64,000 nt of DNA from Betaproteobacteria bacterium Ga0077532 (GTDB taxonomy: Bacteria > Pseudomonadota > Gammaproteobacteria > Burkholderiales > Ga0077523): NCBI GenBank assembly GCA_001464895.1, contig LNEE01000019.1:124001-188000 (forward strand), in the 5' to 3' direction. Of this stretch, positions 1 to 64,000 are shown one piece after another. The position numbers and the translations under genes were made by a program. The stretch's first letter is position 1; every line of letters starts with the position of its first letter. The notes under the pieces were generated by a model. It saw only the letters and a list, made by a program, of their open reading frames with translations, did not search any database and was not told the origin of the DNA.

Positions 1-1
1 G

Positions 2-205
2 CCGTTGCTGCTCACTGCCCTCGTCGTGGGCCTGATCGTCAGCATTTTCCAGGCAGCCACGCAGATCAACGAGATGACCCTGTCGTTCATCCCGAAGCTC
101 CTCGCGATGTTCGCCGTGTTTCTGCTGGCAGGCCCCTGGATGCTCGGCACCCTGATCGATTTCACCCGGCAGCTCTTCTCGTCGATTCCGCAGATCATCG
201 GCTGA
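2..205 (+). CDS. fliQ: Flagellar export protein FliQ, C-terminal part (5' cut by window edge)
   Basis: FliQ is a small inner-membrane component of the flagellar type III export gate, working with FliP and FliR. The frame is open from the first bases of the window and ends in TGA at 203-205, so only about the last 67 of roughly 89 residues are present. What is visible is a hydrophobic segment, then QAATQINEMTLSFIPK, which is the conserved FliQ cytoplasmic loop, then a second hydrophobic segment. fliR follows after 22 bases, the standard order of this operon. The TTG at position 5 is internal and not a start. Confidence 0.9.
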   Translation, partial: PLLLTALVVGLIVSIFQAATQINEMTLSFIPKLLAMFAVFLLAGPWMLGTLIDFTRQLFSSIPQIIG

Positions 206-227
206 TCCAGGCGCAGGGGGCGCGGCC

Positions 228-1019
228 TTGATCGAGCTTTCCGTCGCGCGCTTCGCCGAACTGCTGGCAGTGGTCGGTTGGCCGTTCGTTCGGATCCTTT
301 CCTTCATCGCGGCCGAACCGGTTCTGGGCAACCGAACCGTGCCGATGCGGGTGAAAGTCCTGCTCGCGCTGATGCTCGCCTTGGTCATCTCGCCCACGCT
401 GCCGCCTCCGCCGGCTGTGGATCCCGGCTCAGCAGCGGGACTCCTGATCCTCGCGCAGCAGGTCATCATCGGCGTGGCAATGGGATTCACGGCGCGGATC
501 GTCGTGGCGGCTGCGGAGATGGCGGGTCAACTGGCAGGTCTTCAGGTCGGCCTCGGTTTCGCGGTCTTCTTCGATCCCCAGGGATCCGGGCAGACCCCCA
601 TCGTCGCGCAGTTCTACGGCCTGATCGCGATCCTGACGTTGCTGGCGATGGACGGGCACCATCTGCTCCTCACGGCGCTCGCAGAGAGCTTCCGGACGTT
701 GCCCGTGTCGCTCGAACCCGTGGGTGCGCCTGGTCTGCGTGTGGTCGTCACGTGGGGGAGCGAGATCTTCCGGGCGGGGCTGATGATGTCGCTCCCCGTC
801 GTCGGAGCCCTCCTGGTGGCGAACGTGGCGCTCGGTGTCCTGACCCGCGCAGCGCCGCAGCTCAACATCTTCGCCGTCGGTTTCCCCGTCACCCTCGCCC
901 TGGGCTTCATGATGTTCTACTTGTCCGTCCCGCTCCTCGTTCCCATGATCGAGAGTCTCTCTCAGCAAGGTGTCGCCGTGATGATGCGGGCGCTCGAACA
1001 GATGCGTCCCGTGCCATGA
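228..1019 (+). CDS. fliR: Flagellar export protein FliR
   Basis: FliR is an integral membrane subunit of the flagellar export gate. The 263-residue protein has the usual family length and about six hydrophobic segments. It carries the conserved stretch around residues 80-125 that includes GFTARIV, GQLAGLQVG and the DPQG region, and it ends with an amphipathic helix. The start is TTG at 228, just after fliQ; the first residues (IELSVARFAELL) fit the FliR N-terminus. The stop overlaps the ATG of the next gene by three bases, suggesting translational coupling of a non-flagellar methyltransferase to the end of this flagellar operon. Confidence 0.93.
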   Translation: MIELSVARFAELLAVVGWPFVRILSFIAAEPVLGNRTVPMRVKVLLALMLALVISPTLPPPPAVDPGSAAGLLILAQQVIIGVAMGFTARIVVAAAEMAGQLAGLQVGLGFAVFFDPQGSGQTPIVAQFYGLIAILTLLAMDGHHLLLTALAESFRTLPVSLEPVGAPGLRVVVTWGSEIFRAGLMMSLPVVGALLVANVALGVLTRAAPQLNIFAVGFPVTLALGFMMFYLSVPLLVPMIESLSQQGVAVMMRALEQMRPVP

Positions 1020-1564
1020 GTGCCTCGAGTTCAGGCCCGATGCGGGCCGCGGTGTCTCCCTGGATCCGACGCTGGTCGCGACTCGTGGCGCCAGGCGCCG
1101 ACGTCCTCGATCTTGCCTGCGGCGGCGGGCGGCACAGTCGCTGGTTTGCATCCCGTGGACATCCGGTGACAGCGGTGGATCGAGACGTCGCGATCACGGC
1201 GTGGGCGGAGATGGAAGCGCTCGTGACGCCGCAGATCGCTGATCTGGAAGCCGGAGCCTGGCCGCTCGGTCAACGCACCTTCGGTGCGGTCGTCGTCACG
1301 AATTACCTGCATCGACCGCTGTTCCCGCATATCGTCGCTGCTGTCGCGCACGGCGGATGGTTGTTCTACGAAACCTTCGCCGCCGGCAACGAGCGTTTCG
1401 GCCGTCCGTCCAATCCGGATTTTCTCCTGCGGCCCGCAGAACTGCTGGAGGCAGTGGCCGGTCAACTGCACGTGGTTGCCTACGAGGATCGCCGGGTCGA
1501 TCGTCCTGCCCCGGCGTTGGTCCAGCGGATTGCCGCCGTCCGGGGCAGGGTTCCGGGCTGGTGA
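1016..1564 (+). CDS. Class I SAM-dependent methyltransferase, substrate unknown
   Basis: This 182-residue protein has a Rossmann-type methyltransferase core. The SAM-binding motif I, VLDLACGGGRHSR, is at about residues 29-41, followed by the acidic strand end TAVDRD that normally contacts the SAM ribose. Later motifs (VVVTNYLHRPLF and GGWLFYETFA) match the small methyltransferases often placed before dapA in betaproteobacteria. ATG at 1016 overlaps the fliR stop, and the same frame reads open further upstream only as a shadow of fliR. The substrate cannot be told from the sequence; TehB-like or cyclopropane-type families are alternatives. Confidence 0.8.
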   Translation: MSASSSGPMRAAVSPWIRRWSRLVAPGADVLDLACGGGRHSRWFASRGHPVTAVDRDVAITAWAEMEALVTPQIADLEAGAWPLGQRTFGAVVVTNYLHRPLFPHIVAAVAHGGWLFYETFAAGNERFGRPSNPDFLLRPAELLEAVAGQLHVVAYEDRRVDRPAPALVQRIAAVRGRVPGW

Positions 1565-1602
1565 CCTGTCCGCTGCAGAGGGCGTCTGCCAGGTCGTTCG
1601 GT

Positions 1603-1608
1603 TAGAAT
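1603..1608 (+). promoter_or_regulatory. Putative -10 element (TAGAAT) upstream of dapA
   Basis: TAGAAT followed by a C/G-rich stretch lies 25 bases before the dapA start. The same arrangement occurs upstream of the peroxiredoxin and fbpB genes in this window. No convincing -35 hexamer is visible at 16-18 bases. Confidence 0.4.
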
Positions 1609-1632
1609 TCCGCCTTTCACGGGGGACGCATG

Positions 1633-2526
1633 ATGCTCACTGGGAGTTTCGTCGCCATCGCGACGCCCATGCACGACGACGGCAGTCTGGATCTCGAACG
1701 CTTCCGTCAGCTCATCGATTTCCACATCGCCGAGGGGACGTCCGGCATCGTGGTCGTCGGCACCACCGGCGAGTCGCCCACGGTTGACTACGACGAGCAC
1801 TGCGCACTCATTCGCACGGCCATCGAGCACAACCGCGGTCGGGTCCCGATCATCGCCGGGACGGGTGCTAACTCCACTCGTGAGGCCATTCAGTTGCAGC
1901 GCTTTGCGCACGAGGCGGGCGCCGACATGGCGCTCTCGGTGGTTCCGTACTACAACAAGCCCAGTCAGGAAGGGCTCTACCGCCATTTCGCTGCCATCGC
2001 CGGTGCATCGCCGCTGCCCACCATCCTCTACAACGTGCCCGGACGTACGGTCGCCGATCTGCACAACGACACCGTGCTCCGGCTCGCGTCGGTGCCGAAC
2101 ATCGTCGGCATCAAGGACGCTACCGGCAGCCTCGAGCGCGGGGCGGATCTCCTGAAGCGCCTGCCTCGGGACTTCGCCGTGTACAGCGGCGACGATGGGT
2201 CCGGCCTCGCCCTCATGTTGATGGGAGGGCATGGTGTGATCTCCGTCACCGCAAACGTGGCTCCCCGCCTCATGCGCGAGATGTGCGATGCAGCGTTCGC
2301 GGGAGACAACGTCCGCGCCCGCAGCATCAACGATCGACTGCAGGGGCTGCACCGTCATCTGTTCGTGGAAGCGAACCCGATTCCCGTGAAGTGGGTCCTT
2401 GCGCAGATGGGGCTCGTTGGAGAGGCGATCCGCCTTCCTCTGACCCCGCTTTCCTCTCAGCACTTTGACGTCCTGCTCGGCGCGATGGAACAGGCAGGCA
2501 TCGCGCGCGCGGTACAGGCAGCTTGA
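1633..2526 (+). CDS. dapA: 4-hydroxy-tetrahydrodipicolinate synthase
   Basis: DapA condenses pyruvate with aspartate semialdehyde, the first committed step of lysine and diaminopimelate synthesis in the cytoplasm. The (beta/alpha)8 aldolase hallmarks are present: VGTTGESPT with the two active-site threonines, [20 protein letters not shown] with the catalytic tyrosine, and GIKDATG with the Schiff-base lysine. Two ATGs are adjacent (1630 and 1633). The second places the threonines at 44-45, exactly as in E. coli DapA, and has GGGGGA at good distance, so it is preferred. The gene is followed immediately by bamC, as in many proteobacteria. Confidence 0.96.
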
Positions 2527-2540
2527 ACAACGGAGCACAT

Positions 2541-3686
2541 GTGACGATCGGTGAAAGCAAGTCGATGGCAGGGAGCGGTCTTGGCGCGGGAATGATCGCA
2601 GCGCTGGTGGCCGTGTCAGTCCTCTCCGGATGCGGCAGCGTCTTCGAGGGCAAGAAGATCGACTACAAGTCCGCAGGCAAGCTGCCCCCGTTGGAAGTGC
2701 CGCCTGACCTCGCGTCACCGCCCACGGGTTCGCGCTATGCGGTTCCCGATGCGGAGCAGAAGAACACGTTCTCACAGTACGAACAGAGCCGGGGCACGCC
2801 CGCGGCGACCGGGGCGCCGGTTGCGGTCCTGCCGCCGATCGAGCAAGTCCAGATGCAACGGGGAGGCATTCAGCGATGGCTGGTGGTCAAGGCGCCCCCC
2901 GACGCCGTGTGGCCGCTCGTGAGGGATTTCTGGCAGGAGAACGGGTTCCTCATCGACACCGAGGACGTCCGGGCTGGCTGGATGGAAACCGACTGGGCCG
3001 AGAATCGCGCGAAGATTCCCGTTGGAGGACTCACGGGGATCATCAACAGGGCCCTCGATGGGGTGGTCTCATTGCCCGAGAGGGACAAGTTCCGGACCCG
3101 TCTGGAGCGCGCTCCCGATGGGGCGACCGAGGTCTACGTGAGCCACAAGGGCATGGCAGAGGTCCATGTACGTGAACACGACAACAATACGCGCTGGCAG
3201 GTTCGCCCGACGGATACCGAGCTCGAAGCCCTCATGCTTTCGCGGCTTGCGCAGCGCATGGGACTCGATGAACCCCAGGCCAAGGCTGTTGCTCGCGCGG
3301 CCGACTTGACGCCGCCCCAGGCCTCGCTCGTGACTTCCGGCGATGGCACGTCAGTGGCCTTGCCGGATGCGTTCGACCGGGCCTGGCGTCGCGTCGGCCT
3401 GGCGCTCGATCGCGTCGGCTTCATGGTCGAGGACCGCAATCGGGCCGATGGTGTCTACTTCGTGAAGTACCAGGATCCCGACGCGGCGCCGATCAAGCGT
3501 ACTGGTGTGTCCAAGCTCGCTTTCTGGCGAAGCGACGAAAAGCCGGGTCCAGTCCAGTACCGCGTGCGCGTTGCTGGTCAGCCTGGTAGCGGAACGGAAG
3601 TGAGGGTGCTGGGCAAGGATGGTGCGCCGGAGAAGTCCGAAACGGCGAAGCGCATCCTCGGCCTTCTCGTCGAGCAGTTGAAGTAG
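2541..3686 (+). CDS. bamC: Outer membrane assembly lipoprotein BamC
   Basis: BamC (NlpB, DapX) is an accessory lipoprotein of the BAM complex that inserts beta-barrel proteins into the outer membrane. The 381-residue protein starts with a hydrophobic signal ending in VLSGC, a lipobox with the acylated cysteine near residue 31. A proline-rich unstructured segment with LPPLEVPPDLASPP follows, the part that contacts BamD, and then two helix-grip domains. GTG at 2541 is chosen because GGAG sits six bases upstream and the segment includes a lysine. TTG at 2523, overlapping the dapA stop, and ATG at 2565 are alternatives. Its position behind dapA is the classical arrangement. Confidence 0.92.
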   Translation: MTIGESKSMAGSGLGAGMIAALVAVSVLSGCGSVFEGKKIDYKSAGKLPPLEVPPDLASPPTGSRYAVPDAEQKNTFSQYEQSRGTPAATGAPVAVLPPIEQVQMQRGGIQRWLVVKAPPDAVWPLVRDFWQENGFLIDTEDVRAGWMETDWAENRAKIPVGGLTGIINRALDGVVSLPERDKFRTRLERAPDGATEVYVSHKGMAEVHVREHDNNTRWQVRPTDTELEALMLSRLAQRMGLDEPQAKAVARAADLTPPQASLVTSGDGTSVALPDAFDRAWRRVGLALDRVGFMVEDRNRADGVYFVKYQDPDAAPIKRTGVSKLAFWRSDEKPGPVQYRVRVAGQPGSGTEVRVLGKDGAPEKSETAKRILGLLVEQLK

Positions 3687-3731
3687 TCGTCGGTCCACCT
3701 GCCGGCGGATTGCCAAACGGTCAGTTCTCGA

Positions 3732-4502
3732 GTGCGGTTTGCGTATCTGGGCAGTGGAAGCCAGGGAAATGGCCTGGTGGTTCAGGTTGGGGCCACCACG
3801 CTTCTCCTCGACTGCGGCTTCCCGGCGGCCGACACCGTGCGTCGCCTGGCGAGACTGGGGCTGGCGCCCGGTGACCTGTCGGGAATCCTCGTCACTCACG
3901 AGCACTCCGATCACATCGGCGGCGTGCCTGCTTTCGCGCGAAGGTTCTCGCTGCCGGTCTGGCTCTCCCACGGCACGCTTCGCGGCACGGGTCTCGATTT
4001 CCGCGGCGTGCGTGTCGAGGTCCTGCAGGGCTTCAAGACTTTCTCGGTCGGGGAGGTGAATGTCGAACCCTATCCGGTGCCGCACGACGCTGGAGAGCCC
4101 GTTCAGTACGTGTTCACGGACGGGTGTGCACGCTTCGGGGTACTGACCGACGTCGGGTCTGCAACCTCACACATCCGTTCGATGCTGACCAGTTGCGACG
4201 CGCTCGCTCTGGAATGCAACCACGACGTCGAGATGCTTCGGAACGGGCCCTATCCACCCGGACTGAAGCGCCGGGTCGCCGGCGACTTCGGGCATCTCTC
4301 GAACGCCGCAGCGGCAGATCTGCTCGCGAGCCTCGATCGCTCCCGCCTCAAGCATCTCATCGCCGTGCACCTGTCACTGAAGAACAATACCGTCGACCTC
4401 GCCCGCGAGGCGCTCGCTCGCGTCGTCGGCTGCGAGCCCGCGTGGATCGGGGTTGCGGATCAGTTCGCTGGTCTCGACTGGCGGGAGATCGGATCAGATT
4501 GA
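3732..4502 (+). CDS. MBL-fold metallo-hydrolase, WalJ/YycJ-like
   Basis: The 256-residue protein is a metallo-beta-lactamase-fold hydrolase. It carries the metal motif THEHSDH near residues 56-62, a GSGSQGN start typical of the YycJ/VicX group, and later histidine and aspartate ligands (VPHDA, VLTDVG, DFGHLSNA, VHLS). Members of this group are thought to be nucleases or phosphodiesterases linked to DNA or cell-envelope maintenance; the exact substrate is unknown. The start is GTG at 3732, 46 bases after bamC, so it is probably the last gene of the dapA-bamC unit. Confidence 0.85.
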   Translation: MRFAYLGSGSQGNGLVVQVGATTLLLDCGFPAADTVRRLARLGLAPGDLSGILVTHEHSDHIGGVPAFARRFSLPVWLSHGTLRGTGLDFRGVRVEVLQGFKTFSVGEVNVEPYPVPHDAGEPVQYVFTDGCARFGVLTDVGSATSHIRSMLTSCDALALECNHDVEMLRNGPYPPGLKRRVAGDFGHLSNAAAADLLASLDRSRLKHLIAVHLSLKNNTVDLAREALARVVGCEPAWIGVADQFAGLDWREIGSD

Positions 4503-4551
4503 CGGGTGCGCCAGGGGTCTGACCTCCGCGCCTCACGCAATTCCGAAGTCG

Positions 4552-4581
4552 AAAAAAAAGCCGACCCCTGGGGGTCGGCTT
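4552..4581 (-). terminator. Rho-independent terminator of the Ala/Pro-rich lipoprotein gene
   Basis: An 11-bp perfect stem (AAGCCGACCCC with its complement, loop of two) is followed on the minus strand by a run of eight T. It lies 31 bases downstream of the stop of the minus-strand lipoprotein gene and may also serve the convergent hydrolase gene. Confidence 0.9.
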
Positions 4582-4612
4582 CGCTCCAAACTGGCTGAAC
4601 GCCAGCGATGGA

Positions 4613-4852
4613 TTACTTCTTCTCTTCTTCCTTCGCGGCATCGGCCGGGGCTGCATCAGCGGCAGGGGCAGCACCGTCGGCAGGTGCGGCACCGTCGGCC
4701 GGGGCAGCGGCATCAGCCGGTGCCGGGGCTTCGGGGGCGGGCGCCGGAGCGGGTTCGGCGGCCGGCGCCGGAGCGGGTGCGGGTTCTTCCGTCTTGCCGC
4801 AAGCAGCAAGGGTCAGGGCAAAAACAGCGGCTGCGATGAGGGCACGAGTCAT
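4613..4852 (-). CDS. Small Ala/Pro-rich lipoprotein, function unknown
   Basis: This 79-residue product has a signal peptide with the lipobox LAAC, giving a predicted acylated cysteine at residue 18. The mature part is almost only alanine, proline, glutamate and aspartate in short repeats (PAPAP, then PADGA and PADA units) and ends with EEEKK. Such low-complexity tails are probably periplasmic spacers and carry no recognisable domain. A strong terminator follows directly, so the gene appears to be transcribed alone. The tandem GC-rich repeats make its length likely to vary between strains. I do not recognise a named family. Confidence 0.75.
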   Translation of the reverse strand: MTRALIAAAVFALTLAACGKTEEPAPAPAPAAEPAPAPAPEAPAPADAAAPADGAAPADGAAPAADAAPADAAKEEEKK

Positions 4853-4940
4853 GGTAGTTCCTTGAAATGGACGGTTGTGGGCTGCAAAATCTTTCGTTCG
4901 AGCAAGGACTTACGGCACTCAACCCAAACGATGGCCGGGA

Positions 4941-4959
4941 TTGTAACAGACTCTTACAA
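4941..4959 (-). promoter_or_regulatory. Inverted repeat / possible -10 region upstream of the lipoprotein gene
   Basis: TTGTAA, seven bases, TTACAA forms an inverted repeat 89 bases upstream of the lipoprotein start. On the minus strand it contains TACAAT, a plausible -10 hexamer. No clear -35 is visible, so this may be either an operator or a promoter. Confidence 0.3.
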
Positions 4960-4989
4960 AGTATTGCCAGCAGTGAAAACCGTTTTCTT

Positions 4990-5496
4990 TCAAAGCCCCA
5001 GGGTCGTTCCCGACAGGCCGGGGTCGGACGCGGCCCAGATCTGATCGAAGCGCTGAATCCGGCTCTGGGCACTCTCCGGATCGTCGATCGCCAGCAGACC
5101 CCGTGGCAGATCGGCGTGAAATCGGTGGACGAAATGCCGTCCGTCCACGATCACCAACGGATCTTCGGCGCGCCGGGCTTCGTCGCGGGTCCTGTGGACT
5201 GCCATCACGTGCGCACATGGCTCGAGCAGCGCGCGAAGTCTCGGCGTGTTTCTGACCATGGACTCGGGATCATGAAGTGCGATGCGGACAAGATGTCGGG
5301 GGCTACCGAGACAGAGGCGCCGAAGACACGCCACACGTTCCGGTTTGTCCCAGCGTGCGTCGAGTGCCCGGTCGAAGATGAAAACCTGGCGGCGCGCACG
5401 TAGTAGAACTTCGTCCAGCGCCAGCTGGTGGTCGCTGTCGGATGCGAGTGGGCGACGGATTGCCGGCGTCGCCTCATCCTCTTCATGCATCGTCAT
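4990..5496 (-). CDS. Conserved hypothetical protein paired with the ribosomal oxygenase (DUF7931-like)
   Basis: This 168-residue protein has no signal peptide. The body (QVFIFDRALDARWD, ACLRRLCLGSPRHLVRIALHD, DPLVIVDGRHFVHRFHADLPRG) resembles a single, degenerate phospholipase-D-like module seen in small proteobacterial proteins, now placed, as I recall, in DUF7931; that label is from memory. Its start overlaps the end of the roxA-like gene by 14 bases, so the two are translationally coupled. Function is unknown. The coupling suggests a role connected with ribosomal protein modification or its control, but nothing in the sequence proves this. Confidence 0.7.
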   Translation of the reverse strand: MTMHEEDEATPAIRRPLASDSDHQLALDEVLLRARRQVFIFDRALDARWDKPERVACLRRLCLGSPRHLVRIALHDPESMVRNTPRLRALLEPCAHVMAVHRTRDEARRAEDPLVIVDGRHFVHRFHADLPRGLLAIDDPESAQSRIQRFDQIWAASDPGLSGTTLGL

Positions 5497-6628
5497 CCTC
5501 CTCGGCGGCGGACCGCGCTGTCAGGAAGCCATCGGCGAACCACGTGTGCAGCAGCCGAACCACGGCCCCTGGAACATCGCTCGTGGTGAGCGTTCGGCGA
5601 TCGGCGAGTTGCATGAGCGCAGCGGGGACCCCGCGGGGAAATCGCACGCACTCGCCGTTCAGGTACACAGCCTTGGGCCCATAGAGGAGGATGCTCCTGC
5701 GATCGAGAGCAACGCCGCGACGCGCGAGCAGCTTTGCGAAGGCTGCAGGTGCTGGCACCTTCTCGGGCGGATCGAAGAAGACGTGAGCCTTCGGTTCCGA
5801 CAAATACACGCCGAGGAAGTCTGCGACGTCGGAGCGATTCCAGCGCACGGCGGCTATCGCTTCCAAGGTCGCATCGATCATCGGGGTGGGAATACGCCCA
5901 GCCGCGCGGACTGCGGGCTGTCCAGGGTCGGCATAGCGCCCCGGAAGGTCTATGCGTGAGGACAGATCCGAGAAGAACTCGCCAGCCAACTCCGTACGCG
6001 ACGGCGCACGGAAACCGATCGAGTACGTGAAGCATTCATCGATGGCGACCCCGTCGTGCGCGTAGTCGGGCGGCAGATAGAGCATGTCGCCCGGGTCCAG
6101 CACCCACTCGTGTTCGTGCGCGAAGCGTTTGAGAATCTTCAGTGGCACGCCGGGGCGCAGGTCATGGGAGGGCTGGCGACCGACACGCCACCGGCGTCGC
6201 CCCGGACCTTGCAGCAGGAAGACATCGTACGAGTCGAAGTGCGCCCCGACGCCTCCTCCCGGTACGGCGTAGCTGACCATGAGATCGTCGAGCCGCGCGG
6301 CAGGCACGAAATCGAATCGATGCAGGAGTCGATCGGCGGCGTCGAGGTGAAGGTTCACGCCCTGGACCAGCACGGTCCAGTTGCTCGCTGGCAGCCGGGC
6401 GAAATCCTTCATCGAGAACGGCCCGTGTTCGAGGTGCCAACGACGACCTTCGCGAACCACGAGTCGTGACTCCACGTCCGGATCGCAGGCAAGTCCCAGG
6501 ATCCCATTCCGGTCGAACAGGCCCGCGAACTCGGGGATGGCCTGGCGGATCAGCCGCGCTTCCCGATGCCACGACTCGCGCATGAAGCGTGCGGGCGACA
6601 GTGCACCCAGGGGGGAAGGGGTGGTCAT
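5483..6628 (-). CDS. roxA: Ribosomal oxygenase, JmjC/cupin 2-oxoglutarate-dependent (RoxA/YcfD-like)
   Basis: Members of this family hydroxylate an arginine of ribosomal protein L16, using Fe(II), oxygen and 2-oxoglutarate. The 381-residue sequence shows the metal triad: H130 and D132 in GGGVGAHFDSYDVF, and H191 in LPPDYAHDG. The surrounding LLQGPGRRRWRVG is nearly identical to that of E. coli YcfD. A C-terminal winged-helix region follows, as in the E. coli enzyme. ATG at 6628 begins MTTPSPLGALSP. The gene is transcribed away from the peroxiredoxin gene and is coupled to the small protein downstream. Confidence 0.88.
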   Translation of the reverse strand: MTTPSPLGALSPARFMRESWHREARLIRQAIPEFAGLFDRNGILGLACDPDVESRLVVREGRRWHLEHGPFSMKDFARLPASNWTVLVQGVNLHLDAADRLLHRFDFVPAARLDDLMVSYAVPGGGVGAHFDSYDVFLLQGPGRRRWRVGRQPSHDLRPGVPLKILKRFAHEHEWVLDPGDMLYLPPDYAHDGVAIDECFTYSIGFRAPSRTELAGEFFSDLSSRIDLPGRYADPGQPAVRAAGRIPTPMIDATLEAIAAVRWNRSDVADFLGVYLSEPKAHVFFDPPEKVPAPAAFAKLLARRGVALDRRSILLYGPKAVYLNGECVRFPRGVPAALMQLADRRTLTTSDVPGAVVRLLHTWFADGFLTARSAAEEDDDA

Positions 6629-6693
6629 GAAGTGGCTTGTTCCGTGACTGCGACTGGGGTGGTGGGAACGGCGGTCGCGCAGGTGAATTCAGT

Positions 6694-6699
6694 TAGAAT
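6694..6699 (+). promoter_or_regulatory. Putative -10 element (TAGAAT) upstream of the peroxiredoxin gene
   Basis: TAGAAT followed by CGGCCGCG lies about 50 bases before the start. It has the same form as the elements before dapA and fbpB. There is no clear -35. Confidence 0.35.
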
Positions 6700-6748
6700 C
6701 GGCCGCGCAGTGCCGGGGAAGTCGAAGGTGTAGAGGGGGTTCGATTCC

Positions 6749-7216
6749 ATGCTGAACGTAGGAGATGCCGCGCCACGTTTCGATCTGCCCGATGCAGAGA
6801 TGGAAATGGTGAGCCTCGACGAATTCCTCGGCAAGTACAACGTGGTGCTGTACTTCTACCCGAAGGACGACACCCCGGGCTGCACCATCGAGGCCATCGA
6901 TTTCAGCGATCTCGACGATCAGTTCCGCAAGGCGGGCGCGGTCGTTGTGGGTGTCAGCATGGACGATTGCCTCTCGCATGGTGACTTCCGCGACAAGCAC
7001 GGGTTGGCCATCGTGCTGCTGTCCGACGAGGACGGCGAGGTCTGCGCGAAGTACGGGGTTCTCAACGAGAAGGAATACGAAGGTCGGCGCAGGCGGTGTG
7101 TGCAGCGCTCCACCTTCATCATCGATCGCACGGGGTCCCTCGCGCGCGTGATGTACGGTGTGGCCCCCAAGGGGCATGCGGCCGAGATACTCAATCTGGT
7201 GAAGGGGATGGCATGA
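6749..7216 (+). CDS. bcp: Thioredoxin-dependent peroxiredoxin, Bcp/PrxQ type with unusual cysteines
   Basis: This cytoplasmic thiol peroxidase reduces hydroperoxides. The 155-residue protein has the peroxidatic motif PKDDTPGCTIE with the catalytic cysteine at residue 45. The usual resolving cysteine five residues later is isoleucine (EAIDF instead of the common EACxF). Other cysteines occur at residue 74 (VSMDDCLSH) and further on in GEVCAKYG and RRCVQRS, any of which could resolve the sulfenic acid; alternatively the enzyme works as a 1-Cys type. ATG at 6749 begins MLNVGDAAPRFDLP, as in family members. The stop overlaps the start of the slyD-like gene, so the two form an operon. Confidence 0.9.
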   Translation: MLNVGDAAPRFDLPDAEMEMVSLDEFLGKYNVVLYFYPKDDTPGCTIEAIDFSDLDDQFRKAGAVVVGVSMDDCLSHGDFRDKHGLAIVLLSDEDGEVCAKYGVLNEKEYEGRRRRCVQRSTFIIDRTGSLARVMYGVAPKGHAAEILNLVKGMA

Positions 7217-7698
7217 GCTTGACGATCGAGAAGAACACCGTGGTGTCGCTGCAGTACGAATTGTTCGACGAGGCAGGCACGCTCATCGAGAAGACCGACA
7301 CTCCCATCACTTATCTGCACGGCGGCTACGACGGCATCTTCCCGCGCGTCGAGGCCGAGTTGAACGGCAAGCAGTCCGGTCACGCGTGCGTGATTCCACT
7401 GAAGCCCGAGGAAGCCTTCGGAGACCACGACAAGGAGTTGATCCGCTCGGAGCCGCGCAACCTGTTCCCGAAGAACGTCGCGGTCGGGATGCAGTTCCAG
7501 GGCACGGCCCAAGGTTCCGATCACATCGCGGTATACACGGTGACCGAGGTGGGCACTGAAAGCGTGGTCGTCGACGCCAATCATCCGCTCGCCGGCAAGA
7601 CCGTGAAGTTCTCGTGCACCGTCACCGAAGTGCGCAAAGCCACGCCGGAGGAGGTGACCCACGGTCACGTCCACGGCGCAGGTGGTCACCACCACTGA
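7213..7698 (+). CDS. slyD: FKBP-type peptidyl-prolyl isomerase, SlyD-like
   Basis: SlyD proteins are cytoplasmic prolyl isomerases and chaperones whose metal-binding tails can deliver nickel. The 161-residue protein has an N-terminal FKBP half (VVSLQYELFDEAG, TYLHGG), an inserted IF chaperone domain with the PEEAFGDHD start, and the DANHPLAGKTVKFSCTV signature of the returning FKBP strand. It ends in a short histidine-rich tail (HGHVHGAGGHHH) fit for Ni or Zn binding but shorter than that of E. coli. ATG at 7213 overlaps the peroxiredoxin stop. The window also has nikR and a candidate nickel receptor about 25 kb away. Confidence 0.93.
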   Translation: MSLTIEKNTVVSLQYELFDEAGTLIEKTDTPITYLHGGYDGIFPRVEAELNGKQSGHACVIPLKPEEAFGDHDKELIRSEPRNLFPKNVAVGMQFQGTAQGSDHIAVYTVTEVGTESVVVDANHPLAGKTVKFSCTVTEVRKATPEEVTHGHVHGAGGHHH

Positions 7699-7723
7699 CC
7701 TTGCGACGTTGCTGCCTCACGCG

Positions 7724-7756
7724 CCGGGGACGGCGGGCCCGGCCCGCCGTCCCCGG
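7724..7756. terminator. GC-rich bidirectional hairpin between slyD and pqqE
   Basis: A perfect 16-bp inverted repeat (CCGGGGACGGCGGGCC and complement) is centred between two convergent genes. There is no T-run on either side, so it could act as a terminator or an mRNA-stabilising stem rather than a classical intrinsic terminator. Confidence 0.6.
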
Positions 7757-7763
7757 TGTCGTT

Positions 7764-8927
7764 TCAGGCGGTCGTCACGGGCGGCTGCTGACCCGCCGCG
7801 AGCGCGCGGGAGTTGCGGTCGTCGCGGAACACGATCGGTTTGGTGTTGGCGGGCAACTGCGGCCGCTGGGCCTTTTCAACCTGTTCCGTAATGAGATGGT
7901 GGTGAGGCGAGAGATCGCACACCGGATCCGCGTTCGTGGCGTCGCCTGTGAGCATGAACGCCTGGCAACGGCAGCCGCCGAAGTCCTTCTCCTTCTCGGG
8001 GCAACTGCGGCAAGGCTCCTGCATCCAGGTGTCGCCGCGATACGTTCCGAAGGCGGGAGAGTCGTTCCAGATCCACTTCAGATCGTGGTCGCGCACGTTC
8101 GGGAAGTCGATGCCAGGCAGCATCCGGGCTTCGTGACACGGTAGTGCAACGCCATCGGCGGCGACGTTCAGGAAGATGGATCCCCAGCCATTCATGCAGG
8201 CCTTCGGCCGCGTCTCGTAATAGTCCGGATTCACGAAGTAGATCTTCATCTTGTCGCCGACGCGTTCGCGGAACGCATTGGTCACGGCTTCCGCCCGCTG
8301 CAGCTGCTCGCGCGTGGGCATCAGCTGCTCGCGGTTCTTCATCGCCCACGCGTAGAACTGCGTGTTCGCGAGTTCGACGTACTCGGCGCCGAGCGTCTCC
8401 GCCATCTCCAGGATCTCCTTCGTGTGATCCAGGTTGTGGCGATGCATCACGCAGTTGAACACCATCGGGTAGTCGTACTTCTGGATGAGTTCGGCGGCAC
8501 GCTTCTTCAGCTCGAACGTCTTCGTGCTCGACAGCCAGTCGTTCATCTCCCGCGTGGAGTCCTGGAACGACAGCTGGATGTGGTTCAGCCCACCTTCCTT
8601 GAACGCGGCGATGCGCTTCTCGGTGAGGCCGATGCCCGACGTGATCAGGTTCGTGTAGTACCCGAGCCTGCCGGCCTCCGCGATGATGATCTCGAGGTCA
8701 TCGCGCATGAGCGGTTCGCCGCCCGACAGTCCCAGTTGGACCAGCCCCAGTTCGCGTCCCTGCTGCAGCACCCGGATCCAGTCGTCGGTCGAGAGCTCCG
8801 GGCCGAACTTCGCGTAGTCGATCGGGTTGTAGCAAAACACACAGTGCAGTGGGCACTTGTATGTGAGTTCGGCATTGAGCCAGTGCGGCTTAGGCACCGG
8901 CGCTCGTACGGATCCAGCCGTTTCCAT
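7764..8927 (-). CDS. pqqE: PQQ biosynthesis radical SAM enzyme PqqE
   Basis: PqqE forms the carbon-carbon bond between the glutamate and tyrosine side chains of PqqA, while PqqA is held by PqqD. The 387-residue protein has the radical SAM cluster C25-x3-C29-x2-C32 in KCPLHCVFCYNP, then LSGGEPLMRDDLE, and C-terminal SPASM cysteines (KACMNGW, ALPCHEAR, CRSCPEKEKDFGGCRCQAF). ATG at 8927 is chosen because GGAGG lies just upstream, and it overlaps pqqD by 38 bases. The frame is open further upstream, but only as a shadow of pqqD. It is the last gene of pqqABCDE and is convergent with slyD. Confidence 0.97.
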   Translation of the reverse strand: METAGSVRAPVPKPHWLNAELTYKCPLHCVFCYNPIDYAKFGPELSTDDWIRVLQQGRELGLVQLGLSGGEPLMRDDLEIIIAEAGRLGYYTNLITSGIGLTEKRIAAFKEGGLNHIQLSFQDSTREMNDWLSSTKTFELKKRAAELIQKYDYPMVFNCVMHRHNLDHTKEILEMAETLGAEYVELANTQFYAWAMKNREQLMPTREQLQRAEAVTNAFRERVGDKMKIYFVNPDYYETRPKACMNGWGSIFLNVAADGVALPCHEARMLPGIDFPNVRDHDLKWIWNDSPAFGTYRGDTWMQEPCRSCPEKEKDFGGCRCQAFMLTGDATNADPVCDLSPHHHLITEQVEKAQRPQLPANTKPIVFRDDRNSRALAAGQQPPVTTA

Positions 8928-9192
8928 GAGCCACCTCCAGAAAGTCCACCACGTCCGCCCGCAGGCTGCCCGCCTCGGGATACGCTTGTTCGAGTTCGGC
9001 AACGATCGCGTTCAGGCTGCGCGCGCCGTCGATCCGCTTGAAGATCTCGCCCCCACTGCCGGGCAGTTGCACCATGCCCTCGGGAAACAGGAGTACGTGA
9101 CACTCCTGCGCCGGCTCCCACTGGAACCGGTAGTACTTTGCAATGGCGATGGGCGTGTCGTGATCGAATGGAATGCGCTTCGGGGTAGCCAT
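8890..9192 (-). CDS. pqqD: PqqA-binding chaperone PqqD
   Basis: PqqD is a small RiPP-recognition protein that binds the PqqA peptide and presents it to PqqE. The 100-residue product has the expected winged-helix sequence with YRFQWEPAQECHVLLFPEGMVQLP and then GEIFKRIDG, the strand-turn region that binds the precursor. ATG at 9192 begins MATPKRIPFDHD, two bases after the pqqC stop. The gene's end overlaps the start of pqqE by 38 bases, an unusually long overlap. Confidence 0.94.
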   Translation of the reverse strand: MATPKRIPFDHDTPIAIAKYYRFQWEPAQECHVLLFPEGMVQLPGSGGEIFKRIDGARSLNAIVAELEQAYPEAGSLRADVVDFLEVAHGNGWIRTSAGA

Positions 9193-9194
9193 CG

Positions 9195-9914
9195 TCAGCC
9201 GACCTTCGTTTCGCCGATGCCGTAGTTCACCATCATCGCGTCGCACATGGTCCACAGCACGTCGAGCTTGAACTGCAGGATCTCCAGAGCGCGCTGCTGC
9301 TGCTCCGGCGTGCGGAAATGTTCGAGTGTCACGCGCAGGCCGTGATCCACGTCGCGGCGGGCCTCCGACAGGCGCTTGCGGAAGTAGGCGTAACCCGCCT
9401 GATCGATCCACGGATAGTGCTGCGGCCAGTTCGCCAGGCGTTCCTTGTGGATCTCCGGCGCGAACAGCTCGGTGAGCGACGAGCAGACCGCCTCCTGCCA
9501 GGGACGGGTGCGTGCGAAGTTGATGTAGGCGTCGACCGCGAACCGTACGCCGGGGAGCACGTGCTTGAGCGACGTCACCTCGGTGCGATCCAGCCCGACG
9601 GCGTCGGCCAGCGTGAGCCACGCCTCGATACCGCCCTCGTCGCCCTGGGTGCCGTCGTGATCGATGATCCGTTGGATCCAGAGACGCCGATGATCCCGGT
9701 CGGGCATGTTCGACATCACTGCGGCGTCCTTCACGGGAATCGCCAACTGGTAGTAGAAGCGATTGCAGACCCAGCCGCGGATCTGCGCCTGCGTCAGCTT
9801 TCCGCTGTTCATTGCGACGTGGTACGGGTGGTAGATGTGGTATCGGTCGCCCTTCGCACGAAGCTGTTGCTCGAACTCTTCGCGATTCCACGGGAGATTC
9901 TCGGCGATGCCCAT
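9195..9914 (-). CDS. pqqC: Pyrroloquinoline-quinone synthase PqqC
   Basis: PqqC is the cofactor-less oxidase that performs the final ring closure and eight-electron oxidation giving PQQ. The 239-residue all-helical protein has the family signatures [42 protein letters not shown] and [10 protein letters not shown], which contain the histidines, arginine and tyrosine of the active site. ATG at 9914 gives the normal N-terminus ([17 protein letters not shown]). It lies 17 bases behind pqqB and is followed at once by pqqD. Confidence 0.97.
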
Positions 9915-9931
9915 GTGGTGTGCCTCCGTGC

Positions 9932-10846
9932 CTACAGTTCGATGTCCATCCCGTCGAACGCGACCTCGATGCCGACTCGGGCCAGTTCGGCGCGCTCGGG
10001 CGAGTCCTCGTTCAGGATCGGGTTGGTGTTGTTGATGTGGATGAGTACCTTGCGCGATGCGCGCAGCGGCTTAAGCACTTCGATCATTCCGCCGGGACCC
10101 GACTGCGGCAGATGGCCGATGTCCCGGGCGCGTTTGCTGGAGATCCCCAACGTCACCATCTCCTCGTTCGTCCAGAACGTGCCGTCGACCATTACGCAAT
10201 CGGCTTCCTCGAGATACGCCACCACGTGCGGTTCGATTTCGCCCAGACCCGGTGAGTAGAACAGCACCTTGCCCGTCCGCGTGTCACGGATGCGCATGCC
10301 GATGTTGTCGCCGATGTGCGGGTTGTGGCGGTGCGGGGAGTAGGGCGGCGCCTTGCTCTTCAGCGGGACGGACGTGAATTCGAGATGCTCGCCACCGACC
10401 ACGGAGAACCGGTTGTCGGGCTCGATGGGCAGCCGGTGCCAGTTCACGCCGCAGTAGTGGCCCAGGATGTTGAAAAGCGGGTTTCCCGTCGTCATGTCTT
10501 CGCGGACCATGTCCGTGCAGAACAACTCGAGCGGTTTGCCCTCCCTAAGCATCAGAAGCCCGGTCGTGTGGTCGATCTGGCCGTCCATGAGGACCACCGA
10601 CCGGATCCCCGTGTCGCGAAGCGCACGCGCAGGCTGAAGGGCCGGAAATCCGCGGATCTGCGCGAGGATGTCCGGGGATGCGTTGAACAGTACCCAGTCG
10701 ACGCCGTTACCGCTCACCGCGATCGAGGACTGCGTGCGAGCACGCGCATTCATCGTGCCTTTGCGCAACCCATCGCAGTTCGGGCAGTTGCAATTCCATT
10801 GCGGGAAACCTCCGCCGGCGGCGGCTCCGAGTACGCGAATCTTCAT
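9932..10846 (-). CDS. pqqB: PQQ biosynthesis protein PqqB
   Basis: PqqB is a metallo-beta-lactamase-fold protein; in work on related enzymes it hydroxylates the tyrosine part of the processed precursor. The 304-residue sequence starts with [19 protein letters not shown] and has the small cysteine motif [17 protein letters not shown] and [11 protein letters not shown] typical of the family. The transcript reaches it through a 211-base spacer after pqqA that contains two strong stem-loops, so its expression is probably set lower than that of pqqA. Confidence 0.96.
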
Positions 10847-10965
10847 CGTGATGGATGGGTCCGTAGGATGGTGCGGGTCAGAACGATAGCGGAAGGACGG
10901 GAGGAGGGAAGGGCCGAGGCGAAGGTCGCCTGCCGGGCCGTAGGGATTACATCCGGGACCTCTCC

Positions 10966-10994
10966 ATGACGCCGCTCGGCACGGGCGGCGTCAT
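10966..10994 (-). promoter_or_regulatory. Stem-loop 2 between pqqA1 and pqqB
   Basis: A perfect 10-bp stem (ATGACGCCGC and complement) with a 9-base loop. It lies 120 bases before pqqB on the pqq transcript and has no T-run. It is likely an RNA-stability or attenuation element. Confidence 0.55.
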
Positions 10995-11011
10995 GGGCAG
11001 GTTCCCGATAC

Positions 11012-11040
11012 GCAAAGGCCCCGACGCGCGGGGCCTTTGC
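11012..11040 (-). terminator. Stem-loop 1, weak terminator/attenuator after pqqA1
   Basis: A perfect 12-bp stem (GCAAAGGCCCCG and complement) with a 5-base loop, 17 bases after the pqqA1 stop. The GC core is followed by TTT within the stem, the form of a weak bidirectional terminator. Partial read-through would give more pqqA than pqqBCDE message. Confidence 0.65.
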
Positions 11041-11057
11041 ATCTCGTCAATCCGCTT

Positions 11058-11129
11058 TCAGCGGTTCGCGATGTACATCGTCACTTCGAAACCGAAACGC
11101 ATTTCCGTGTACGCGGGCTTGCTCCACAT
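11058..11129 (-). CDS. pqqA: PQQ precursor peptide PqqA (copy 1)
   Basis: PqqA is the ribosomal peptide whose glutamate and tyrosine become PQQ. The 23-residue product reads [18 protein letters not shown] then YIANR. The conserved E15-V-T-M-Y19 holds the two residues that PqqE cross-links. The start at 11129 has GGAGG upstream. It heads the minus-strand pqqABCDE cluster, is separated from pqqB by two stem-loops, and differs from the second copy at 16752 by one residue (Ser3 instead of Thr). Confidence 0.97.
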
Positions 11130-11372
11130 GGCAACCTCCAGATGATAGAGTTCTTCGAATTCGCACAGGAGTATTCCCCGGTGGGGACAACCTCTGATCC
11201 TCTAGTGCGGGTCAATTCGGATGCATCGCTTATCGCTGTATGCCGCAATTCTTGGAGGACGGGTCTTACCCAGCCCTCCCTTCGAATCCCGACAGCGCGC
11301 CATCGCTGCATCACTGGTCGTTAGTGTCTTGGATGCGCTCTCCCGTTCACACGAAAAAATCATCAAACTGCG

Positions 11373-11389
11373 CTCATGATTTTCATGAG
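11373..11389 (-). promoter_or_regulatory. 17-bp palindromic operator upstream of pqqA1 and at the tonB start
   Basis: CTCATGA, three bases, TCATGAG. Read toward pqqA1 it is CTCATGAAAATCATGAG, identical in all 17 bases to the element upstream of pqqA2, and the flanking CGC...TTT is also similar. It lies 243 bases before pqqA1 and 11 bases before the tonB start. The likely binder is the LuxR-type regulator at 15949; this is inference. Confidence 0.75.
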
Positions 11390-11400
11390 ATCGGAACGCC

Positions 11401-13209
11401 GTGAGTGACCTCACGCGTGGCGCCCCCACGGCGGCGTCCGATCGCGCCGCTGGCGTGGCGTCTTCGTCGGGTGTTTCGCGATGGTCGGATGAGCATCCGT
11501 TCCTGCTCGCCCTCGCCATATCCCTCGTGGCGCACGTGCTCTTCTTCGTTTTCGGACCGACGGTGAAGGTACCCGTGCCAGCGCCTCGACCCGTGCTCGA
11601 GGTGAAGCTGATCGAAGCGCAGCGCAAGCCACCACCGCCGCCTCCTCCGGTCGTGGAGCCCGATCCACCGAAACCGGTCCCGGTGAAGAGCGCCCGTCCG
11701 ACGGGTGCGAAGCCCGTCGCCGCGAAGAGTCGCGTGGCCGTCGTGCCGCGCCTCGCCGCGGAGGTCGCGCCACCGTCCCAGCCGCTCCCTGCCGTGCAGA
11801 GGGACCAGCGAGAGCAGCCCCAGACACGGGTGCAGGCCGATGTGCCTGTCGCCGCCCGTGCGGACGCTCCGGTGATGCCACGGATCGAGGCGCGTGCAGA
11901 CATCGCGCCGCGACCGATTGCAGAGCTCCCGTCGCCGCGCGTCGACTCGAGACCCCGCGTCGAAGCGGCACCGCGCCCCGACGTCGCTCCCGTCGCGCGC
12001 GCCGAGACCCGTGTCGAGGTGCCGAAGCTCGAGGCGAGGACGTCCGGCGCCACCGATGTTCAACCGATCACGCGTCGCGACGTGCCGGCTGAGCCGAGGC
12101 GCGACGTGACCGTGCCGCGCCCCGACCTTGCGCCCGCGGTGCGCGCGGAGACCCGCGCAGAGGTCCCGAAACTGGAGGCCAGGACGCCCGGCTCTTCCGA
12201 TGTGCAGCCGATCACGCGCCGCGACGTGCCGGCCGAGCCGCGGCGGGAAGTGATTGCCGCCGTCCCGCGCCCCGACCTCGGTGTTCGTCCGCAGGTCGCA
12301 CCGCCTCCCGCGGCCACCGTCCGAGGCGACGTTGCGGGTGACACGATTCCCCAGCCCGCCTCGGTCCGTCCCGCCACACCGACGCCGCGTCCGGAGCCGG
12401 CCACCGAACCCCGCCGGGACGTTGCCATGCAAAGTCCGCCGCCTCCGATTCAGGGTGGTCCGGTCGGTTCCGAGGTCAAGGTGGAGTCCGCTGCCCTACC
12501 GTCCACGGCCCCCGTTCGAGCCGCGACTGCGCGCCCCGAGCCGAGGGCCGACCCTCGCCCGGATCCGGCGGCGGCCTCGCGACCGCGCCTGCCGGACGGC
12601 CCCGAGGCGGCGAGTTCCCCGGTCATTCGCGATGACGCAAGTGCCCCGCGGCCGTCGCTCGCCGCAGCGCCTGCGGTGGCTGAGATCCGTCGGGAGCCGC
12701 CACCCGCACCGAGGCCGCCCACGGACCGTCCGACGGTCGCCCCGGCGCCGCTGTCGACGGCACCCTCGCTTGCACGTACTACGCCGGCGCCGAGTGTCTC
12801 GGGCCCGGCCATCGACCCGAAGCGGGATGCGGCGCCGCGCATCGGCGGGCCGCAGGGTGCCGTCGTTGCAGGAGCGCGGCCGACGCTGGGTGGCGTGCCC
12901 CGTGGCGACGGCTACGATCGCGCGGCTGCGGTGAAGTACGCCCAGAGCGTGGCCACAGAGATCCAGAAACGCATCCGCTATCCGCGCATGGCCGAGCGCG
13001 CCGGTCTGCAGGGGACGGTGGAACTCGTGCTCACGTACGATGCGCGCGGCAAGTTCGTCGAAGCCCGGGTGCGGAAATCCAGCGGGCACAAGTCCCTCGA
13101 CGATGCAGCGCTCGAGGCTGCCGTCGCTGCCATGAGCCGGATGGGGCGCGCGCCGGAGCGCACGCCCGAGCTGTCCATCCCCTACAACTTCAAGATCGAA
13201 GACCGCTGA
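11401..13209 (+). CDS. tonB: Energy transducer TonB with very long Pro/Arg-rich spacer
   Basis: TonB carries proton-motive energy from ExbB/ExbD to outer-membrane receptors. The 602-residue protein has a cytoplasmic lead, one transmembrane helix at residues 34-52 with the functional S41-x3-H45 motif, a polyproline start (KPPPPPPPVVEPDPP) and a roughly 440-residue spacer rich in Pro, Arg and Ala. The C-terminal TonB domain (RIRYPRMAERAGLQGTVELVL) covers about the last 90 residues. The spacer holds two copies of a 48-residue repeat. It is two to three times the usual length. The start is GTG at 11401, just behind the palindrome; GTG at 11455 is possible. It begins the plus-strand side of the PQQ island, so it probably serves the PqqU-like receptor. 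Confidence 0.88.
   Translation: MSDLTRGAPTAASDRAAGVASSSGVSRWSDEHPFLLALAISLVAHVLFFVFGPTVKVPVPAPRPVLEVKLIEAQRKPPPPPPPVVEPDPPKPVPVKSARPTGAKPVAAKSRVAVVPRLAAEVAPPSQPLPAVQRDQREQPQTRVQADVPVAARADAPVMPRIEARADIAPRPIAELPSPRVDSRPRVEAAPRPDVAPVARAETRVEVPKLEARTSGATDVQPITRRDVPAEPRRDVTVPRPDLAPAVRAETRAEVPKLEARTPGSSDVQPITRRDVPAEPRREVIAAVPRPDLGVRPQVAPPPAATVRGDVAGDTIPQPASVRPATPTPRPEPATEPRRDVAMQSPPPPIQGGPVGSEVKVESAALPSTAPVRAATARPEPRADPRPDPAAASRPRLPDGPEAASSPVIRDDASAPRPSLAAAPAVAEIRREPPPAPRPPTDRPTVAPAPLSTAPSLARTTPAPSVSGPAIDPKRDAAPRIGGPQGAVVAGARPTLGGVPRGDGYDRAAAVKYAQSVATEIQKRIRYPRMAERAGLQGTVELVLTYDARGKFVEARVRKSSGHKSLDDAALEAAVAAMSRMGRAPERTPELSIPYNFKIEDR
12001..12279 (+). repeat. Tandem 48-codon repeat inside tonB
   Basis: Two head-to-tail copies, beginning at 12001 and 12145, encode AETRVEVPKLEARTSG and AETRAEVPKLEARTPG, each followed by DVQPITRRDVPAEPRR. 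The second copy has two extra codons. It indicates recent duplication within the periplasmic spacer. Confidence 0.85.
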
Positions 13210-13211
13210 CC

Positions 13212-14171
13212 ATGCCCGACACGCAGGCCTCCCCGCTGTACCCGCCGCTCGCAGCGAACTTCGAAGGGCATCTCGATCGTCCGGGTGGTCATCGTGTGTA
13301 CTTCGAGGAGAGCGGCCGACGCGATGGCGCTCCGGTGCTCTTCCTGCACGGTGGCCCGGGCAGCAGCACCAAGCCGGACCATCGGCGCTATTTCGACCCC
13401 GCCCACTATCGCATCGTGCTGTTCGATCAGCGTGGTTGCGGACGCAGCCTGCCGCTCGGTGGCCTGGCTGAGAACTCCACTGCGCAACTCATCGGTGACA
13501 TCGAGGCCCTGCGCGAGCAGCTGGGCGTCGAGCGCTGGATGCTCTTCGGTGGTTCCTGGGGCAGCACGCTCGCGCTCGCGTACGCCGAGACGCATCCTGC
13601 GCGGGTGTCGAGACTCGTGCTGCGCGGCATCTTCCTCGCCTCGCACAGCGAACTCGAGTGGTACTTCGTCGGCCTGCGCCAGTTCATCCCGGAGGCGTGG
13701 GAGCGTCTCTACGAAGTCGCTCCGGACGCTTCATGGCCGGCGCTCGTCCGGATCTACGAGTCGGCGCTGAATCATCCGGACGCCGCCGTCGCCGCAGCCG
13801 CTGCCGCCCGGTGGAATGCCTACGAGACCGCCATCATGTCGATCGGCGAGACGCAGCCGATGGCACCGGCGACCACCGATGCGCCCGGTGCCATCGCCCG
13901 TGCCCGGGTCCAGGTGCACTATCTCGCGCACGACTGCTTTCTGCGTGACCGCGAACTGCTCGACAACCTTCACCGCATCGCCCATCTGCCTGCGACGCTC
14001 CTGCACGGGCGCATGGATTTCGTGTGCCCGCCCATCACTGCCTGGGAGCTTGCCAGTCGATGGCCAGCTGCTCGCCTCACGTACGTCGAGTCGGCGAAGC
14101 ACGCGTCCTCGCATCCGGCGCTGGAGCGCGCGTTGGTCGAGGCAGCCGATGCTGCGCGCGCAACCGGCTGA
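13212..14171 (+). CDS. pip: Proline iminopeptidase (alpha/beta hydrolase, S33)
   Basis: Family enzymes release N-terminal proline from peptides in the cytoplasm. The 319-residue protein has the oxyanion motif HGGPG at 46-50, DQRGCGRS, the nucleophile S115 in GGSWGST, an acidic residue in HGRMDFVCPP, and the histidine in SAKHASSHP near residue 299. The length and cap helices match S33 Pip enzymes. It starts two bases after tonB and precedes the sensor kinase, so it sits inside the putative PQQ operon. The island lacks a PqqF/PqqG-type protease; whether this peptidase helps process PqqA remnants is speculation. Confidence 0.88.
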   Translation: MPDTQASPLYPPLAANFEGHLDRPGGHRVYFEESGRRDGAPVLFLHGGPGSSTKPDHRRYFDPAHYRIVLFDQRGCGRSLPLGGLAENSTAQLIGDIEALREQLGVERWMLFGGSWGSTLALAYAETHPARVSRLVLRGIFLASHSELEWYFVGLRQFIPEAWERLYEVAPDASWPALVRIYESALNHPDAAVAAAAAARWNAYETAIMSIGETQPMAPATTDAPGAIARARVQVHYLAHDCFLRDRELLDNLHRIAHLPATLLHGRMDFVCPPITAWELASRWPAARLTYVESAKHASSHPALERALVEAADAARATG

Positions 14172-14189
14172 GCCTCCGGACGGCGCCCT

Positions 14190-15929
14190 GTGAGCCTGCG
14201 TTTCCGCATCAACCTGCTGCTCACCGTCTTCACGGTGCTGTTCACCTTGACCGTCGTGAAGATCGTCATCGACGACACGCGTCGCGCCATCCGCGAGGAG
14301 ATGGAAGGCGCCAACCGCGTCACGATGCAGCTCCTCACCACGGTCGTGCGTGACTCCGGCACCATCGCCCGCGAAGGGGATGCCGACGATCTGCTCCTCG
14401 AGTTCCTTCGCGAACTTGGTCGGGTGCGCGCACACGACATTCAATTCTTCGACAGCGACGACAAGCTGCTCTACGCCTCCCCGCCGTCGATCTACAAGAT
14501 CGGGCGCGAGGCGCCCGCCTGGTTCGTGGCGCTGGTGCGACCGCAACTCCCCGTGATCAACCTGCCGGTGCGCGGCAGCAATCTCACGGTCGCCGTGGAT
14601 CCCTCCCGGGCGGTCCTCGATGCCTGGGACGACCTGAAGAACCTCGTGGCTGCGGTGGCCACCTTCCTCGTCGCGACCAATGTCCTGGTGTTCTTCCTGA
14701 TCGGACGGTCCCTGCGGCCAGTCGGCGCGGTGCTGGACGGTCTGCAGCGCATGGAGCGCGGTGAACTGCACGTCCGCCTGCCGCGCTTTCCCGTGCCGGA
14801 GTTCCAGTCCATCAGCCACACCTTCAATGGCATGGCCGACGCGCTGGAGCAGAGTCAGGCCGAGAACCGTCGCCTCGCGCTCATCGCCCAGCAGTCGAGC
14901 GACGCGATCATGATCCACGACGTCGACGGGCGGGTCTCGTACTGGAACCCGGCGGCCGAGCGACTCTTCGGTTTCCCCGCAGCCGACATCGTCGGGCAGT
15001 CCGTGCGGCTCATCACGCCGCCGGAGCGCGAGCACGAGCTGGCGCTGCAGTCCGAGCGCCTGCAGGCGCGGGGTGTCATCGACCATCTCGAGACCCGCCG
15101 CCGCACCCGCGATGGTCGCGAGCTGGACATCGCTCTCGCTGCCGCACCGCTCGTGGATCCCGTCTCGGGCGAAGTCATCGGCGAGATCTCCACGATGCGC
15201 GACATCACCCAGCTGAAGCGCGCGCGCGAGGCCGAGGCCGAGCTTGCGCAGAACCGCCGCCTGACCCAGATCATCCAGGCCAGCCTGGAAGAGGAACGCC
15301 GGGTCATCGCGCGCGAACTGCACGACGAACTCGGCCAATGCGTGACCGCCGTGCGCACGATCGGTACCGTCATCGCCCAGCGCACCGAGGCCACCGACCC
15401 CGACATCCATCGAAGCGCGCGCACCATCGTCGAGGTGGCCGGGCACATCTACGACACCGTGCATGGCATCATCCGCCAGCTTCGTCCCAGTGCGCTCGAC
15501 CATCTCGGCCTGAGCGATGCACTGGAGGAGGCCGTGGGTCGATGGCGCGAACTGCACCCCGACATGATCTTCACGCTCGACGTCCAGGGCGACGTCTCGG
15601 CACTGGGAGAGACCGTCAACATCACCGTGTATCGCATCGTCCAGGAATGCCTCACCAACATCGTCAAACATGCCCGTGCGCGCCGCGCCGAAGTCCAGGT
15701 CCGCCGCGTCGATCGCCGGCTGCTGGTGGAGGTGCGGGACGATGGCCGCGGCCTCACCGAACCCGAGGCCCAGCGCGCGACGCGGTTCGGACTCCTCGGC
15801 ATGCGCGAGCGGGCAGAGGCACTGGGTGGCCAGTTCACGCTCGATGGTGCGCCGGGGCAAGGTCTGCGGGTCTGTGTCGAGCTACCCTTGAACCCAGCGG
15901 TCGCTCCACCGGGCGAGGCCACAGCGTGA
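14190..15929 (+). CDS. MoxY-like sensor histidine kinase (LapD/MoxY-type input, HAMP, PAS, HisKA_3)
   Basis: This is an inner-membrane sensor of the NarX/UhpB class. The 579-residue protein has TM1 at 8-26 and a periplasmic region at about 30-147 resembling the LapD/MoxY N-terminal domain. TM2 spans 148-171 and is followed by a HAMP linker. A PAS domain covers about 225-340 (IMIHDVDGRVSYWNPAAERLFG), then come the HisKA_3 H-box ARELHDELGQ with H378, QECLTNIVKHA and the DDGRGL ATP-binding box. MoxY controls methanol oxidation genes in Paracoccus, so an input linked to alcohols or PQQ is likely. GTG at 14190 is the start, 18 bases after pip; the response regulator follows 19 bases later. Confidence 0.88.
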   Translation: MSLRFRINLLLTVFTVLFTLTVVKIVIDDTRRAIREEMEGANRVTMQLLTTVVRDSGTIAREGDADDLLLEFLRELGRVRAHDIQFFDSDDKLLYASPPSIYKIGREAPAWFVALVRPQLPVINLPVRGSNLTVAVDPSRAVLDAWDDLKNLVAAVATFLVATNVLVFFLIGRSLRPVGAVLDGLQRMERGELHVRLPRFPVPEFQSISHTFNGMADALEQSQAENRRLALIAQQSSDAIMIHDVDGRVSYWNPAAERLFGFPAADIVGQSVRLITPPEREHELALQSERLQARGVIDHLETRRRTRDGRELDIALAAAPLVDPVSGEVIGEISTMRDITQLKRAREAEAELAQNRRLTQIIQASLEEERRVIARELHDELGQCVTAVRTIGTVIAQRTEATDPDIHRSARTIVEVAGHIYDTVHGIIRQLRPSALDHLGLSDALEEAVGRWRELHPDMIFTLDVQGDVSALGETVNITVYRIVQECLTNIVKHARARRAEVQVRRVDRRLLVEVRDDGRGLTEPEAQRATRFGLLGMRERAEALGGQFTLDGAPGQGLRVCVELPLNPAVAPPGEATA

Positions 15930-15948
15930 ACGGGTACAGGGAGCATCC

Positions 15949-16599
15949 ATGAGCGAGCCGATTTCAGTGATGCTGGTCGATGACCACGCCGTCGTCCGCA
16001 TGGGGTTCCGTCTCCTGCTGGAAGGCTCGCCGGACATCCGGGTCGTGGCCGAGGCCGAGAGCGGCGAGGATGCGGTACGTCGCGTGCAGGAAGTGAAGCC
16101 GCAGGTCGTGGTGATGGATCTCTCGATGCCGGGGATAGGCGGGTTGGAGGCGCTCTCCCGCATCCTCGCCCGCGATCCGGCCGCGAAGATCCTGGTGCTG
16201 ACGGCCCACGAGGACGCCATGCACGCCAAGCGCGTGCTGAAGGCCGGAGCGCTCGGCTATCTGTCCAAGCGCAGCGCGCCCGAGGCGCTGATCCAGGCGA
16301 TCCGGCAGGTCATGCAGGGGCGAACCTTCCTGGAGCCCGCCATCGCGCAGGAACTCGCCGTGCAGCAGGTGACGGGCGAGCGCACCCCCGTCGACATGCT
16401 GTCCGAGAAGGAATTCAAGGTGTTCCTGGCGCTCGCCAAGGGGCAGAGCGTCGCCGACATCGCGGAGGTGATGAGCCTGAGCCCCCGGACGATCGGAACG
16501 CACCTCTACAACATCAAGCAGAAGCTGGGTGCCTCCAACTCTGCCGAACTGGCGATCATCGCCATGCGACACGGCCTCATGGATCCCCAGTGGCGGTGA
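15949..16599 (+). CDS. LuxR/NarL-family response regulator (MoxX-like), candidate PQQ regulator
   Basis: The 216-residue cytoplasmic DNA-binding regulator has a receiver domain with acidic pocket D11-D12, phospho-acceptor D57 (VVVMDLSMPG), the switch region VLTAHED and a lysine in YLSKRS. The C-terminal LuxR helix-turn-helix (LSEKEFKVFLALAKGQ, then LSPRTIGTHLYNIKQKLG) covers about 150-210. It pairs with the kinase directly upstream. A 17-bp palindrome begins 12 bases after its stop, and the same sequence lies before pqqA1, so autoregulated control of both pqqA genes is the natural reading. Confidence 0.9.
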   Translation: MSEPISVMLVDDHAVVRMGFRLLLEGSPDIRVVAEAESGEDAVRRVQEVKPQVVVMDLSMPGIGGLEALSRILARDPAAKILVLTAHEDAMHAKRVLKAGALGYLSKRSAPEALIQAIRQVMQGRTFLEPAIAQELAVQQVTGERTPVDMLSEKEFKVFLALAKGQSVADIAEVMSLSPRTIGTHLYNIKQKLGASNSAELAIIAMRHGLMDPQWR

Positions 16600-16611
16600 T
16601 GAGGGATGAGT

Positions 16612-16628
16612 CTCATGAAAATCATGAG
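16612..16628 (+). promoter_or_regulatory. 17-bp palindromic operator upstream of pqqA2
   Basis: CTCATGAAAATCATGAG, identical to the pqqA1 element and in the same orientation relative to pqqA. It ends 123 bases before the pqqA2 ATG. I found no third copy with this half-site spacing in the window. Confidence 0.8.
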
Positions 16629-16751
16629 GCGCCTTTCAGTGTTTTGCGATGGTGCCGGGCGGCTGGATGCGGAGAATACGCATCTGACCGGACGCGGTCG
16701 TACCTCACCTGAAACGCTTTACCAGTTGTTCAACCGAAAAGGAAACGAATC

Positions 16752-16823
16752 ATGTGGACGAAGCCCGCTTACACCGAAATGCGTTTTGGTTTTGAAGTCA
16801 CGATGTACATCGCCAACCGCTAA
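16752..16823 (+). CDS. pqqA: PQQ precursor peptide PqqA (copy 2, orphan)
   Basis: This 23-residue peptide reads [18 protein letters not shown] then YIANR, with the conserved E15-V-T-M-Y19. It matches copy 1 at 22 of 23 residues, while the DNA differs at about 9 of 72 positions, almost all silent, which points to selection on the peptide. AAAAGGAAACG upstream supplies a ribosome-binding site. It stands alone on the plus strand, 5.6 kb from pqqBCDE, with its own palindrome upstream and two terminators downstream, so it is an independently expressed precursor gene that relies on the same PqqBCDE. Confidence 0.95.
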
Positions 16824-16868
16824 TCGCGGCTGGTGGTAGCGCGGCGCCGCGAAAGCGACGTCGCGAGT

Positions 16869-16901
16869 CGAAGGCCGCTTAGGGCGGCCTTCGGCATTTT
16901 T
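16869..16901 (+). terminator. Rho-independent terminator of pqqA2
   Basis: A perfect 10-bp stem (CGAAGGCCGC and complement, 5-base loop) is followed by GCATTTTTA, 45 bases after the pqqA2 stop. Confidence 0.85.
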
Positions 16902-16946
16902 AGCCCGCAAGCAGTCCCGGCCATGGTCGGGGCACTGCGGTGCACA

Positions 16947-16975
16947 GGCCGATGCGCGAGCGCATCGGCCTTTTC
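16947..16975 (+). terminator. Second terminator-like hairpin before the PqqU-like gene
   Basis: A perfect 10-bp stem (GGCCGATGCG and complement, 4-base loop) followed by TTTTCTCG. It lies 67 bases before the receptor start. It may be a back-up terminator for pqqA2 or a leader attenuator of the receptor gene. Confidence 0.8.
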
Positions 16976-17042
16976 TCGTTGATCCTTCACGACGTCCAAC
17001 TGCGCCTTCCCCAGAGAAAGCCGCTCACCGGAGATCAGGACC

Positions 17043-19154
17043 ATGCAGGCCCCTCGCGCCCTCCCGCCCCTTGCTCGCTTCCCGCTGCACTGCGTTGCTG
17101 CTGCCGTCGCCTGTGTCTGCGCAGATTTCGCAGCCGCGGCTGACACGGTCCGCACTGCACCCGTCGTCATCACTGCGACGCGGGTGGAGCAATCCAGCCT
17201 GGACGTGCCCGCCGCCATCGATTCGATCGACAGCCGCGATCTCACCGAGGCCCGCCTGCAGGCGAACATCTCCGAGACGATGCAACGTGTTCCCGGGACG
17301 TACGTGCAGAGTCGTGAAACCTACGCCCAGGAACAGCAGATCACCGTCCGTGGCTTCGGGGCGCGCTCTCAGTTCGGCACGCGCGGCGTGCGGCTGTACG
17401 TGGACGGGATCCCGGCCAGCACGCCGGACGGGCAGGGCGGCAGCGGCCTCTTCGACTACAGCTCCGCGAAGAGCATCGAAGTGCTGCGCGGTCCCTTCTC
17501 CGCGCTCTACGGCAACCACTCCGGCGGCGTCGTCCAGATTCTCACGGAAGATGGCCCGCAGACCCCGACCGCCAGCGGCAGCTTCTCGATCGGTAGCTAC
17601 GGCACGCAGCGCTACGGCCTCAAGTTCGGGGGGCAATATGGAGCGGTGAACGCAGTGGCCAGCGGCAGCTATCTCACGACCGACGGCTATCGCGATCGCA
17701 GCTCGTCCGAGCGGTATCTCTTCAACTCGAAGTTCGGGATCAAGCTCGACGACCGCGCCACGCTGACGATCACGGCCAGCTTCCTCGATCAGCCGCTCGA
17801 CCAGGATCCGCTCACGCTGACCGCAGCGCAGGTGGCGCAGAACCGTCGGCAGGCGAACCCCAACGCTGCGACCTTCAATACCCGTCGGAGCCTCGACAAC
17901 AAGCAGGCGGGCGTCGTTTACGAGCGGCAATTGACGGGCGAGGATTCGATCCGTGTGCTGGCCTACGGCGGGCAGCGGAACAATCTGGGTTTCCTCGGGT
18001 TGCAGGGCACACCGCCTACCAGCTCTGGCGGGGTATCTGCACTGTCACGCGACTACGCTGGCCTGGGAGGTCGCTGGACTCGGAACACGACAGTTTTCGG
18101 CAACCAACCGCTCACTGTGACTGCGGGCGCTGACTACGACGCGGCTCTCGAGGACCGTAAGGGGTACGAGAACGTGAACGGCAACATCGGGGTCTTGAAG
18201 CGCAACGAGTTCAATCGCGCCATGAGTTGGGGTACGTATGGACAGGCCGAGTGGACGCCCATTCAGACCGTCACGGGTTTTGTGGGGCTTCGCTACACCC
18301 AGGTCAGCTTCCAGTCGTCCGACTTCTTCATCACTTCTCAGAACCCGAACGACAGCGGGGCTACACGCTTCTCGGCCTGGACGCCGGTGATCGGTGCACT
18401 GGTGCGCGTGACGCCGCTCACCAACATCTACATGAACGCGGGGCGCAGTTTCGAGACCCCGACGCTCATCGAGGTCGCGTATCGCAATGTGGGCAGCGGC
18501 CTCAACCTGGACATCCGTCCGTCGACCAGCAATCACTACGAGATCGGCGTGAAGAGTCTGGTCACCGACAACATCCGGGTGAACGCCGCGATCTTCCAGA
18601 TCTACACGAAGGACGAGATCGTCGTCGACGGCACGCCAGCGATCGGCCGGAACACCTTCAAGAACGCTGGCCGTACCGAACGCCAGGGTCTCGAACTGTC
18701 CGCGACCGGTGACCTCGGTCTCGGCTTCGGTCTGCACGGTGCCTACACCTATCTGAAGGCCACGTTCGCGGAGGCGTTCACCGGTGGTTCAGGCAATGTT
18801 GCTTCCGGTTCGCAGATCCCCGGCGTTCCGAGGAGCTTCGTCTACTTCGACTTCACCTGGCGCGCGCAGAACGATTCAGGCCTCTTCGCTGGCGTGGAGC
18901 ATCGTCGCGCGACCAAGGTCTACGCCAACGATATCAATGCCGACTTCGCTGCCGGGTACAAGGTGACCGACCTGCGTGTCGGCGTGAATCGCAATCTCGA
19001 TCCGTTCGTCGTGCAACTGTTCGCGCGCGTCAACAACATCTTCAGCGAGGAGTACATCGGCGCAGTCGCAGTCAACGGCGCCAATGGACAGTTCTACGCC
19101 CCCGCCCCCGAGCGCAACTACCTCGCTGGCGTCTCCGCCTCGATGAAGTTCTGA
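17043..19154 (+). CDS. pqqU: TonB-dependent receptor closely resembling the PQQ receptor PqqU (YncD)
   Basis: E. coli PqqU (YncD) imports PQQ through the outer membrane. This 703-residue protein has a signal peptide ending near residue 33, a plug domain and a 22-strand-type barrel ending in phenylalanine. Long blocks recall YncD: RGVRLYVDGIPASTPDGQG, EVLRGPFSALYGN, AGRSFETPTLIE, KDEIVVD, FKNAGRTERQG, and near the end NIFSEEYIGAVAVNGANG with the PAPERNY motif. ATG at 17043 follows the pqqA2 terminators. The position beside pqqA2 and in the same island as TonB supports PQQ as the substrate. The family label comes from memory of YncD, not from a search; a siderophore substrate is the alternative. 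Confidence 0.8.
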   Translation: MQAPRALPPLARFPLHCVAAAVACVCADFAAAADTVRTAPVVITATRVEQSSLDVPAAIDSIDSRDLTEARLQANISETMQRVPGTYVQSRETYAQEQQITVRGFGARSQFGTRGVRLYVDGIPASTPDGQGGSGLFDYSSAKSIEVLRGPFSALYGNHSGGVVQILTEDGPQTPTASGSFSIGSYGTQRYGLKFGGQYGAVNAVASGSYLTTDGYRDRSSSERYLFNSKFGIKLDDRATLTITASFLDQPLDQDPLTLTAAQVAQNRRQANPNAATFNTRRSLDNKQAGVVYERQLTGEDSIRVLAYGGQRNNLGFLGLQGTPPTSSGGVSALSRDYAGLGGRWTRNTTVFGNQPLTVTAGADYDAALEDRKGYENVNGNIGVLKRNEFNRAMSWGTYGQAEWTPIQTVTGFVGLRYTQVSFQSSDFFITSQNPNDSGATRFSAWTPVIGALVRVTPLTNIYMNAGRSFETPTLIEVAYRNVGSGLNLDIRPSTSNHYEIGVKSLVTDNIRVNAAIFQIYTKDEIVVDGTPAIGRNTFKNAGRTERQGLELSATGDLGLGFGLHGAYTYLKATFAEAFTGGSGNVASGSQIPGVPRSFVYFDFTWRAQNDSGLFAGVEHRRATKVYANDINADFAAGYKVTDLRVGVNRNLDPFVVQLFARVNNIFSEEYIGAVAVNGANGQFYAPAPERNYLAGVSASMKF

Positions 19155-19176
19155 CCGATCACGCTGTCGACAAAGC

Positions 19177-19205
19177 AAAACGGGAGCGCATGCGCTCCCG
19201 TTTTT
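19177..19205. terminator. Bidirectional Rho-independent terminator between two convergent receptor genes
   Basis: AAAACGGGAGCGCATGCGCT continues as CCCGTTTTT. The 12-bp GC stem is flanked by A-run and T-run, so it can terminate both the PqqU-like gene and the minus-strand receptor gene. Confidence 0.92.
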
Positions 19206-19224
19206 CGTTGGTGCCACCAGACGG

Positions 19225-21531
19225 TCAGCCTGGTGTTCGCTTCGGCGTGCGTCCGATCTCGTAGCGCACGCCCACCCACACACCGCGCGGTGCGCCGACG
19301 CCGTAGAAGGGTTCCGAGAAAGCCGACCCTGGCGTGTAAACGCCGCCCGGGAAGAAGTTCTCACCCAGGATCCCGAAGTTCTCGAACTTGCGATTGAGCG
19401 CGTTGTTCACGCGCAAGAACACCTGCCACTGGCTGTCGATCTGGTACCGCGCGTCGAGGTTCACGAGCATGTAGCCCTTCAGCTTCCCGTTGACGTCCTG
19501 GTTGTTTTCGTCGCCCCTGGCATACACACCGGAATTCAGGATGACGTTGCTGCCGACGGAGAAGGCATCGCTCACCGCGTAGTCGACCCGAAGCTTCACC
19601 GAATGCTCCGGGATGTTCGGGATGCGGTTGCCGCGGTTCACCTGGATCTCACCCGCGACCGTGTCTCCGTTCAGGTCGGCGGCCGACGAGTTGTTCGGGC
19701 TGTTGACCACGAAGGGCGTCTCGAACGTCGCTTTCAGGTACGTGTAGAAGGCGCCCAGCTGGAGGTTGCCGAAGCGATACCGCCCGCCCATCTCCAGACC
19801 CTGTCGCCGCGTGTTGCCGACGTTGTCGAAGTAGCCGCGCTGGATGTTCTGCGACGAGATGAACTGGATGTCGTCGCGCAGATCCGTGCGGAACAGTGCC
19901 GCGTTCCACGAGAACGCCGCGTTGTCGCCACCGCGCGCGCCGATCTCGTACGTGCGGCTCACGACAGGCTTCAGCGGAGGATCCGCGAGGAACGCGTTGG
20001 GCAGCGGGCACGGGGCGTTCTCGTCCGCACACGTGAGTTCGACCGGCGTGGGCGCACGCATCCCTTCGCTGTAGTTCACGTAGCTCGTGTAGCCCGCGTT
20101 CGGGCTGTACGTGGCACCGATGGCCGGATTGAAGCGGATGAACGTGTGGTCGCCGTTCACCGCGGGCTTGTTGCCGAGGCGGTCCTCCACCTTCACCGAG
20201 GCACGATTGAAGCGTCCCGACGCGGTGATCGCGATCTGGTCGGTCAACGAGAGGGTGTCGGTCGCGTAGAGACCCAGCGTGCGCGTGGAGCCCTTGATGG
20301 TCGTCTCGGCTTCGAACACGTCCAGCGGGATGTTCGTGCCGCGCGTGATGTCGAAGTCGGCTTCCTGCTCCTCCTGGCGGAAGGTGATGCCGGAGAGGTC
20401 GGCACTCGCGCCCACCGCAAGCTGGTTGCGCAGCCCGGCGAGATCGCCGAGGAAGGACATCTGTGCCGTCGTGCCGTAGGAGTTCTGCTTCAGGTTGGAC
20501 GTCTCGTTCGAACCCTGCGCCTCCTTGCCGCCGGTGCCGGGTGCCTGCAGGCAGGCGACATCGGTCGGGGAATCCGCGCACTCGTCGTTCACGTTGCTCG
20601 CGAAGGTGTCCTGCTTCCTCTGCCGGTAGTACACGTTCCCCGAGAAGAGCATCGTGTCCGTGAAGAAGTGGCTGAGCCGCGCGTTGATCATCGCCAGCTC
20701 GTTCTTCGTGCGATCGGGCCAGCTGTACGGCTGCCGGCGGTTCCCGAGGAACGATCGCGGCAGTGCCTGGGTGCCCTCCAGGCGGTTGTCGGCGAGCGAG
20801 AACGACAGATCGAAGTCGGTGGCGCCGTCCTGGTAGCCGACCTTCCCGAAGAGGTTCCGCAGCTTGCTCGGCGAGTAGTCGCGCCATCCGTCTTCCTGCA
20901 GCGCGTTGCCCGTGAGGAACCAGTCCCACTTCTCGCCGTGGCCGCCCCACTCGAACGAACCCGTGCGGCGTCCGAACGAGCCGCCCGTCACGGTTGCCGA
21001 GAAGCCGGGATGCTGGAAGCCGGACTTGGTCATGACGGCCAGCGACCCGCCCAGCGTGTTGAGACCGAACTGCGGGTTCGAGCCCGGCATCACGGTGATG
21101 CTGGAGATGGCCGACTGCGGGATGAGATCCCAGTTCACGGTGTCGCCGAACGATTCGTTCACGCGTACGCCGTCGACGAAGACGGAGAGTCCCTGGGGCA
21201 GCCCGAGCAGGTGCGAGGCAGTGAAGCCGCGGAAGCTCACGTCCGGCTGGAAGGTGTTGCCCTGCGCCGAGTTGAGCGTGACGCTGCCTGTGTTGTTGTC
21301 GAAGAACTCCGTGAGGTCCGCGGACCGCTGCGGATTCATCTCGGATCCGCGCAGGATCTGGATGTTGGCCGGCACCTTGGACTTCGGCAGCCCGAGACTC
21401 GGCAGTGGCGTGGTGCCGACGACTTCGACCTTGGGGGCTTCGAGGGCGGTGGCGGCGTTTTCGGCGAGCACGCTGGCAGGCAGCAGTGCAGCGCTGAGCG
21501 CCACCAGGTGGCGTGGCGTTGGCAGTCTCAT
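19225..21531 (-). CDS. TonB-dependent receptor, substrate unknown
   Basis: This outer-membrane receptor of 768 residues has a signal peptide (MRLPTPRHLVALSAALLPAS, cleavage after VLA), a plug domain with DVSFRGFTASHLLGLPQG and SVFVDGVRVNESFGD, and a barrel with FLRVNNALNRKFENFG near its end. ATG at 21531 is preferred over 21561 because it puts the signal peptide at the N-terminus and has GAGAG upstream. It lies 171 bases behind fbpC on the same strand and faces the PqqU-like gene. An iron chelate is plausible from the neighbours. A cofactor or metal linked to PQQ enzymes cannot be excluded. Confidence 0.85.
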   Translation of the reverse strand: MRLPTPRHLVALSAALLPASVLAENAATALEAPKVEVVGTTPLPSLGLPKSKVPANIQILRGSEMNPQRSADLTEFFDNNTGSVTLNSAQGNTFQPDVSFRGFTASHLLGLPQGLSVFVDGVRVNESFGDTVNWDLIPQSAISSITVMPGSNPQFGLNTLGGSLAVMTKSGFQHPGFSATVTGGSFGRRTGSFEWGGHGEKWDWFLTGNALQEDGWRDYSPSKLRNLFGKVGYQDGATDFDLSFSLADNRLEGTQALPRSFLGNRRQPYSWPDRTKNELAMINARLSHFFTDTMLFSGNVYYRQRKQDTFASNVNDECADSPTDVACLQAPGTGGKEAQGSNETSNLKQNSYGTTAQMSFLGDLAGLRNQLAVGASADLSGITFRQEEQEADFDITRGTNIPLDVFEAETTIKGSTRTLGLYATDTLSLTDQIAITASGRFNRASVKVEDRLGNKPAVNGDHTFIRFNPAIGATYSPNAGYTSYVNYSEGMRAPTPVELTCADENAPCPLPNAFLADPPLKPVVSRTYEIGARGGDNAAFSWNAALFRTDLRDDIQFISSQNIQRGYFDNVGNTRRQGLEMGGRYRFGNLQLGAFYTYLKATFETPFVVNSPNNSSAADLNGDTVAGEIQVNRGNRIPNIPEHSVKLRVDYAVSDAFSVGSNVILNSGVYARGDENNQDVNGKLKGYMLVNLDARYQIDSQWQVFLRVNNALNRKFENFGILGENFFPGGVYTPGSAFSEPFYGVGAPRGVWVGVRYEIGRTPKRTPG

Positions 21532-21642
21532 GGAACTCTCTCCCGGAATCCTGTTGACCATGGCCGGCCTCCGGCGTGGGGGCGCGGCGGGCGACGGATA
21601 GTAGTCCGTGACCCTGATGTCAGGAGGGGTCCCGCAAAGAAC

Positions 21643-21655
21643 AGGAATTATTCCT
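21643..21655. promoter_or_regulatory. 13-bp perfect palindrome upstream of the receptor gene
   Basis: AGGAATTATTCCT lies 112 bases before the receptor start in an otherwise GC-rich spacer. It is a candidate operator. It is not a good Fur-box match. Confidence 0.35.
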
Positions 21656-21702
21656 AGTGGCCCTGGGAGAGGATGCTGCGTATGAGACGCAGATAGTCGA
21701 AT

Positions 21703-22746
21703 TCAGACTGTGAACGTGCAAAGCCGCGCGGCCGCCAGATGCACGCCGAGTTCCTGGCCGATGGCGGTCGGGTGATCCGCGGGGACGTGCACGAGCACCT
21801 GTTCACCACCCGGGAGATCCACCGTGCAGAGCTGCACGGCGCCGCGGAACCGGCGGGCCGTCAGCCTGCCGCGGCATGGGGCCGAGGCATCGACGATCAG
21901 GTCTTCGGGACGTACGAGAACTTCGACTTCGCCATCCGGCGGTGCGGGATCGCCGCGCGCGACGCCGAGGGCGGTGCGGACGCCGTCCGGTCCTGCGATG
22001 CCGCGCAAGAACGTTCCTTCGCCCACGAAGCCGGCGACGAACCGGGTCGCTGGATGGTGGAAGAGGGCATGGGGCGTGTCCCACTGGGCGAGGCGGCCCC
22101 CGTCCATGACGCCAACGCGATCGGCGAAGGCGAAGGCCTCGTGCTGGTCGTGGGTGACGAGGATGGCGCCCGCACCCTCGTGGCGGAGCACGTCGCGGAC
22201 CTCGGCCGCCAGCTGTTCGCGCAGGCCCACGTCGAGACTCGAGAACGGTTCGTCGAGCAGGACGAGCGGCGGGCGCGGCGCGAGCGCGCGCGCCAGGGCC
22301 ACGCGCTGCTGCTGTCCGCCGGAGAGTTCGTGCGGATACCGCCTGCCCGCGCCCGGCAATCCGACGAGGTCCAGGAGCGCATCGACGCGGGCCGCGCGAT
22401 CGGATCGCGCCATGGCGCCGAGTCCGAAGGCGATGTTGCCGGCGACCGTGAGATGCGGAAAGAGCGCGAAGTCCTGGAACACCATCCCGAGCTGCCGGCG
22501 CTCGGGGGGCAGGTGGTGCGCAGCATCCGACACGACGCGATCGTTCAGCCGGATCGTGCCCTGCTGCACGGATTCGAAGCCCGCGATCAGGCGCAGGAGC
22601 GTGGTCTTGCCACAACCGGAGGGGCCGAGCAGGGCGGCAGCCTCACCCGTGGCCAGGGTGAGATCCACGGCGTCGAGGACGCGGTGCGTGCCGAAGGCAT
22701 GGGACACGCGCTCGACGCGCAGCAGGGGAGGAGAGAGGGTCGACAC
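21703..22746 (-). CDS. fbpC: Ferric iron ABC transporter ATP-binding protein
   Basis: This ATPase powers Fe(III) import across the inner membrane. The 347-residue protein has Walker A GPSGCGKTT, the Q-loop FQDFALFPH, signature LSGGQQQRVALARAL, Walker B VLLDEPFSSLD and H-loop THDQHEA. A C-terminal TOBE-like regulatory domain follows (VEVLVRPEDL onward). The start is GTG at 22746, only eight bases behind a TATAAT on the minus strand, so the message may be nearly leaderless. It is divergent from the permease gene and part of a split fbpABC set. Confidence 0.92.
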   Translation of the reverse strand: MSTLSPPLLRVERVSHAFGTHRVLDAVDLTLATGEAAALLGPSGCGKTTLLRLIAGFESVQQGTIRLNDRVVSDAAHHLPPERRQLGMVFQDFALFPHLTVAGNIAFGLGAMARSDRAARVDALLDLVGLPGAGRRYPHELSGGQQQRVALARALAPRPPLVLLDEPFSSLDVGLREQLAAEVRDVLRHEGAGAILVTHDQHEAFAFADRVGVMDGGRLAQWDTPHALFHHPATRFVAGFVGEGTFLRGIAGPDGVRTALGVARGDPAPPDGEVEVLVRPEDLIVDASAPCRGRLTARRFRGAVQLCTVDLPGGEQVLVHVPADHPTAIGQELGVHLAAARLCTFTV

Positions 22747-22754
22747 GGGGCGGG

Positions 22755-22760
22755 ATTATA
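22755..22760 (-). promoter_or_regulatory. Putative -10 element (TATAAT) directly before fbpC
   Basis: TATAATCCCG on the minus strand ends eight bases before the GTG start, which would place transcription initiation at or very near the start codon. Confidence 0.45.
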
Positions 22761-22774
22761 GGTGGCGCGGCCGG

Positions 22775-22780
22775 TAGAAT
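22775..22780 (+). promoter_or_regulatory. Putative -10 element (TAGAAT) before fbpB
   Basis: TAGAATCGGGCG lies 29 bases before the chosen fbpB start and 15 bases from the oppositely directed fbpC element, giving a compact divergent promoter. Confidence 0.4.
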
Positions 22781-22809
22781 CGGGCGCTTCGTTCCCGGAC
22801 ATCATCCGC

Positions 22810-24435
22810 ATGCGCTTTACCCTCCGGCCCGCCACCCTGTTGCCCGTGATCGTCGCGGCGCTGGTGGCGATCCCGATTGCCGGACTCTTCACGCATCTGT
22901 TCGGCGGCGATGCCGGCGTCACGTGGGCGCATCTGGTCGGGACGGGGCTCGGCACTTATGCAGCGACCAGCGGCTGGCTCGCGCTCTACGTGGTCGTCGG
23001 TGTCGTGCTCGTGGGGGCCACCTGCGGCTGGCTGATCGCCGGGTATCGCTTTCCCGGGAGCCGTGCCTTCGGTTTCCTTCTCGTGCTGCCGCTCGCGATG
23101 CCGAGCTATGTGATCGCCTACGCCTACACCGACCTGCTGCAGTTCTCCGGCCCCGTGCAGACCTGGCTCCGGACCGAATGGGGGCTGCGTCCGCGGCAGT
23201 ACTGGTTCCCGGAGATCCGCAGCGTGGGCGGCGCGGCGTTCGTCTTCGTGATGGTGCTGTTTCCCTACGTGTATCTGCCGGCGCGCGCGGCATTTGGCAA
23301 TCTGCCGCGCAGCCTCGTCGAGGCAGCTCGATCGTCCGGGGCGACACCCGTCTCGGTGTTCCGCCGCGTGGTGCTGCCGCTCGCGTGGCCGGCCATCGCT
23401 GCCGGCGCGCTGCTCACGGTCATGGAGACCATGGCGGATTTCGGCGCCGTGTCGCACTTCGCCGTCGATACCTTCACCGTCGGCATCTACAAGGCGTGGC
23501 TCGGTTACGGCGACCGGTCCGCAGCGGTGCAACTGGCCCTCGTGCTCCTGGTGCTGGTCATGGTGGTGCTGGCGGGCGAGCGGGCATTGCGCGGGCGCAG
23601 GCGGTTCGCGACGCGCAACGAGCGTGCGACGCCACGCGATCCCGTGCCGCTGCGCGGCGCCGCCGCGTGGGGCGCGTCGCTGGTGTGCGCGACACCGGTG
23701 CTGCTCGGATTCGTGCTCCCGGTCGGCGTCCTGATCCGCCTCGCCTGGCGGGAGGGCGAGGTGCATGCATGGGGGCGATACGTCGACGCTGCCATGACGA
23801 CCTTCGCCACGAGCGCAGCCGCCGCGTTGATCGTGATGGTCGTGGCTCTTGCGCTCGCGGCGTCGGCCCGGCTTGCCGGCGGGCGGTGGATTCAACGGCT
23901 GGTGCGATTCGCAGCGCTGGGCTATGCGGTGCCGGGTGCGGTGCTCGCCATCGGCATCCTGATTCCGCTCGCGCGCTTCGACAACTGGCTGGACGCTTGG
24001 ACGGAGCGCGCCTTCGGCATCGACCTCGGCCTGCTCCTGACGGGCAGCGTGACGGCGCTGCTGTACGCGTATCTCGTGCGGTTCCTCGCGATCGGCTTGA
24101 ACCTCTCGGAGGCCGGCTACCAGCGCATCACGCCATCGATGGACGATGCAGCGCGGGCGCTCGGCGTCGGTGGCTGGCGTCTGGCCTGGCGGGTTCATGC
24201 GCCACTGCTGCGCGGACCGATGCTGGTCGGGGCGCTGCTCGTGTTCGTCGACGCGCTGAAGGAACTCCCGGCCACGATCGCCCTGCGGCCCTTCAATTTC
24301 CACACCCTCGCCACCCAGGCCTACGACCTGGCCCGGGACGAGCGTCTCGGGGAGGCCGCCGTCCCGTCGCTCGCGATCGTCGCGGTGGCGATCCTGCCCG
24401 CGCTGCTCGCGAGCAGGACGCTCGGGCGGCGTTAG
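22810..24435 (+). CDS. fbpB: Ferric iron ABC transporter permease
   Basis: This inner-membrane permease of the FbpB/SfuB type is a fusion of two permease units. The 541-residue protein has about twelve hydrophobic segments and two EAA loops: LPRSLVEAARSSGATP in the first half, and DDAARALGVGGWRL in the second. ATG at 22810 is chosen, since the open frame back to a GTG at 22762 would place the promoter inside the gene. It is divergent from fbpC and convergent with fbpA, an unusual three-way arrangement of one transporter. Confidence 0.92.
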   Translation: MRFTLRPATLLPVIVAALVAIPIAGLFTHLFGGDAGVTWAHLVGTGLGTYAATSGWLALYVVVGVVLVGATCGWLIAGYRFPGSRAFGFLLVLPLAMPSYVIAYAYTDLLQFSGPVQTWLRTEWGLRPRQYWFPEIRSVGGAAFVFVMVLFPYVYLPARAAFGNLPRSLVEAARSSGATPVSVFRRVVLPLAWPAIAAGALLTVMETMADFGAVSHFAVDTFTVGIYKAWLGYGDRSAAVQLALVLLVLVMVVLAGERALRGRRRFATRNERATPRDPVPLRGAAAWGASLVCATPVLLGFVLPVGVLIRLAWREGEVHAWGRYVDAAMTTFATSAAAALIVMVVALALAASARLAGGRWIQRLVRFAALGYAVPGAVLAIGILIPLARFDNWLDAWTERAFGIDLGLLLTGSVTALLYAYLVRFLAIGLNLSEAGYQRITPSMDDAARALGVGGWRLAWRVHAPLLRGPMLVGALLVFVDALKELPATIALRPFNFHTLATQAYDLARDERLGEAAVPSLAIVAVAILPALLASRTLGRR

Positions 24436-24453
24436 AGGCAGGACGCCAGTCGT

Positions 24454-25479
24454 TCAACGCCAGCCGGCGCGATCGACGATCTTCTGCGCGAGGGGTGTGC
24501 GGGTCGCGATCTCCATGATCGGGAGGCGGTCCGCCTTGAACGTGCCGAGCGATTCCAGTTCAGGATTCTTCGCGACCGCGGACTTCACCACGGGCCACTC
24601 GTTGTTGCCGTTTGCGAAGTAGGCCTGCGCCTCGTCGCTCGCGAGGTACTCCAGGAACTTCACCGCGGATTCCTTGTTGGGCGCCGTGCGCACCATGCCG
24701 CCGCCCGAGATGTTCACGTGCGTGCCCCACGTGGCCTGGTTCGGCCAGATGGCGACCACCTTGTCGACGACCTCGCGGTCCTCGGGCTTCTTCGAGCGCA
24801 TCAGCCGGACGAAGTAGTACGAGTTCGTCAGCGCGATGGCGCATTCCCCCGAGGCGACGGCCCGGATCTGGTCGGTGTCGCCACCACGCGGCGGGCGCGC
24901 CATGTTGGCGACGGTGGCGCGGGCCCACGCTTCGGCCTGTGCTTCGCCATCGTGGGCGGCAACGGCGGCCACCAGCGACAGCATGTAGGGGTGGCTGCCG
25001 GGCCGGGTGCAGACGCGTCCGCGGTTCCGCGGTGCGGCGAGGTCCTCGTAGGTCTGGACATCCTTCACAGGCACCGAATCCTTCGCCACCACGATGATCC
25101 GGGCGCGGCTGGAGAACGCGTACCAGTTGCCCGCGGGGCTTCGCAGTTCGGTCGGGATCCGCTTGTCGAGATAGGTGGATTTGACCGGTGCGAAGAGACC
25201 ACCCTGTTCCGCCGCGTGGAGGCGCGCGGCATCGACGATGAGCAGCACATCGGCCGGGCTGTTGGCGCCCTCGTTGCGCAGCCGCTCGAGGAGCGCTTCG
25301 TCAGCCATCTCGATCCGGTTCACCCGGATGCCGGTGGTCTTGGTGAAGTTGGTGTAGAGCGCCTCGTCCGTGTCGTAGTGGCGGGACGAATAGAGGTTCA
25401 GCACCTTTTCCTGGGCCTGGGTCGCGCCGCAGAGCAGCAGCATCGAGGCGCCTATCAGGGCGCGGGTGGTCTGACGCAT
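24454..25479 (-). CDS. fbpA: Periplasmic ferric iron-binding protein
   Basis: FbpA-type proteins bind Fe(III) in the periplasm and deliver it to FbpB. The 341-residue product has a signal peptide ending in GATQAQ, the N-terminal pattern VLNLYSSRHYDTDEALY with an iron-site histidine and tyrosine, and the paired iron tyrosines in NSYYFVRL. ATG at 25479 has GGAGAG-type spacing upstream (GAGTCTCTCC region). It is convergent with fbpB, and its promoter region runs toward the Fur box at 25694. Confidence 0.93.
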   Translation of the reverse strand: MRQTTRALIGASMLLLCGATQAQEKVLNLYSSRHYDTDEALYTNFTKTTGIRVNRIEMADEALLERLRNEGANSPADVLLIVDAARLHAAEQGGLFAPVKSTYLDKRIPTELRSPAGNWYAFSSRARIIVVAKDSVPVKDVQTYEDLAAPRNRGRVCTRPGSHPYMLSLVAAVAAHDGEAQAEAWARATVANMARPPRGGDTDQIRAVASGECAIALTNSYYFVRLMRSKKPEDREVVDKVVAIWPNQATWGTHVNISGGGMVRTAPNKESAVKFLEYLASDEAQAYFANGNNEWPVVKSAVAKNPELESLGTFKADRLPIMEIATRTPLAQKIVDRAGWR

Positions 25480-25693
25480 GGAGAGACTCCTCGTGGTTTT
25501 TGGGGCGGGACGCATGGGAGCGCCCCTGCTGTGGGGTGGATGACACGTCTGCTGCGGGCCGTTCGGGCATTGGAGATGCTGGTTGGTTCCGGACCTCACC
25601 TCCGGTCCATGCAAGCGCAGAACAATGGCTGGAGGGTCGCACGTTCCGAAGTGCCTCAGTACGGTTCGTTCAAGCATGCTTGTGGATGAAGAT

Positions 25694-25712
25694 GCGAATC
25701 ATTATCATTTGC
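25694..25712. promoter_or_regulatory. Fur-box-like site between fbpA and the DUF2325 gene
   Basis: Reverse-complement reading GCAAATGATAATGATTCGC matches 14 of 19 positions of the classical Fur consensus. It lies 25 bases before the DUF2325 start and 214 bases before fbpA, and may serve both divergent genes. Confidence 0.8.
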
Positions 25713-25737
25713 ATATCCCATCAGACAAGGAATGCCC

Positions 25738-26079
25738 ATGAACGCGGTTCTCATCGGGGCGGATCGCCTTGGCAACATCCCGGAGCGTCTGGCAGCACTC
25801 GGCATCCAGATCGTGCGGCACGTGTCGGGTCGGAACGTCAGCCATCAGCGCCGACTGCCAGCGTTGCCCGCCAACGTGCAGCTGCTCATCCTCTTCACGG
25901 ATTTCCTCGGGCACAACGTCATGAAGAGCTTCCGAGCGCAGGCGCAGTCGGAGGGCGTGCGGGTGGTGGCATGCCGCCGGTCGGCGAGCTGCCTGGAGGA
26001 GGAGCTGGGTCGCTGCATGGGGCTGCGGGAGGCGGACCGGTGCGTCGAATGTCCCGCGGGTCGCCGATCGGACCGCTGA
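25738..26079 (+). CDS. DUF2325 family protein, probably iron-regulated
   Basis: This small soluble 113-residue protein has the DUF2325 pattern: AVLIGADRLGNIPERL at the start, then VRHVSGRNVSHQRRLP, a hydrophobic strand LLILFTDFLGHNVM, and a C-terminal cysteine and arginine-rich part (CRRSASCLEEELGRCM). Function is unknown for the family. ATG at 25738 is preferred over 25732 because AAGGA then sits at the right distance. The Fur-like site just upstream and the fbp/fecA surroundings suggest expression under iron shortage. Confidence 0.8.
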   Translation: MNAVLIGADRLGNIPERLAALGIQIVRHVSGRNVSHQRRLPALPANVQLLILFTDFLGHNVMKSFRAQAQSEGVRVVACRRSASCLEEELGRCMGLREADRCVECPAGRRSDR

Positions 26080-26107
26080 TCGCAGCGGTCCGATCTGGTC
26101 CCGATGG

Positions 26108-28240
26108 TCAGAAGTCCCAGCGCAGGCCGGCCTGGATGAGTCGCGGCGCACCCGGCAGGATGCCGCGCGTGCGGTCGACGATGTAGACCTTGTCGGTGAG
26201 GTTCTTCACCGCCAGGAACACCGTCACGCCGTACTGGCGGATCTGGTAGTTCGCCGTCGCGTTGAAGATCGTGAACGCGTCGATCCTGCCGAACTGACCG
26301 CTCGTGTCCGAGTTCGGATCCTGGACGTTCGCGAAGTCGGCGTACTGCGCCCCGACGTGCACCGCCTCCAGATTCACGTCCAGCCCCTCGGCGGTCGCGT
26401 AGCCGACGCCGATCGTGGCCGTCGTCTTCGGTGCGTAGGGCATGCGATTCCCTCCGACCGAACCCGCGAGGGCCGCGCCATTGTCTACCCGGACGAATGG
26501 GGTCGTCTGCTCTGCCGTCGGCAGCCAAGTGATCGCGGCAGTGGAGTACAGCCCCGAAGCGTTACCGTAGCGGCCACCCAGTTCGATCCCCTGGAAGAGC
26601 GCTTCGCCCTGCGACAGATTGATGCTGCCGCCCGCGATGCTGCCCACTGCGATGAGCCGCTGGAAATCGTTGCGGAAGTACGTGGCCTGGATGCCCAGTT
26701 CCTTCGTCACCTGGCTGCGCGTACCCAGTTCGAAGTTCCAGCTGCGCTCGGCGCCGACGTTGGTGAACGTGGCCACCGGGCCGATGCCGGTCTGGATGAT
26801 GTCCTCCACCCGTGGCGGTGCGAAGCCCCGATGCACGCCGGCGAACACGGTCGTTCCTTCCTGAACCTTGTAGGTGGCAGCCAGACTCGGGATGAACGCG
26901 CTGAGCGCCTCGGAACCGCTGTTGCCACCGGCCCGGCGATCGGTGCGGCTCACGTCGATGTACTCATAGCGAAGGCCAGGCGTGATGGTGAAATCTCCAT
27001 ACAGCAGCCGGTTCTGCGCAAAGGCAGCGATCGCACTGGTGTCGCGTTCGTTGTCCTCGGCGACCGTGCCCACGCGCCCGAGGGGGGACGAGGCGTTGAT
27101 CTGCCGGCGTTCCTGTTTCTCGTGATGGAGCCGCAGACCGGTTTCCAGTTCGGACGTGGTGCCGAACCACGAGTGCGTCGTGCGCAGTCGCGGTTCGATG
27201 CCGAACTGGTAGTAGTCGCGCAGGCGGCCCTGGGCGGAGTTGCAGCTGTCCGGGTTCACGGCCTGCCCGGCAAGACGGGCATCACGGAAGCCTGTGCCGC
27301 ACTGGGTATCCGTCGTGGTGCTGGTCTGACGCCACCAATCCCGGTTGAACGACGACCAGTACACGTTGGTGATGAGGCTGGTGTCGCCGGACAGTGCGAT
27401 CTCGTGGGTGCCGGACAGCCCCATGCGCCGCGTCTCGAAGGTGTCGTTCTTGAAGGGGTTGTAGCGGGCGCCGAAGTTACGGAACTCGGCATTGGTCAGG
27501 CCGGAGTAGGTGACCAGAGAATCTTCGGTGAAGTAGTTCGCGCGCAGGGTGAAGCCCTGCCGATCGTCGATCTTGAAGACCTTCTTCAGGTTGATGTCGC
27601 CGATCTCGGAGCGCGTGTTGTCGCGTGCGCCGAGACCCTGCTTCTGCATCACGTCGAGGAGAAACCCGCCGCCGGACAGTCGGGCATGGGCGTTCAGGTA
27701 GTCGCGATTGCCACCGGCGATGGAAATGCCGCCGCTGAACTCTTCCGTCGGATTCGGGGTGATGTAGTTGATCACGCCACCGATGGTCTGGGGACCATAG
27801 AGCGTCTGGCCGGCGCCTCGCAGCACTTCGACGCGTTCGAAGCGTTCGATGGGCGGATGGTAGTAGCTGGCATTGTCGCCGTAGGGGGCGTAGGCGAGGG
27901 GGATGCCGTCCTCGAGCAGCGTGACCTTCGTGCTGCGGGTCGGGTTGAGTCCACGGATGCCGATGTTGGGCCGGAGTCCGAAGCCTTCCTCGTCGCGGAC
28001 GTTGATGCCCGGCACCTTGCGCAGGGCCTCGTTCACGGTGAAGACGCGGGTCGACTCGAGGGCATCGCGATCGATGATGTCGCCCGACCCGGAAATCTTT
28101 TCGAGGTTGTCGCGCTTCCCGATGATGTCCACCCGTGGGGCGGTCATGGACGGCGCCTTCTGCGCGTGGGCGGTGCTGCCGATCATCGCCAGGCAGGCGA
28201 TGGCGCACCACGACAGGCGGGAGGGGGCGAGGTCGGACAT
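26108..28240 (-). CDS. FecA-like TonB-dependent ferric (di)citrate receptor
   Basis: The 710-residue outer-membrane receptor has a signal peptide ending in GSTAHA and the FecA-type plug: FGLRPNIGIRGLNPTRSTKV, LLEDGIPLAYAPYGDN, ASYYHPPIERFERVEVLRGA and LYGPQTIGGVINYI. The barrel ends RWDF with a terminal phenylalanine. No N-terminal signalling domain of the FecA/FecR type is visible, and there is no fecIR nearby, so control is probably by Fur alone. A Fur-like site lies 92 bases upstream. ATG at 28240 is preferred to 28255 because of GGAGA at proper spacing. Confidence 0.88.
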   Translation of the reverse strand: MSDLAPSRLSWCAIACLAMIGSTAHAQKAPSMTAPRVDIIGKRDNLEKISGSGDIIDRDALESTRVFTVNEALRKVPGINVRDEEGFGLRPNIGIRGLNPTRSTKVTLLEDGIPLAYAPYGDNASYYHPPIERFERVEVLRGAGQTLYGPQTIGGVINYITPNPTEEFSGGISIAGGNRDYLNAHARLSGGGFLLDVMQKQGLGARDNTRSEIGDINLKKVFKIDDRQGFTLRANYFTEDSLVTYSGLTNAEFRNFGARYNPFKNDTFETRRMGLSGTHEIALSGDTSLITNVYWSSFNRDWWRQTSTTTDTQCGTGFRDARLAGQAVNPDSCNSAQGRLRDYYQFGIEPRLRTTHSWFGTTSELETGLRLHHEKQERRQINASSPLGRVGTVAEDNERDTSAIAAFAQNRLLYGDFTITPGLRYEYIDVSRTDRRAGGNSGSEALSAFIPSLAATYKVQEGTTVFAGVHRGFAPPRVEDIIQTGIGPVATFTNVGAERSWNFELGTRSQVTKELGIQATYFRNDFQRLIAVGSIAGGSINLSQGEALFQGIELGGRYGNASGLYSTAAITWLPTAEQTTPFVRVDNGAALAGSVGGNRMPYAPKTTATIGVGYATAEGLDVNLEAVHVGAQYADFANVQDPNSDTSGQFGRIDAFTIFNATANYQIRQYGVTVFLAVKNLTDKVYIVDRTRGILPGAPRLIQAGLRWDF

Positions 28241-28332
28241 GAAGTCTGTCTCCATGGTCTGGCCGCTGGAGCGGCGTTTTGTGGTTTCGGGACGTCACGC
28301 GCTGGATGCGCCTGAACGACCGGAAAGTTAAC

Positions 28333-28351
28333 ACGAATTATTCTCATTAGT
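28333..28351 (-). promoter_or_regulatory. Fur-box-like site upstream of the FecA-like gene
   Basis: ACGAATTATTCTCATTAGT shares the core of the other two Fur-like sites in the region (GAAT-ATT-TCATT). It lies 92 bases before the receptor start. Confidence 0.75.
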
Positions 28352-28495
28352 AAAAGCGCGGCGTGCGATCTTGGCGATAGATCGCACGAGCACCAGTTGA
28401 AGCCGCATTAAAACAATGTGTTAACTTCATGGCTTCGGGCTGGGGAGGGTGTGCTGGCTCGTGGAGGGATGCAAATCGTGCCGCGTTGCAAGATT

Positions 28496-28514
28496 GACAA
28501 TCATTCTCATTCGT
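28496..28514 (+). promoter_or_regulatory. Fur-box-like site upstream of bfd
   Basis: GACAATCATTCTCATTCGT lies 38 bases before the bfd start, the typical place for Fur repression of bfd. The spacer between the FecA-like gene and bfd (28256-28552) otherwise contains only promoter sequence. Confidence 0.8.
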
Positions 28515-28552
28515 AGTCGAATGCTTCCGTCAGATCGAGAGGAGGCGAAGAG

Positions 28553-28753
28553 ATGTACGTCTGCATCTGCCAGGAAGTGACCGATCGCCAGATCCGCCAG
28601 GCGGTGGAAGAAGGGGCATCGACCATGCGCCATCTCCGCAAGGACCTCGGCGTGGCGGCGTGCTGCGGGCGTTGCGCTCCGCACGCCAAGGCCCTGCTCG
28701 ACGAAGCTCGGCAGGAAAGCCGGGCTGTCTCGATGTCGGCTGCGTGCGCCTGA
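28553..28753 (+). CDS. bfd: Bacterioferritin-associated ferredoxin
   Basis: Bfd is a [2Fe-2S] protein that reduces and mobilises iron stored in bacterioferritin. The 66-residue product has the BFD-like Fer2 pattern: C4 and C6 in [11 protein letters not shown], and C38 and C41 in [10 protein letters not shown]. It starts 38 bases after a Fur-like site, which fits induction under iron starvation. Bacterioferritin follows on the same strand after a 223-base spacer without another gene. Confidence 0.95.
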
Positions 28754-28976
28754 CGCTGGCGCGCGCTTCCCGCATTTCCTCCGCATTTCCCCCAGCACCC
28801 CAGTACTTCGCTCCGCAATCCACCAGCATTTCGCGCGCTGCGATCGCGCGGGCGCGCGAGGCGCTCACACACCGCGTTTTCATTCCCATTCTTGTTCCAC
28901 ACCCTCGGAAAGTCCGACGCTCCGACGCGCAACGCGTGCCTATACTTCGTGCTTCCCTGAGTACGCGAGGTCCACG

Positions 28977-29453
28977 ATGAAAGGCGACAAGAAAGTCATC
29001 CAGCTCCTCAACAAGGTGCTGCTGAATGAACTCACCGCGATCAACCAGTATTTCCTGCACTCCCGGATGTTCGGTAACTGGGGTCTGGAGAAGCTGGAGA
29101 AGTACGAGTACCACGAGTCCATCGACGAGATGAAGCACGCGGACAAGCTCATCGAGCGCATCCTCTTTCTCGAGGGACTGCCCAACATGCAGGATCTCGG
29201 CAAGCTGCTCATCGGCGAGAACGTCGAGGAATGCCTGAAGTGCGATCTGCAACTCGAGATGCTTGCGCTGCCCGACCTGAAGGCCGGGGTTGCCTACTGC
29301 GAGAGCGTCGGCGACTACGTTTCCCGCGAGGTGTTCGAGGACATCCTCGAGAGTGAAGAAGAGCACATCGACTGGATCGAGACCCAGATCGAGCTGATCG
29401 GCAAGATCGGCATCCAGAACTACCTGCAGAGCCAGATGGGTTCCGCGTCCTGA
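28977..29453 (+). CDS. bfr: Bacterioferritin
   Basis: This cytoplasmic 24-mer iron store has haem at subunit interfaces. The 158-residue sequence is of normal length. The haem ligand is M52 (DEMKHADKL); ferroxidase residues E18, E51 and H54 are in place, and the second pair lies in SEEEHIDW. The ATG at 28977 begins [15 protein letters not shown]. It pairs with bfd upstream but has its own spacer, so separate promoters are likely, with opposite iron responses as known in other bacteria. A clear terminator follows. Confidence 0.97.
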
Positions 29454-29482
29454 CCGGCATCCCCTCCGGCAGGGCAGCAACG

Positions 29483-29507
29483 ACGGGCCGCGACAGCGGC
29501 CCGTTTT
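29483..29507 (+). terminator. Rho-independent terminator of bfr
   Basis: ACGGGCCGC, loop GACA, complement, then TTTT. It lies 29 bases behind the bfr stop. Confidence 0.88.
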
Positions 29508-29543
29508 CATTTCGGCCGCCGCGGCGCTAACCTCCGGTGTCGC

Positions 29544-29591
29544 GCTTTCCCGCTTTCCCGCTTCCCTGCTTCCCTGCTTCCCTGCTTCCCC
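29544..29591. repeat. Six-copy 8-bp tandem repeat upstream of the patatin-like gene
   Basis: Units read GCTTTCCC twice, GCTTCCCT three times and GCTTCCCC once, a pure pyrimidine/G tract ending 33 bases before the start codon. It sits where promoter spacing or the leader would be. Confidence 0.9.
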
Positions 29592-29624
29592 TTCATCCGC
29601 TTCACTCTCCGAAAGCTGGTCGCC

Positions 29625-30635
29625 ATGCGTGTCGCCACATCATTCCTGTCTCTTGCGCTCGCTGTCGTCCTCGGCGGTTGCACCACCCCGAAGCCCGCCG
29701 CGACGTCGCCGGAAGTTCCGATCCGTGGTCCCGAAGTGGTCCGGCCGGAGCCGGTGGTCGTTCCCCCCCTTCCGGAGATCGTGATTCCGCCGCCCCGGAT
29801 TGCCCTCGTGCTGGGCGGTGGCGCGGCACGCGGGTTCGCGCACGTGGGCGTCATCAAGGTGTTGGAGGCACAGGGGTTCTTTCCCGACATCATCGTGGGG
29901 ACCAGTGCCGGCAGCGTGGTGGGTGCCCTCTACGCGGGCGGCAGTACTGGGTTCGAACTGCAGCGACGTGCGCTCGCGCTCGACGAGAAAGCGATGAGCG
30001 ACTGGGCGCTGCCGAATCGCGGCTTCATCAAGGGCGAGTCCCTGCAGAACTACATCAACGAGGCGGTGAAGCAGCTGCCGATCGAACGGCTGTCGAAGCC
30101 GCTCGGCATCGTCGCGACCGATCTGCATTCCGGCGAGCAGATGGTCTTCCGGCGCGGCAACACCGGCATGGCCGTGCGTGCCTCCAGCAGCGTGCCTGGC
30201 GTGTTCCGCCCCGTGACCATCGATGGCCGGGAGTTCGTCGATGGTGGCCTCACCAGCCCGGTCCCCGTGAAGGCTGCGCGCGACATGGGCGCGGATCTCG
30301 TGATCGCAGTCGATATCGCGAAGGAACCGCAGCGGGCGAAAGTGAGCGACACCATCGACATCCTGCTGCAGACGTTCCTGATCATGGGGCGCGCCATCGC
30401 GGCCCAGGAACTGCTCGCCGCGGACGTGGTGATCCTCCCTGCCACGCACGAACTCACCACGGCCAGCTTCGAGAGCCGGCATCTGGCGATCCTCGAAGGA
30501 GAGAAGGCCGCGCTGGCCGCGATCCCCAAGCTGCGAGCCCGCATCGCGGAGCGCGAGGCCCGGCTCAGAAAGGCGGCTCTCGAAGCCCGGGTCGCTGCTT
30601 CGTTCAGGGCGCCTGCGGCAGTGTCGGGGAAGTAG
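29625..30635 (+). CDS. Patatin-like phospholipase lipoprotein (RssA-like)
   Basis: This predicted serine acyl-hydrolase is anchored by a lipid. The 336-residue protein has a lipobox LGGC with the acylated cysteine at 19, a proline-rich linker to about residue 57, then the patatin domain: oxyanion loop GGGAARGFAHVG, nucleophile S94 in GTSAG, and catalytic D206 in the DGG motif. The C-terminal helix is charged. It resembles E. coli RssA plus a lipoprotein leader. An 8-bp tandem repeat precedes the start. Substrate is unknown; phospholipid is the family expectation. Confidence 0.88.
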   Translation: MRVATSFLSLALAVVLGGCTTPKPAATSPEVPIRGPEVVRPEPVVVPPLPEIVIPPPRIALVLGGGAARGFAHVGVIKVLEAQGFFPDIIVGTSAGSVVGALYAGGSTGFELQRRALALDEKAMSDWALPNRGFIKGESLQNYINEAVKQLPIERLSKPLGIVATDLHSGEQMVFRRGNTGMAVRASSSVPGVFRPVTIDGREFVDGGLTSPVPVKAARDMGADLVIAVDIAKEPQRAKVSDTIDILLQTFLIMGRAIAAQELLAADVVILPATHELTTASFESRHLAILEGEKAALAAIPKLRARIAEREARLRKAALEARVAASFRAPAAVSGK

Positions 30636-30666
30636 GGATTCGTCTGCGCTTGGAGCAACGCCTGTG

Positions 30667-30883
30667 GTGGGTCGAGCTCTGCTCGATCCATGCGTTCCTG
30701 GATTCGCAGAGGTGCCCAAGCCCGCGCAGCGTCGAGCTGCAGCTCGACCCACGCAGAACCTTTGCCCATCGAAGCCGCAGCGCTGAGAACACCCCCGTGG
30801 GTCGAGCCATGGCTCGACGCCTGCGTTCCCGGATTCACTGCTGCGACCAGGTCATCGACGCGTCGAGCTGCAGCCCGACCCAC
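30667..30883. repeat. Pair of REP-like palindromic repeats (BIME-like)
   Basis: Two direct copies, 30667-30752 and 30797-30883, each begin with GTGGGTCGAG and end with the inverted form CTCGACCCAC or CCGACCCAC. Inside each unit the pattern (TGCGTTC-GGATTC) is shared. Each unit is a long imperfect palindrome. This fills the 298-base gap between the patatin-like gene and the Old Yellow Enzyme gene; no gene is seen there. Confidence 0.85.
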
Positions 30884-30933
30884 GAAAGACCTCGTCAATC
30901 GGACTCGTCCGTCCTGACGGAACGCTCGACCGC

Positions 30934-32079
30934 TCAGCGATGCCCAGAGGCGGGCGGGGCGAGACTCTTCTTGCGCTTGTCGAGCCACCAGCCGTACTGC
31001 ACCGGCCACGACGCGAACTCGTTGTCGATGCCGAGCGCGGCCTCGGCGTGCAGCGGCCAGTGGGGATCCGAGAGGACTTCACGTCCGATGGCGATGAGGT
31101 CGGCCTCGCCCTTCTGAAGAATCTCCTCGGCCTGATGCGCTTCCAGGATCAGCCCGACCGTCATCGTCGTCATACCGGTCTCGCGTTTGACCGCGGCCGC
31201 GTACGGCACCTGGAAGCCTGGATACCGCTTCACCCGCGCTGCCGTGGCGGAACCCATGAGTCCGCCCGAGGAGCAATCCATCACGTCGACGCCGGCATCC
31301 TTCAGGTGCTTAGCGAGCGCGATGGAGTCGTCGAGGGTCCAGCCGCCATCGACGCCATCCACGGACGAGATCCGGAAGAAGAGCGGCAGCTCGTCAGGCC
31401 ACACCGCGCGGACGTCCCCGGCAATCTCCAGGGCGAGACGGATGCGATTGTCGAAGCTGCCGCCGTAAGCGTCCTCGCGCTTGTTCGAGAGCGGGGACAG
31501 GAACTCGTGCAGCAGGTAGCCATGGGCGCCGTGGACCTCTGCCGCTTCGAAGCCCGCATCGAGGGCACGCTTCGCCGCCGACCGGAAATCGGCACGAAGC
31601 TTCGCGATGTCCGCGAGGGTCATCGCCTTCGGTTCGAGCCAGCCCTGGTCCATCGGAATCGCGCTGGGGGCGGACACCGGCCAGACATCTTCTCCGCGGG
31701 CGCGGTCGGTGTCGTCTAGCGGACCGTTGCCATGCCACGGGCGCTGCATCGACGCCTTGCGTCCGGCATGCGCGAGTTGGACCGCGGGAATGGCCCCCTG
31801 TGACTTCATGAAGCGGTTGATCCGCGCGAGCGGCTCCACGTGCGCCTCGGACCAGAGGCCCACATCGCCGTGCGTGATGCGGCCCTCGCGCGCGACGGCC
31901 GCCGCCTCGATGAAGACCATGCCGGCGCCGCCGCGGGCAAGGCTGCCCAGGTGAACCATGTGCCAGTCGTTGGCGATGCCCTCGTGCGCAGAGTACTGGC
32001 ACATCGGCGACACGATGATGCGGTTGCGCAGCGTGAGGCCGCGGAGCTGGAAGGGCGTGAAGAGCAGCGGTTGGGTCAT
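30934..32079 (-). CDS. NADH:flavin oxidoreductase, Old Yellow Enzyme family (YqjM/NamA-like)
   Basis: This FMN-dependent ene-reductase acts on activated C=C bonds. The 381-residue sequence has the class marker SPMCQYSA with C27, the catalytic pair in EVHGAHGYLLHEF, the loop LSPLSNKREDAYGGS and the phosphate-binding end TVGLILEAHQAEEIL then IGREVLSDPHW. These are features of the YqjM (thermophilic-like) subclass rather than E. coli NemA. ATG at 32079 begins MTQPLLFTPFQLRG. It lies 70 bases behind nikR on the same strand; a functional link with nickel is not evident. Confidence 0.92.
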   Translation of the reverse strand: MTQPLLFTPFQLRGLTLRNRIIVSPMCQYSAHEGIANDWHMVHLGSLARGGAGMVFIEAAAVAREGRITHGDVGLWSEAHVEPLARINRFMKSQGAIPAVQLAHAGRKASMQRPWHGNGPLDDTDRARGEDVWPVSAPSAIPMDQGWLEPKAMTLADIAKLRADFRSAAKRALDAGFEAAEVHGAHGYLLHEFLSPLSNKREDAYGGSFDNRIRLALEIAGDVRAVWPDELPLFFRISSVDGVDGGWTLDDSIALAKHLKDAGVDVMDCSSGGLMGSATAARVKRYPGFQVPYAAAVKRETGMTTMTVGLILEAHQAEEILQKGEADLIAIGREVLSDPHWPLHAEAALGIDNEFASWPVQYGWWLDKRKKSLAPPASGHR

Positions 32080-32149
32080 CGATGGATCCGGAGGAAGTCG
32101 CGGGCGGCGTGCGCCCGTGGGTTTGGGTCAGGAGAGGGGTCAGGTCGCG

Positions 32150-32602
32150 CTACGTACGCGGACGGCTGTGCACATGATGGTGGTGTCCGTCATGCCGTAC
32201 GAACTCCACCGGAACGAGGTTGAGCCGCCCGTGCCGCACCTGCGGCTCCGCCATGAGCGCATTCGCGAAGGCCTGCACGTCTCGCGTGGGGCCGCGCAGC
32301 ATGACGGTCTCGAGGCAGTTGTCGTGATCCAGATGGACATGCATCGATGACAGCACCAGGTCGTGGTGCTCGTGTTGCAGCGTGGTGAGCCGCTCGGCGA
32401 GATCCCTCGCATGATGGTCATAAACGTACGACAAACTCGCAACGCAGAAGGGAGCCTCCTGACGGTCCACCGACTCGGCGCTCAGCATGCTGCGGAGGAT
32501 GTCGCGCACGGCTTCCGACCGATTCTGGTAGCCCTTGCGGTGGATGAGTTCGTCGAAGGCCTGGGCTAGGTCCTCGCTGAGGGAGATGGTGAAGCGCTCC
32601 AC
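32150..32602 (-). CDS. nikR: Nickel-responsive regulator NikR
   Basis: NikR is a tetrameric repressor that binds Ni(II) and DNA. The 150-residue protein has an N-terminal ribbon-helix-helix (MERFTISLSEDLAQAFDEL, RSEAVRDILRS) and a C-terminal ACT-like domain with the four Ni ligands H77, H88, H90 and C96 (SSMHVHLDHDNC), matching E. coli H76, H87, H89 and C95. The C-terminus has an extra histidine-rich end (HDGHHHHVHSRP). It is divergent from a TonB-dependent receptor, its probable target. Confidence 0.95.
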   Translation of the reverse strand: MERFTISLSEDLAQAFDELIHRKGYQNRSEAVRDILRSMLSAESVDRQEAPFCVASLSYVYDHHARDLAERLTTLQHEHHDLVLSSMHVHLDHDNCLETVMLRGPTRDVQAFANALMAEPQVRHGRLNLVPVEFVRHDGHHHHVHSRPRT

Positions 32603-32910
32603 GGTGTCCTCTGGCGCCGCGGCGCCGGCGTCTCGTTGGAAAGGTCGATAGTGTGCCGCCTCGGCGATCCATGGTCGAGCCGCCGAAACACCACATCACC
32701 ATTGCGTGCCGGTCGGGTTCTTGGATATCTTACGAAAAAGACATTTCATCATACGCGCATGTTGGCCGACGACGCCATCGATCTGCCATCGCGCCGTGCA
32801 TTCCGGCCGGATGCGCAGGGCGCGAGGCGATGTCGACGATCACGATTCCGAAAGAACATGAACGACGGCGCGCCTTCGAGCCGGCAAGCGCCGACACCAG
32901 GAGCCTGAAA
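32603..32910. promoter_or_regulatory. Divergent regulatory region between nikR and the receptor gene
   Basis: This 308-base spacer holds no convincing gene. An AT-rich patch at 32720-32755 contains TCATAC (32749-32754), the half-site of the E. coli NikR operator, but the partner half at 16 bases (ATCTTA) matches GTATGA at only three of six positions. The site is therefore only suggestive. Confidence 0.4.
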
Positions 32911-35004
32911 ATGCATCGACCCTGCTGGCCGCTGCCGCGGCGCCGCACCGTCGCACTCGTGTCGTTGCTGGTGGCGCCAACGCTCCAGGCGCACCAGGAC
33001 GTGGAGGCCCCCGCCGTCAACGTGATCGGCCACTACGAGACGGCGGTCGGCAGTTCCGATGCCGCGAGCGAGGGGGGCGTCACCTCGAAACGGATCGAGA
33101 CCCGGCCGCTGCTGCGCACCGGTGAGGTGATCGAGCTGGTGCCGGGGATGATCGTCACGCAGCACAGCGGCGACGGGAAGGCCAATCAGTACTTCCTGCG
33201 CGGCTACAACCTCGACCACGGCACCGACTTCGCGATCTGGGTCGACGGCATGCCGGTCAACATGCCCACCCACGGCCACGGCCAGGGCTATGCCGACATC
33301 AACTTCATGATCCCGGAGCTGATCTCGAAGCTGGGCTTCCGCAAGGGGCCGTACTACGCGGAGGAGGGTGACTTCTCGTCGGCAGGCGTTGCGCGGATCC
33401 GCTATTTCGACAAGCTGCCGGCGAGCATCGCGAACGTCACGCTCGGTTCGAACAACTTCAAGCGCGGCGTATTCGCGAACTCCTCCGATCTCGGGTCCGG
33501 GACCCTGCTGTATGCGCTCGAGGCGGCGACGGCGAATGGCCCATGGGATCTCGAACAGAAGCTGAAGAAGCTGAACGGTGTACTTCGCTACACACAGGGC
33601 ACCGAACGGGAAGGCTTCAACGTCGCGCTGATGGGCTACGACTCGCAGTGGAACGCCACCGACCAGATTCCGCAGCGTGCCGTCGACCAGGGACTGATCG
33701 GTCGCTATGGGAATCTCGATCCGACGAATGGCGGCAAGACCTCCCGATACAGCCTCTCGTTCTCGGGGCGCACACCGTGGCGCAGTGGCGGGCTGCAGGC
33801 CGATGTCTACATGATCCGGTACGCGCTCGACCTCTGGTCCAATTTCACCTACTTCCTCGACAACCCCGTCAACGGCGATCAGTTCCAGCAGTCCGATCGG
33901 CGCACGGTCTACGGCTTCAACCCGAGCTACGCCTTCGCGACGCCATTCGCCGGGCTCGACAGCATCACGACGGTCGGCATGCAGACGCGCCACGACGCCA
34001 TCGATCGGGTGGGCCTCTACAGCACCGAGGCGCGACAGGTGCTATCGACCACCCGCCAGGACAAGGTCAGCCAGACCAGCATCGGGCTCTACGTGCAGAA
34101 CTCGACGCAGTGGCTGCCCTGGTTCCGCACATTGCTGGGTGCGCGCACCGACCACTATCGCTTCGACGTGAACAGCAACATCGTGGACAACTCGGGCAAG
34201 CGCACTGACACCATGGTGTCACCCAAGATGTCGCTCATCTTCGGTCCGTGGGCGAAGACGGAATTCTTCGTGAATGCCGGCCGGGGATTCCACAGCAACG
34301 ATGCCCGCGGCACCACCATTCGCGTCGACCCCACGAACACGGCGCTCCCGGTCGATCGCGTGAATCCGCTCGTGCGGACCCGTGGCGCTGAGCTTGGAAT
34401 GCGTACGGAGATCATCGACAACATCCAGAGTTCGATCGCCTTCTGGACCCTGAAGCAGGATTCCGAACTGCTGTTCATCGGCGACGCCGGCACGACGGAA
34501 GCGAGCCGCCCCAGCCAGCGCTCCGGGATCGAGTGGATCAACTACGCACGCCCGACGGAATGGCTGCTGATCGATGCCGAACTGTCCGTCACGCGGGCGC
34601 GGTTCTCGAACGATGATCCGGCGGGCAACCGCATCCCCGGCGCGGTGGATCGCGTGGCCACGCTGGGCTTCACGGTCGACGGTCTCGGCCCATGGTTCGG
34701 TGCGCTGCAGTTCCGCCATTTCGGACCTCGCCCGCTCATCGAGGACAACTCGGTGCGATCGCAGTCCACCACGGTCGCGAACCTGCGCACCGGCTACCAG
34801 ATCGACAAGAACCTGCGCGTGCACCTCGACATCCTGAACCTGCTCAACAGCCGGCGCGACGACATCACGTACTACTACGCTTCGTGCATGCGGAACGAGG
34901 TGGGCGTGGTGCCGGAATGCTCCGGCGGTGATGGTGTGAACGATCGCCATTTCCACCCGGTGGAGTCGCGCCAGCTCCGGGTGTCGTTGATCGGGCGCTT
35001 CTGA
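32911..35004 (+). CDS. TonB-dependent receptor, candidate nickel receptor
   Basis: The 697-residue receptor has a signal peptide ending in PTLQA, then a plug with LLRTGEVIELVPGMIVTQHSG, NQYFLRGYNLDHGTDFAIWV and the histidine-containing VNMPTHGHGQGYAD. The barrel ends with RVSLIGRF. ATG at 32911 is chosen because it starts the signal peptide; the same frame is open upstream without one. Divergence from nikR makes a nickel chelate the likely substrate, since NikR-controlled receptors of this kind have been predicted in several proteobacteria. Cobalt or another metal chelate is the alternative. A cysteine pair in the last extracellular loop (ASCMRN, PECSGG) may be disulfide-bonded. Confidence 0.85.
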   Translation: MHRPCWPLPRRRTVALVSLLVAPTLQAHQDVEAPAVNVIGHYETAVGSSDAASEGGVTSKRIETRPLLRTGEVIELVPGMIVTQHSGDGKANQYFLRGYNLDHGTDFAIWVDGMPVNMPTHGHGQGYADINFMIPELISKLGFRKGPYYAEEGDFSSAGVARIRYFDKLPASIANVTLGSNNFKRGVFANSSDLGSGTLLYALEAATANGPWDLEQKLKKLNGVLRYTQGTEREGFNVALMGYDSQWNATDQIPQRAVDQGLIGRYGNLDPTNGGKTSRYSLSFSGRTPWRSGGLQADVYMIRYALDLWSNFTYFLDNPVNGDQFQQSDRRTVYGFNPSYAFATPFAGLDSITTVGMQTRHDAIDRVGLYSTEARQVLSTTRQDKVSQTSIGLYVQNSTQWLPWFRTLLGARTDHYRFDVNSNIVDNSGKRTDTMVSPKMSLIFGPWAKTEFFVNAGRGFHSNDARGTTIRVDPTNTALPVDRVNPLVRTRGAELGMRTEIIDNIQSSIAFWTLKQDSELLFIGDAGTTEASRPSQRSGIEWINYARPTEWLLIDAELSVTRARFSNDDPAGNRIPGAVDRVATLGFTVDGLGPWFGALQFRHFGPRPLIEDNSVRSQSTTVANLRTGYQIDKNLRVHLDILNLLNSRRDDITYYYASCMRNEVGVVPECSGGDGVNDRHFHPVESRQLRVSLIGRF

Positions 35005-35016
35005 TCGGCGCGATGT

Positions 35017-36168
35017 TCAGCGGTGGGCGAGCGCCCGCGCCATGCGCGTGAGCGCCTCGTCGAGCATCGCGGGCGGGCAGGCGAAGTTGAGGCGCACGAA
35101 TCCGGGCGCTCCGAAGTCCGCGCCGTCATAGAGCCCGACGCCGGCCGCTTCGAACGCGGCAAGCGGGTTCGCGAGTCCGCTGCCGCGGCAGTCGATCCAG
35201 GCGAGATACGTGGCTTCCAGGGTCGCCATGCGCAGGCCCGGCATGGCTGCGATACGCGTCTGCACCGTCTGCAGGTTGGTCCGCAGTGCCTCCACGAGCG
35301 CGAGGCGCCAGGGTTCCCCGTCCCGGTACGCCGCGTACGTGGCGCGGATGCCGAATCCGGTGGGCCGATGGATCACGCCCTTCATCACGCGGTGGATCCG
35401 TCGCCGCAACTCGGGGTCGGCCACGATCGCGAAGGCCGTGCCGAGCCCTGGAAGGTTGAAAGTCTTCGAGGCGGCCATCAGCGTGATGGTGCGGCGTGCG
35501 GCATCCTCGCTCAACGAGGCGAACGGTACGTGGCGACGGGCCGGGTCGAGGACGAGCCCGCAATGGATCTCGTCCGAGCACACGACGAGATCGCGCCGCT
35601 CGCACACCTCGGCGAGCGCAGTCAGTTCCTCGCGCGTGTAGACGCGTCCGACCGGGTTGTGCGGATTGCACAGCAGGAAGAGCCGGCTGCGCGGCCCGAC
35701 GGCGGCATCGAGTGGCTCGGCCGGGAAGGTCCAGTAGCCGCCGGTCTCCGTCAGCGGCACCCGGACGCATCGGCGTTCCGCATTCACCGGTGCCGACAGG
35801 AAGGGCGGGTAGATCGGCACGCCGGTCAGCACGTCGTCCCCGGGTTCACCCACCGCGCGGCACACGATGTTGAGACCTGACACCAGACCCGGCATCCAGA
35901 CGAACCACTCCGGCAGCGGTGCCCAGCCGTACGAAGCGTCGAGTCGCGCGACGATCGCCTCGATCACCTCGGGCCCCGGTTCGACGTAGCCGAAGATGCC
36001 GTGCTCGACGCCTTCGTGCAGGTTCGCGATCACCTCGGGCGCCGTGCGGTAGTCCATGTCGGCCACCCACATCGGGATCACGTCGCGGCCGGCGAATCGG
36101 TCCCACTTGAGGCTCCACGTGCCGTGGCGATCGACGGGGGAGGTGAAGTCGTAGTGCGGATCGCTCAC
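35017..36168 (-). CDS. patB: PLP-dependent C-S lyase / aminotransferase, PatB/MalY type
   Basis: This is a cytoplasmic fold-type I PLP enzyme. The 383-residue sequence shows the MalY/PatB N-terminal block WSLKWDRF, PMWVADMDYRTAPEV, the aspartate/asparagine PLP contacts (LCNPHNPVGRVY, VCSDEIHCGLV) and the PLP lysine in AASKTFNLPGLG. Members cleave cystathionine or other cysteine conjugates to pyruvate, ammonia and a thiol. The start is GTG at 36168 with AGGAG upstream, 13 bases behind mfd; the upstream open frame is a shadow of mfd. It is likely co-transcribed with mfd. Confidence 0.9.
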   Translation of the reverse strand: MSDPHYDFTSPVDRHGTWSLKWDRFAGRDVIPMWVADMDYRTAPEVIANLHEGVEHGIFGYVEPGPEVIEAIVARLDASYGWAPLPEWFVWMPGLVSGLNIVCRAVGEPGDDVLTGVPIYPPFLSAPVNAERRCVRVPLTETGGYWTFPAEPLDAAVGPRSRLFLLCNPHNPVGRVYTREELTALAEVCERRDLVVCSDEIHCGLVLDPARRHVPFASLSEDAARRTITLMAASKTFNLPGLGTAFAIVADPELRRRIHRVMKGVIHRPTGFGIRATYAAYRDGEPWRLALVEALRTNLQTVQTRIAAMPGLRMATLEATYLAWIDCRGSGLANPLAAFEAAGVGLYDGADFGAPGFVRLNFACPPAMLDEALTRMARALAHR

Positions 36169-36181
36169 GGTGGACTCCTGT

Positions 36182-39100
36182 TCAACGGCGGTTCGGGACA
36201 GCGGGGGTTGGCGGCCGGGCTTCCACCGGTGCGGCGAGGTCCTTGAGGATCTCGCGCACGCGCACCACACGCATCGCGACCTCGGAGAGCTTCGTCTCGA
36301 TGCGCAGTTTCTCCGGCCCGGCGAGTTTCCAACCCTTGCGAGTCTGCACGAGCTGGATGATGCGTGCGGGTTCGACGGGCGGATTCGGCTTGAAGCCGAG
36401 CACGATGGCTTCGGGCGACGCATCGATGCGGATGATCCCGAGCGGCGCCGAGAGGATCCGCAGACGATGGGTCTCGACCATCGCGCGCGCGGCATCGGGC
36501 AGGCGACCGAAGCGATCGACCAGTTCCTCGGTCATCTTCTCTAGGTGATCGGCCGTCTCGCAGCTCGCGAGCCGCTTGTACAGCACCAGCCGTTCGTGGA
36601 TGTCGGGGCAGTAGTCCTCGGGCAGCAGCGCGGAGGTGTGCAGGTTGATCTCGATCGTCGCGTTGAGCGGCCCTTCGAGATCGGGTTCCTTGCCGGCCTT
36701 CAGCGAACGCACCGCGTGGTTCAGCAGGTCGATGTAGAGACTGAAGCCGATCTCCTGCAGCTCGCCGCTCTGCGATTCGCCGAGGACCTCGCCCGCACCG
36801 CGGATCTCGAGATCGTGCATCGCGAGGTAGAAGCCGGCGCCCAGCTCTTCCATCATCTGGATCGCTTCGAGGCGCTTGCGGGCCTGGGCGGTCAGCGCGT
36901 CGGTGTCGGGGGTCAGCAGGTATGCGTAGGCCTGGTGGTGCGAACGACCGACGCGACCGCGCAGCTGGTGCAGCTGCGCGAGGCCGAAGCGGTCGGCGCG
37001 GTTGATGATGATCGTGTTGGCGGTGGGCACGTCGATGCCCGTCTCGATGATCGTCGTGCACAGGAGCACGTTGAACCGCGCCTGGTAGAAGTCGCGCATG
37101 GCGAGTTCCAGTTCGCGCTCCGGCATCTGCCCGTGCGCGACGCGGATGCGCGCCTCGGGCAGCAGGGCCGCGAGCTTCGCTTCCCAGTTGCCGATCGTCT
37201 CGACCTCGTTGTGGAGGAAGTACACCTGGCCGCCGCGCTTCAGTTCGCGGAGCACGGCCTCGCGCACCAGCCCTTCGGAGTAGCGTGAGACGAACGTCTT
37301 GATCGCGAGACGCTTCTGCGGGGCCGTCGCGATCACCGAGAAATCGCGCAGGCCTTCGAGCGACATCGCGAGCGTTCGCGGGATCGGCGTCGCGGTGAGC
37401 GTGAGGACGTCGACCTCGGCGCGCAGCTGCTTCAGCAGTTCTTTCTGCCGCACGCCGAACCGATGCTCCTCGTCGATGATGACGAGGCCGAGGTTCTTGA
37501 AGCGGACATCCTTCGACAGCAGCTTGTGTGTGCCGATCGCGATGTCGACCGAGCCTTCCTCGATGCCCTTCAGCGCCGCGACGGTCTCCTTCGACGTGCG
37601 GAACCGCGACAGCTCCACGAGCCGCACGGGCCACTCGGCGAATCGGTCCGAGAAGTTGTGGAAGTGCTGTTCCGCGAGCAGCGTCGTGGGCACGAGCACG
37701 GCCACCTGCTTGCCGTCGGCGACCGCCACGAACGCGGCGCGAAGTGCGACCTCGGTCTTGCCGAAGCCCACATCGCCGCAGATGAGGCGATCCATCGGCT
37801 TTCCGGACTGCAGATCCTCGATCACCGACTGGATGGCGAGCGCCTGATCCGCGGTTTCCTCGAAGGCGAAACCGGCGCGGAACGCTTCGTAGTCGTGGTG
37901 CTTCAGCGTGAACGCGTGGCCCTGTCGGGCAGCACGCTTCGCGTAGAGGTGGAGGAGCTCGGCGGCCGTGTCGCGCACCTGCTTCGCGGCGCGCTTGCGG
38001 GCCTTCTGCCAGTCGCCGCTGCCGAGCTTGTGGAGGCCCACGGACTCCGGCGAGGCGCCTGCGTACCGGCTGATGGCCTGCAGCTGCGAGACCGGGACGT
38101 ACAGCTTGTCCCCGCCGTCGTACTCGAGATGCAGGAACTCCGCGGGGCCGTCGCCGAGATCCATCGACACGAGCCCGAGATAGCGACCGATGCCATGGGC
38201 CTCGTGCACGACCGGATCGCCGACCTTCACCTCGGACAGATCGCGCAGCACGTTCTCGGCGGAGGTGCGCCGTTCGCGGTCGCGGCCGTGGCGCGCGCGT
38301 GGCGTCGCGGCGTACAGCTCGGTCTCGGTGATGATCGCCACGCCGGTGTCCGGCAGCAGGAACCCGTCGTACATCGGCGCCACGGCGAGGGACAGCTTCG
38401 CGTCACCGGCGACGAACTGCGCGAAGTCGTCGACCGGCGTCGGCGCGAGTTCGTAGTCGGTCAGGAACTCCATCATCGTCTCGCGCCGGCCGAGGCTCTC
38501 CGCCGCCAGCAGCACGCGGCCGTCGAACGTCGCGACGAAGCGGCGCAGCGCATCGACCGGGTCGGTCGCGCGGCGGTCGACGGCAAGCGGCGGCAGCGCG
38601 ATGGCCGTCTTCCCGGTCGGCCGGCCGTTGCCGGCGCGGACCAGTTCGATCCGCGAGAACGGCTTCACGGCACCGAAGAACTCGTCCTCGCGGAGGTACA
38701 GGTCGGCGGGCGGAAGCAGCGGCTGGTTCGCGTCGCCGCGCAGCAGGTCGTAGCGCGACTGCGTGTCGCGCCAGAACTGCGCGGTCGCCTCCGCCACGCC
38801 GTCGTGCATGACCACGAGGGCGCTCTCGGGCAGGTAGTCCGACAGGACGGCAGTGTCGTCGAAGAAGAGCGGCAGGTAGTACTCGACGCCCGCCGGGATC
38901 ACGCCGTTGCCCATGTCCTTGTAGACGCGCCGCTTGGAAGGGTCCCCCTCGAACTCCTCGCGGAATCGTCGACGGAACTGGGTGCGGCCGGCTTCGTCGA
39001 CGGGGAACTCCCGTGCCGGGAGGAGCCGGACCTCGGGGACCTTGTAGATGCTCCGCTGGGTATCGACGTCGAACGTGCGGATCGATTCGATCTCGTCGTC

Positions 39101-39646
39101 GAAGAGATCGATCCGGTAGGGCACGACGGAGCCCATCGGGAAGAGGTCGATCAGGCCGCCGCGATAGCTGTATTCGCCTGGGGCCACGACCTGCGAGACG
39201 TTCGTGTAGCCCGCCATCGTGAGCTGCTCGCGGAAGGTCTCGGGATCGAGCTTCTCGCCTTGCCTGAAGAAGAACGTGTATGCCGACAAGTAGCTGCGCG
39301 GTGGGAGCCGCATGAGTGCCGTGGTCACCGGGACGATCACGACGTCGACGCCATCGTGGCTCATGAGGTGCAACGTCTCGAGCCGCTCCGACACGAGGTC
39401 CTGGTGCGGCGAGAAGTGGTCGTAGGGCAGCGTCTCCCAGTCCGGCAGCAGGTGCACGCGGAGCGTGGGGGCGAACCAGCGGACCTCGGCGAGGAGGCGC
39501 TGCGCATCGGTGGCGGTGGCGGTGATCACGGCCACCGGCTTGTGGGTGGCGGCGAGACCGGCGATGGCGAGGGCGTCGGCCGAGCCGGGCAGGGGATCGG
39601 CGACGTGACGTTGGCCCCGGGGCGGGACGGATGGGACGAGCAGCAT
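36182..39646 (-). CDS. mfd: Transcription-repair coupling factor
   Basis: Mfd removes RNA polymerase stalled at DNA lesions and recruits UvrA. The 1154-residue protein has the UvrB-homology N-terminus, the RNA-polymerase interaction domain around DGGDKLYVPVSQLQ, a RecG-like SF2 translocase with Walker A GDVGFGKTEVAL and DEEH box (VIIDEEHRFGVRQKE), TATPIPRTLAMS, RGRVGRS, and the C-terminal TRCF domain. ATG at 39646 begins MLLVPSVPPRG. TATAAT 29 bases upstream on the minus strand is a possible -10 element. It is divergent from a short-chain dehydrogenase gene. Confidence 0.97.
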   Translation of the reverse strand: MLLVPSVPPRGQRHVADPLPGSADALAIAGLAATHKPVAVITATATDAQRLLAEVRWFAPTLRVHLLPDWETLPYDHFSPHQDLVSERLETLHLMSHDGVDVVIVPVTTALMRLPPRSYLSAYTFFFRQGEKLDPETFREQLTMAGYTNVSQVVAPGEYSYRGGLIDLFPMGSVVPYRIDLFDDEIESIRTFDVDTQRSIYKVPEVRLLPAREFPVDEAGRTQFRRRFREEFEGDPSKRRVYKDMGNGVIPAGVEYYLPLFFDDTAVLSDYLPESALVVMHDGVAEATAQFWRDTQSRYDLLRGDANQPLLPPADLYLREDEFFGAVKPFSRIELVRAGNGRPTGKTAIALPPLAVDRRATDPVDALRRFVATFDGRVLLAAESLGRRETMMEFLTDYELAPTPVDDFAQFVAGDAKLSLAVAPMYDGFLLPDTGVAIITETELYAATPRARHGRDRERRTSAENVLRDLSEVKVGDPVVHEAHGIGRYLGLVSMDLGDGPAEFLHLEYDGGDKLYVPVSQLQAISRYAGASPESVGLHKLGSGDWQKARKRAAKQVRDTAAELLHLYAKRAARQGHAFTLKHHDYEAFRAGFAFEETADQALAIQSVIEDLQSGKPMDRLICGDVGFGKTEVALRAAFVAVADGKQVAVLVPTTLLAEQHFHNFSDRFAEWPVRLVELSRFRTSKETVAALKGIEEGSVDIAIGTHKLLSKDVRFKNLGLVIIDEEHRFGVRQKELLKQLRAEVDVLTLTATPIPRTLAMSLEGLRDFSVIATAPQKRLAIKTFVSRYSEGLVREAVLRELKRGGQVYFLHNEVETIGNWEAKLAALLPEARIRVAHGQMPERELELAMRDFYQARFNVLLCTTIIETGIDVPTANTIIINRADRFGLAQLHQLRGRVGRSHHQAYAYLLTPDTDALTAQARKRLEAIQMMEELGAGFYLAMHDLEIRGAGEVLGESQSGELQEIGFSLYIDLLNHAVRSLKAGKEPDLEGPLNATIEINLHTSALLPEDYCPDIHERLVLYKRLASCETADHLEKMTEELVDRFGRLPDAARAMVETHRLRILSAPLGIIRIDASPEAIVLGFKPNPPVEPARIIQLVQTRKGWKLAGPEKLRIETKLSEVAMRVVRVREILKDLAAPVEARPPTPAVPNRR

Positions 39647-39674
39647 GGGGACCAGACGGGCGGAACGGGCGCGG

Positions 39675-39680
39675 ATTATA
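39675..39680 (-). promoter_or_regulatory. Putative -10 element (TATAAT) before mfd
   Basis: TATAATCCGCGCC on the minus strand, 29 bases before the start. It has the same TATAATCC form as those before fbpC, the carbonic-anhydrase-like gene and adk. No -35 is evident. Confidence 0.4.
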
Positions 39681-39855
39681 GAGCGGTGCCCCAGCGCCGC
39701 GGCTGCGCATGCGTGGCCGATCCAGCCTCGACGCATAACCGTGGAGCGGGTAAGGTCCCGACGGATATGGACGAATCGGTCGACGGCAGGGCAAGCCCGG
39801 TGGGCCGCTCGCGCGACGTCCGACCAGACGACAACCAGAGAGAGGAGCAGATCGC

Positions 39856-40644
39856 ATGACCCAGGACCCGCTGTTTTCCGTCGAAGGCCAGGTCGTGCTC
39901 GCCATCGGGGCGAGCCGGGGTATCGGCAAGGCGCTCGCTGCCGGCTTCGCCGCCCGCGGTGCGCGCGTCGTCATCGCCGGGCGCGAGCAGGGCACCATCG
40001 ATGCGACGGCACGCGAACTGTCCAAGCGCGGCGTGGCCGAGGCGCGGGTGTGCGACGTCTCCAAGGCCGGGGACGTCACGGCCCTCGTGCAGCGCGTGAT
40101 GGCCGACCACGGTCGCGTCGACACATTGCTGAACGTGGCCGGCATGAACATCCGCAAGCGGGTCGAGAACTACACGATGGAAGAGTACGACCGCATCATC
40201 GACACCAATCTGCGCGGCCTCTTCATGGCGGCCCAGGCTGTGGGGCGGTGCATGCTGGGCCAGGGCGGCGGCTCGATCGTGAACATCGATTCCCTGAACA
40301 CCTACGCACCGCTCACGGGCGTCACACCCTACGCGATGAGCAAGGCGGGGCTGTCGATGATGACCCGCGGCATGGCGCAGGAGTGGGGGCCGCGGGGCGT
40401 GCGGGTGAACGCGATCGCCCCTGGTTTCTTCCCGACCGATCTCTCCAAGAAGCTGTGGGCAGAGCCGCGCATGAAGGAGTGGGCCGACCAGGTCACGCCG
40501 CTGCGACGGCTGGGTGACACGGAGGAACTCGTGGGTGCCGCTCTCTTCCTCGCCTCGAAGGCGGCGTCGTACGTGACCGGGCAGGTGATCCGGGTCGACG
40601 GCGGCGTCAGTGCGGGCCTCAACTGGCCGATCCCGCTCGACTGA
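39856..40644 (+). CDS. Short-chain dehydrogenase/reductase (gluconate 5-dehydrogenase-like)
   Basis: This is an NAD(P)-dependent oxidoreductase of 262 residues. It carries the cofactor motif GASRGIGKALA, NVAG, the serine in NIDSLNTYAPLTG, the catalytic YAMSK, and the end IRVDGGVSAGLNWP. The first glycine region reads AIGASRGIG rather than TGxxxGIG, a mild variation. The overall pattern resembles 2-deoxy-gluconate and gluconate 5-dehydrogenases, but the substrate is not certain. ATG at 39856 has GAGGAG upstream (GAGAGGAGCAG). Confidence 0.85.
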   Translation: MTQDPLFSVEGQVVLAIGASRGIGKALAAGFAARGARVVIAGREQGTIDATARELSKRGVAEARVCDVSKAGDVTALVQRVMADHGRVDTLLNVAGMNIRKRVENYTMEEYDRIIDTNLRGLFMAAQAVGRCMLGQGGGSIVNIDSLNTYAPLTGVTPYAMSKAGLSMMTRGMAQEWGPRGVRVNAIAPGFFPTDLSKKLWAEPRMKEWADQVTPLRRLGDTEELVGAALFLASKAASYVTGQVIRVDGGVSAGLNWPIPLD

Positions 40645-40709
40645 TCCCGACCCCTGCGGTGTTCAGATCCCCGTTCCCATGCCGTTACGCGTGAGGTTTC
40701 AGACGAAAA

Positions 40710-40740
40710 TTCATTGACAACCTATTGACAGCGCAATGAA
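40710..40740. promoter_or_regulatory. Inverted repeat in the AT-rich promoter region of parA
   Basis: TTCATTG, 17 bases, CAATGAA, with two TTGACA-like hexamers (TTGACA at about 40714 and 40726) between the arms. It lies 47 bases before parA and is a candidate promoter/operator, possibly for autoregulation by ParA. Confidence 0.5.
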
Positions 40741-40787
40741 CATTCGACCTCTCGGGGTGCGGGTGACTTGCGGAGGGGCTGCCGGCC

Positions 40788-41552
40788 ATGGCCAAGATCG
40801 CGGTCTTCAACCAGAAGGGGGGCGTCGGGAAGACCACGACATCCCTCAATGTTTCGGCGGCGCTCGCCCGTCGCGGCTTCCGACCGCTGAGCATCGACCT
40901 CGATCCGCAGTCGCACCTGTCGCAGATCTGCGGCACGGCGGCCGACGCCGCGGACCAGAGCATCTTCTCTTTCTACGAACGCGCCCGCCCACTCGGAGAA
41001 CTGATCCGTGTCGGCAACGGTGGCTGGGAGGTCATCCCGGCCCATGTGGAGTTGTCGAAGGTGGATTCCCAGTACGGGAAGGGACACAACGTCCTCAACC
41101 GGTTGAACTCGGGGATCCTCAAGGAGCAGTTGAACACCGGGCGCCCCATCGTCATCGACTGCTGTCCACTGCTTGGCGTGCTGTCCCTCAACGCGATCTT
41201 CGCCGCCGACCGTATTCTGGTGCCGGTCTCGGCCGACTATCTCGCAGTGAAGGGCGTGATGCAGGTCGAGCGGACGTTGAAGGCCCTCGAACACGTATTG
41301 CGGAAGCGGCTGCCGCGCCGCTACGTGATGACCCGCTTCGACGGGCGCCGGAAGATGTCGTGGGAGATCTACAACAGCATCACGGAACGCTTCGGCGACG
41401 AACTCTGCGAGACCCGCATCAGCGAATCGGTGAGCGTCGCCGAGAGCCCGGCAGCGAATCAGGATGTCTTCAGCCACGCGCCGGGCAGCCGGGGGGCCAA
41501 CGACTACGAGGCGCTGATCTCCGAACTGGAGTCGACCGGTTTCCTCTCCTGA
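40788..41552 (+). CDS. ParA-family ATPase without ParB partner
   Basis: The 254-residue P-loop ATPase has the deviant Walker A KGGVGKTTTSLN, the DLDPQSHLS Walker A' motif and Walker B VIDCCP. ParA proteins place cargo such as chromosomes, plasmids or chemotaxis clusters along the nucleoid. No parB or cargo gene is adjacent: the neighbours are an SDR gene upstream and a small convergent gene downstream. This looks like the orphan ParA group whose cargo is not known. The AT-rich region in front contains an inverted repeat. Confidence 0.88.
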   Translation: MAKIAVFNQKGGVGKTTTSLNVSAALARRGFRPLSIDLDPQSHLSQICGTAADAADQSIFSFYERARPLGELIRVGNGGWEVIPAHVELSKVDSQYGKGHNVLNRLNSGILKEQLNTGRPIVIDCCPLLGVLSLNAIFAADRILVPVSADYLAVKGVMQVERTLKALEHVLRKRLPRRYVMTRFDGRRKMSWEIYNSITERFGDELCETRISESVSVAESPAANQDVFSHAPGSRGANDYEALISELESTGFLS

Positions 41553-41577
41553 TTCGTCTACCGAGGACCGCCGCTGG

Positions 41578-41793
41578 TCAGTCCTGCCGCGAGATGAGCG
41601 AGATGATCCCGCCGAGGTCGAGGTTCTCCTCGCGACCGGTGCCCGGGGTGGACTCGCTGCATTCGAGCACCGTGCATCCCACGTACATCTGGAAGAGCTT
41701 GCGCTCGGCGTCCGCGCGATCCCGGCCCTGAATGAACAGCGCCTCGACCGTGAGACCGTTCTTCGTGCGGATCTTGAACTGGTACTTGATCAT
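41578..41793 (-). CDS. Small conserved hypothetical protein
   Basis: This 71-residue soluble protein begins MIKYQFKIRTKNGLTVEALF and includes RDRADAERKLFQMYVGCTVLECS. The pattern suggests a beta-beta-alpha-beta fold of a small ribosome- or nucleic-acid-associated type, but I recognise no family. ATG at 41793 is taken as the start because the conserved-looking part begins there; ATG at 41808 would add five residues. It is convergent with parA, with 25 bases between the stops. Confidence 0.6.
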   Translation of the reverse strand: MIKYQFKIRTKNGLTVEALFIQGRDRADAERKLFQMYVGCTVLECSESTPGTGREENLDLGGIISLISRQD

Positions 41794-41899
41794 CGCCCCC
41801 TCCCGCAAGTGCGCCCGAGGATACTCCGTGCGATGGGGGCGGAGATAGCACCCGACGAATCCGCCGTCGGGGATTCCCGACGGCAGACCGCGGGCACGG

Positions 41900-42421
41900 T
41901 CAGTCCGCGGCCCTGAGTTGCTCCCGGTACAGCGCGATCTTCTTCACGTAGTTGTCGGCGTTCCACCGGATCATCGCGATCTCTTCGTCGGTGACCTCAC
42001 GGATGATCTTCCCCGGCGCCCCCATCACGAGGGACCGGTCGGGAATCTCCTTCCCTTCGGTGATCAGGGAATTGGCACCGATAATGCAATGCCGCCCGAT
42101 CTTCGCCCGATTCATGATGACGCTCTTGATGCCCACCAGGGTGCAGTCGCCGACGCTACAGCCGTGGAGCATCACCAAGTGCCCCACCGTGACATCCTCG
42201 CCGAGGGTGAGCGCGAGACCGTCGTCGGTGTGCAGGACGGCACCGTCCTGGACGTTGCTGCGGGCGCCGATGGTGATGCGGTCGTTGTCTCCGCGCAGCA
42301 CCGCGTTGAACCAGACACTCGCCTGGTCCTCGAGGACGACGTCGCCGATCACCGCGGCGTTGGGCGCCACGTACGCGGAACTGCGGCACTGCACGTGCTT
42401 GTCGCCGAGACTGAATTTCAT
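41900..42421 (-). CDS. Gamma-carbonic-anhydrase-like hexapeptide protein (YrdA/PaaY family)
   Basis: The 173-residue left-handed beta-helix protein has the hexapeptide repeat pattern (AAVIGDVVL, ASVWFNAVLRGD, ITIGARSNVQDG). Metal histidines H64, H81 and H86 are all present (VLHTDDG, VGHLVMLHGC). The conserved RGD-N-Q set of gamma carbonic anhydrases is also visible. Many bacterial members show little CO2 hydration activity, so the role is open. ATG at 42421 is the start. TATAATCCGG lies about 62 bases upstream. Confidence 0.9.
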   Translation of the reverse strand: MKFSLGDKHVQCRSSAYVAPNAAVIGDVVLEDQASVWFNAVLRGDNDRITIGARSNVQDGAVLHTDDGLALTLGEDVTVGHLVMLHGCSVGDCTLVGIKSVIMNRAKIGRHCIIGANSLITEGKEIPDRSLVMGAPGKIIREVTDEEIAMIRWNADNYVKKIALYREQLRAAD

Positions 42422-42482
42422 GGGCGGTCCTCGTTGTGGGCCAGTGTCGGCCATTGCCGGCCGATGCCGGCGAAGGGGCCGG

Positions 42483-42488
42483 ATTATA
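42483..42488 (-). promoter_or_regulatory. Putative -10 element (TATAAT) before the carbonic-anhydrase-like gene
   Basis: TATAATCCGGCCCC on the minus strand, of the same form as three others in the window. It lies 62 bases before the start. Confidence 0.4.
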
Positions 42489-42556
42489 GGCGGGACCCTC
42501 GTGCCCGGGCGCATCGTGCGGCCCGGGATCGCTTTATCCAGCCGGACGTTCCGCCG

Positions 42557-42585
42557 TTGTCCGTGGCGTGGTGCCACACGATAAT
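42557..42585 (+). promoter_or_regulatory. Putative sigma-70 promoter of the aldolase gene
   Basis: TTGTCC, 17 bases, GATAAT. It lies 45 bases before the aldolase start and is the best paired -35/-10 in the window. Confidence 0.5.
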
Positions 42586-42630
42586 GACGGCCGCCATTTT
42601 CGAAGACCTAGATTCCTGGAGGATCGCAGC

Positions 42631-43692
42631 ATGACTGACATCGCCGGCCTGTTGGGCGCCCACGCCGAAAGCCTTTTGAACCACGTGTCCAAGGCCATCC
42701 CGAAAGAGAGCCTGCATCTGCCAGGCCCCGATTTCGTGGACCGCGTGGTGGCGTCGAGCGACCGCTCGCCAGCCGTCATGCGCAGCCTCCAGCAGATGTT
42801 CGACCACGGCCGTCTCGGTGGCACGGGCTACCTGTCGATCCTTCCGGTGGATCAGGGCATCGAGCACAGCGCCGGCGCGTCCTTCGCGAAGAACCCCATC
42901 TACTTCGACCCCGAGAACATCGTGAAGCTCGCGATGGAGGGGGGCTGCAATGCCGTGGCCTCGACGCTGGGGGTGCTGGGGGCGGTGTCGCGGAAGTACG
43001 CCCACCGCATCCCGTTCATGCTGAAGTTCAACCACAACGAATTCCTGACCTACCCCAACAAGTTCGATCAGATCTGCTTCGCGCGGATCAAGCAGGCGAA
43101 GGACATGGGGGCGGTGTCGGTGGGGGCCACGATCTACTTCGGTTCCGCAGAATCGTCGCGGCAGATCGTCGAGGTGAGCGAGGCGTTCCAGATGGCCCAT
43201 GAACTCGGGCTCGCGACCATCCTGTGGTGCTATCTGCGCAATCCGGACTTCAAGCGCGACAAGGACTACCACGTGGCCGCCGACCTGACCGGTCAGGCCA
43301 ACCATCTCGGCGTGACGATCGAGGCGGACATCATCAAGCAGAAGCTGCCCGAGAACAACGGCGGCTTCCTTGCACTCAACTCGAAGGACAACCCGTACGG
43401 CAAGTCCGACAAGCGGATGTACTCCGACCTTGCCACCGACCACCCGATCGACCTCACGCGCTATCAGATCGCGAACTGCTACATGGGGCGTGCGGGCCTG
43501 ATCAACTCGGGCGGTGCCTCCGGCGACAACGACCTCGCGGATGCCGTCCGGACCGCAGTCATCAACAAGCGCGCCGGCGGGATGGGACTCATCTCGGGCC
43601 GCAAGGCGTTCCAGAAGCCGATCCGCGACGGCGTCGAGATCCTGAATGCCATCCAGGACGTCTACCTGGCGAAGGACGTCACGATCGCCTGA
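42631..43692 (+). CDS. fbaB: Class I fructose-bisphosphate aldolase (FbaB/DhnA type)
   Basis: The enzyme splits or forms fructose 1,6-bisphosphate through a lysine Schiff base. The 353-residue protein has [12 protein letters not shown] at the start of the barrel, [24 protein letters not shown], and the phosphate-binding end INSGGAS and [12 protein letters not shown] of the FbaB/DhnA family. ATG at 42631 has CTGGAGG upstream. It stands alone between a divergent carbonic-anhydrase-like gene and small genes. With the phosphofructokinase at 53727 it gives two consecutive steps of glycolysis or the ribulose monophosphate route. Confidence 0.94.
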
Positions 43693-43708
43693 TCGATCGG
43701 CCGTGGTG

Positions 43709-43747
43709 CCGTGGCACTCGCTGAGCCCCAGGCCGCGGGTGCCACGG
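43709..43747 (+). terminator. Possible terminator hairpin of fbaB
   Basis: A 13-bp stem with one G-T pair (CCGTGGCACTCGC and partner, 13-base loop) lies 17 bases behind the stop but is not followed by a T-run. Confidence 0.4.
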
Positions 43748-43916
43748 AAACTTCTCCGGACAGCAGCGCGCCTTGCATCGCTTCGTCGTCGCCCCTGATC
43801 GGGTGTGCGCGCTGACGCCGAACAAGGTCGCGTCGCAAGCAAACGAAGGTGTCGCACCGGGCGGAGAGTGAGCGAGAATCGGCGGGGTCGAGCCCATCTT
43901 CCCGGAGCTTCACCCC

Positions 43917-44303
43917 ATGCGCCCTTCGATGCTTCGAATGCTGCTCATACTTCTCTCCGCCACGGCCCTCCCGACCACTGTCCGGGCGGAGGACGATGCG
44001 GAGGCACTCGCCCGCCTGAAGGCGGAGATCACGCAGGTCGTCGGTGACGGGCGCTGCGGCAACGTGTCGTTCTGTCGCATCCTGCCCATGGGGTACGATG
44101 CCTGCGGAAATCCGAGCGCGTGGATCGCCTACAACAACGCGCCGGACATCAAGGAGATCCTCGAGACGAAGGCCTCCGAAGTCACCTTCGTCGAGGAAGA
44201 TCGAATGCGGGGCAAGCCGAAGCCCGCCGACTGCAAACCCGTCAGGGCACCCAAGCTCGCCTGCATCAACGGGCGCTGCGTCCTGGGTGACCTGAGCTAC
44301 TGA
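43917..44303 (+). CDS. Small secreted cysteine-rich protein, function unknown
   Basis: This 128-residue product has a signal peptide (MLLILLSATALPTTVRAEDD, cleavage after VRA). The mature part has six cysteines (GRCGNVSFCRILPMG, YDACGNPSAW, ADCKPV, KLACINGRCVLGD), enough for three disulfides in the periplasm. I do not recognise a family. ATG at 43917 is used; a second ATG lies at 43929. It precedes the VOC-family gene by 10 bases, so the two may be co-transcribed. Confidence 0.7.
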   Translation: MRPSMLRMLLILLSATALPTTVRAEDDAEALARLKAEITQVVGDGRCGNVSFCRILPMGYDACGNPSAWIAYNNAPDIKEILETKASEVTFVEEDRMRGKPKPADCKPVRAPKLACINGRCVLGDLSY

Positions 44304-44313
44304 ACGGAACATC

Positions 44314-44826
44314 GTGCCCGCAGCCTCCCCGAATCGCCTGAAGAAGCTCGTCCCCAGCCTCGGCGTAGCCGACCTCCGCCGCTCCATTGCGTTCTATCGC
44401 GATTTCTTCGGTTTCACGCTCGTCGATGCGTACGAGGACGAAGCTGGCGCGCCCGTCTGGTGCTGGCTTCGCTCCGGACTGGCCGAACTGATGCTGCAGC
44501 AACTCTCGACCGACCAGCAGATCGCGCTGGAGCCCGCCCTCGGACAGAGCTGGGTGCTCTACCTGAGGCCCGCGAATCTCGAGGAAACCCACAGCGCGTT
44601 GCGTGCGGCGGATGTCGAAGTCACCGACATCGCCGAGACCAGCTACGGCGCGCGCGAGTGCTTCGCCACCGACCCCGATGGTTACGAACTCTGGCTGTCG
44701 GAACCGGAATCCGGCAGCGGTCCGGACGACGAGGACGACGACCTGGACGACGACATCGACGAAGAGGTTGAAGACGATGACGACGACTCCGAAGTCGAGG
44801 ATCCCGCCAGCGGGCCGTTGCACTGA
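44314..44826 (+). CDS. VOC-family protein (glyoxalase/bleomycin-resistance fold) with acidic tail
   Basis: The 170-residue protein has one vicinal-oxygen-chelate domain (residues 10-130): VADLRRSIAFYRDFFGF, MLQQLS, and FATDPDGYELWLSEPE, in which the final glutamate is a usual metal ligand. Residues from about 135 form a strongly acidic tail (DDEDDDLDDDIDEEVEDDDDD) uncommon in this family. The start is GTG at 44314. Its stop lies two bases before the TetR gene, so the pair is coupled. Substrate is unknown. Confidence 0.82.
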   Translation: MPAASPNRLKKLVPSLGVADLRRSIAFYRDFFGFTLVDAYEDEAGAPVWCWLRSGLAELMLQQLSTDQQIALEPALGQSWVLYLRPANLEETHSALRAADVEVTDIAETSYGARECFATDPDGYELWLSEPESGSGPDDEDDDLDDDIDEEVEDDDDDSEVEDPASGPLH

Positions 44827-44828
44827 GC

Positions 44829-45533
44829 ATGGCCCGGGCAGCGGCCAAGCCCGAGGGCGCGGCAGGCATCCGCAAGCTGCGGAGTACGAAGGTCCGAGCC
44901 ACCGCCACACAACGCAGCGTACGGGGCCCCGGCGCCGCGGATCTTTCCGAGGCTCCCACCGATCGGGCGGAAGCACTCGTCGTGGCAGCGTTCGCACTCT
45001 TCGCCGAACGCAACTTCGCATCGGTGACGATCAAGGACATCGCGGCGGCCATCGGCGTGAACACCGCGCTGATCTACTACTACTTCGGCAGCAAGGAGGA
45101 GTTGTTCCGCGCGACGATCGAGTATGCGGTGGATCGCGCCTTCCAGCAGTTCCGAGCGCACCGTGAAGCGCTGACGAATCCGCCGGAGATCATCGCGGGC
45201 TGGCTCGAGAATCATGTGCGGCTGGGCGACCTCATCCGCAAGCTCGTGAAGATCAGCCTCGACTACGCGAGCAACGGCAGGCGTGTGGCGAGCATCGACC
45301 GCAGCATCCGCCGCTTCTACGACGACGAGGCGGCGGCCGTGAGCGATGCCATCCTGGCTGGCATCGACCAGGGCCTGTTCCGGCCCGTGGACCCGTCGAA
45401 GCTCACCGCCTTCATCTCGACGCACCTCGACGGCATCATGGTGCGCTCTGCGATCTTCCCGGACGTGGATCTCGCCGGTGCGGTGGCCGATCTCCAGGCG
45501 CTCGTGTGGGCCCAGCTCGACTACCAGCGGTGA
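44829..45533 (+). CDS. TetR-family transcriptional regulator
   Basis: The 234-residue protein has a basic unstructured lead of about 45 residues, then the TetR helix-turn-helix (AFALFAERNFASVTIKDIAAA, NTALIYYYFGSKEELF) at about 50-95 and an all-helical ligand domain. It starts two bases after the VOC gene and could sense a small molecule handled by it. It is convergent with the glutamine-synthetase-like gene. The long lead may be an annotation artefact if a later start is used; no better start codon is obvious. Confidence 0.88.
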   Translation: MARAAAKPEGAAGIRKLRSTKVRATATQRSVRGPGAADLSEAPTDRAEALVVAAFALFAERNFASVTIKDIAAAIGVNTALIYYYFGSKEELFRATIEYAVDRAFQQFRAHREALTNPPEIIAGWLENHVRLGDLIRKLVKISLDYASNGRRVASIDRSIRRFYDDEAAAVSDAILAGIDQGLFRPVDPSKLTAFISTHLDGIMVRSAIFPDVDLAGAVADLQALVWAQLDYQR

Positions 45534-45549
45534 GTCCGGCCGGGTTCCC

Positions 45550-46911
45550 TCAGAAGAACTTCAGATAGCGCGCCTTCTCCCAATCGGAGACGTGGTTCAG
45601 ATAGCGACGCCACTCGTCTGTCTTGTAGTCGATCCACGTCTCGTACATCGCATCGCCGAACACGCGCTTCGAGAGCGGGTCGGCGGCGAACGCCTCGGTC
45701 GCCTCCTCGAGCGTCCGTGGCAGGGTCTCGATGCCGAGCGCTGCGAGTTCCTCCGGTGTCTTGCGATACATGTTGTCCGTCTTGGGATCGCCCGGGTCCA
45801 ATCCTTCCTCGATGCCTTCCAGTCCGGCTGCCAGCACCATCGCAGCGCCCAGGTATGGATTGCACGCACTGTCTGCCGCCCGCAGTTCCATGCGCCCGCC
45901 AGCGAGCGGGATGCGGATGGTGTTCGTCCGGTTGTTGTTGCCGTAGCAGCAGAACACCGGTGCCCATGTGAAGCCCGACATGCTGCCTTGCTTCACCAGC
46001 CGCTTGTAGCTGTTGACCGTGGGCGCCACCACGGCGCAGATCGCCGGCAGGTGCTGCAGCACGCCGGCCACGAACTGGTAGCCGAGCTTCGAGAGCTTGC
46101 AGCCGCGGGGATCCGCATCGTCGACGAAGAGGTTGGCGCCGGTCGTGCGATCGGCGAGTGACACGTTGAAATGCGCGCCGCTCCCTGCGCGATCCGCGTA
46201 GGGCTTCGGCATGAACGTCGCGAAGCCGCCGTGCTTCCGGGCGATCTCGTTCGCCATCATCCGGAAGAACACGAAGTTGTCGGCCATCGTGAGCGCGTCG
46301 AAGTAGTCGAAGTCGATCTCGAACTGCCCGATGCCGTCTTCGTGGTCGAACGAGTACACGCCCCAGCCGAGTTGGTTCATCGCGTTGACGAGCTCTCCGA
46401 TCCAGCCCTTGTTGTCGAGCAGTCGCGCGGCGTCGTAGGCAGGCTTCTCGAGATGCGGGCGGTCGGACAGCGGCGCATACCCGCCGTCGGGGGTGTCGCG
46501 CAGCACGAAGAACTCGGCCTCCATGCCGAGGTTCATCCGGTAGCCGTGGGGTGCCAGCCGCGCGAGTTGACGATTGAGGATGTTGCGTGCGCCCGCTTCG
46601 AAAGGCTTGCCGCGATTCCAGAGGTCGGACGCGAACCACGCGACATCCGGTGCCCAGGGGAGGATGCGACACGACGCCGGGTCCGGATGCGCCGCCACCT
46701 CCTCTTCGCTCACATCCTGCGGGACGCCATCGAGCGCGGCGCCGGTGAACAGTTCCGAGCCGCGCATCATCTGGTCGTAGTGGTCGATCGGGACCATCTT
46801 GCACTTGGCAACGCCGTGGATGTCCACGTAGCTCGCCATCAGGAACTTCACGCCGCGTCGGACGAGTTCGGCGCGATCGAGTGCAGGTACAGGGTTGGAG
46901 TCATGAGTCAT
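45550..46911 (-). CDS. glnT: Type III glutamine synthetase family ligase (GlnT / GmaS-like)
   Basis: This ATP-dependent gamma-glutamyl ligase of 453 residues is of the GlnT group. It carries the glutamate and metal motifs LGMEAEFFVL, HEDGIGQFEIDF, AGSGAHFNVSL, ATP-site NSYKRLV and NNNRTNTIRIP, and the arginine/glutamate set GRMELRAADSACNPYL. Relatives either make glutamine or gamma-glutamylmethylamide (GmaS) in methylamine users; the sequence alone does not separate these. ATG at 46911 follows the binding-protein gene by 16 bases. That coupling suggests the ligase uses an amine or amide brought in by that transporter. Confidence 0.88.
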   Translation of the reverse strand: MTHDSNPVPALDRAELVRRGVKFLMASYVDIHGVAKCKMVPIDHYDQMMRGSELFTGAALDGVPQDVSEEEVAAHPDPASCRILPWAPDVAWFASDLWNRGKPFEAGARNILNRQLARLAPHGYRMNLGMEAEFFVLRDTPDGGYAPLSDRPHLEKPAYDAARLLDNKGWIGELVNAMNQLGWGVYSFDHEDGIGQFEIDFDYFDALTMADNFVFFRMMANEIARKHGGFATFMPKPYADRAGSGAHFNVSLADRTTGANLFVDDADPRGCKLSKLGYQFVAGVLQHLPAICAVVAPTVNSYKRLVKQGSMSGFTWAPVFCCYGNNNRTNTIRIPLAGGRMELRAADSACNPYLGAAMVLAAGLEGIEEGLDPGDPKTDNMYRKTPEELAALGIETLPRTLEEATEAFAADPLSKRVFGDAMYETWIDYKTDEWRRYLNHVSDWEKARYLKFF

Positions 46912-46927
46912 GTCTGGTGCTCGCTGG

Positions 46928-47935
46928 TCACTTGGCGCCGGGCAGGGCGGAGACGAAACGGAGGTCGAAGGTGTTCTCGATGGCAGGAGTCGCCGGTATC
47001 TGACCGCGCTTAACGAGGATGTCGCCGATGCCGGCCCCCACGTGATACAGCGATTTCGAGTCGTCGCGCTTCACGAAGTAGCCGGACATCTCCGCGGGCG
47101 GGATGTTGTACACGCCTTTCTGTTGCTCCGTCACTTCGGCGGCGGTGACGCTCATGACCTTCGCGACGATCTTGCGGGCCTCGTCCGGTCTGGCCTTGAG
47201 GTAGGCGAGGCCGTCCAGGTAGCCGCGCATCACCGCATCGACCACCTTCGGATTCTTCTCGATGTACGCCGCGTCGAAGAAGAGCACGTCAGTGATCAGG
47301 CCCGGCGCCTTGCTCGAATCGAAGAGCACGTGGAACTTGCCGCCGCCGCCGAGCTTCAGGATCTGCGTGATGTTGGGTTCGTAGGTGGCGCCCGCGACGG
47401 CGCCTGCAGTCAACGCCGCCGCGACGTTCTCGGGGGTCGTGTCGATCCCCTGGATGTCCGACTCCTTCAGCCCTGCCTTCTCCAGCGCATAGGCCACCAG
47501 CAGGTTGTCGCAGGTCGAGAACGGGTACGCGACCTTGCGTCCCTTGAGATCGGCCACCGTGCGGATCGACTTGTCCGCCACCAGGGCATCGGCGCCGTTC
47601 GAGTAGTCGATCGGCATCACGACCTTGAGGCCCTGTCCGCGGGCTGCTGCATTGATCACGAGGTCGTAGGTGTACATGGCGCCCTGCAGTCCGCCGCTCT
47701 TCAGGGCCGACGGCATGAGTGCCGGATCCGGAAAGTCCTGCAGTTCCACCTTCACCCCGTACTTCTTGAAGAGGTTCTTCTCCACGGCAACGTAGAAGGG
47801 CGCATAGCCGATCCATGCGACGGTGCCGAGCCGGACGCGGGTCGGCACCTCGGCAGAAGCCGGGACGGACGAAGCCGCGATTGCGGTCACCAGCACGACG
47901 CGGGCGAGCCGGGAGACGCTGCGGAGGAATGACAT
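46928..47935 (-). CDS. ABC transporter periplasmic binding protein (NrtA/SsuA/THI5-like)
   Basis: The 335-residue protein has a signal peptide ending in VPASA and the two-domain NMT1/SsuA pattern: RVRLGTVAWIGYAPFYVAVE, KNLFKKYGVKVELQDF, and DLKGRKVAYPF then the ligand loop. Such proteins bind nitrate, sulfonates, taurine, pyrimidine precursors or similar. No permease or ATPase gene is adjacent, so it is an orphan component. ATG at 47935 is preferred because it starts the signal peptide. It is followed by the glutamine-synthetase-like gene and is divergent from a chemoreceptor. Confidence 0.88.
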   Translation of the reverse strand: MSFLRSVSRLARVVLVTAIAASSVPASAEVPTRVRLGTVAWIGYAPFYVAVEKNLFKKYGVKVELQDFPDPALMPSALKSGGLQGAMYTYDLVINAAARGQGLKVVMPIDYSNGADALVADKSIRTVADLKGRKVAYPFSTCDNLLVAYALEKAGLKESDIQGIDTTPENVAAALTAGAVAGATYEPNITQILKLGGGGKFHVLFDSSKAPGLITDVLFFDAAYIEKNPKVVDAVMRGYLDGLAYLKARPDEARKIVAKVMSVTAAEVTEQQKGVYNIPPAEMSGYFVKRDDSKSLYHVGAGIGDILVKRGQIPATPAIENTFDLRFVSALPGAK

Positions 47936-48211
47936 GAATGGGCTCCTGGGACGGGGTGCACGCCAGGTCGGCTGCGCGATCCCACTGCCCACGGGATTGC
48001 ACGGCACATGCCATTGGCGGCAGAAAATTAACTGGTTGATTAACAACCATGCCGCCTTGCGAAGAGACGTCGTTGCGCACCGAACGCGGCTCATCTCCGA
48101 TCTAAAGCACTGTTGTGGTGCGTCCGTAAACGCCCCTGTTCAGTGCATCAAGCTGAAGGCCGAAGACCTCGCCTTCGCACAAGACACGAATCGACAGGAG
48201 AACCATTGAAC

Positions 48212-49855
48212 ATGCGCTTACACGCAACGGCAGGACTGGCGAGCCGCATCTGGTGGCTGATCGGCGTCACGCTCGGCGGATTCGCCCTGGTGGCCTCCGT
48301 GACGCTGGTCTTCGACATCCGCGCCATCGAGCAGGAGCGGCGCGATGCGACCCGTCACATCGTGGAATCTGCCCATGCCATCGTCGCCCGCTTCGAGCGA
48401 CTTCGTGCCGACGGTCAACTCGACGAGGCGGAAGCGAAGGCGCGAGCGCTCGAGGCCCTCCGTGCCGTCCGCTACGGTCATGACGATTACGTCTTCGTCA
48501 GCGACTACGACGTCCGCGGCGTCATGCATCCGATCAAGCCTGAACTCGACGGCAAGGACCTGAGTGGCGTGCGCGATCCGAACGGTACGGCGCTGTTTGT
48601 CGAGTTCGCAGGTACCGTGCGCGAGAACGGCACGGGGTTCGTGTCGTACCTCTGGCCGAAGCCCGGACACGCGAAGCCCGTCGAGAAGCTCACCTACGTG
48701 AAGGGGTTCGAGCCCTGGAAATGGATCATCGGGTCGGGGATCTACGTCGATGACTTGCGCAGTGCCACCATGCTGGCCGTCTGGCGCACGGCGGGGGCCT
48801 TCATCGCGGTGTCGGCGATCCTCGTGCTGGGTGCCCGAGTCCTCGTGCGGCGCATCCTCGAGCCGATCCGCGACGCCGTCGCCATTGCGCGATCCGTGGC
48901 AAGTGGCGACCTCACCAGCCGCATCGAGGTTGGCGGTCCCGATGCGAAGCGACTGGATGAAGCTGGTCAATTGAAGGCCGCATTGAAGGACATGAACGAA
49001 GGCCTGCGCCGTCTCGTCGGCGGGGTGCAGGAGAACGCGCGCGCGCTCGAAGCGGAATCCCGCGAACTGGGGCGCTCGGCCCATGCCGCCCACGATGGCG
49101 CGCGGACGCAGTCGATGTCCGCGGCAACGGTCGTCGAGGCAGTCGACACCGTCACGCTGGGCGCTTCGCAGGTCGCGGCCGCCGCCGAAGCGGTGCGTGC
49201 GCTTTCCAGGGAGAGCCTTGCGCATTCGAACCGCGGCACCGAGGACGGTGCGCGACTCTCCGACCAGATCATCCACCTGCGCGGCACGATCCACGACATC
49301 GGTTCCCTCGTGGCCCGCTTCATGGAAAGCACCCAGGCGATCTCGGGCATGACCCGGCAGGTGCAGGACATCGCGGAGCAGACGAACCTGCTGGCGTTGA
49401 ACGCGGCGATCGAGGCGGCCCGCGCCGGCGAGCAGGGTCGAGGATTCGCTGTGGTCGCAGACGAGGTGCGGAAACTCGCCGAGAAGTCGGCAGTGGCCGC
49501 CCGGGAGATCGACCTCGTCACCCAGAAACTCGGACAGGAATCCGGTGCCGTCGAAGTCGGGATCCGGTCGGGAGTCGACGCGCTCGACGCCTCGCAGCAG
49601 CACGTGCGGTCGGTCACCGCCGTCTTGGACGGTGCCCGCGATGCAGCCGTCCAGGCCGCGGAAGGGGTCGACAGCATCGCGTCGGCGCTGGAGGCGCAGC
49701 GGCACGCGATCGCCGAGATATCGACCAATGCATCGCGTCTGTCGTCATTGGCCGACGATACGGTCGCCCATGCGGACGAGGGAGTGCGCGCGGCGGGTCA
49801 GCTCGACAGTGTCGCTGGCGATCTGCGTCGATCCGTCGAGCGCTTCCGCCTCTGA
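48212..49855 (+). CDS. Methyl-accepting chemotaxis protein with single Cache domain
   Basis: This inner-membrane chemoreceptor has 547 residues. TM1 is at about 14-33, followed by a periplasmic sCache_2 domain ([33 protein letters not shown]). TM2 is at about 190-212, then HAMP and the signalling domain with the hairpin tip [20 protein letters not shown] and [17 protein letters not shown] at 48212 has AGGAG 11 bases upstream. sCache_2 receptors often sense small carboxylates. Its place opposite the binding-protein gene suggests, without proof, chemotaxis toward the imported compound. Confidence 0.93.
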
Positions 49856-49892
49856 GGGCACCGCCTCACAGGAGGAGGGCGCTTTCGATCTC

Positions 49893-50906
49893 TCAGCGGG
49901 CGAGCAGGTCCCGCAGGGCGGAGTCGAGGTAGGACATCTCTTCCGGAAAGCGCCCCGGCGCGCCTGCGCAGTGCCCGAATGCCGACCGGAACGGGCGCAG
50001 TTCGGCGTCCGGAATCAAGGCCATTTCGCGGAGACTTTCCTCGAGCGTGAAGTACATGTCCTGGTCGCAGGGCATCACGATCGTCTTCGCGCGGATGCTG
50101 GACAGCGCGCGGTCGAAGTTGCCCCGGTACATGTCGTTGGCGGATGCGTCTCCGTGCTGCCACGTCCACAGCATCGCCAGCAGGTCGTTGGCGTCGCAGG
50201 CGAGGTGATCCTCCTCCCACGAAACCAGGAATTCTTCCAGCGTCCCGAATCCAAGTGCCTGGTACAGGCGGTTCCGATAGAAATCGGCGGAGTAGGCCCA
50301 CCCCGCATAGGCGCGTCCGAATGCGCGCAGACCTGCCACGGGCGGCGTCACGTACGCACCGTCACGGAACATCGAATCGGCCTTCAGCGCTGCCTTCACG
50401 CCTTCGAGAAAGACGTGATTGATCGGCGAGCAGCGCGCCGCGCCGCAGAACGGGAGCAGGCGCTCCACCATGTCGGGGAACAGCGCCGCCCAGTGATAGG
50501 CCTGCATCGCTCCCATTGACCAACCGGTGGCGAGCGCAATGCGCTTCACTCCCATGTGCCGGGTGAGCAGACGGTACTGGCAGAGTACGTTGTCGAAGAT
50601 GGTGACGCGCGGGAACCGCGCGCGCCCTCGAAGTCCGCGGGTGTTGCTGGGCGACGACGACATTCCGTTGCCGAACATGTCCGGGACGACGATGAACCAG
50701 TCCGACGGGTCGAGCGCACGCCCGGGCCCGATCATCCGGGCGTTGGAGCGATGCGTGCCGGTGTAGTACGTGGGGAAGAGGATGCAGTTGTCGCCCGCGG
50801 CGTTGAGTTTGCCCCACGTGCGGAACGTGAGGTGCGCATCGGGCAGCGTGTCCCCGCTACGCAGACGCACGTCGCCGAGGGGGTAGGTATCGAAATCGAG
50901 AGTCAT
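49893..50906 (-). CDS. Alpha/beta hydrolase, homoserine O-acetyltransferase-like (MetX family)
   Basis: The 337-residue protein has the MetX layout: LTFRTWGKLNAAGDNCILFPTY, GPGRALDPSDWFIVVPD, MFGNGMSSSP, nucleophile serine in ATGWSMGAMQAYHWA, aspartate in MPCDQDMYF and histidine in FGHCAGAPGR. True MetX enzymes keep the GSxGGMQ nucleophile elbow; here it is GWSMGAMQ, so this is probably one of the many MetX-like hydrolases of unknown substrate rather than the methionine enzyme. ATG at 50906 fits the family N-terminus; GTG at 50918 is possible. Confidence 0.8.
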   Translation of the reverse strand: MTLDFDTYPLGDVRLRSGDTLPDAHLTFRTWGKLNAAGDNCILFPTYYTGTHRSNARMIGPGRALDPSDWFIVVPDMFGNGMSSSPSNTRGLRGRARFPRVTIFDNVLCQYRLLTRHMGVKRIALATGWSMGAMQAYHWAALFPDMVERLLPFCGAARCSPINHVFLEGVKAALKADSMFRDGAYVTPPVAGLRAFGRAYAGWAYSADFYRNRLYQALGFGTLEEFLVSWEEDHLACDANDLLAMLWTWQHGDASANDMYRGNFDRALSSIRAKTIVMPCDQDMYFTLEESLREMALIPDAELRPFRSAFGHCAGAPGRFPEEMSYLDSALRDLLAR

Positions 50907-51127
50907 CGGCGCGTTCACGACGGCACGTCCGCAGAGTGGCAGGGGCTGCGATCGACGGGACCGGTTGATCCCGCAGAGTCGCGTGAGAACACCTAGCGAA
51001 ACGCGGTCCAGGGCAGCGTGTGCGGGAGACTCGATCGTGAAGGGGCATGCGCACCGCGCCCGCGCCCGCGACACACGGGACGGCACGTCCCCGGCGCTGA
51101 CCACCCATCACGGAAGGCTTGCCGAAA

Positions 51128-51157
51128 CGACAACGGCTCCCGAAGGAGCCGTTGTCG
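51128..51157 (-). terminator. Rho-independent terminator of hppA
   Basis: A perfect 13-bp stem (CGACAACGGCTCC and complement, tetraloop) lies 24 bases downstream of the hppA stop and is followed by TTTCGG on the minus strand. Confidence 0.75.
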
Positions 51158-51180
51158 GTGTTGCCGGTGAAGCGTGTCGA

Positions 51181-53226
51181 TCAGAGGAGCGGCACGATCA
51201 GTAGGGCGACGATGTTGATGATCTTGATGAGCGGGTTCACCGCCGGGCCCGCGGTGTCCTTGTAGGGGTCACCCACGGTGTCGCCGGTCACAGCCGCCTT
51301 GTGGGCGTCCGAACCCTTGCCACCGTGATGGCCGTCCTCGATGTACTTCTTCGCGTTGTCCCACGCGCCACCACCGGTGGTCATGGAGATCGCGACGAAG
51401 AGACCGGTGACGATCGTCCCCATGAGGAGGCCGCCGAGGGCTGCAGGTCCGAGGACCAGGCCAACGATGATCGGCACGAGCACAGGAAGCAGCGACGGGA
51501 TCATCATTTCCTTGATCGCCGCCGTCGTCAGCATGTCGACGGCGCGACCGTACTCCGGCTTCGCCGTGCCTTCCATGATGCCCTTGATGTCGCGGAACTG
51601 GCGGCGCACTTCCTCGACCACCGCGCCGGCTGCGCGCCCGACCGCTTCCATCGCCATGGCGCCGAAGAGGTAGGGGATCAGACCGCCGATGAAGAGACCG
51701 ACGATCACGAGCGGGTTGGAGAGATCGAACACGATGCTCTTGCCGGCGGCTTCCAGCGCATGCGTGTAATCGGCGAAGAGCACGAGGGCTGCGAGGCCGG
51801 CGGAACCGATCGCGTAGCCCTTCGTCACCGCCTTGGTCGTGTTGCCCACGGCGTCGAGCGGATCGGTGATCGCGCGAACGCTGGGAGGCATCTCGGCCAT
51901 CTCGGCGATGCCGCCGGCGTTGTCCGTGATCGGGCCGTAGGCGTCGAGCGCCACGACGATGCCGGCCATCGACAGCATGGCGGTGGCGGCGATCGCGATG
52001 CCGTACAGGCCTGCGAGAGCGTGCGAGGCAAGGATGGCCGCGCACACTGCCAGCACCGGCCAGGCACATGACTTCATCGACACGCCAATGCCCGCGATGA
52101 TGTTGGTCGCGTGGCCTGTCGTGGACGCCTGCGCCACGTGTTTCACCGGGGCGAAATCGGTGCCCGTGTAGTACTCGGTGATGTACACGAGGGCGCCGGT
52201 CAGGACGATGCCGACGACGGAGGAGCCGAAGAGCGCCATCGTCGTGATCTTCCCATCCGTGGCTTCGGCCACGCCGCCCATGATCCAGTTGGTCACGAAG
52301 AAGAAGGCGACGAGCGAGATCAGGGCCGAGACCGCGAGGCCGCGGTAGAGCGCATTCATGATCTTGCCGCCCGGGCGCGCCTTCACGAAGTAGCACCCGA
52401 CGATGGAGGCGATGATCGACACGCCGCCCAGCACCAGGGGATACACGACAGCAGCGTCGCCCATGTTCGCGAACATCAGCGCGCCCACCAGCATCGTCGC
52501 GATGATGGTGACCGCGTAGGTCTCGAAGAGGTCGGCGGCCATGCCTGCGCAGTCGCCGACGTTGTCACCGACGTTGTCGGCGATCACGGCGGGATTCCGC
52601 GGATCGTCTTCGGGGATGCCGGCTTCCACCTTGCCCACCAGGTCGGCGCCGACGTCGGCACCCTTGGTGAAGATGCCGCCGCCGAGGCGCGCAAAGATCG
52701 AGATCAAGGAGGAGCCGAATGCGAGGCCCACCATCGGGTGCAGGAGATCGATCAGGCTGGTGTCACCGCCCATCGCCTTCAGGATCACGTAGTAGCCGGC
52801 GACGCCCAGCATGCCCAGGCCGACGACGAGCATCCCGGTGATGGCGCCTCCGCGGAAGGCCACGTCCAGTGCCTCGTTCAGGCCTATGGTCGCTGCCTGA
52901 GCCGTGCGGACGTTGGCTCGCACGGACACGTTCATGCCGATGAAGCCCGCAAGCCCGGACAGGATCGCGCCGATCGCGAAACCGATCGCAGTGGAGAGTC
53001 CGAGACCCGGTACGACGGCTATGAGAATGAACAGGACGACGCCCACGATGGCGATCGTCTTGTACTGGCGCGACAGATAGGCTTGTGCGCCCTGTTGCAC
53101 CGCGAGGGCGATTTCCTGCATGCGGGCGTTGCCCGCGGGCCGCGCGAGGATCCACTGGATCGAGATGATCCCGTAGAGCACGGCGGCGGCTCCGCACGCA
53201 AGAGCCAGGATGAGACCTGAAGACAT
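51181..53226 (-). CDS. hppA: K+-independent H+-translocating membrane pyrophosphatase
   Basis: This inner-membrane pump uses PPi hydrolysis to move protons. The 681-residue protein has about 16 transmembrane helices and the PPi/Mg site: GEADVG-type [21 protein letters not shown], then [19 protein letters not shown], and near the end [19 protein letters not shown]. The determinant [10 protein letters not shown] carries lysine where K+-dependent pumps have alanine, so this one should not need K+. ATG at 53226 begins [13 protein letters not shown] phosphofructokinase and adk lie upstream, and pfp and hppA are co-located in methanotrophs such as Methylococcus. Confidence 0.95.
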
Positions 53227-53726
53227 GAGTCCCCCAATAGTTGCCAGATGAAGTACGACGAATGATCCGCCATCGAAAATGTGGCGGGCTTGACTACTCC
53301 GAAGCCTCTTGACGGGCATCTTCTGGACTGCACGAACGCCTTGCCGAAGGCCGCCACCAAGTGCTGGCGAGCCTGAGTACCCTGTTGAACGTGATGTCGG
53401 TCGCGCCTGCTCTGCACCGCACTCGGAGTTCGAATGGCGAGGAATCCTCCTCACCCGAAGCCCCGAAGGCTGACGTCGCCGGACCCTCCGATATCGAGCT
53501 GCTGCCTTCAACCTGCGACTCGAACACTGCCGGCCGAACCCGGCATCGCCTGTCCCGTGCCGACACGGCGCACGGTCGAGACACCCTGGTTCCGCCTCTT
53601 CTTGGAATTCCCCTTCCAATCACGATGCAAGGCTCGAGACGTGAAAAATGGCGAGACCACGATGGCGGTGGGTGCTCACCTAACTCGCGATTCTAGCGGT
53701 GGATTTTTGTCATGGGCAACCCGAAT
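53227..53726. other. 500-base spacer between pfp and hppA, no gene seen
   Basis: Open frames on both strands (for example 53294-53623 minus) lack a ribosome-binding site, a plausible N-terminus and any recognisable pattern. The stretch is less GC-biased at third positions than its neighbours. It probably holds the hppA promoter and a long leader. Confidence 0.5.
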
Positions 53727-54992
53727 TTACGGCGAGTGCCATGGGGGAAGCCGTCTTGGCGTGCGATGGTTGGTCAGGTGCGCGTGGATGGGAAGACCAT
53801 CGCGAAAGGGCGGCCATGACTCGCCGGTGACGAGCGGACGCAGATAGGTGCGGCAGGCAGGCGTGATGTGACAGCGGTCTGCGGCGATGAACTCGTGCGG
53901 AAGCCGTCGCTCGAGAGTCGCCACCGAGTCGAGGTCGGCCATGCCGATGCGCCATCGATAGGGGTTGTCCGATTCGCGCACGATCACCGGCATGGTGCCG
54001 TTGTGGCCGTCGAGTGCGAAATCCACCGCGGCCCGACCGACTGCCTCGGCGTGGGCGAGGTCGGTGGCGGAGGCGAGGTGGCGCGCCGCCCGTTGCAGAT
54101 AGTCGGCCGTGGCCCAGTGGCACTTGTAGCCCAGTCGGTCGTGCACGAGGTGTGCGAGGTAGGGCGCAACGCCGCCGAACTGTTCCTCCCCTGGATGCGG
54201 GCCCGGGAGCGCCGACACCGGTCTGCCGGACCCATCGGAGAGTCCCTCCGAGGCGCCGATCACGCAGTAGCCGAAGCGCTCGACGCTCGCGTGGACGCGG
54301 GCGAGGAAGTCCGCTGGGTCGAACGGGATCTCCGCGAAGAGCAGAAGGTGCGGGGGATGGTGATCGGCATCCGCAGCGAGGCCCATGGCAGCCACCATCC
54401 ACCCTGCGTGCCTGCCCATGGCTTCGAGAATGAACACCTTCGTCGACGAAGCCACCATCGATGCGACATCGGCCGCAGCCTCGCGCAGGCTCACGGCGAG
54501 GTACTTCGCCGCCGATCCGAATCCGGGTGAGCAGTCGGTCACCGCGAGATCGTTGTCCACGGTCTTGGGTACGTGCACGCAGGTGATCGGATAGTCGAAT
54601 CGCTCGCGGAACTGCGCGAGGCTGCGCGCCGTGTCGGCCGAGCCGTTCCCGCCGTTGTAGAACACGTACCGGATGTCGTGGGCGGCGAAGACTGCATGCA
54701 GGCGATCCCACGTGCGGCGATCCGCCTCGAAGCTGCCCAGACGGAATCGTGCGGAGCCGAACGCGCCACCGGGCGTGTGGCGCAGGGCGCGCAGCGTCTC
54801 CGCCGTTTCGTACGAGGTGTCGATGAGATCCTCGGCGAGCACGCCGAGGATGCCGTTCGATCCGGCGAAGACCTTGCCGATGCGGTCCGGATGGCCGCGG
54901 CAGGTCTCGATGACCGCCGCAGCGGTGGCGTTGATCACCGCGGTGACGCCGCCCGCCTGACAGTAGAGCGCGTTGGGCGGCGGGGACACCAC
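53727..54992 (-). CDS. pfp: Phosphofructokinase, PPi-type family with mixed active-site signature
   Basis: This cytoplasmic enzyme phosphorylates fructose 6-phosphate. The 421-residue protein has GGVTAVINA (14-22), GGNGSADTA (114-122), VPKTVDNDL (141-149) with catalytic aspartate, and EAMGRHAGW (190-198). Lysine in PKTVDND is the PPi-type residue (ATP enzymes have PGTIDND), whereas glycine after N115 is the ATP-type residue (PPi enzymes usually have GGDD). The phosphoryl donor is therefore uncertain. The start is GTG at 54992 (or 54989), 14 bases after adk, so it is in the adk transcript. hppA follows 500 bases later. Confidence 0.88.
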   Translation of the reverse strand: MVSPPPNALYCQAGGVTAVINATAAAVIETCRGHPDRIGKVFAGSNGILGVLAEDLIDTSYETAETLRALRHTPGGAFGSARFRLGSFEADRRTWDRLHAVFAAHDIRYVFYNGGNGSADTARSLAQFRERFDYPITCVHVPKTVDNDLAVTDCSPGFGSAAKYLAVSLREAAADVASMVASSTKVFILEAMGRHAGWMVAAMGLAADADHHPPHLLLFAEIPFDPADFLARVHASVERFGYCVIGASEGLSDGSGRPVSALPGPHPGEEQFGGVAPYLAHLVHDRLGYKCHWATADYLQRAARHLASATDLAHAEAVGRAAVDFALDGHNGTMPVIVRESDNPYRWRIGMADLDSVATLERRLPHEFIAADRCHITPACRTYLRPLVTGESWPPFRDGLPIHAHLTNHRTPRRLPPWHSP

Positions 54993-55006
54993 GGGCCTTC
55001 GCGCGG

Positions 55007-56552
<1,546 letters not shown>

Positions 56553-56555
56553 GGA

Positions 56556-56759
56556 TCAGCGGCGCTTGCGCCAGGCGTCGAGCTCTTCGTCGGTCAACCG
56601 ACGGGCCTCGTCCTCGAGCATCACGGGGATGTCGTCCCGCACGGGGTAGGCGAGTCCGCTCTCGACGGAGATGAGTTCGGAACGCTCGCGGTCGTAGAGC
56701 AGCGGCGCCTTCGTGAGAGGGTCGACGAGGATGTCCAGAAGCTTGGAGTCAAGGGCCAT
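56556..56759 (-). CDS. Trm112/YcaR family small protein
   Basis: This 67-residue protein has the YcaR pattern: [34 protein letters not shown] then EDEARRL. The cysteines of zinc-binding Trm112 relatives are absent here (DPLTKAPL in place of CPxCKxPL). Family members activate methyltransferases or assist envelope assembly. Its role between lpxK and kdsB is unknown, although the order is conserved. Its start lies inside lpxK by 11 bases, so the two are translationally coupled. Confidence 0.92.
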
Positions 56760-57750
56760 GGTGCGATGTCCGCAGTGTCTGGAGGATGCGATCGGCGATC
56801 GATGCATCGAGGATGGCGTCGACCGGCAGGACCCACATGCGAGCCGTCGCGAAGGCCGCGCATTTTACGGCATCCTTCTCCGTCATCGCGATCGGCGCAT
56901 CGTCCGCGAATGCCAGGTCGTCAGACTGGTAGACGTGATGGTCCGGGAACGCATGCGGGACGACGTCGACGCCCAGCGCGATCAGTGTCGCGAAGAACTG
57001 CTCCGGGACGCCGATCCCCGCGACTGCATGCACGCGCCGCCCGGCGAACGCAGCGCCGTCAAGTGTCACCGTGGGGTCGTCCAGGCGCTGCCAGCGTCCG
57101 GGCGCCAGGCGCATCGTCACGGCATCCGCGGGTACGTCCAACCTCGCGTCACGCGGGGCCTTCACGACGACGACGTCGCATCGCGCGAGCCGCGACACGG
57201 GCTCGCGCAGCGGACCGGCGGGCAGGAGCAATCCGTTGCCGAAGCCGCGGGTGCCGTCCACGACTGCGATCTCCACGTTGCGGGCGAGACGATGGTGCTG
57301 CAGCCCGTCGTCGCTCACGATCACGTCGCACTGCGGATGCGTGGCGAGCAGTGCGCGCGCTGCGGCGGCGCGATCGCGACCCCGCCACACGGGGCAACCC
57401 GCGCGCCGCGCAAGCAATACGGGTTCATCGCCACAAAGTGCGGGGTCACTGTCTGCCGTCACGGGTGCGGGCTCCGGACCTGTGCCCCCGTAGCCGCGCG
57501 TCACGATGCCCGGGTGCCGTCCGCGCCGTCGGAGTTCTGCGGCCAGCCAGAGCACTAGCGGTGTCTTGCCGGTCCCACCCGCAGTGACGTTGCCCACCAC
57601 CACCACCGGCACCGATAGCGATTCGACGCGAAGGATCCCGAGGCGGAAAAGCCAACGGTGCAGCGTCGCCGCGAATCCGAACACGGCTGCGAGCGGGATC
57701 AGCGCCAGGGCCAGCGGTCCGCGGCGGCGCCAGTGGGCAGGAGCATTCAC
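56749..57750 (-). CDS. lpxK: Tetraacyldisaccharide 4'-kinase
   Basis: LpxK phosphorylates the lipid A precursor at the inner membrane. The 333-residue protein has an N-terminal hydrophobic anchor ([21 protein letters not shown]), the P-loop [48 protein letters not shown] and a C-terminal LTEKDAVK-type motif (MTEKDAVKC). The start is GTG at 57750, 47 bases after exbD. Overlap with the Trm112 gene downstream is 11 bases. Confidence 0.95.
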
Positions 57751-57797
57751 GGGGTGGGATCTGCGGGCGGGCCGACGGGCGCGTTGCCTGCAGCCGG

Positions 57798-58217
57798 CTA
57801 CTTCTTGGTCTGCTGGGTCGCGAAGGTCACGCGGCCGAAGCCCGCGAATCGCGCCGCCTCGAGCACGTGGATCACCGACTGGTGACTCGCGGTGGCATCG
57901 GCGTTGATCACGATCATGGGATCGGGGTTGCTGCCGGCGGCGCGCTTCAGTTCGTTGGCGAAGGCCTCGGCGCTGGAGAAGACGACGGGGGACCGGTTGA
58001 CCACATAGCGCCCCGCAGGCGTCACCGCAACATCGATCTGTTGCGGACGGTCGGCCGACGGCGGCGCATCGGCCGTGGGCAGGTCGATCTGCAGTTCGGA
58101 GTAGCGCGAGTAGGTGGTGGTGACCATCAGGAAGATGAGGATGACCATCAGCACGTCGATGAGCGGCACCAGGTTCATCTCCGGCTCCTCGCGCACCGAC
58201 CCGCGGCGGAAATTCAT
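57798..58217 (-). CDS. exbD: Biopolymer transport protein ExbD
   Basis: ExbD is the small subunit of the proton-driven motor that energises TonB. The 139-residue protein has one N-terminal transmembrane helix with the proton-carrying aspartate (NLVPLIDVLMVILIFLMVTT) and a periplasmic domain with IDVAVTPAGRY and VINADATASHQSV. ATG at 58217 overlaps the exbB stop by one base (TGATG). It heads toward lpxK. It probably drives the four receptors of this window together with the TonB at 11401, though TolR-like roles are possible. Confidence 0.92.
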   Translation of the reverse strand: MNFRRGSVREEPEMNLVPLIDVLMVILIFLMVTTTYSRYSELQIDLPTADAPPSADRPQQIDVAVTPAGRYVVNRSPVVFSSAEAFANELKRAAGSNPDPMIVINADATASHQSVIHVLEAARFAGFGRVTFATQQTKK

Positions 58218-58822
58218 CAGTGGCGCTCTCCGTGGAGTATCTCCACGAGCTTGACAGCCTGCTGCTCCATCTCGACCACCAGGGAGTCCGCATGGCTGCG
58301 GAAATGGCGGTAGAAGATCATGCTGGGGATCGCCACGATGAGGCCGAAGGCCGTGTTGTAGAGCGCCACGGAGATCCCGTGCGCCAACTGCGCCGGACTG
58401 TTGCCGCCGGGCGCCTGCGACCCGAAGATCTCGATCATCCCGATGACCGTGCCGAGCAGACCCATGATCGGCGAGAGGGATGCGATGGTGCCCAGGGGTG
58501 GAAGGAAGCGGTCCAGCTCGTGCGCTGCCGCGCGCCCGGCTTCCTCGATGGCTTCCTTGGTGACCTCGCGCGTGTTCTTCACGTTGGCGAGGCCGGCCGC
58601 GAAGATGCGCCCGAGCACGGAGTCCTGGGCGAGGCGATCGAGCATCGCCTGCGACACGCCCTGCGTGCGGAACTCCTCGGTGACCCGGGACAGGAGATCG
58701 CGTGGTGCAACCAGGTTGCGGCGCAGTGACCAGCTTCTTTCGCCGATGATGCCCAGGGCGATGATGGATGCTGCGATGATCGGCCAGATGGGCCAGCCTG
58801 CCGCTTCGATGATGGCCAGCAC
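58217..58822 (-). CDS. exbB: MotA/TolQ/ExbB proton channel protein ExbB
   Basis: ExbB forms the pentameric channel around ExbD. The 201-residue protein has TM1 near residues 9-27, a cytoplasmic segment, then TM2 and TM3 with the family pattern LGTIASLSPIMGLLGTVIGMIE and ISVALYNTAFGLIVAIPSMI. It lies in the conserved exbB-exbD-lpxK order. ATG at 58822 begins MLAIIEAAGWPIWPI. It is divergent from xseA across a 290-base spacer that contains two DnaA boxes. Confidence 0.94.
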   Translation of the reverse strand: MLAIIEAAGWPIWPIIAASIIALGIIGERSWSLRRNLVAPRDLLSRVTEEFRTQGVSQAMLDRLAQDSVLGRIFAAGLANVKNTREVTKEAIEEAGRAAAHELDRFLPPLGTIASLSPIMGLLGTVIGMIEIFGSQAPGGNSPAQLAHGISVALYNTAFGLIVAIPSMIFYRHFRSHADSLVVEMEQQAVKLVEILHGERH

Positions 58823-58924
58823 GTGTGATTCGCTCCGTCAGCAAACCCAGCGACTGTAGCTTGCGCGGGCGGGGTGCGCAACCGAGCATCGCGCGGTCGG
58901 CAGGTGCGCCGGAATCTTGAATTG

Positions 58925-58947
58925 TTTTCCACAAACCCTGTGGATAA
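58925..58947. promoter_or_regulatory. Pair of inverted DnaA boxes upstream of xseA
   Basis: TTTTCCACA, five bases, TGTGGATAA. The second is the perfect consensus TTATCCACA on the minus strand; the first differs at one base. They lie in the AT-richer 290-base spacer between exbB and xseA, which holds no gene. Confidence 0.75.
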
Positions 58948-59112
58948 GGGTGTGAACAGCTTGTCGAAATCTTCGCTAAGTGGCGAACGCGGAAGGGCTT
59001 TTGGTCTGCCGCTCAAAATTTGGTCACGAAAAATTCATATGACGAACATGTACTTGGCGCAACTCTCCCTCTGGCGCGCGACCGCGATCCGACCCGTTTT
59101 CCGGGGTGTTCG

Positions 59113-60459
59113 ATGAGTGGCGGGTTCGGCGCGGCGGCCGATGTGCAGGTCCTCACCGTTGCCCAGTTCAACGCCCGGGCGCGCATGCTCATCGAGGGCG
59201 GTCTCGCGGTCGGGTGGGTCACCGGCGAGATCTCCAACTTCATGCGTGCTGCTTCGGGGCATTGCTACTTTTCGCTGAAGGATGAGTCTGCACAGGTGAG
59301 GTGCGTGCTGTTCCGCCATCGCGCCCAACTGGTCGATGCTCCGCTCGCGAACGGTGCCCGCGTGGAGGTCCGCGCCGTGCCCACGCTCTACGAGGCGCGG
59401 GGCGAGTTCCAGCTCACGGTGGAATACGTTAGGCAGGCTGGTGTCGGCTCGCTCTTCGAGGCGTTCGAGCGTACGAAGCGGAAGCTGGAGGCCGAGGGGC
59501 TTTTCGCAGCCGAACGCAAGCGGCCGTTGCCGACGTACCCGACTGTGGTCGGGATCGTGACGTCGCCCCAGGCGGCCGCGCTGCGCGACGTTCTCACGAC
59601 GTTGAAGCGCCGCATGCCGTCGGTCGGGGCGATCGTCTATCCGACGCTCGTGCAGGGGGACGGTGCGCCCGAGCGCATCGCCAACGCCATCGCGACGGCG
59701 TCGCGGCGCGCGGAGGTCGACGTGTTGATCGTCTGTCGCGGCGGTGGCAGCACGGAGGATCTCTGGGCCTTCAACGACGAGCGTGTCGCGCGCGCGATCG
59801 CGGCCTCGCCTGTGCCCGTCGTGACCGGTGTCGGGCACGAGACCGACTTCACGATCGCCGACTTTGTCTCGGACATGCGCGCACCCACGCCGACTGCTGC
59901 TGCGACCGCCGTCGTGCCGGATCGGATCGTGTTGCTGCGACGCATCGGCGTCCACGCGAACGCCATCGCACGGAGCGCCATGCGGCATCTGGAACGTCGT
60001 GCCCAGCGGCTCGATCATCTTGCATCGCGACTGCAGCATCCCGGCGAACGCATCGCACTGCGCCGCGAGCGTCTCGCGAATCTTCAGGCGCGTCTCTCGA
60101 ATGCGATGGGGCGTGTCCAGGACATGCGCCTGCAGCGCGTGGCGCGTGTCGGCGACCGATTCACCGCGGCGGCACCTGACCTCGGGCGGTTGCGCGCGCG
60201 GCTGAGAGCCATCGGTGAGCGTCTGCCCAGGGCTGGTGTGACCGGCATGCTGTCGCGAACGGCCAACCTCGACCGGCTCGCCGCGAGCCTGCTGCACCTC
60301 GATCCCACGGCTGTGCTGGACCGTGGCTACGCGATCGTGCGGGATGCGCAGGGCGGAGTTCTCCGATCGGCCTCGTCCGTGGCGACGGGCGACGCCATCG
60401 CCATCGCCCTGGCAGACGGTGGCATCGACGCCATGGTCTCGAACGTGCGCCGCGATTGA
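59113..60459 (+). CDS. xseA: Exodeoxyribonuclease VII large subunit
   Basis: XseA degrades single-stranded DNA with the small subunit XseB. The 448-residue protein has an N-terminal OB fold (VGWVTGEISNFMRAASGHCYFSLKDE), the catalytic domain with VVGIVTSPQAAALRDVL, CRGGGSTEDLWAFNDE, VTGVGHETDFTIAD and SDMRAPTPTAAA, then a long coiled coil and the C-terminal DRGYAIVRD. ATG at 59113 begins MSGGFGAAADVQVLTV; the frame is open back to 59020 but without a family-like start. No xseB is next to it. Confidence 0.95.
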   Translation: MSGGFGAAADVQVLTVAQFNARARMLIEGGLAVGWVTGEISNFMRAASGHCYFSLKDESAQVRCVLFRHRAQLVDAPLANGARVEVRAVPTLYEARGEFQLTVEYVRQAGVGSLFEAFERTKRKLEAEGLFAAERKRPLPTYPTVVGIVTSPQAAALRDVLTTLKRRMPSVGAIVYPTLVQGDGAPERIANAIATASRRAEVDVLIVCRGGGSTEDLWAFNDERVARAIAASPVPVVTGVGHETDFTIADFVSDMRAPTPTAAATAVVPDRIVLLRRIGVHANAIARSAMRHLERRAQRLDHLASRLQHPGERIALRRERLANLQARLSNAMGRVQDMRLQRVARVGDRFTAAAPDLGRLRARLRAIGERLPRAGVTGMLSRTANLDRLAASLLHLDPTAVLDRGYAIVRDAQGGVLRSASSVATGDAIAIALADGGIDAMVSNVRRD

Positions 60460-60538
60460 ATCTCGGGGGATCAAGGGCGTATCGTTGGCCGCTCGGACAC
60501 GCACTGAATTCAACCACCAAAGCAGGAGGAGTCGAACC

Positions 60539-61039
60539 ATGAGATCCCTGAGAATCCGCAGTGTGGCCGCGCTCGTCGCGATGTTCGGCGCGATGTCGTT
60601 CGGTGTGATGTCGTTCGGGACACACGCCCAGGTGGTCGACAAGAAGGCGCTGACGCTCGATGGCGCGAAGAAGATCGCGGCGGCGGCCGAAGCCGAGGCG
60701 GTGAAGAACAAGTGGAACGTCGTGATCGCCGTGGTCGACGAGGGTGGCCAGATCCTCTATCTCCAACGTATGGACGGTACGCAGTACGGCAGCGTCGATG
60801 TGGCGATCAAGAAGGCCCGCACGTCGTCCGCATTCAAGCGGCCCACGAAGGTCTTCGAGGACGCCGTCGCAGGCGGGCGCAATGCAATCCTCGCGCTGGA
60901 CGGTGCGTTGCCGCTGGAAGGCGGTCTGCCCCTCGCAGTGGGTGGTCAGATCGTCGGCGCGATCGGCGTGTCGGGCGTGACGTCCCAGCAGGACGGTCAG
61001 ATCGCGAAGGCCGGCGTGGACGCGCTCGGCGGGCAGTGA
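60539..61039 (+). CDS. GlcG/HbpS-family haem-binding-like periplasmic protein
   Basis: The 166-residue protein has a signal peptide (to about residue 30, THAQ) and one GlcG/HbpS domain: LTLDGAKKIAAAAEAEA, NVVIAVVDEGGQILYLQRMDG, then the KKARTSSAF and GGLPLAVGGQIVGAIGVSG signatures. Family members bind haem or cobalamin-type ligands, or act as accessories of catabolic enzymes. The export signal separates it from cytoplasmic GlcG. ATG at 60539 has AGGAGG upstream. It lies 79 bases behind xseA and is convergent with miaA. Confidence 0.88.
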   Translation: MRSLRIRSVAALVAMFGAMSFGVMSFGTHAQVVDKKALTLDGAKKIAAAAEAEAVKNKWNVVIAVVDEGGQILYLQRMDGTQYGSVDVAIKKARTSSAFKRPTKVFEDAVAGGRNAILALDGALPLEGGLPLAVGGQIVGAIGVSGVTSQQDGQIAKAGVDALGGQ

Positions 61040-61099
61040 CGACGTTCCGGGCCGGTCGGACGATTCGATCGGGCAGCGTCCGGCCCGGGCGCCACGGCT

Positions 61100-62050
61100 T
61101 CAGCAGTCGGCGAGCCGCGCGCCCACCACGTCTGCGACCGTCTCGGCCACGTCCGGATCCAGGCAGTCGAAGCGTTCCACGTCGGGCGTGGAACGCAGCC
61201 AGGTGAGTTGCCGTTTCGCGAGTTGTCGCGTCGCGATCACGGCGGTCTCCCGCAGGCGCGCCAGTCCGAACTCGCCGTCGAGGTATTGCCACACCTGGCG
61301 GTAGCCCACGCATCGCATCGAGGGCAGTTCCGGCGCGAGGTCGTAGTCGCGACGCAGCCTCTCCACCTCGCCGATCAGGCCCAGCTCCAGCATCACTTCG
61401 AAGCGGGTCGCGATGCGCTCGTGCAGCACCGCGCGATCGCCGGGTTCCAGTGAGACCTGTACCCATCGGAAGGGAGGTGCTTCGCGCGCACTCTCCTCCA
61501 GCAGTTCCGACATGGGTCTTCCGGCCACCCAGCAGACTTCCAGGGCGCGCTGGATGCGCTGCGAATCCGTCGGGTCGAGGCGCGCGGCCGTCACGGGGTC
61601 GAGTCCGGCCAGCGTCTCGTGCAGTGCCGGCCAGCCGAGCGTTTCCGCCATGTCGTCGATCACGGCACGCGTTGCCGGATCTGCCTGGGGCAGGTCCGAC
61701 AGACCCTCGCGGAGGGCCTTGAAGTAGAGCATGGTGCCGCCGCAGAGCAGCGGGATGCGGTCGCGGGCGGCAATGCTGCGGATGCAGTCCGCGGCGTCCT
61801 CGGCGAAGCGTGCTGCGGAGTAGCGCTCCGTCGGATCGATGAGGTCCAGCAGATGGTGCCGGACCTGCCCGCGCTCCGCGGCGTCGGGCTTGGCCGTGCC
61901 GATATCCATGTCGCGGTAGACCAGTGCGGAATCCACGCTGACGATTTCCACCGGCAGCCGGCGCGCGAGTTCGAGGGCGACCCGGGTCTTGCCCGCGGCC
62001 GTCGGGCCCATGAGGGCGATGACGACCGGGCGCTCGTCGTGAACAGTCAT
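61100..62050 (-). CDS. miaA: tRNA dimethylallyltransferase
   Basis: MiaA adds the isopentenyl group to A37 of tRNAs reading UNN codons. The 316-residue protein has the P-loop [59 protein letters not shown] and RIQRALEV, and ends with [15 protein letters not shown] at 62050 begins [15 protein letters not shown] and lies 13 bases behind mutL, the standard mutL-miaA order. Confidence 0.96.
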
Positions 62051-62063
62051 CGACGCAACCTGC

Positions 62064-63872
62064 TCAGCGGCCGCGCATGAAGAGGCGATCGAGATCCGCC
62101 ATCGACAGCTGGGTCCAGGTGGGGCGGCCATGGTTGCACTGCCCGGAGCGCTCGGTCTCCTCCATGTCGCGCAACAGTGCATTCATCTCTGGGAGCGTGA
62201 GCGCCCGGTTCGCGCGTACCGCGCCGTGGCAGGCGAGCGTCGCGAGCATCTCGTCGCGGCGGTCCTCCAGGACGTGGCTCACGCCGACCTCGGCGATCTC
62301 GCGCAGCGTGTCGCGCGCGAGCGCCGCGGCGTCGGCGTTGCGCAGCAGCACCGGCACGGATCGCACGGCGACCGTCGTCGGCGACAGCACGGCCATTTCG
62401 AACCCGAGCCGAGACAGGAGGTCCGCGTGCTCCTCCACCGTGGCCACTTCCAGCGCACTGGCCACGAGCGTGGCGGGGATCAGGAGCGGTTGCGTCGGCA
62501 CGCCGGACGCCGCGAGCGCGACCTTCAATCGTTCGTAGACGATACGCTCGTGCGCTGCATGCATGTCGACGATGACGAGGCCCGCATGGTTCTGGGCGAG
62601 CACGTACACGCCGGCCAGCTGCGCGATCGCGAACCCGAGCGGCGGCCCGTCGGAAGGGGTGGCGGACGGCGGCGGGGCGAGCGTCGTCGTGGCCGCATCC
62701 GTGCCGTCGCCCGTCGGTGCGCGGCCGAACAGTCGGTCGTAGAAGGCCATCGATTCGCCGGCCGCAAGCGGCATCGCGGATTGCCGCGGTGGGTAGCCCG
62801 CAGTCGGGCCGCTCGACCATGCCATGGCGGAAGGCGCGCGGACCGCCTGGTCCGGTGTCGTCATCGAGGCCGTCGTGCCACCTGGCCTGGACGCGGCGAG
62901 CGTCCGTTCGAGGATGCTCCGCACGAACGGATGGATGCTGCGGCTCTCGCGGAACCGGACTTCCGTCTTCGTCGGGTGCACGTTCACGTCGACCAGCTCA
63001 GGCGGCATGTCGAGGAATATCGCGAAGGCCGGATGCCGGTCGTGGTGGAGGATGTCCCGATAGGCTTCCCGGATGGCGTGGGCGAGCAGGCGGTCGCGGA
63101 CGAATCGCCCGTTCACGAACACGAACTGCGCATCGCGCTGGCCGCGGGCCGCGGCGGGAAGCCCGGCGAAGCCGCGCAACGCCATGGCGCCGGCCTGCTC
63201 GTCGAACGCGATGGCGGACTGCATGAAGTCCTCGCCGAGGACCGCGGCCACCCGCTCGGCCAGCGACTGGGAAGGCAGCCGCCAGCGCGCCTTGCCGTCA
63301 CTCGTGAGGCGCATCGAGACATCGGGGCGGGCGAGGGCGATGCGCGTGAACCAGTCGTCCGCGTGGGCGTACTCGGTGGCTTCGGTGCGGAGGAATTTCC
63401 GTCGGGCGGGGGTGTTGTAGTAGAGATCGAGCACGTCGATTGTCGTGCCAGGTTCGCACTGCGCCGGGATGGCTTCCGAGAGTGTTCCGCCGTGGCTTTC
63501 GATCTGCCAGCCGTGCCTCTCGTCCGCAGTCCGGCTGGTCAGGGTGAGATGCGATACCGAGGCGATGCTGGCGAGCGCCTCGCCCCGGAAGCCCAGCGTG
63601 CCGACGCGCTCGAGATCCTCGAACGACGCGATCTTGCTGGTGGCGTGCCGGGCGAGCGCCAGCGGCAGTTCGTCGCGTGCGATGCCCCGTCCGTCGTCCT
63701 GCACGCGGATCTGCCGGATCCCGCCATCCTTCAGCGTCACGGCGATGTCGGTGGCGCCCGCGTCGAGGCTGTTCTCGAGCATTTCCTTCAGGGCGGCGGC
63801 AGGGCGCTCGACCACTTCGCCGGCAGCAATCTGGTTGACGAGGTGATCGGGCAGGACTTGGATCGAAGGCAT
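62064..63872 (-). CDS. mutL: DNA mismatch repair protein MutL, endonuclease type
   Basis: MutL links mismatch recognition by MutS to strand incision. The 602-residue protein has the GHKL ATPase motifs [25 protein letters not shown] and [10 protein letters not shown]. The C-terminal domain carries [12 protein letters not shown], close to the DQHA-x2-E-x4-E endonuclease motif, and the later CNHGRPT. This suggests a nicking MutL as in bacteria without MutH. ATG at 63872 begins [17 protein letters not shown] at 63926 would add 18 atypical residues. miaA follows. Confidence 0.96.
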
Positions 63873-63949
63873 TCGGGAGGCGGGCTTTATGTTGGAATCG
63901 GCATGAGAGAACTGCCGGAGCGGCATATCCGAGCCGCGAACTGCACCAC

Positions 63950-63955
63950 TATAAT
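63950..63955 (+). promoter_or_regulatory. Possible -10 element (TATAAT) directed out of the window
   Basis: CACTATAATGCTAGG lies in the gene-free 128-base stub after the mutL start, facing the right edge. No -35 is visible. Confidence 0.3.
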
Positions 63956-64000
63956 GCTAGGCTTCTCAGGCTCGTGGTGAAAACGCGGGCATCATCGGGA

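Follow-up and report, generated by a model that had tools for sequence, protein, structure and literature searches.

To our knowledge, the switching on of PQQ biosynthesis is poorly known outside Pseudomonas and Methylobacterium. MxaY/MxaB and MxcQE/MxbDM regulate methanol dehydrogenase genes. UhpB/UhpA and the NarL-type systems combine a HisKA_3 kinase with a GerE-type response regulator and have inverted-repeat operators, which for NarL are 7-2-7 sites. In Pseudomonas, pqq co-regulation is likely mediated by AgmR, according to a review (PMC12997753); AgmR/ErbR (PedR1), which is of LuxR type and has a histidine kinase with it, is linked there to PQQ-dependent alcohol oxidation and tied to the ped alcohol-dehydrogenase cluster. 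Two-component regulation in the PQQ and methanol field is also represented by MxaY (PMC5018670). The word stem "palindrom-" is absent from the former source, and a word search of the latter found no mention of a palindrome or a binding site.

In this paper we analyse a 64,000-nucleotide stretch of DNA from Betaproteobacteria bacterium Ga0077532 (the window), in which a LuxR-type response regulator (RR) and its presumed partner kinase likewise occur together and the regulator sits with pqqA. A 17-bp palindrome, O1 or the box, precedes both pqqA genes of the window and differs from the operators of UhpB/UhpA and NarL-type systems in its 7-3-7 spacing, its half-site and its targets. From sequence comparison we consider it probable (roughly 0.8) that O1 serves as the high-affinity operator for a two-component system which is dedicated to PQQ supply and activates pqqA. 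We found no published description of the box or its regulator in the open-licence literature, which does not prove absence, and two 15-base operator cores and their reverse forms had no match there.

The pqq locus and its two palindromes

The features of the locus are as follows, in window coordinates.

7764-9002, minus strand: pqqE (TIGR02109)
8890-9192, minus strand: pqqD-like reading frame, assigned from where it lies and from its matches to relatives
9195-9914, minus strand: pqqC (TIGR02111)
9932-10846, minus strand: pqqB (TIGR02108)
11058-11129, minus strand: pqqA1, 23-aa PQQ precursor peptide, ATG at 11129 (PF08042, 41.2 bits)
11323-11328, minus strand: candidate -10 element of pqqA1, GACACT, from comparative position
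11350-11366, minus strand: candidate O2 of pqqA1, TTGATGATTTTTTCGTG, degenerate (8 of 14 consensus positions; position from comparative enrichment)
11373-11389, minus strand: O1 of pqqA1, CTCATGAAAATCATGAG, predicted strong operator (motif and comparative evidence)
11401-13209, plus strand: TonB-family protein, divergent from pqqA1 (domain profile)
13212-14171, plus strand: prolyl aminopeptidase (TIGR01249, 308 bits against a cut-off of 259.75)
14190-15929, plus strand: HAMP-PAS-HisKA_3-HATPase sensor kinase (HK), presumed partner of the RR (domain profiles)
15949-16599, plus strand: RR, NarL/FixJ (LuxR-type) response regulator, proposed binder of the box (PF00072, PF00196)
16612-16628, plus strand: O1 of pqqA2, CTCATGAAAATCATGAG, predicted strong operator (motif and comparative evidence)
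16635-16651, plus strand: candidate O2 of pqqA2, TTCAGTGTTTTGCGATG (5 of 14 consensus positions, weak on its own; position from comparative enrichment)
16672-16677, plus strand: candidate -10 element of pqqA2, GAGAAT, closer to the box by one base than in the consensus
16752-16823, plus strand: pqqA2, 23-aa PQQ precursor peptide, ATG at 16752 (PF08042, 42.8 bits)
16867-16895, plus strand: terminator-like stem after pqqA2
17043-19154, plus strand: PqqU-like TonB-dependent receptor (NF041535, 583 bits)

The two PqqA peptides are nearly identical and both score above the PF08042 gathering cut-off of 21.1 bits. pqqA1 leads pqqBCDE, while pqqA2 stands alone, and the terminator-like stem behind it suggests that it is transcribed alone. 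The RR has a receiver domain (PF00072, 105.8 bits) and a C-terminal GerE domain (PF00196, 56.6 bits), both over cut-off, and beside it, as expected of a NarL/FixJ regulator, lies a HisKA_3 kinase (PF07730, 39.3 bits; HATPase_c, 54.9 bits). Its top-scoring NCBIfam model is NF007018 (UvrY/SirA/GacA), yet at 207.7 bits it falls under the equivalog cut-off of 280; the ErdR model NF041830 gives 63.7 bits against a cut-off of 390. NF041535 is the best model for the receptor, whose 583 bits lie below the equivalog cut-off of 1200, and the protein is therefore termed PqqU-like only.

An earlier note on this DNA had reported an identical 17-mer in the same orientation before both pqqA genes, the second copy 12 bases behind the response regulator gene, and had judged a chance origin very unlikely. 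All of this was borne out. The RR stop codon has its last base at 16599, and 16612 is the first base of the box. The first and last 7 bases of O1 are exact reverse complements, so that orientation is set by the AAA spacer only, and this reads AAA toward pqqA in both copies. From the end of O1 to the ATG there are 243 bp at pqqA1 and 123 bp at pqqA2, and the pqqA1 copy also lies between that gene and the divergent TonB gene, whose start, as listed, is 11 bp away. The window held no further match at up to 3 mismatches beyond both sites read on the opposite strand, and shuffled windows gave a mean of 0.05 matches.

A scan of the genome (4.93 Mb, about 90% complete) for CTCATGA-N3-TCATGAG returned exactly two sites, each upstream of a pqqA, so the exact motif is not scattered genome-wide without link to PQQ genes. 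With up to 2 mismatches there were 2 exact sites, none with 1 mismatch and 20 with 2, against 6 matches for a backwards control pattern. All 20 two-mismatch sites, read in 1.2-kb pieces, fall inside stop-free frames of 139-405 codons; in G+C-rich DNA, chance too makes such frames common.

Distribution of the box in related genomes

In 300 genomes of the order, holding 140 pqqA copies, the exact box was found at 48 sites and the control pattern at 2, among the matches listed. Thirty-eight of the 48 precede a pqqA by less than 400 bp (Fisher test by genome, p 8.7e-16). An exact box accompanies 40 of the 140 pqqA copies, and a further 61 have one with 1-2 mismatches no more than 480 bp away; at 2 mismatches or fewer the remaining 39, two of which run off contig ends, have none. 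Single-base shuffles of the upstream regions gave a mean best match of about 4.8-5.9 mismatches. The box stands 87-243 bp before the pqqA ATG, and its spacer is AAA in 70 of 101 sites. The 60 bp before it are unconserved at 61 near sites (no column above 0.35 bits); 40 far sites show a few upstream columns above 0.35 bits, chiefly A at -3 and -2. The palindrome is a conserved element before pqqA in many related bacteria and no local accident. Outside the order, the window-type box was seen in none of the 45 pqqA loci read (one locus per genome, 48 of 49 genomes, with L218 and L265 left out); one genome outside the order that was read separately, G575, carries a box at 2 mismatches and, at a distance of 1.6 kb, an RR of 60% identity.

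The other 10 exact sites have no pqqA that close behind them. Two of these precede pqq operons, one at 634 bp from pqqA (G046) and one before an apparently decayed pqqA with intact pqqBC (G171:C60), and a third precedes a PqqU-like receptor (G177). The sites of G001:C102 and G006:C25 precede a DUF1800-type gene, the former falling within a stop-free frame of 1464 codons; at 1e-20 DUF1800 has no match in the genome of the window. The G172 site resembles a terminator stem, those of G018, G052 and G202 lie inside long stop-free frames, and that of G002:C39 shares bases with the end of a CRP-like frame and lies ahead of another gene.

The earlier note had also looked to PQQ alcohol dehydrogenase genes for support of a PQQ regulon, and this was not borne out: no dehydrogenase locus of this genome has the box. 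At the eight PQQ alcohol dehydrogenase loci the best box-like match has 2-5 mismatches, and the only one with 2 is on the downstream side of its gene, inside a stop-free frame. A PQQ-dehydrogenase regulon finds no support in this genome.

Predicted promoter layout and direction of control

The earlier note had remarked on similar bases after the two palindromes. These coincide with a degenerate second operator, O2, visible only in comparative data. Among 87 non-redundant sites, O2 is enriched at offset +7 (z 13.4, against shuffles that preserve base composition only), and offsets +4 (z 7.2) and +10 (z 6.8) are raised too. In family f53 the enrichment is at +6 with a changed specificity (z 11.7, 31 sites). 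In the near class, O2 matches on average just 5.4 of 14 positions. A -10-like element follows 45-50 bp downstream of the box, and the two window pqqA promoter regions scanned contain no full sigma-70 consensus. We infer that this order, O1, then a degenerate O2 at +6 or +7, then a -10-like element, is the layout of an activator-dependent promoter.

In the proposed mechanism the kinase would phosphorylate the RR, and an RR dimer would occupy O1 with one monomer per 7-bp half-site and the A/T-rich 3-bp spacer between them. A second dimer would bind O2, 22-23 bp downstream and overlapping the -35 region, and together they would switch on pqqA from a promoter with a -10-like element and without a -35 consensus. 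Both precursor genes, pqqA1 with pqqBCDE and the stand-alone pqqA2, would be served by the site. The signal may, as a guess, be the substrate of a PQQ enzyme or the periplasmic demand for PQQ.

Some NarL-type regulators act as repressors, and the RR, acting at the box, might likewise repress pqqA and also the RR operon. The first window copy does stand 11 bp before the start listed for the TonB gene, and where pqqA is divergent the box lies between it and a peptidase-HK-RR operon in 8 of 11 loci. If transcription starts about 7 bp after the -10-like hexamer, however, O1 would be centred near -65 and O2 near -42, which is activation geometry, and the lack of a sigma-70 consensus is also as activation would have it. 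Repression thus appears unlikely, the direction of control being predicted from geometry alone.

The proposed regulator and its operator

That the box is the operator of the adjacent LuxR-type regulator, as the earlier note proposed, gains support from its genomic specificity, its association with pqqA, its co-occurrence with the RR and a joint change of helix and operator. Among 62 pqqA genomes, RR (at least 57% identity) and box agree in 55: both are present in 45 and neither in 10. Five have the RR without a box within 2 mismatches (G061, G105 and G181, all of family f2, and G268 and G279), and in two the box comes with a best RR that is more distant (G120, 55%; G224, 54%). Box and RR occur together in 15 families at an identity of at least 55% and in 14 at 57% or more. 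In 80 loci with RR relatives, a box with up to 2 mismatches was present in 26 of 26 with pqqA and in 0 of 54 without. The box tracks the neighbouring NarL/FixJ-type RR and not pqqA as such.

It is nevertheless conceivable, if quite improbable, that the palindrome is the operator of a different transcription factor, the RR having simply been inherited along with the PQQ genes. The two box genomes with RR matches of only 54-55% would fit this, and in many genomes the kinase-RR pair lies in the same island as the PQQ genes, so that linkage alone would give co-occurrence. The box, however, also follows the RR when the two are unlinked: in family f26, which includes Methylobacillus, no pqqA on the contig of the RR is closer to it than 29 kb, but 22 of the 31 pqqA copies of 8 genomes carry the box. 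A 7-3-7 inverted repeat, moreover, is fitting for a GerE dimer.

The co-change in f53 also speaks for the RR. The recognition helix is THLY in 95 of 96 aligned RR rows, the exception being G461 of f53, and THHT in 11 of 11 RR-bearing loci of that family. Its operator is changed symmetrically to CTCAGGA-N3-TCCTGAG; 47 of 48 pqqA upstreams (30 of 47 pqqA genomes) are closer to this type than to that of the window, and one is a tie. Helix L-Y to H-T thus goes with operator T:A to G:C; the f53 rows are not independent because the co-change is one evolutionary event. The single aligned f2 regulator (L296, G012) has THLY although most f2 boxes are degenerate. The f53 pair offers a case ready to hand for studying the DNA-recognition code of GerE domains.

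Methylophilaceae carry 3 to 12 pqqA copies (PMC4109929), and the puzzle of these copies gains a concrete handle because 22 of the 31 in f26 have the predicted operator. It is perhaps an even bet that beta- and gammaproteobacteria share a hitherto undescribed two-component system almost solely for PQQ supply. It would control pqqA, including the scattered stand-alone copies of methylotrophs, and in one genome a PqqU-like receptor, but not the dehydrogenases; cells would tune output by the number and strength of regulated pqqA promoters, and regulator and scattered operators would form a natural example of a joint shift in DNA specificity. Named isolates of Methylobacillus, Methylophilus, Pseudohongiella and Panacagrimonas encode the RR, and a defined candidate operator and regulator make a direct test possible in cultured relatives.

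The element could instead act as RNA, as an attenuator or stability element in the pqqA leader, since it could fold into a 7-bp stem with a 3-nt loop and its distance from the ATG is a possible leader position. Pair counting makes this very improbable, for changes in one half-site are not compensated in the other: the 101 sites give 707 pair cells, of which 618 show no change, 73 are broken by a change, 10 are wobble pairs and 6 are kept by two-sided change, and A3 is combined with T15 in 4 sites, where 6.2 would be expected. The -10-like element, too, lies downstream of the box. That the two copies are identical only through a recent, functionless duplication of the pqqA region, as the shared 17-mer and near-identical peptides of the window might suggest, can be dismissed almost entirely, being contradicted by a box conserved over 15 families when the 60 bp preceding it are not.

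The box before pqqA

The 17-bp palindrome (the box) and the genes around it in the window are as follows.

ATG 11129, minus strand: pqqA1, leading pqqBCDE
11373-11389, minus strand: box, CTCATGA-N3-TCATGAG
Between the boxes, all plus strand: TonB-family gene, prolyl aminopeptidase (13212-14171), HAMP-PAS-HisKA_3 kinase (14190-15929) and NarL-type response regulator (RR, 15949-16599)
16612-16628, plus strand: box
ATG 16752, plus strand: pqqA2, stand-alone, with the RR gene on one side and a PqqU-like receptor on the other
16867-16895: terminator-like stem of 13 pairs, downstream of pqqA2

The earlier note had claimed that an identical 17-mer occurs twice, and both sites are indeed exact, with nothing else in the window at three or fewer mismatches. 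Across the genome (4.93 Mb, 89.8% complete) the 14 specified bases gave two exact matches, none with one mismatch and 20 with two; a control pattern gave 6 matches in the same genome with two mismatches allowed. All 20 two-mismatch sites, read in 1.2-kb pieces, lie within stop-free frames of 139-405 codons and therefore look like background.

Within the window's genus, 11 of the 12 genomes examined carry an exact box. Among 300 genomes of the order, 62 of which carry pqqA, we found 48 exact sites in 31 genomes; 26 of these 31 have pqqA (Fisher p 8.7e-16, which overstates the evidence because the genomes are related). Seen from the gene, 40 of 140 pqqA copies have an exact box at most 400 bp away; for the other 100, 480 bp were scanned and the closest match differed at one position (36), two (25), three (7), four (10) or at least five (20), the upstream regions of 2 being cut off by contig ends. 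The most frequent variants affect the third base from either end, with A in place of C3 or T in place of G15. A set of distinct sites, 101 in all, comprises 31 exact boxes, 43 one-mismatch and 27 two-mismatch boxes; they lie 87-222 bp from the ATG (median 123), and 70 of them have the spacer AAA. This set excludes the pqqA1 site of the window itself, which is 243 bp from its ATG and was probably removed as a near relative's same-context repeat. A divergent PqqA-like peptide (QW.DPA[FY]CDIRLGFEVTAYVYVR) is an extra copy in G001:C270, G049:C31 and G075:C38 (loci L118, L137 and L146); two of the three lack a box, and L146 has a two-mismatch match.

The box is nearly confined to PQQ supply. A motif scattered without a PQQ link, which would have spoken against the earlier note, was looked for, and what was found is that both exact sites of the genome are at pqqA and that 38 of the 48 in the order have their nearest pqqA start within 400 bp downstream. 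The 10 others include 2 that precede pqq operons, 1 before a PqqU-like receptor, 2 before a DUF1800-type gene and 4 that look like chance; the tenth, of G002:C39, is described below. The proposed placement before PQQ alcohol dehydrogenase genes was not borne out: the corresponding model has 8 matches in the genome, 4 of them above cut-off, and none of the 8 has a box upstream.

Several individual sites were read. In G177:C4 (L295 4321-4337) an exact box is 94 bp upstream of a PqqU-like receptor (539 bits, under the cut-off), kinase and RR lie within about 4 kb of it, and pqqA was not found in this 85% complete genome, which is possibly a PQQ importer without synthesis. In G171:C60 (L298 5593-5609) the exact box precedes intact pqqBC and an apparently decayed pqqA, with four more pqqA copies elsewhere. 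Two species of the window's genus (L106 3069-3085, L107 3028-3044) have an exact box roughly 120-130 bp upstream of the DUF1800-type gene, PF08811 being scored on the L106 protein only. The exact box of G002:C39 (L111 3038-3054) has ATC as its spacer; it overlaps a CRP-like frame at the frame's end, and a small CXXCH-motif gene is next.

Promoter layout

A second, poorer operator copy (O2) begins at +7 after the window-type box, where 87 non-redundant sites match on average at 5.9 of 14 positions compared with 3.5 in composition-only shuffles (z 13.4); near-class sites average 5.4 and far-class sites 6.8, and offsets +4 and +10 are likewise raised (z about 7). The window's O2 matches at 8 of 14 positions for pqqA1 and only 5 for pqqA2. 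In the family of genome G461, whose changed operator is CTCAGGA-N3-TCCTGAG (G-type), O2 begins at +6 and favours the G-type consensus (6.7 vs 4.7 of 14; 31 sites). A -10-like nAnAAT is found at +45-50 in the window type and +44-49 in the G-type, so that O2 and the -10 element keep a constant spacing. No sigma-70 consensus was found in the window's two pqqA upstream regions; this, the O2 copy and the -10-like element together suggest that the pqqA promoter would be activator-dependent and bound by two RR dimers. Repression from the box, instead of activation, is possible.

Regulator and operator across genomes

With RR called present at a best match of at least 57% identity (from the list at E<=1e-60) and the box at two or fewer mismatches, the 62 pqqA genomes comprise 45 with both, 2 with the box alone, 5 with RR alone and 10 with neither, one of which (G093) could not show a box because its pqqA is at a contig end. 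By family, with the RR cut at 55% and each family counted in every class it displays, the numbers are 15, 1, 3 and 9. In family f26, which is probably Methylophilaceae, RR is at least 29 kb from any pqqA on its contig, and a box is present at 22 of 31 pqqA copies (8 genomes). Among 49 pqqA genomes outside the order, RR of at least 55% identity occurs only in G575 (60%) and G461 (56%), and window-type boxes (two or fewer mismatches) were found at none of 45 script-read pqqA loci, one per genome; G575, read separately, has ATCATGAAAATCATGAA upstream of pqqA, with RR 1.6 kb off.

The pqqA upstreams of G461 have in common a different palindrome, CTCAGGA-AAA-TCCTGAG. Its family has 57 genomes, 47 with pqqA, and in 48 upstreams sampled there (37 loci, 30 of the 47 pqqA genomes) 47 are closer to the G-type, 1 is a tie and none is closer to the window type; 29 match the G-type with two or fewer mismatches. 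RR is also present in 11 of the 37 loci (55-57% identical), all 11 with the helix THHT and not THLY, which is found in 95 of 96 RR alignment rows (redundant rows included), the sole exception being G461. The altered positions correspond to L186 and Y187 in the window RR, and the equivalent segment in the closest LiaR/VraR-type solved structures is H-V-S-N. In NarL, residues adjoining this helix segment contact bases. The change of helix and operator is one evolutionary event, yet it hits the protein and many scattered operators together. That a different factor binds the box is improbable, as such a factor would need to track both RR and the RR helix. A stem-loop RNA is not supported because the half-sites vary without compensation. 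In family f2 (L123, L124, L141, L175) the boxes are degenerate, several ending ACGTAG instead of CATGAG, and the single aligned RR keeps the usual THLY helix despite this.

In Pseudomonas, pqq co-regulation is likely via AgmR, according to a review (PMC12997753) from which the word 'palindrome' is absent. Methylophilaceae have 3-12 pqqA copies (PMC4109929), and the relevant passages name no regulator for them; a word search of PMC5018670 gave no motif. The box core sequences had no match in the open-licence literature searched. We rate the system as a NarL-type regulator plus its predicted operator, the range of targets being uncommonly narrow.

Genes around the boxes

Window proteins were mapped onto 80 RR-relative loci and 11 loci fetched by place. 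In a recount of the 80, the box (two or fewer mismatches) is present in all 26 pqqA-bearing loci and in none of the 54 that lack pqqA. Fifteen of the 26 are beta-type islands with, where complete, the order pqqC/B-pqqA1, box, (TonB)-peptidase-kinase-RR, box, pqqA2, often with the PqqU-like receptor next; in the remaining 11, which include Pseudohongiella, Panacagrimonas and a Ferrovum bin, the box separates pqqA and its operon from a divergently oriented kinase-RR pair, and the peptidase is present in 8. Many beta and gamma relatives retain the prolyl aminopeptidase next to the kinase-RR-pqqA island, and the enzyme might have a role in PqqA processing; pqqF above cut-off was not found in the genome (best score 68 vs 320 bits). 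Locus L012 (CAMDKM010000047.1) is titled Bordetella parapertussis, a name that looks doubtful, since it is a metagenome bin whose island resembles those of environmental betaproteobacteria.
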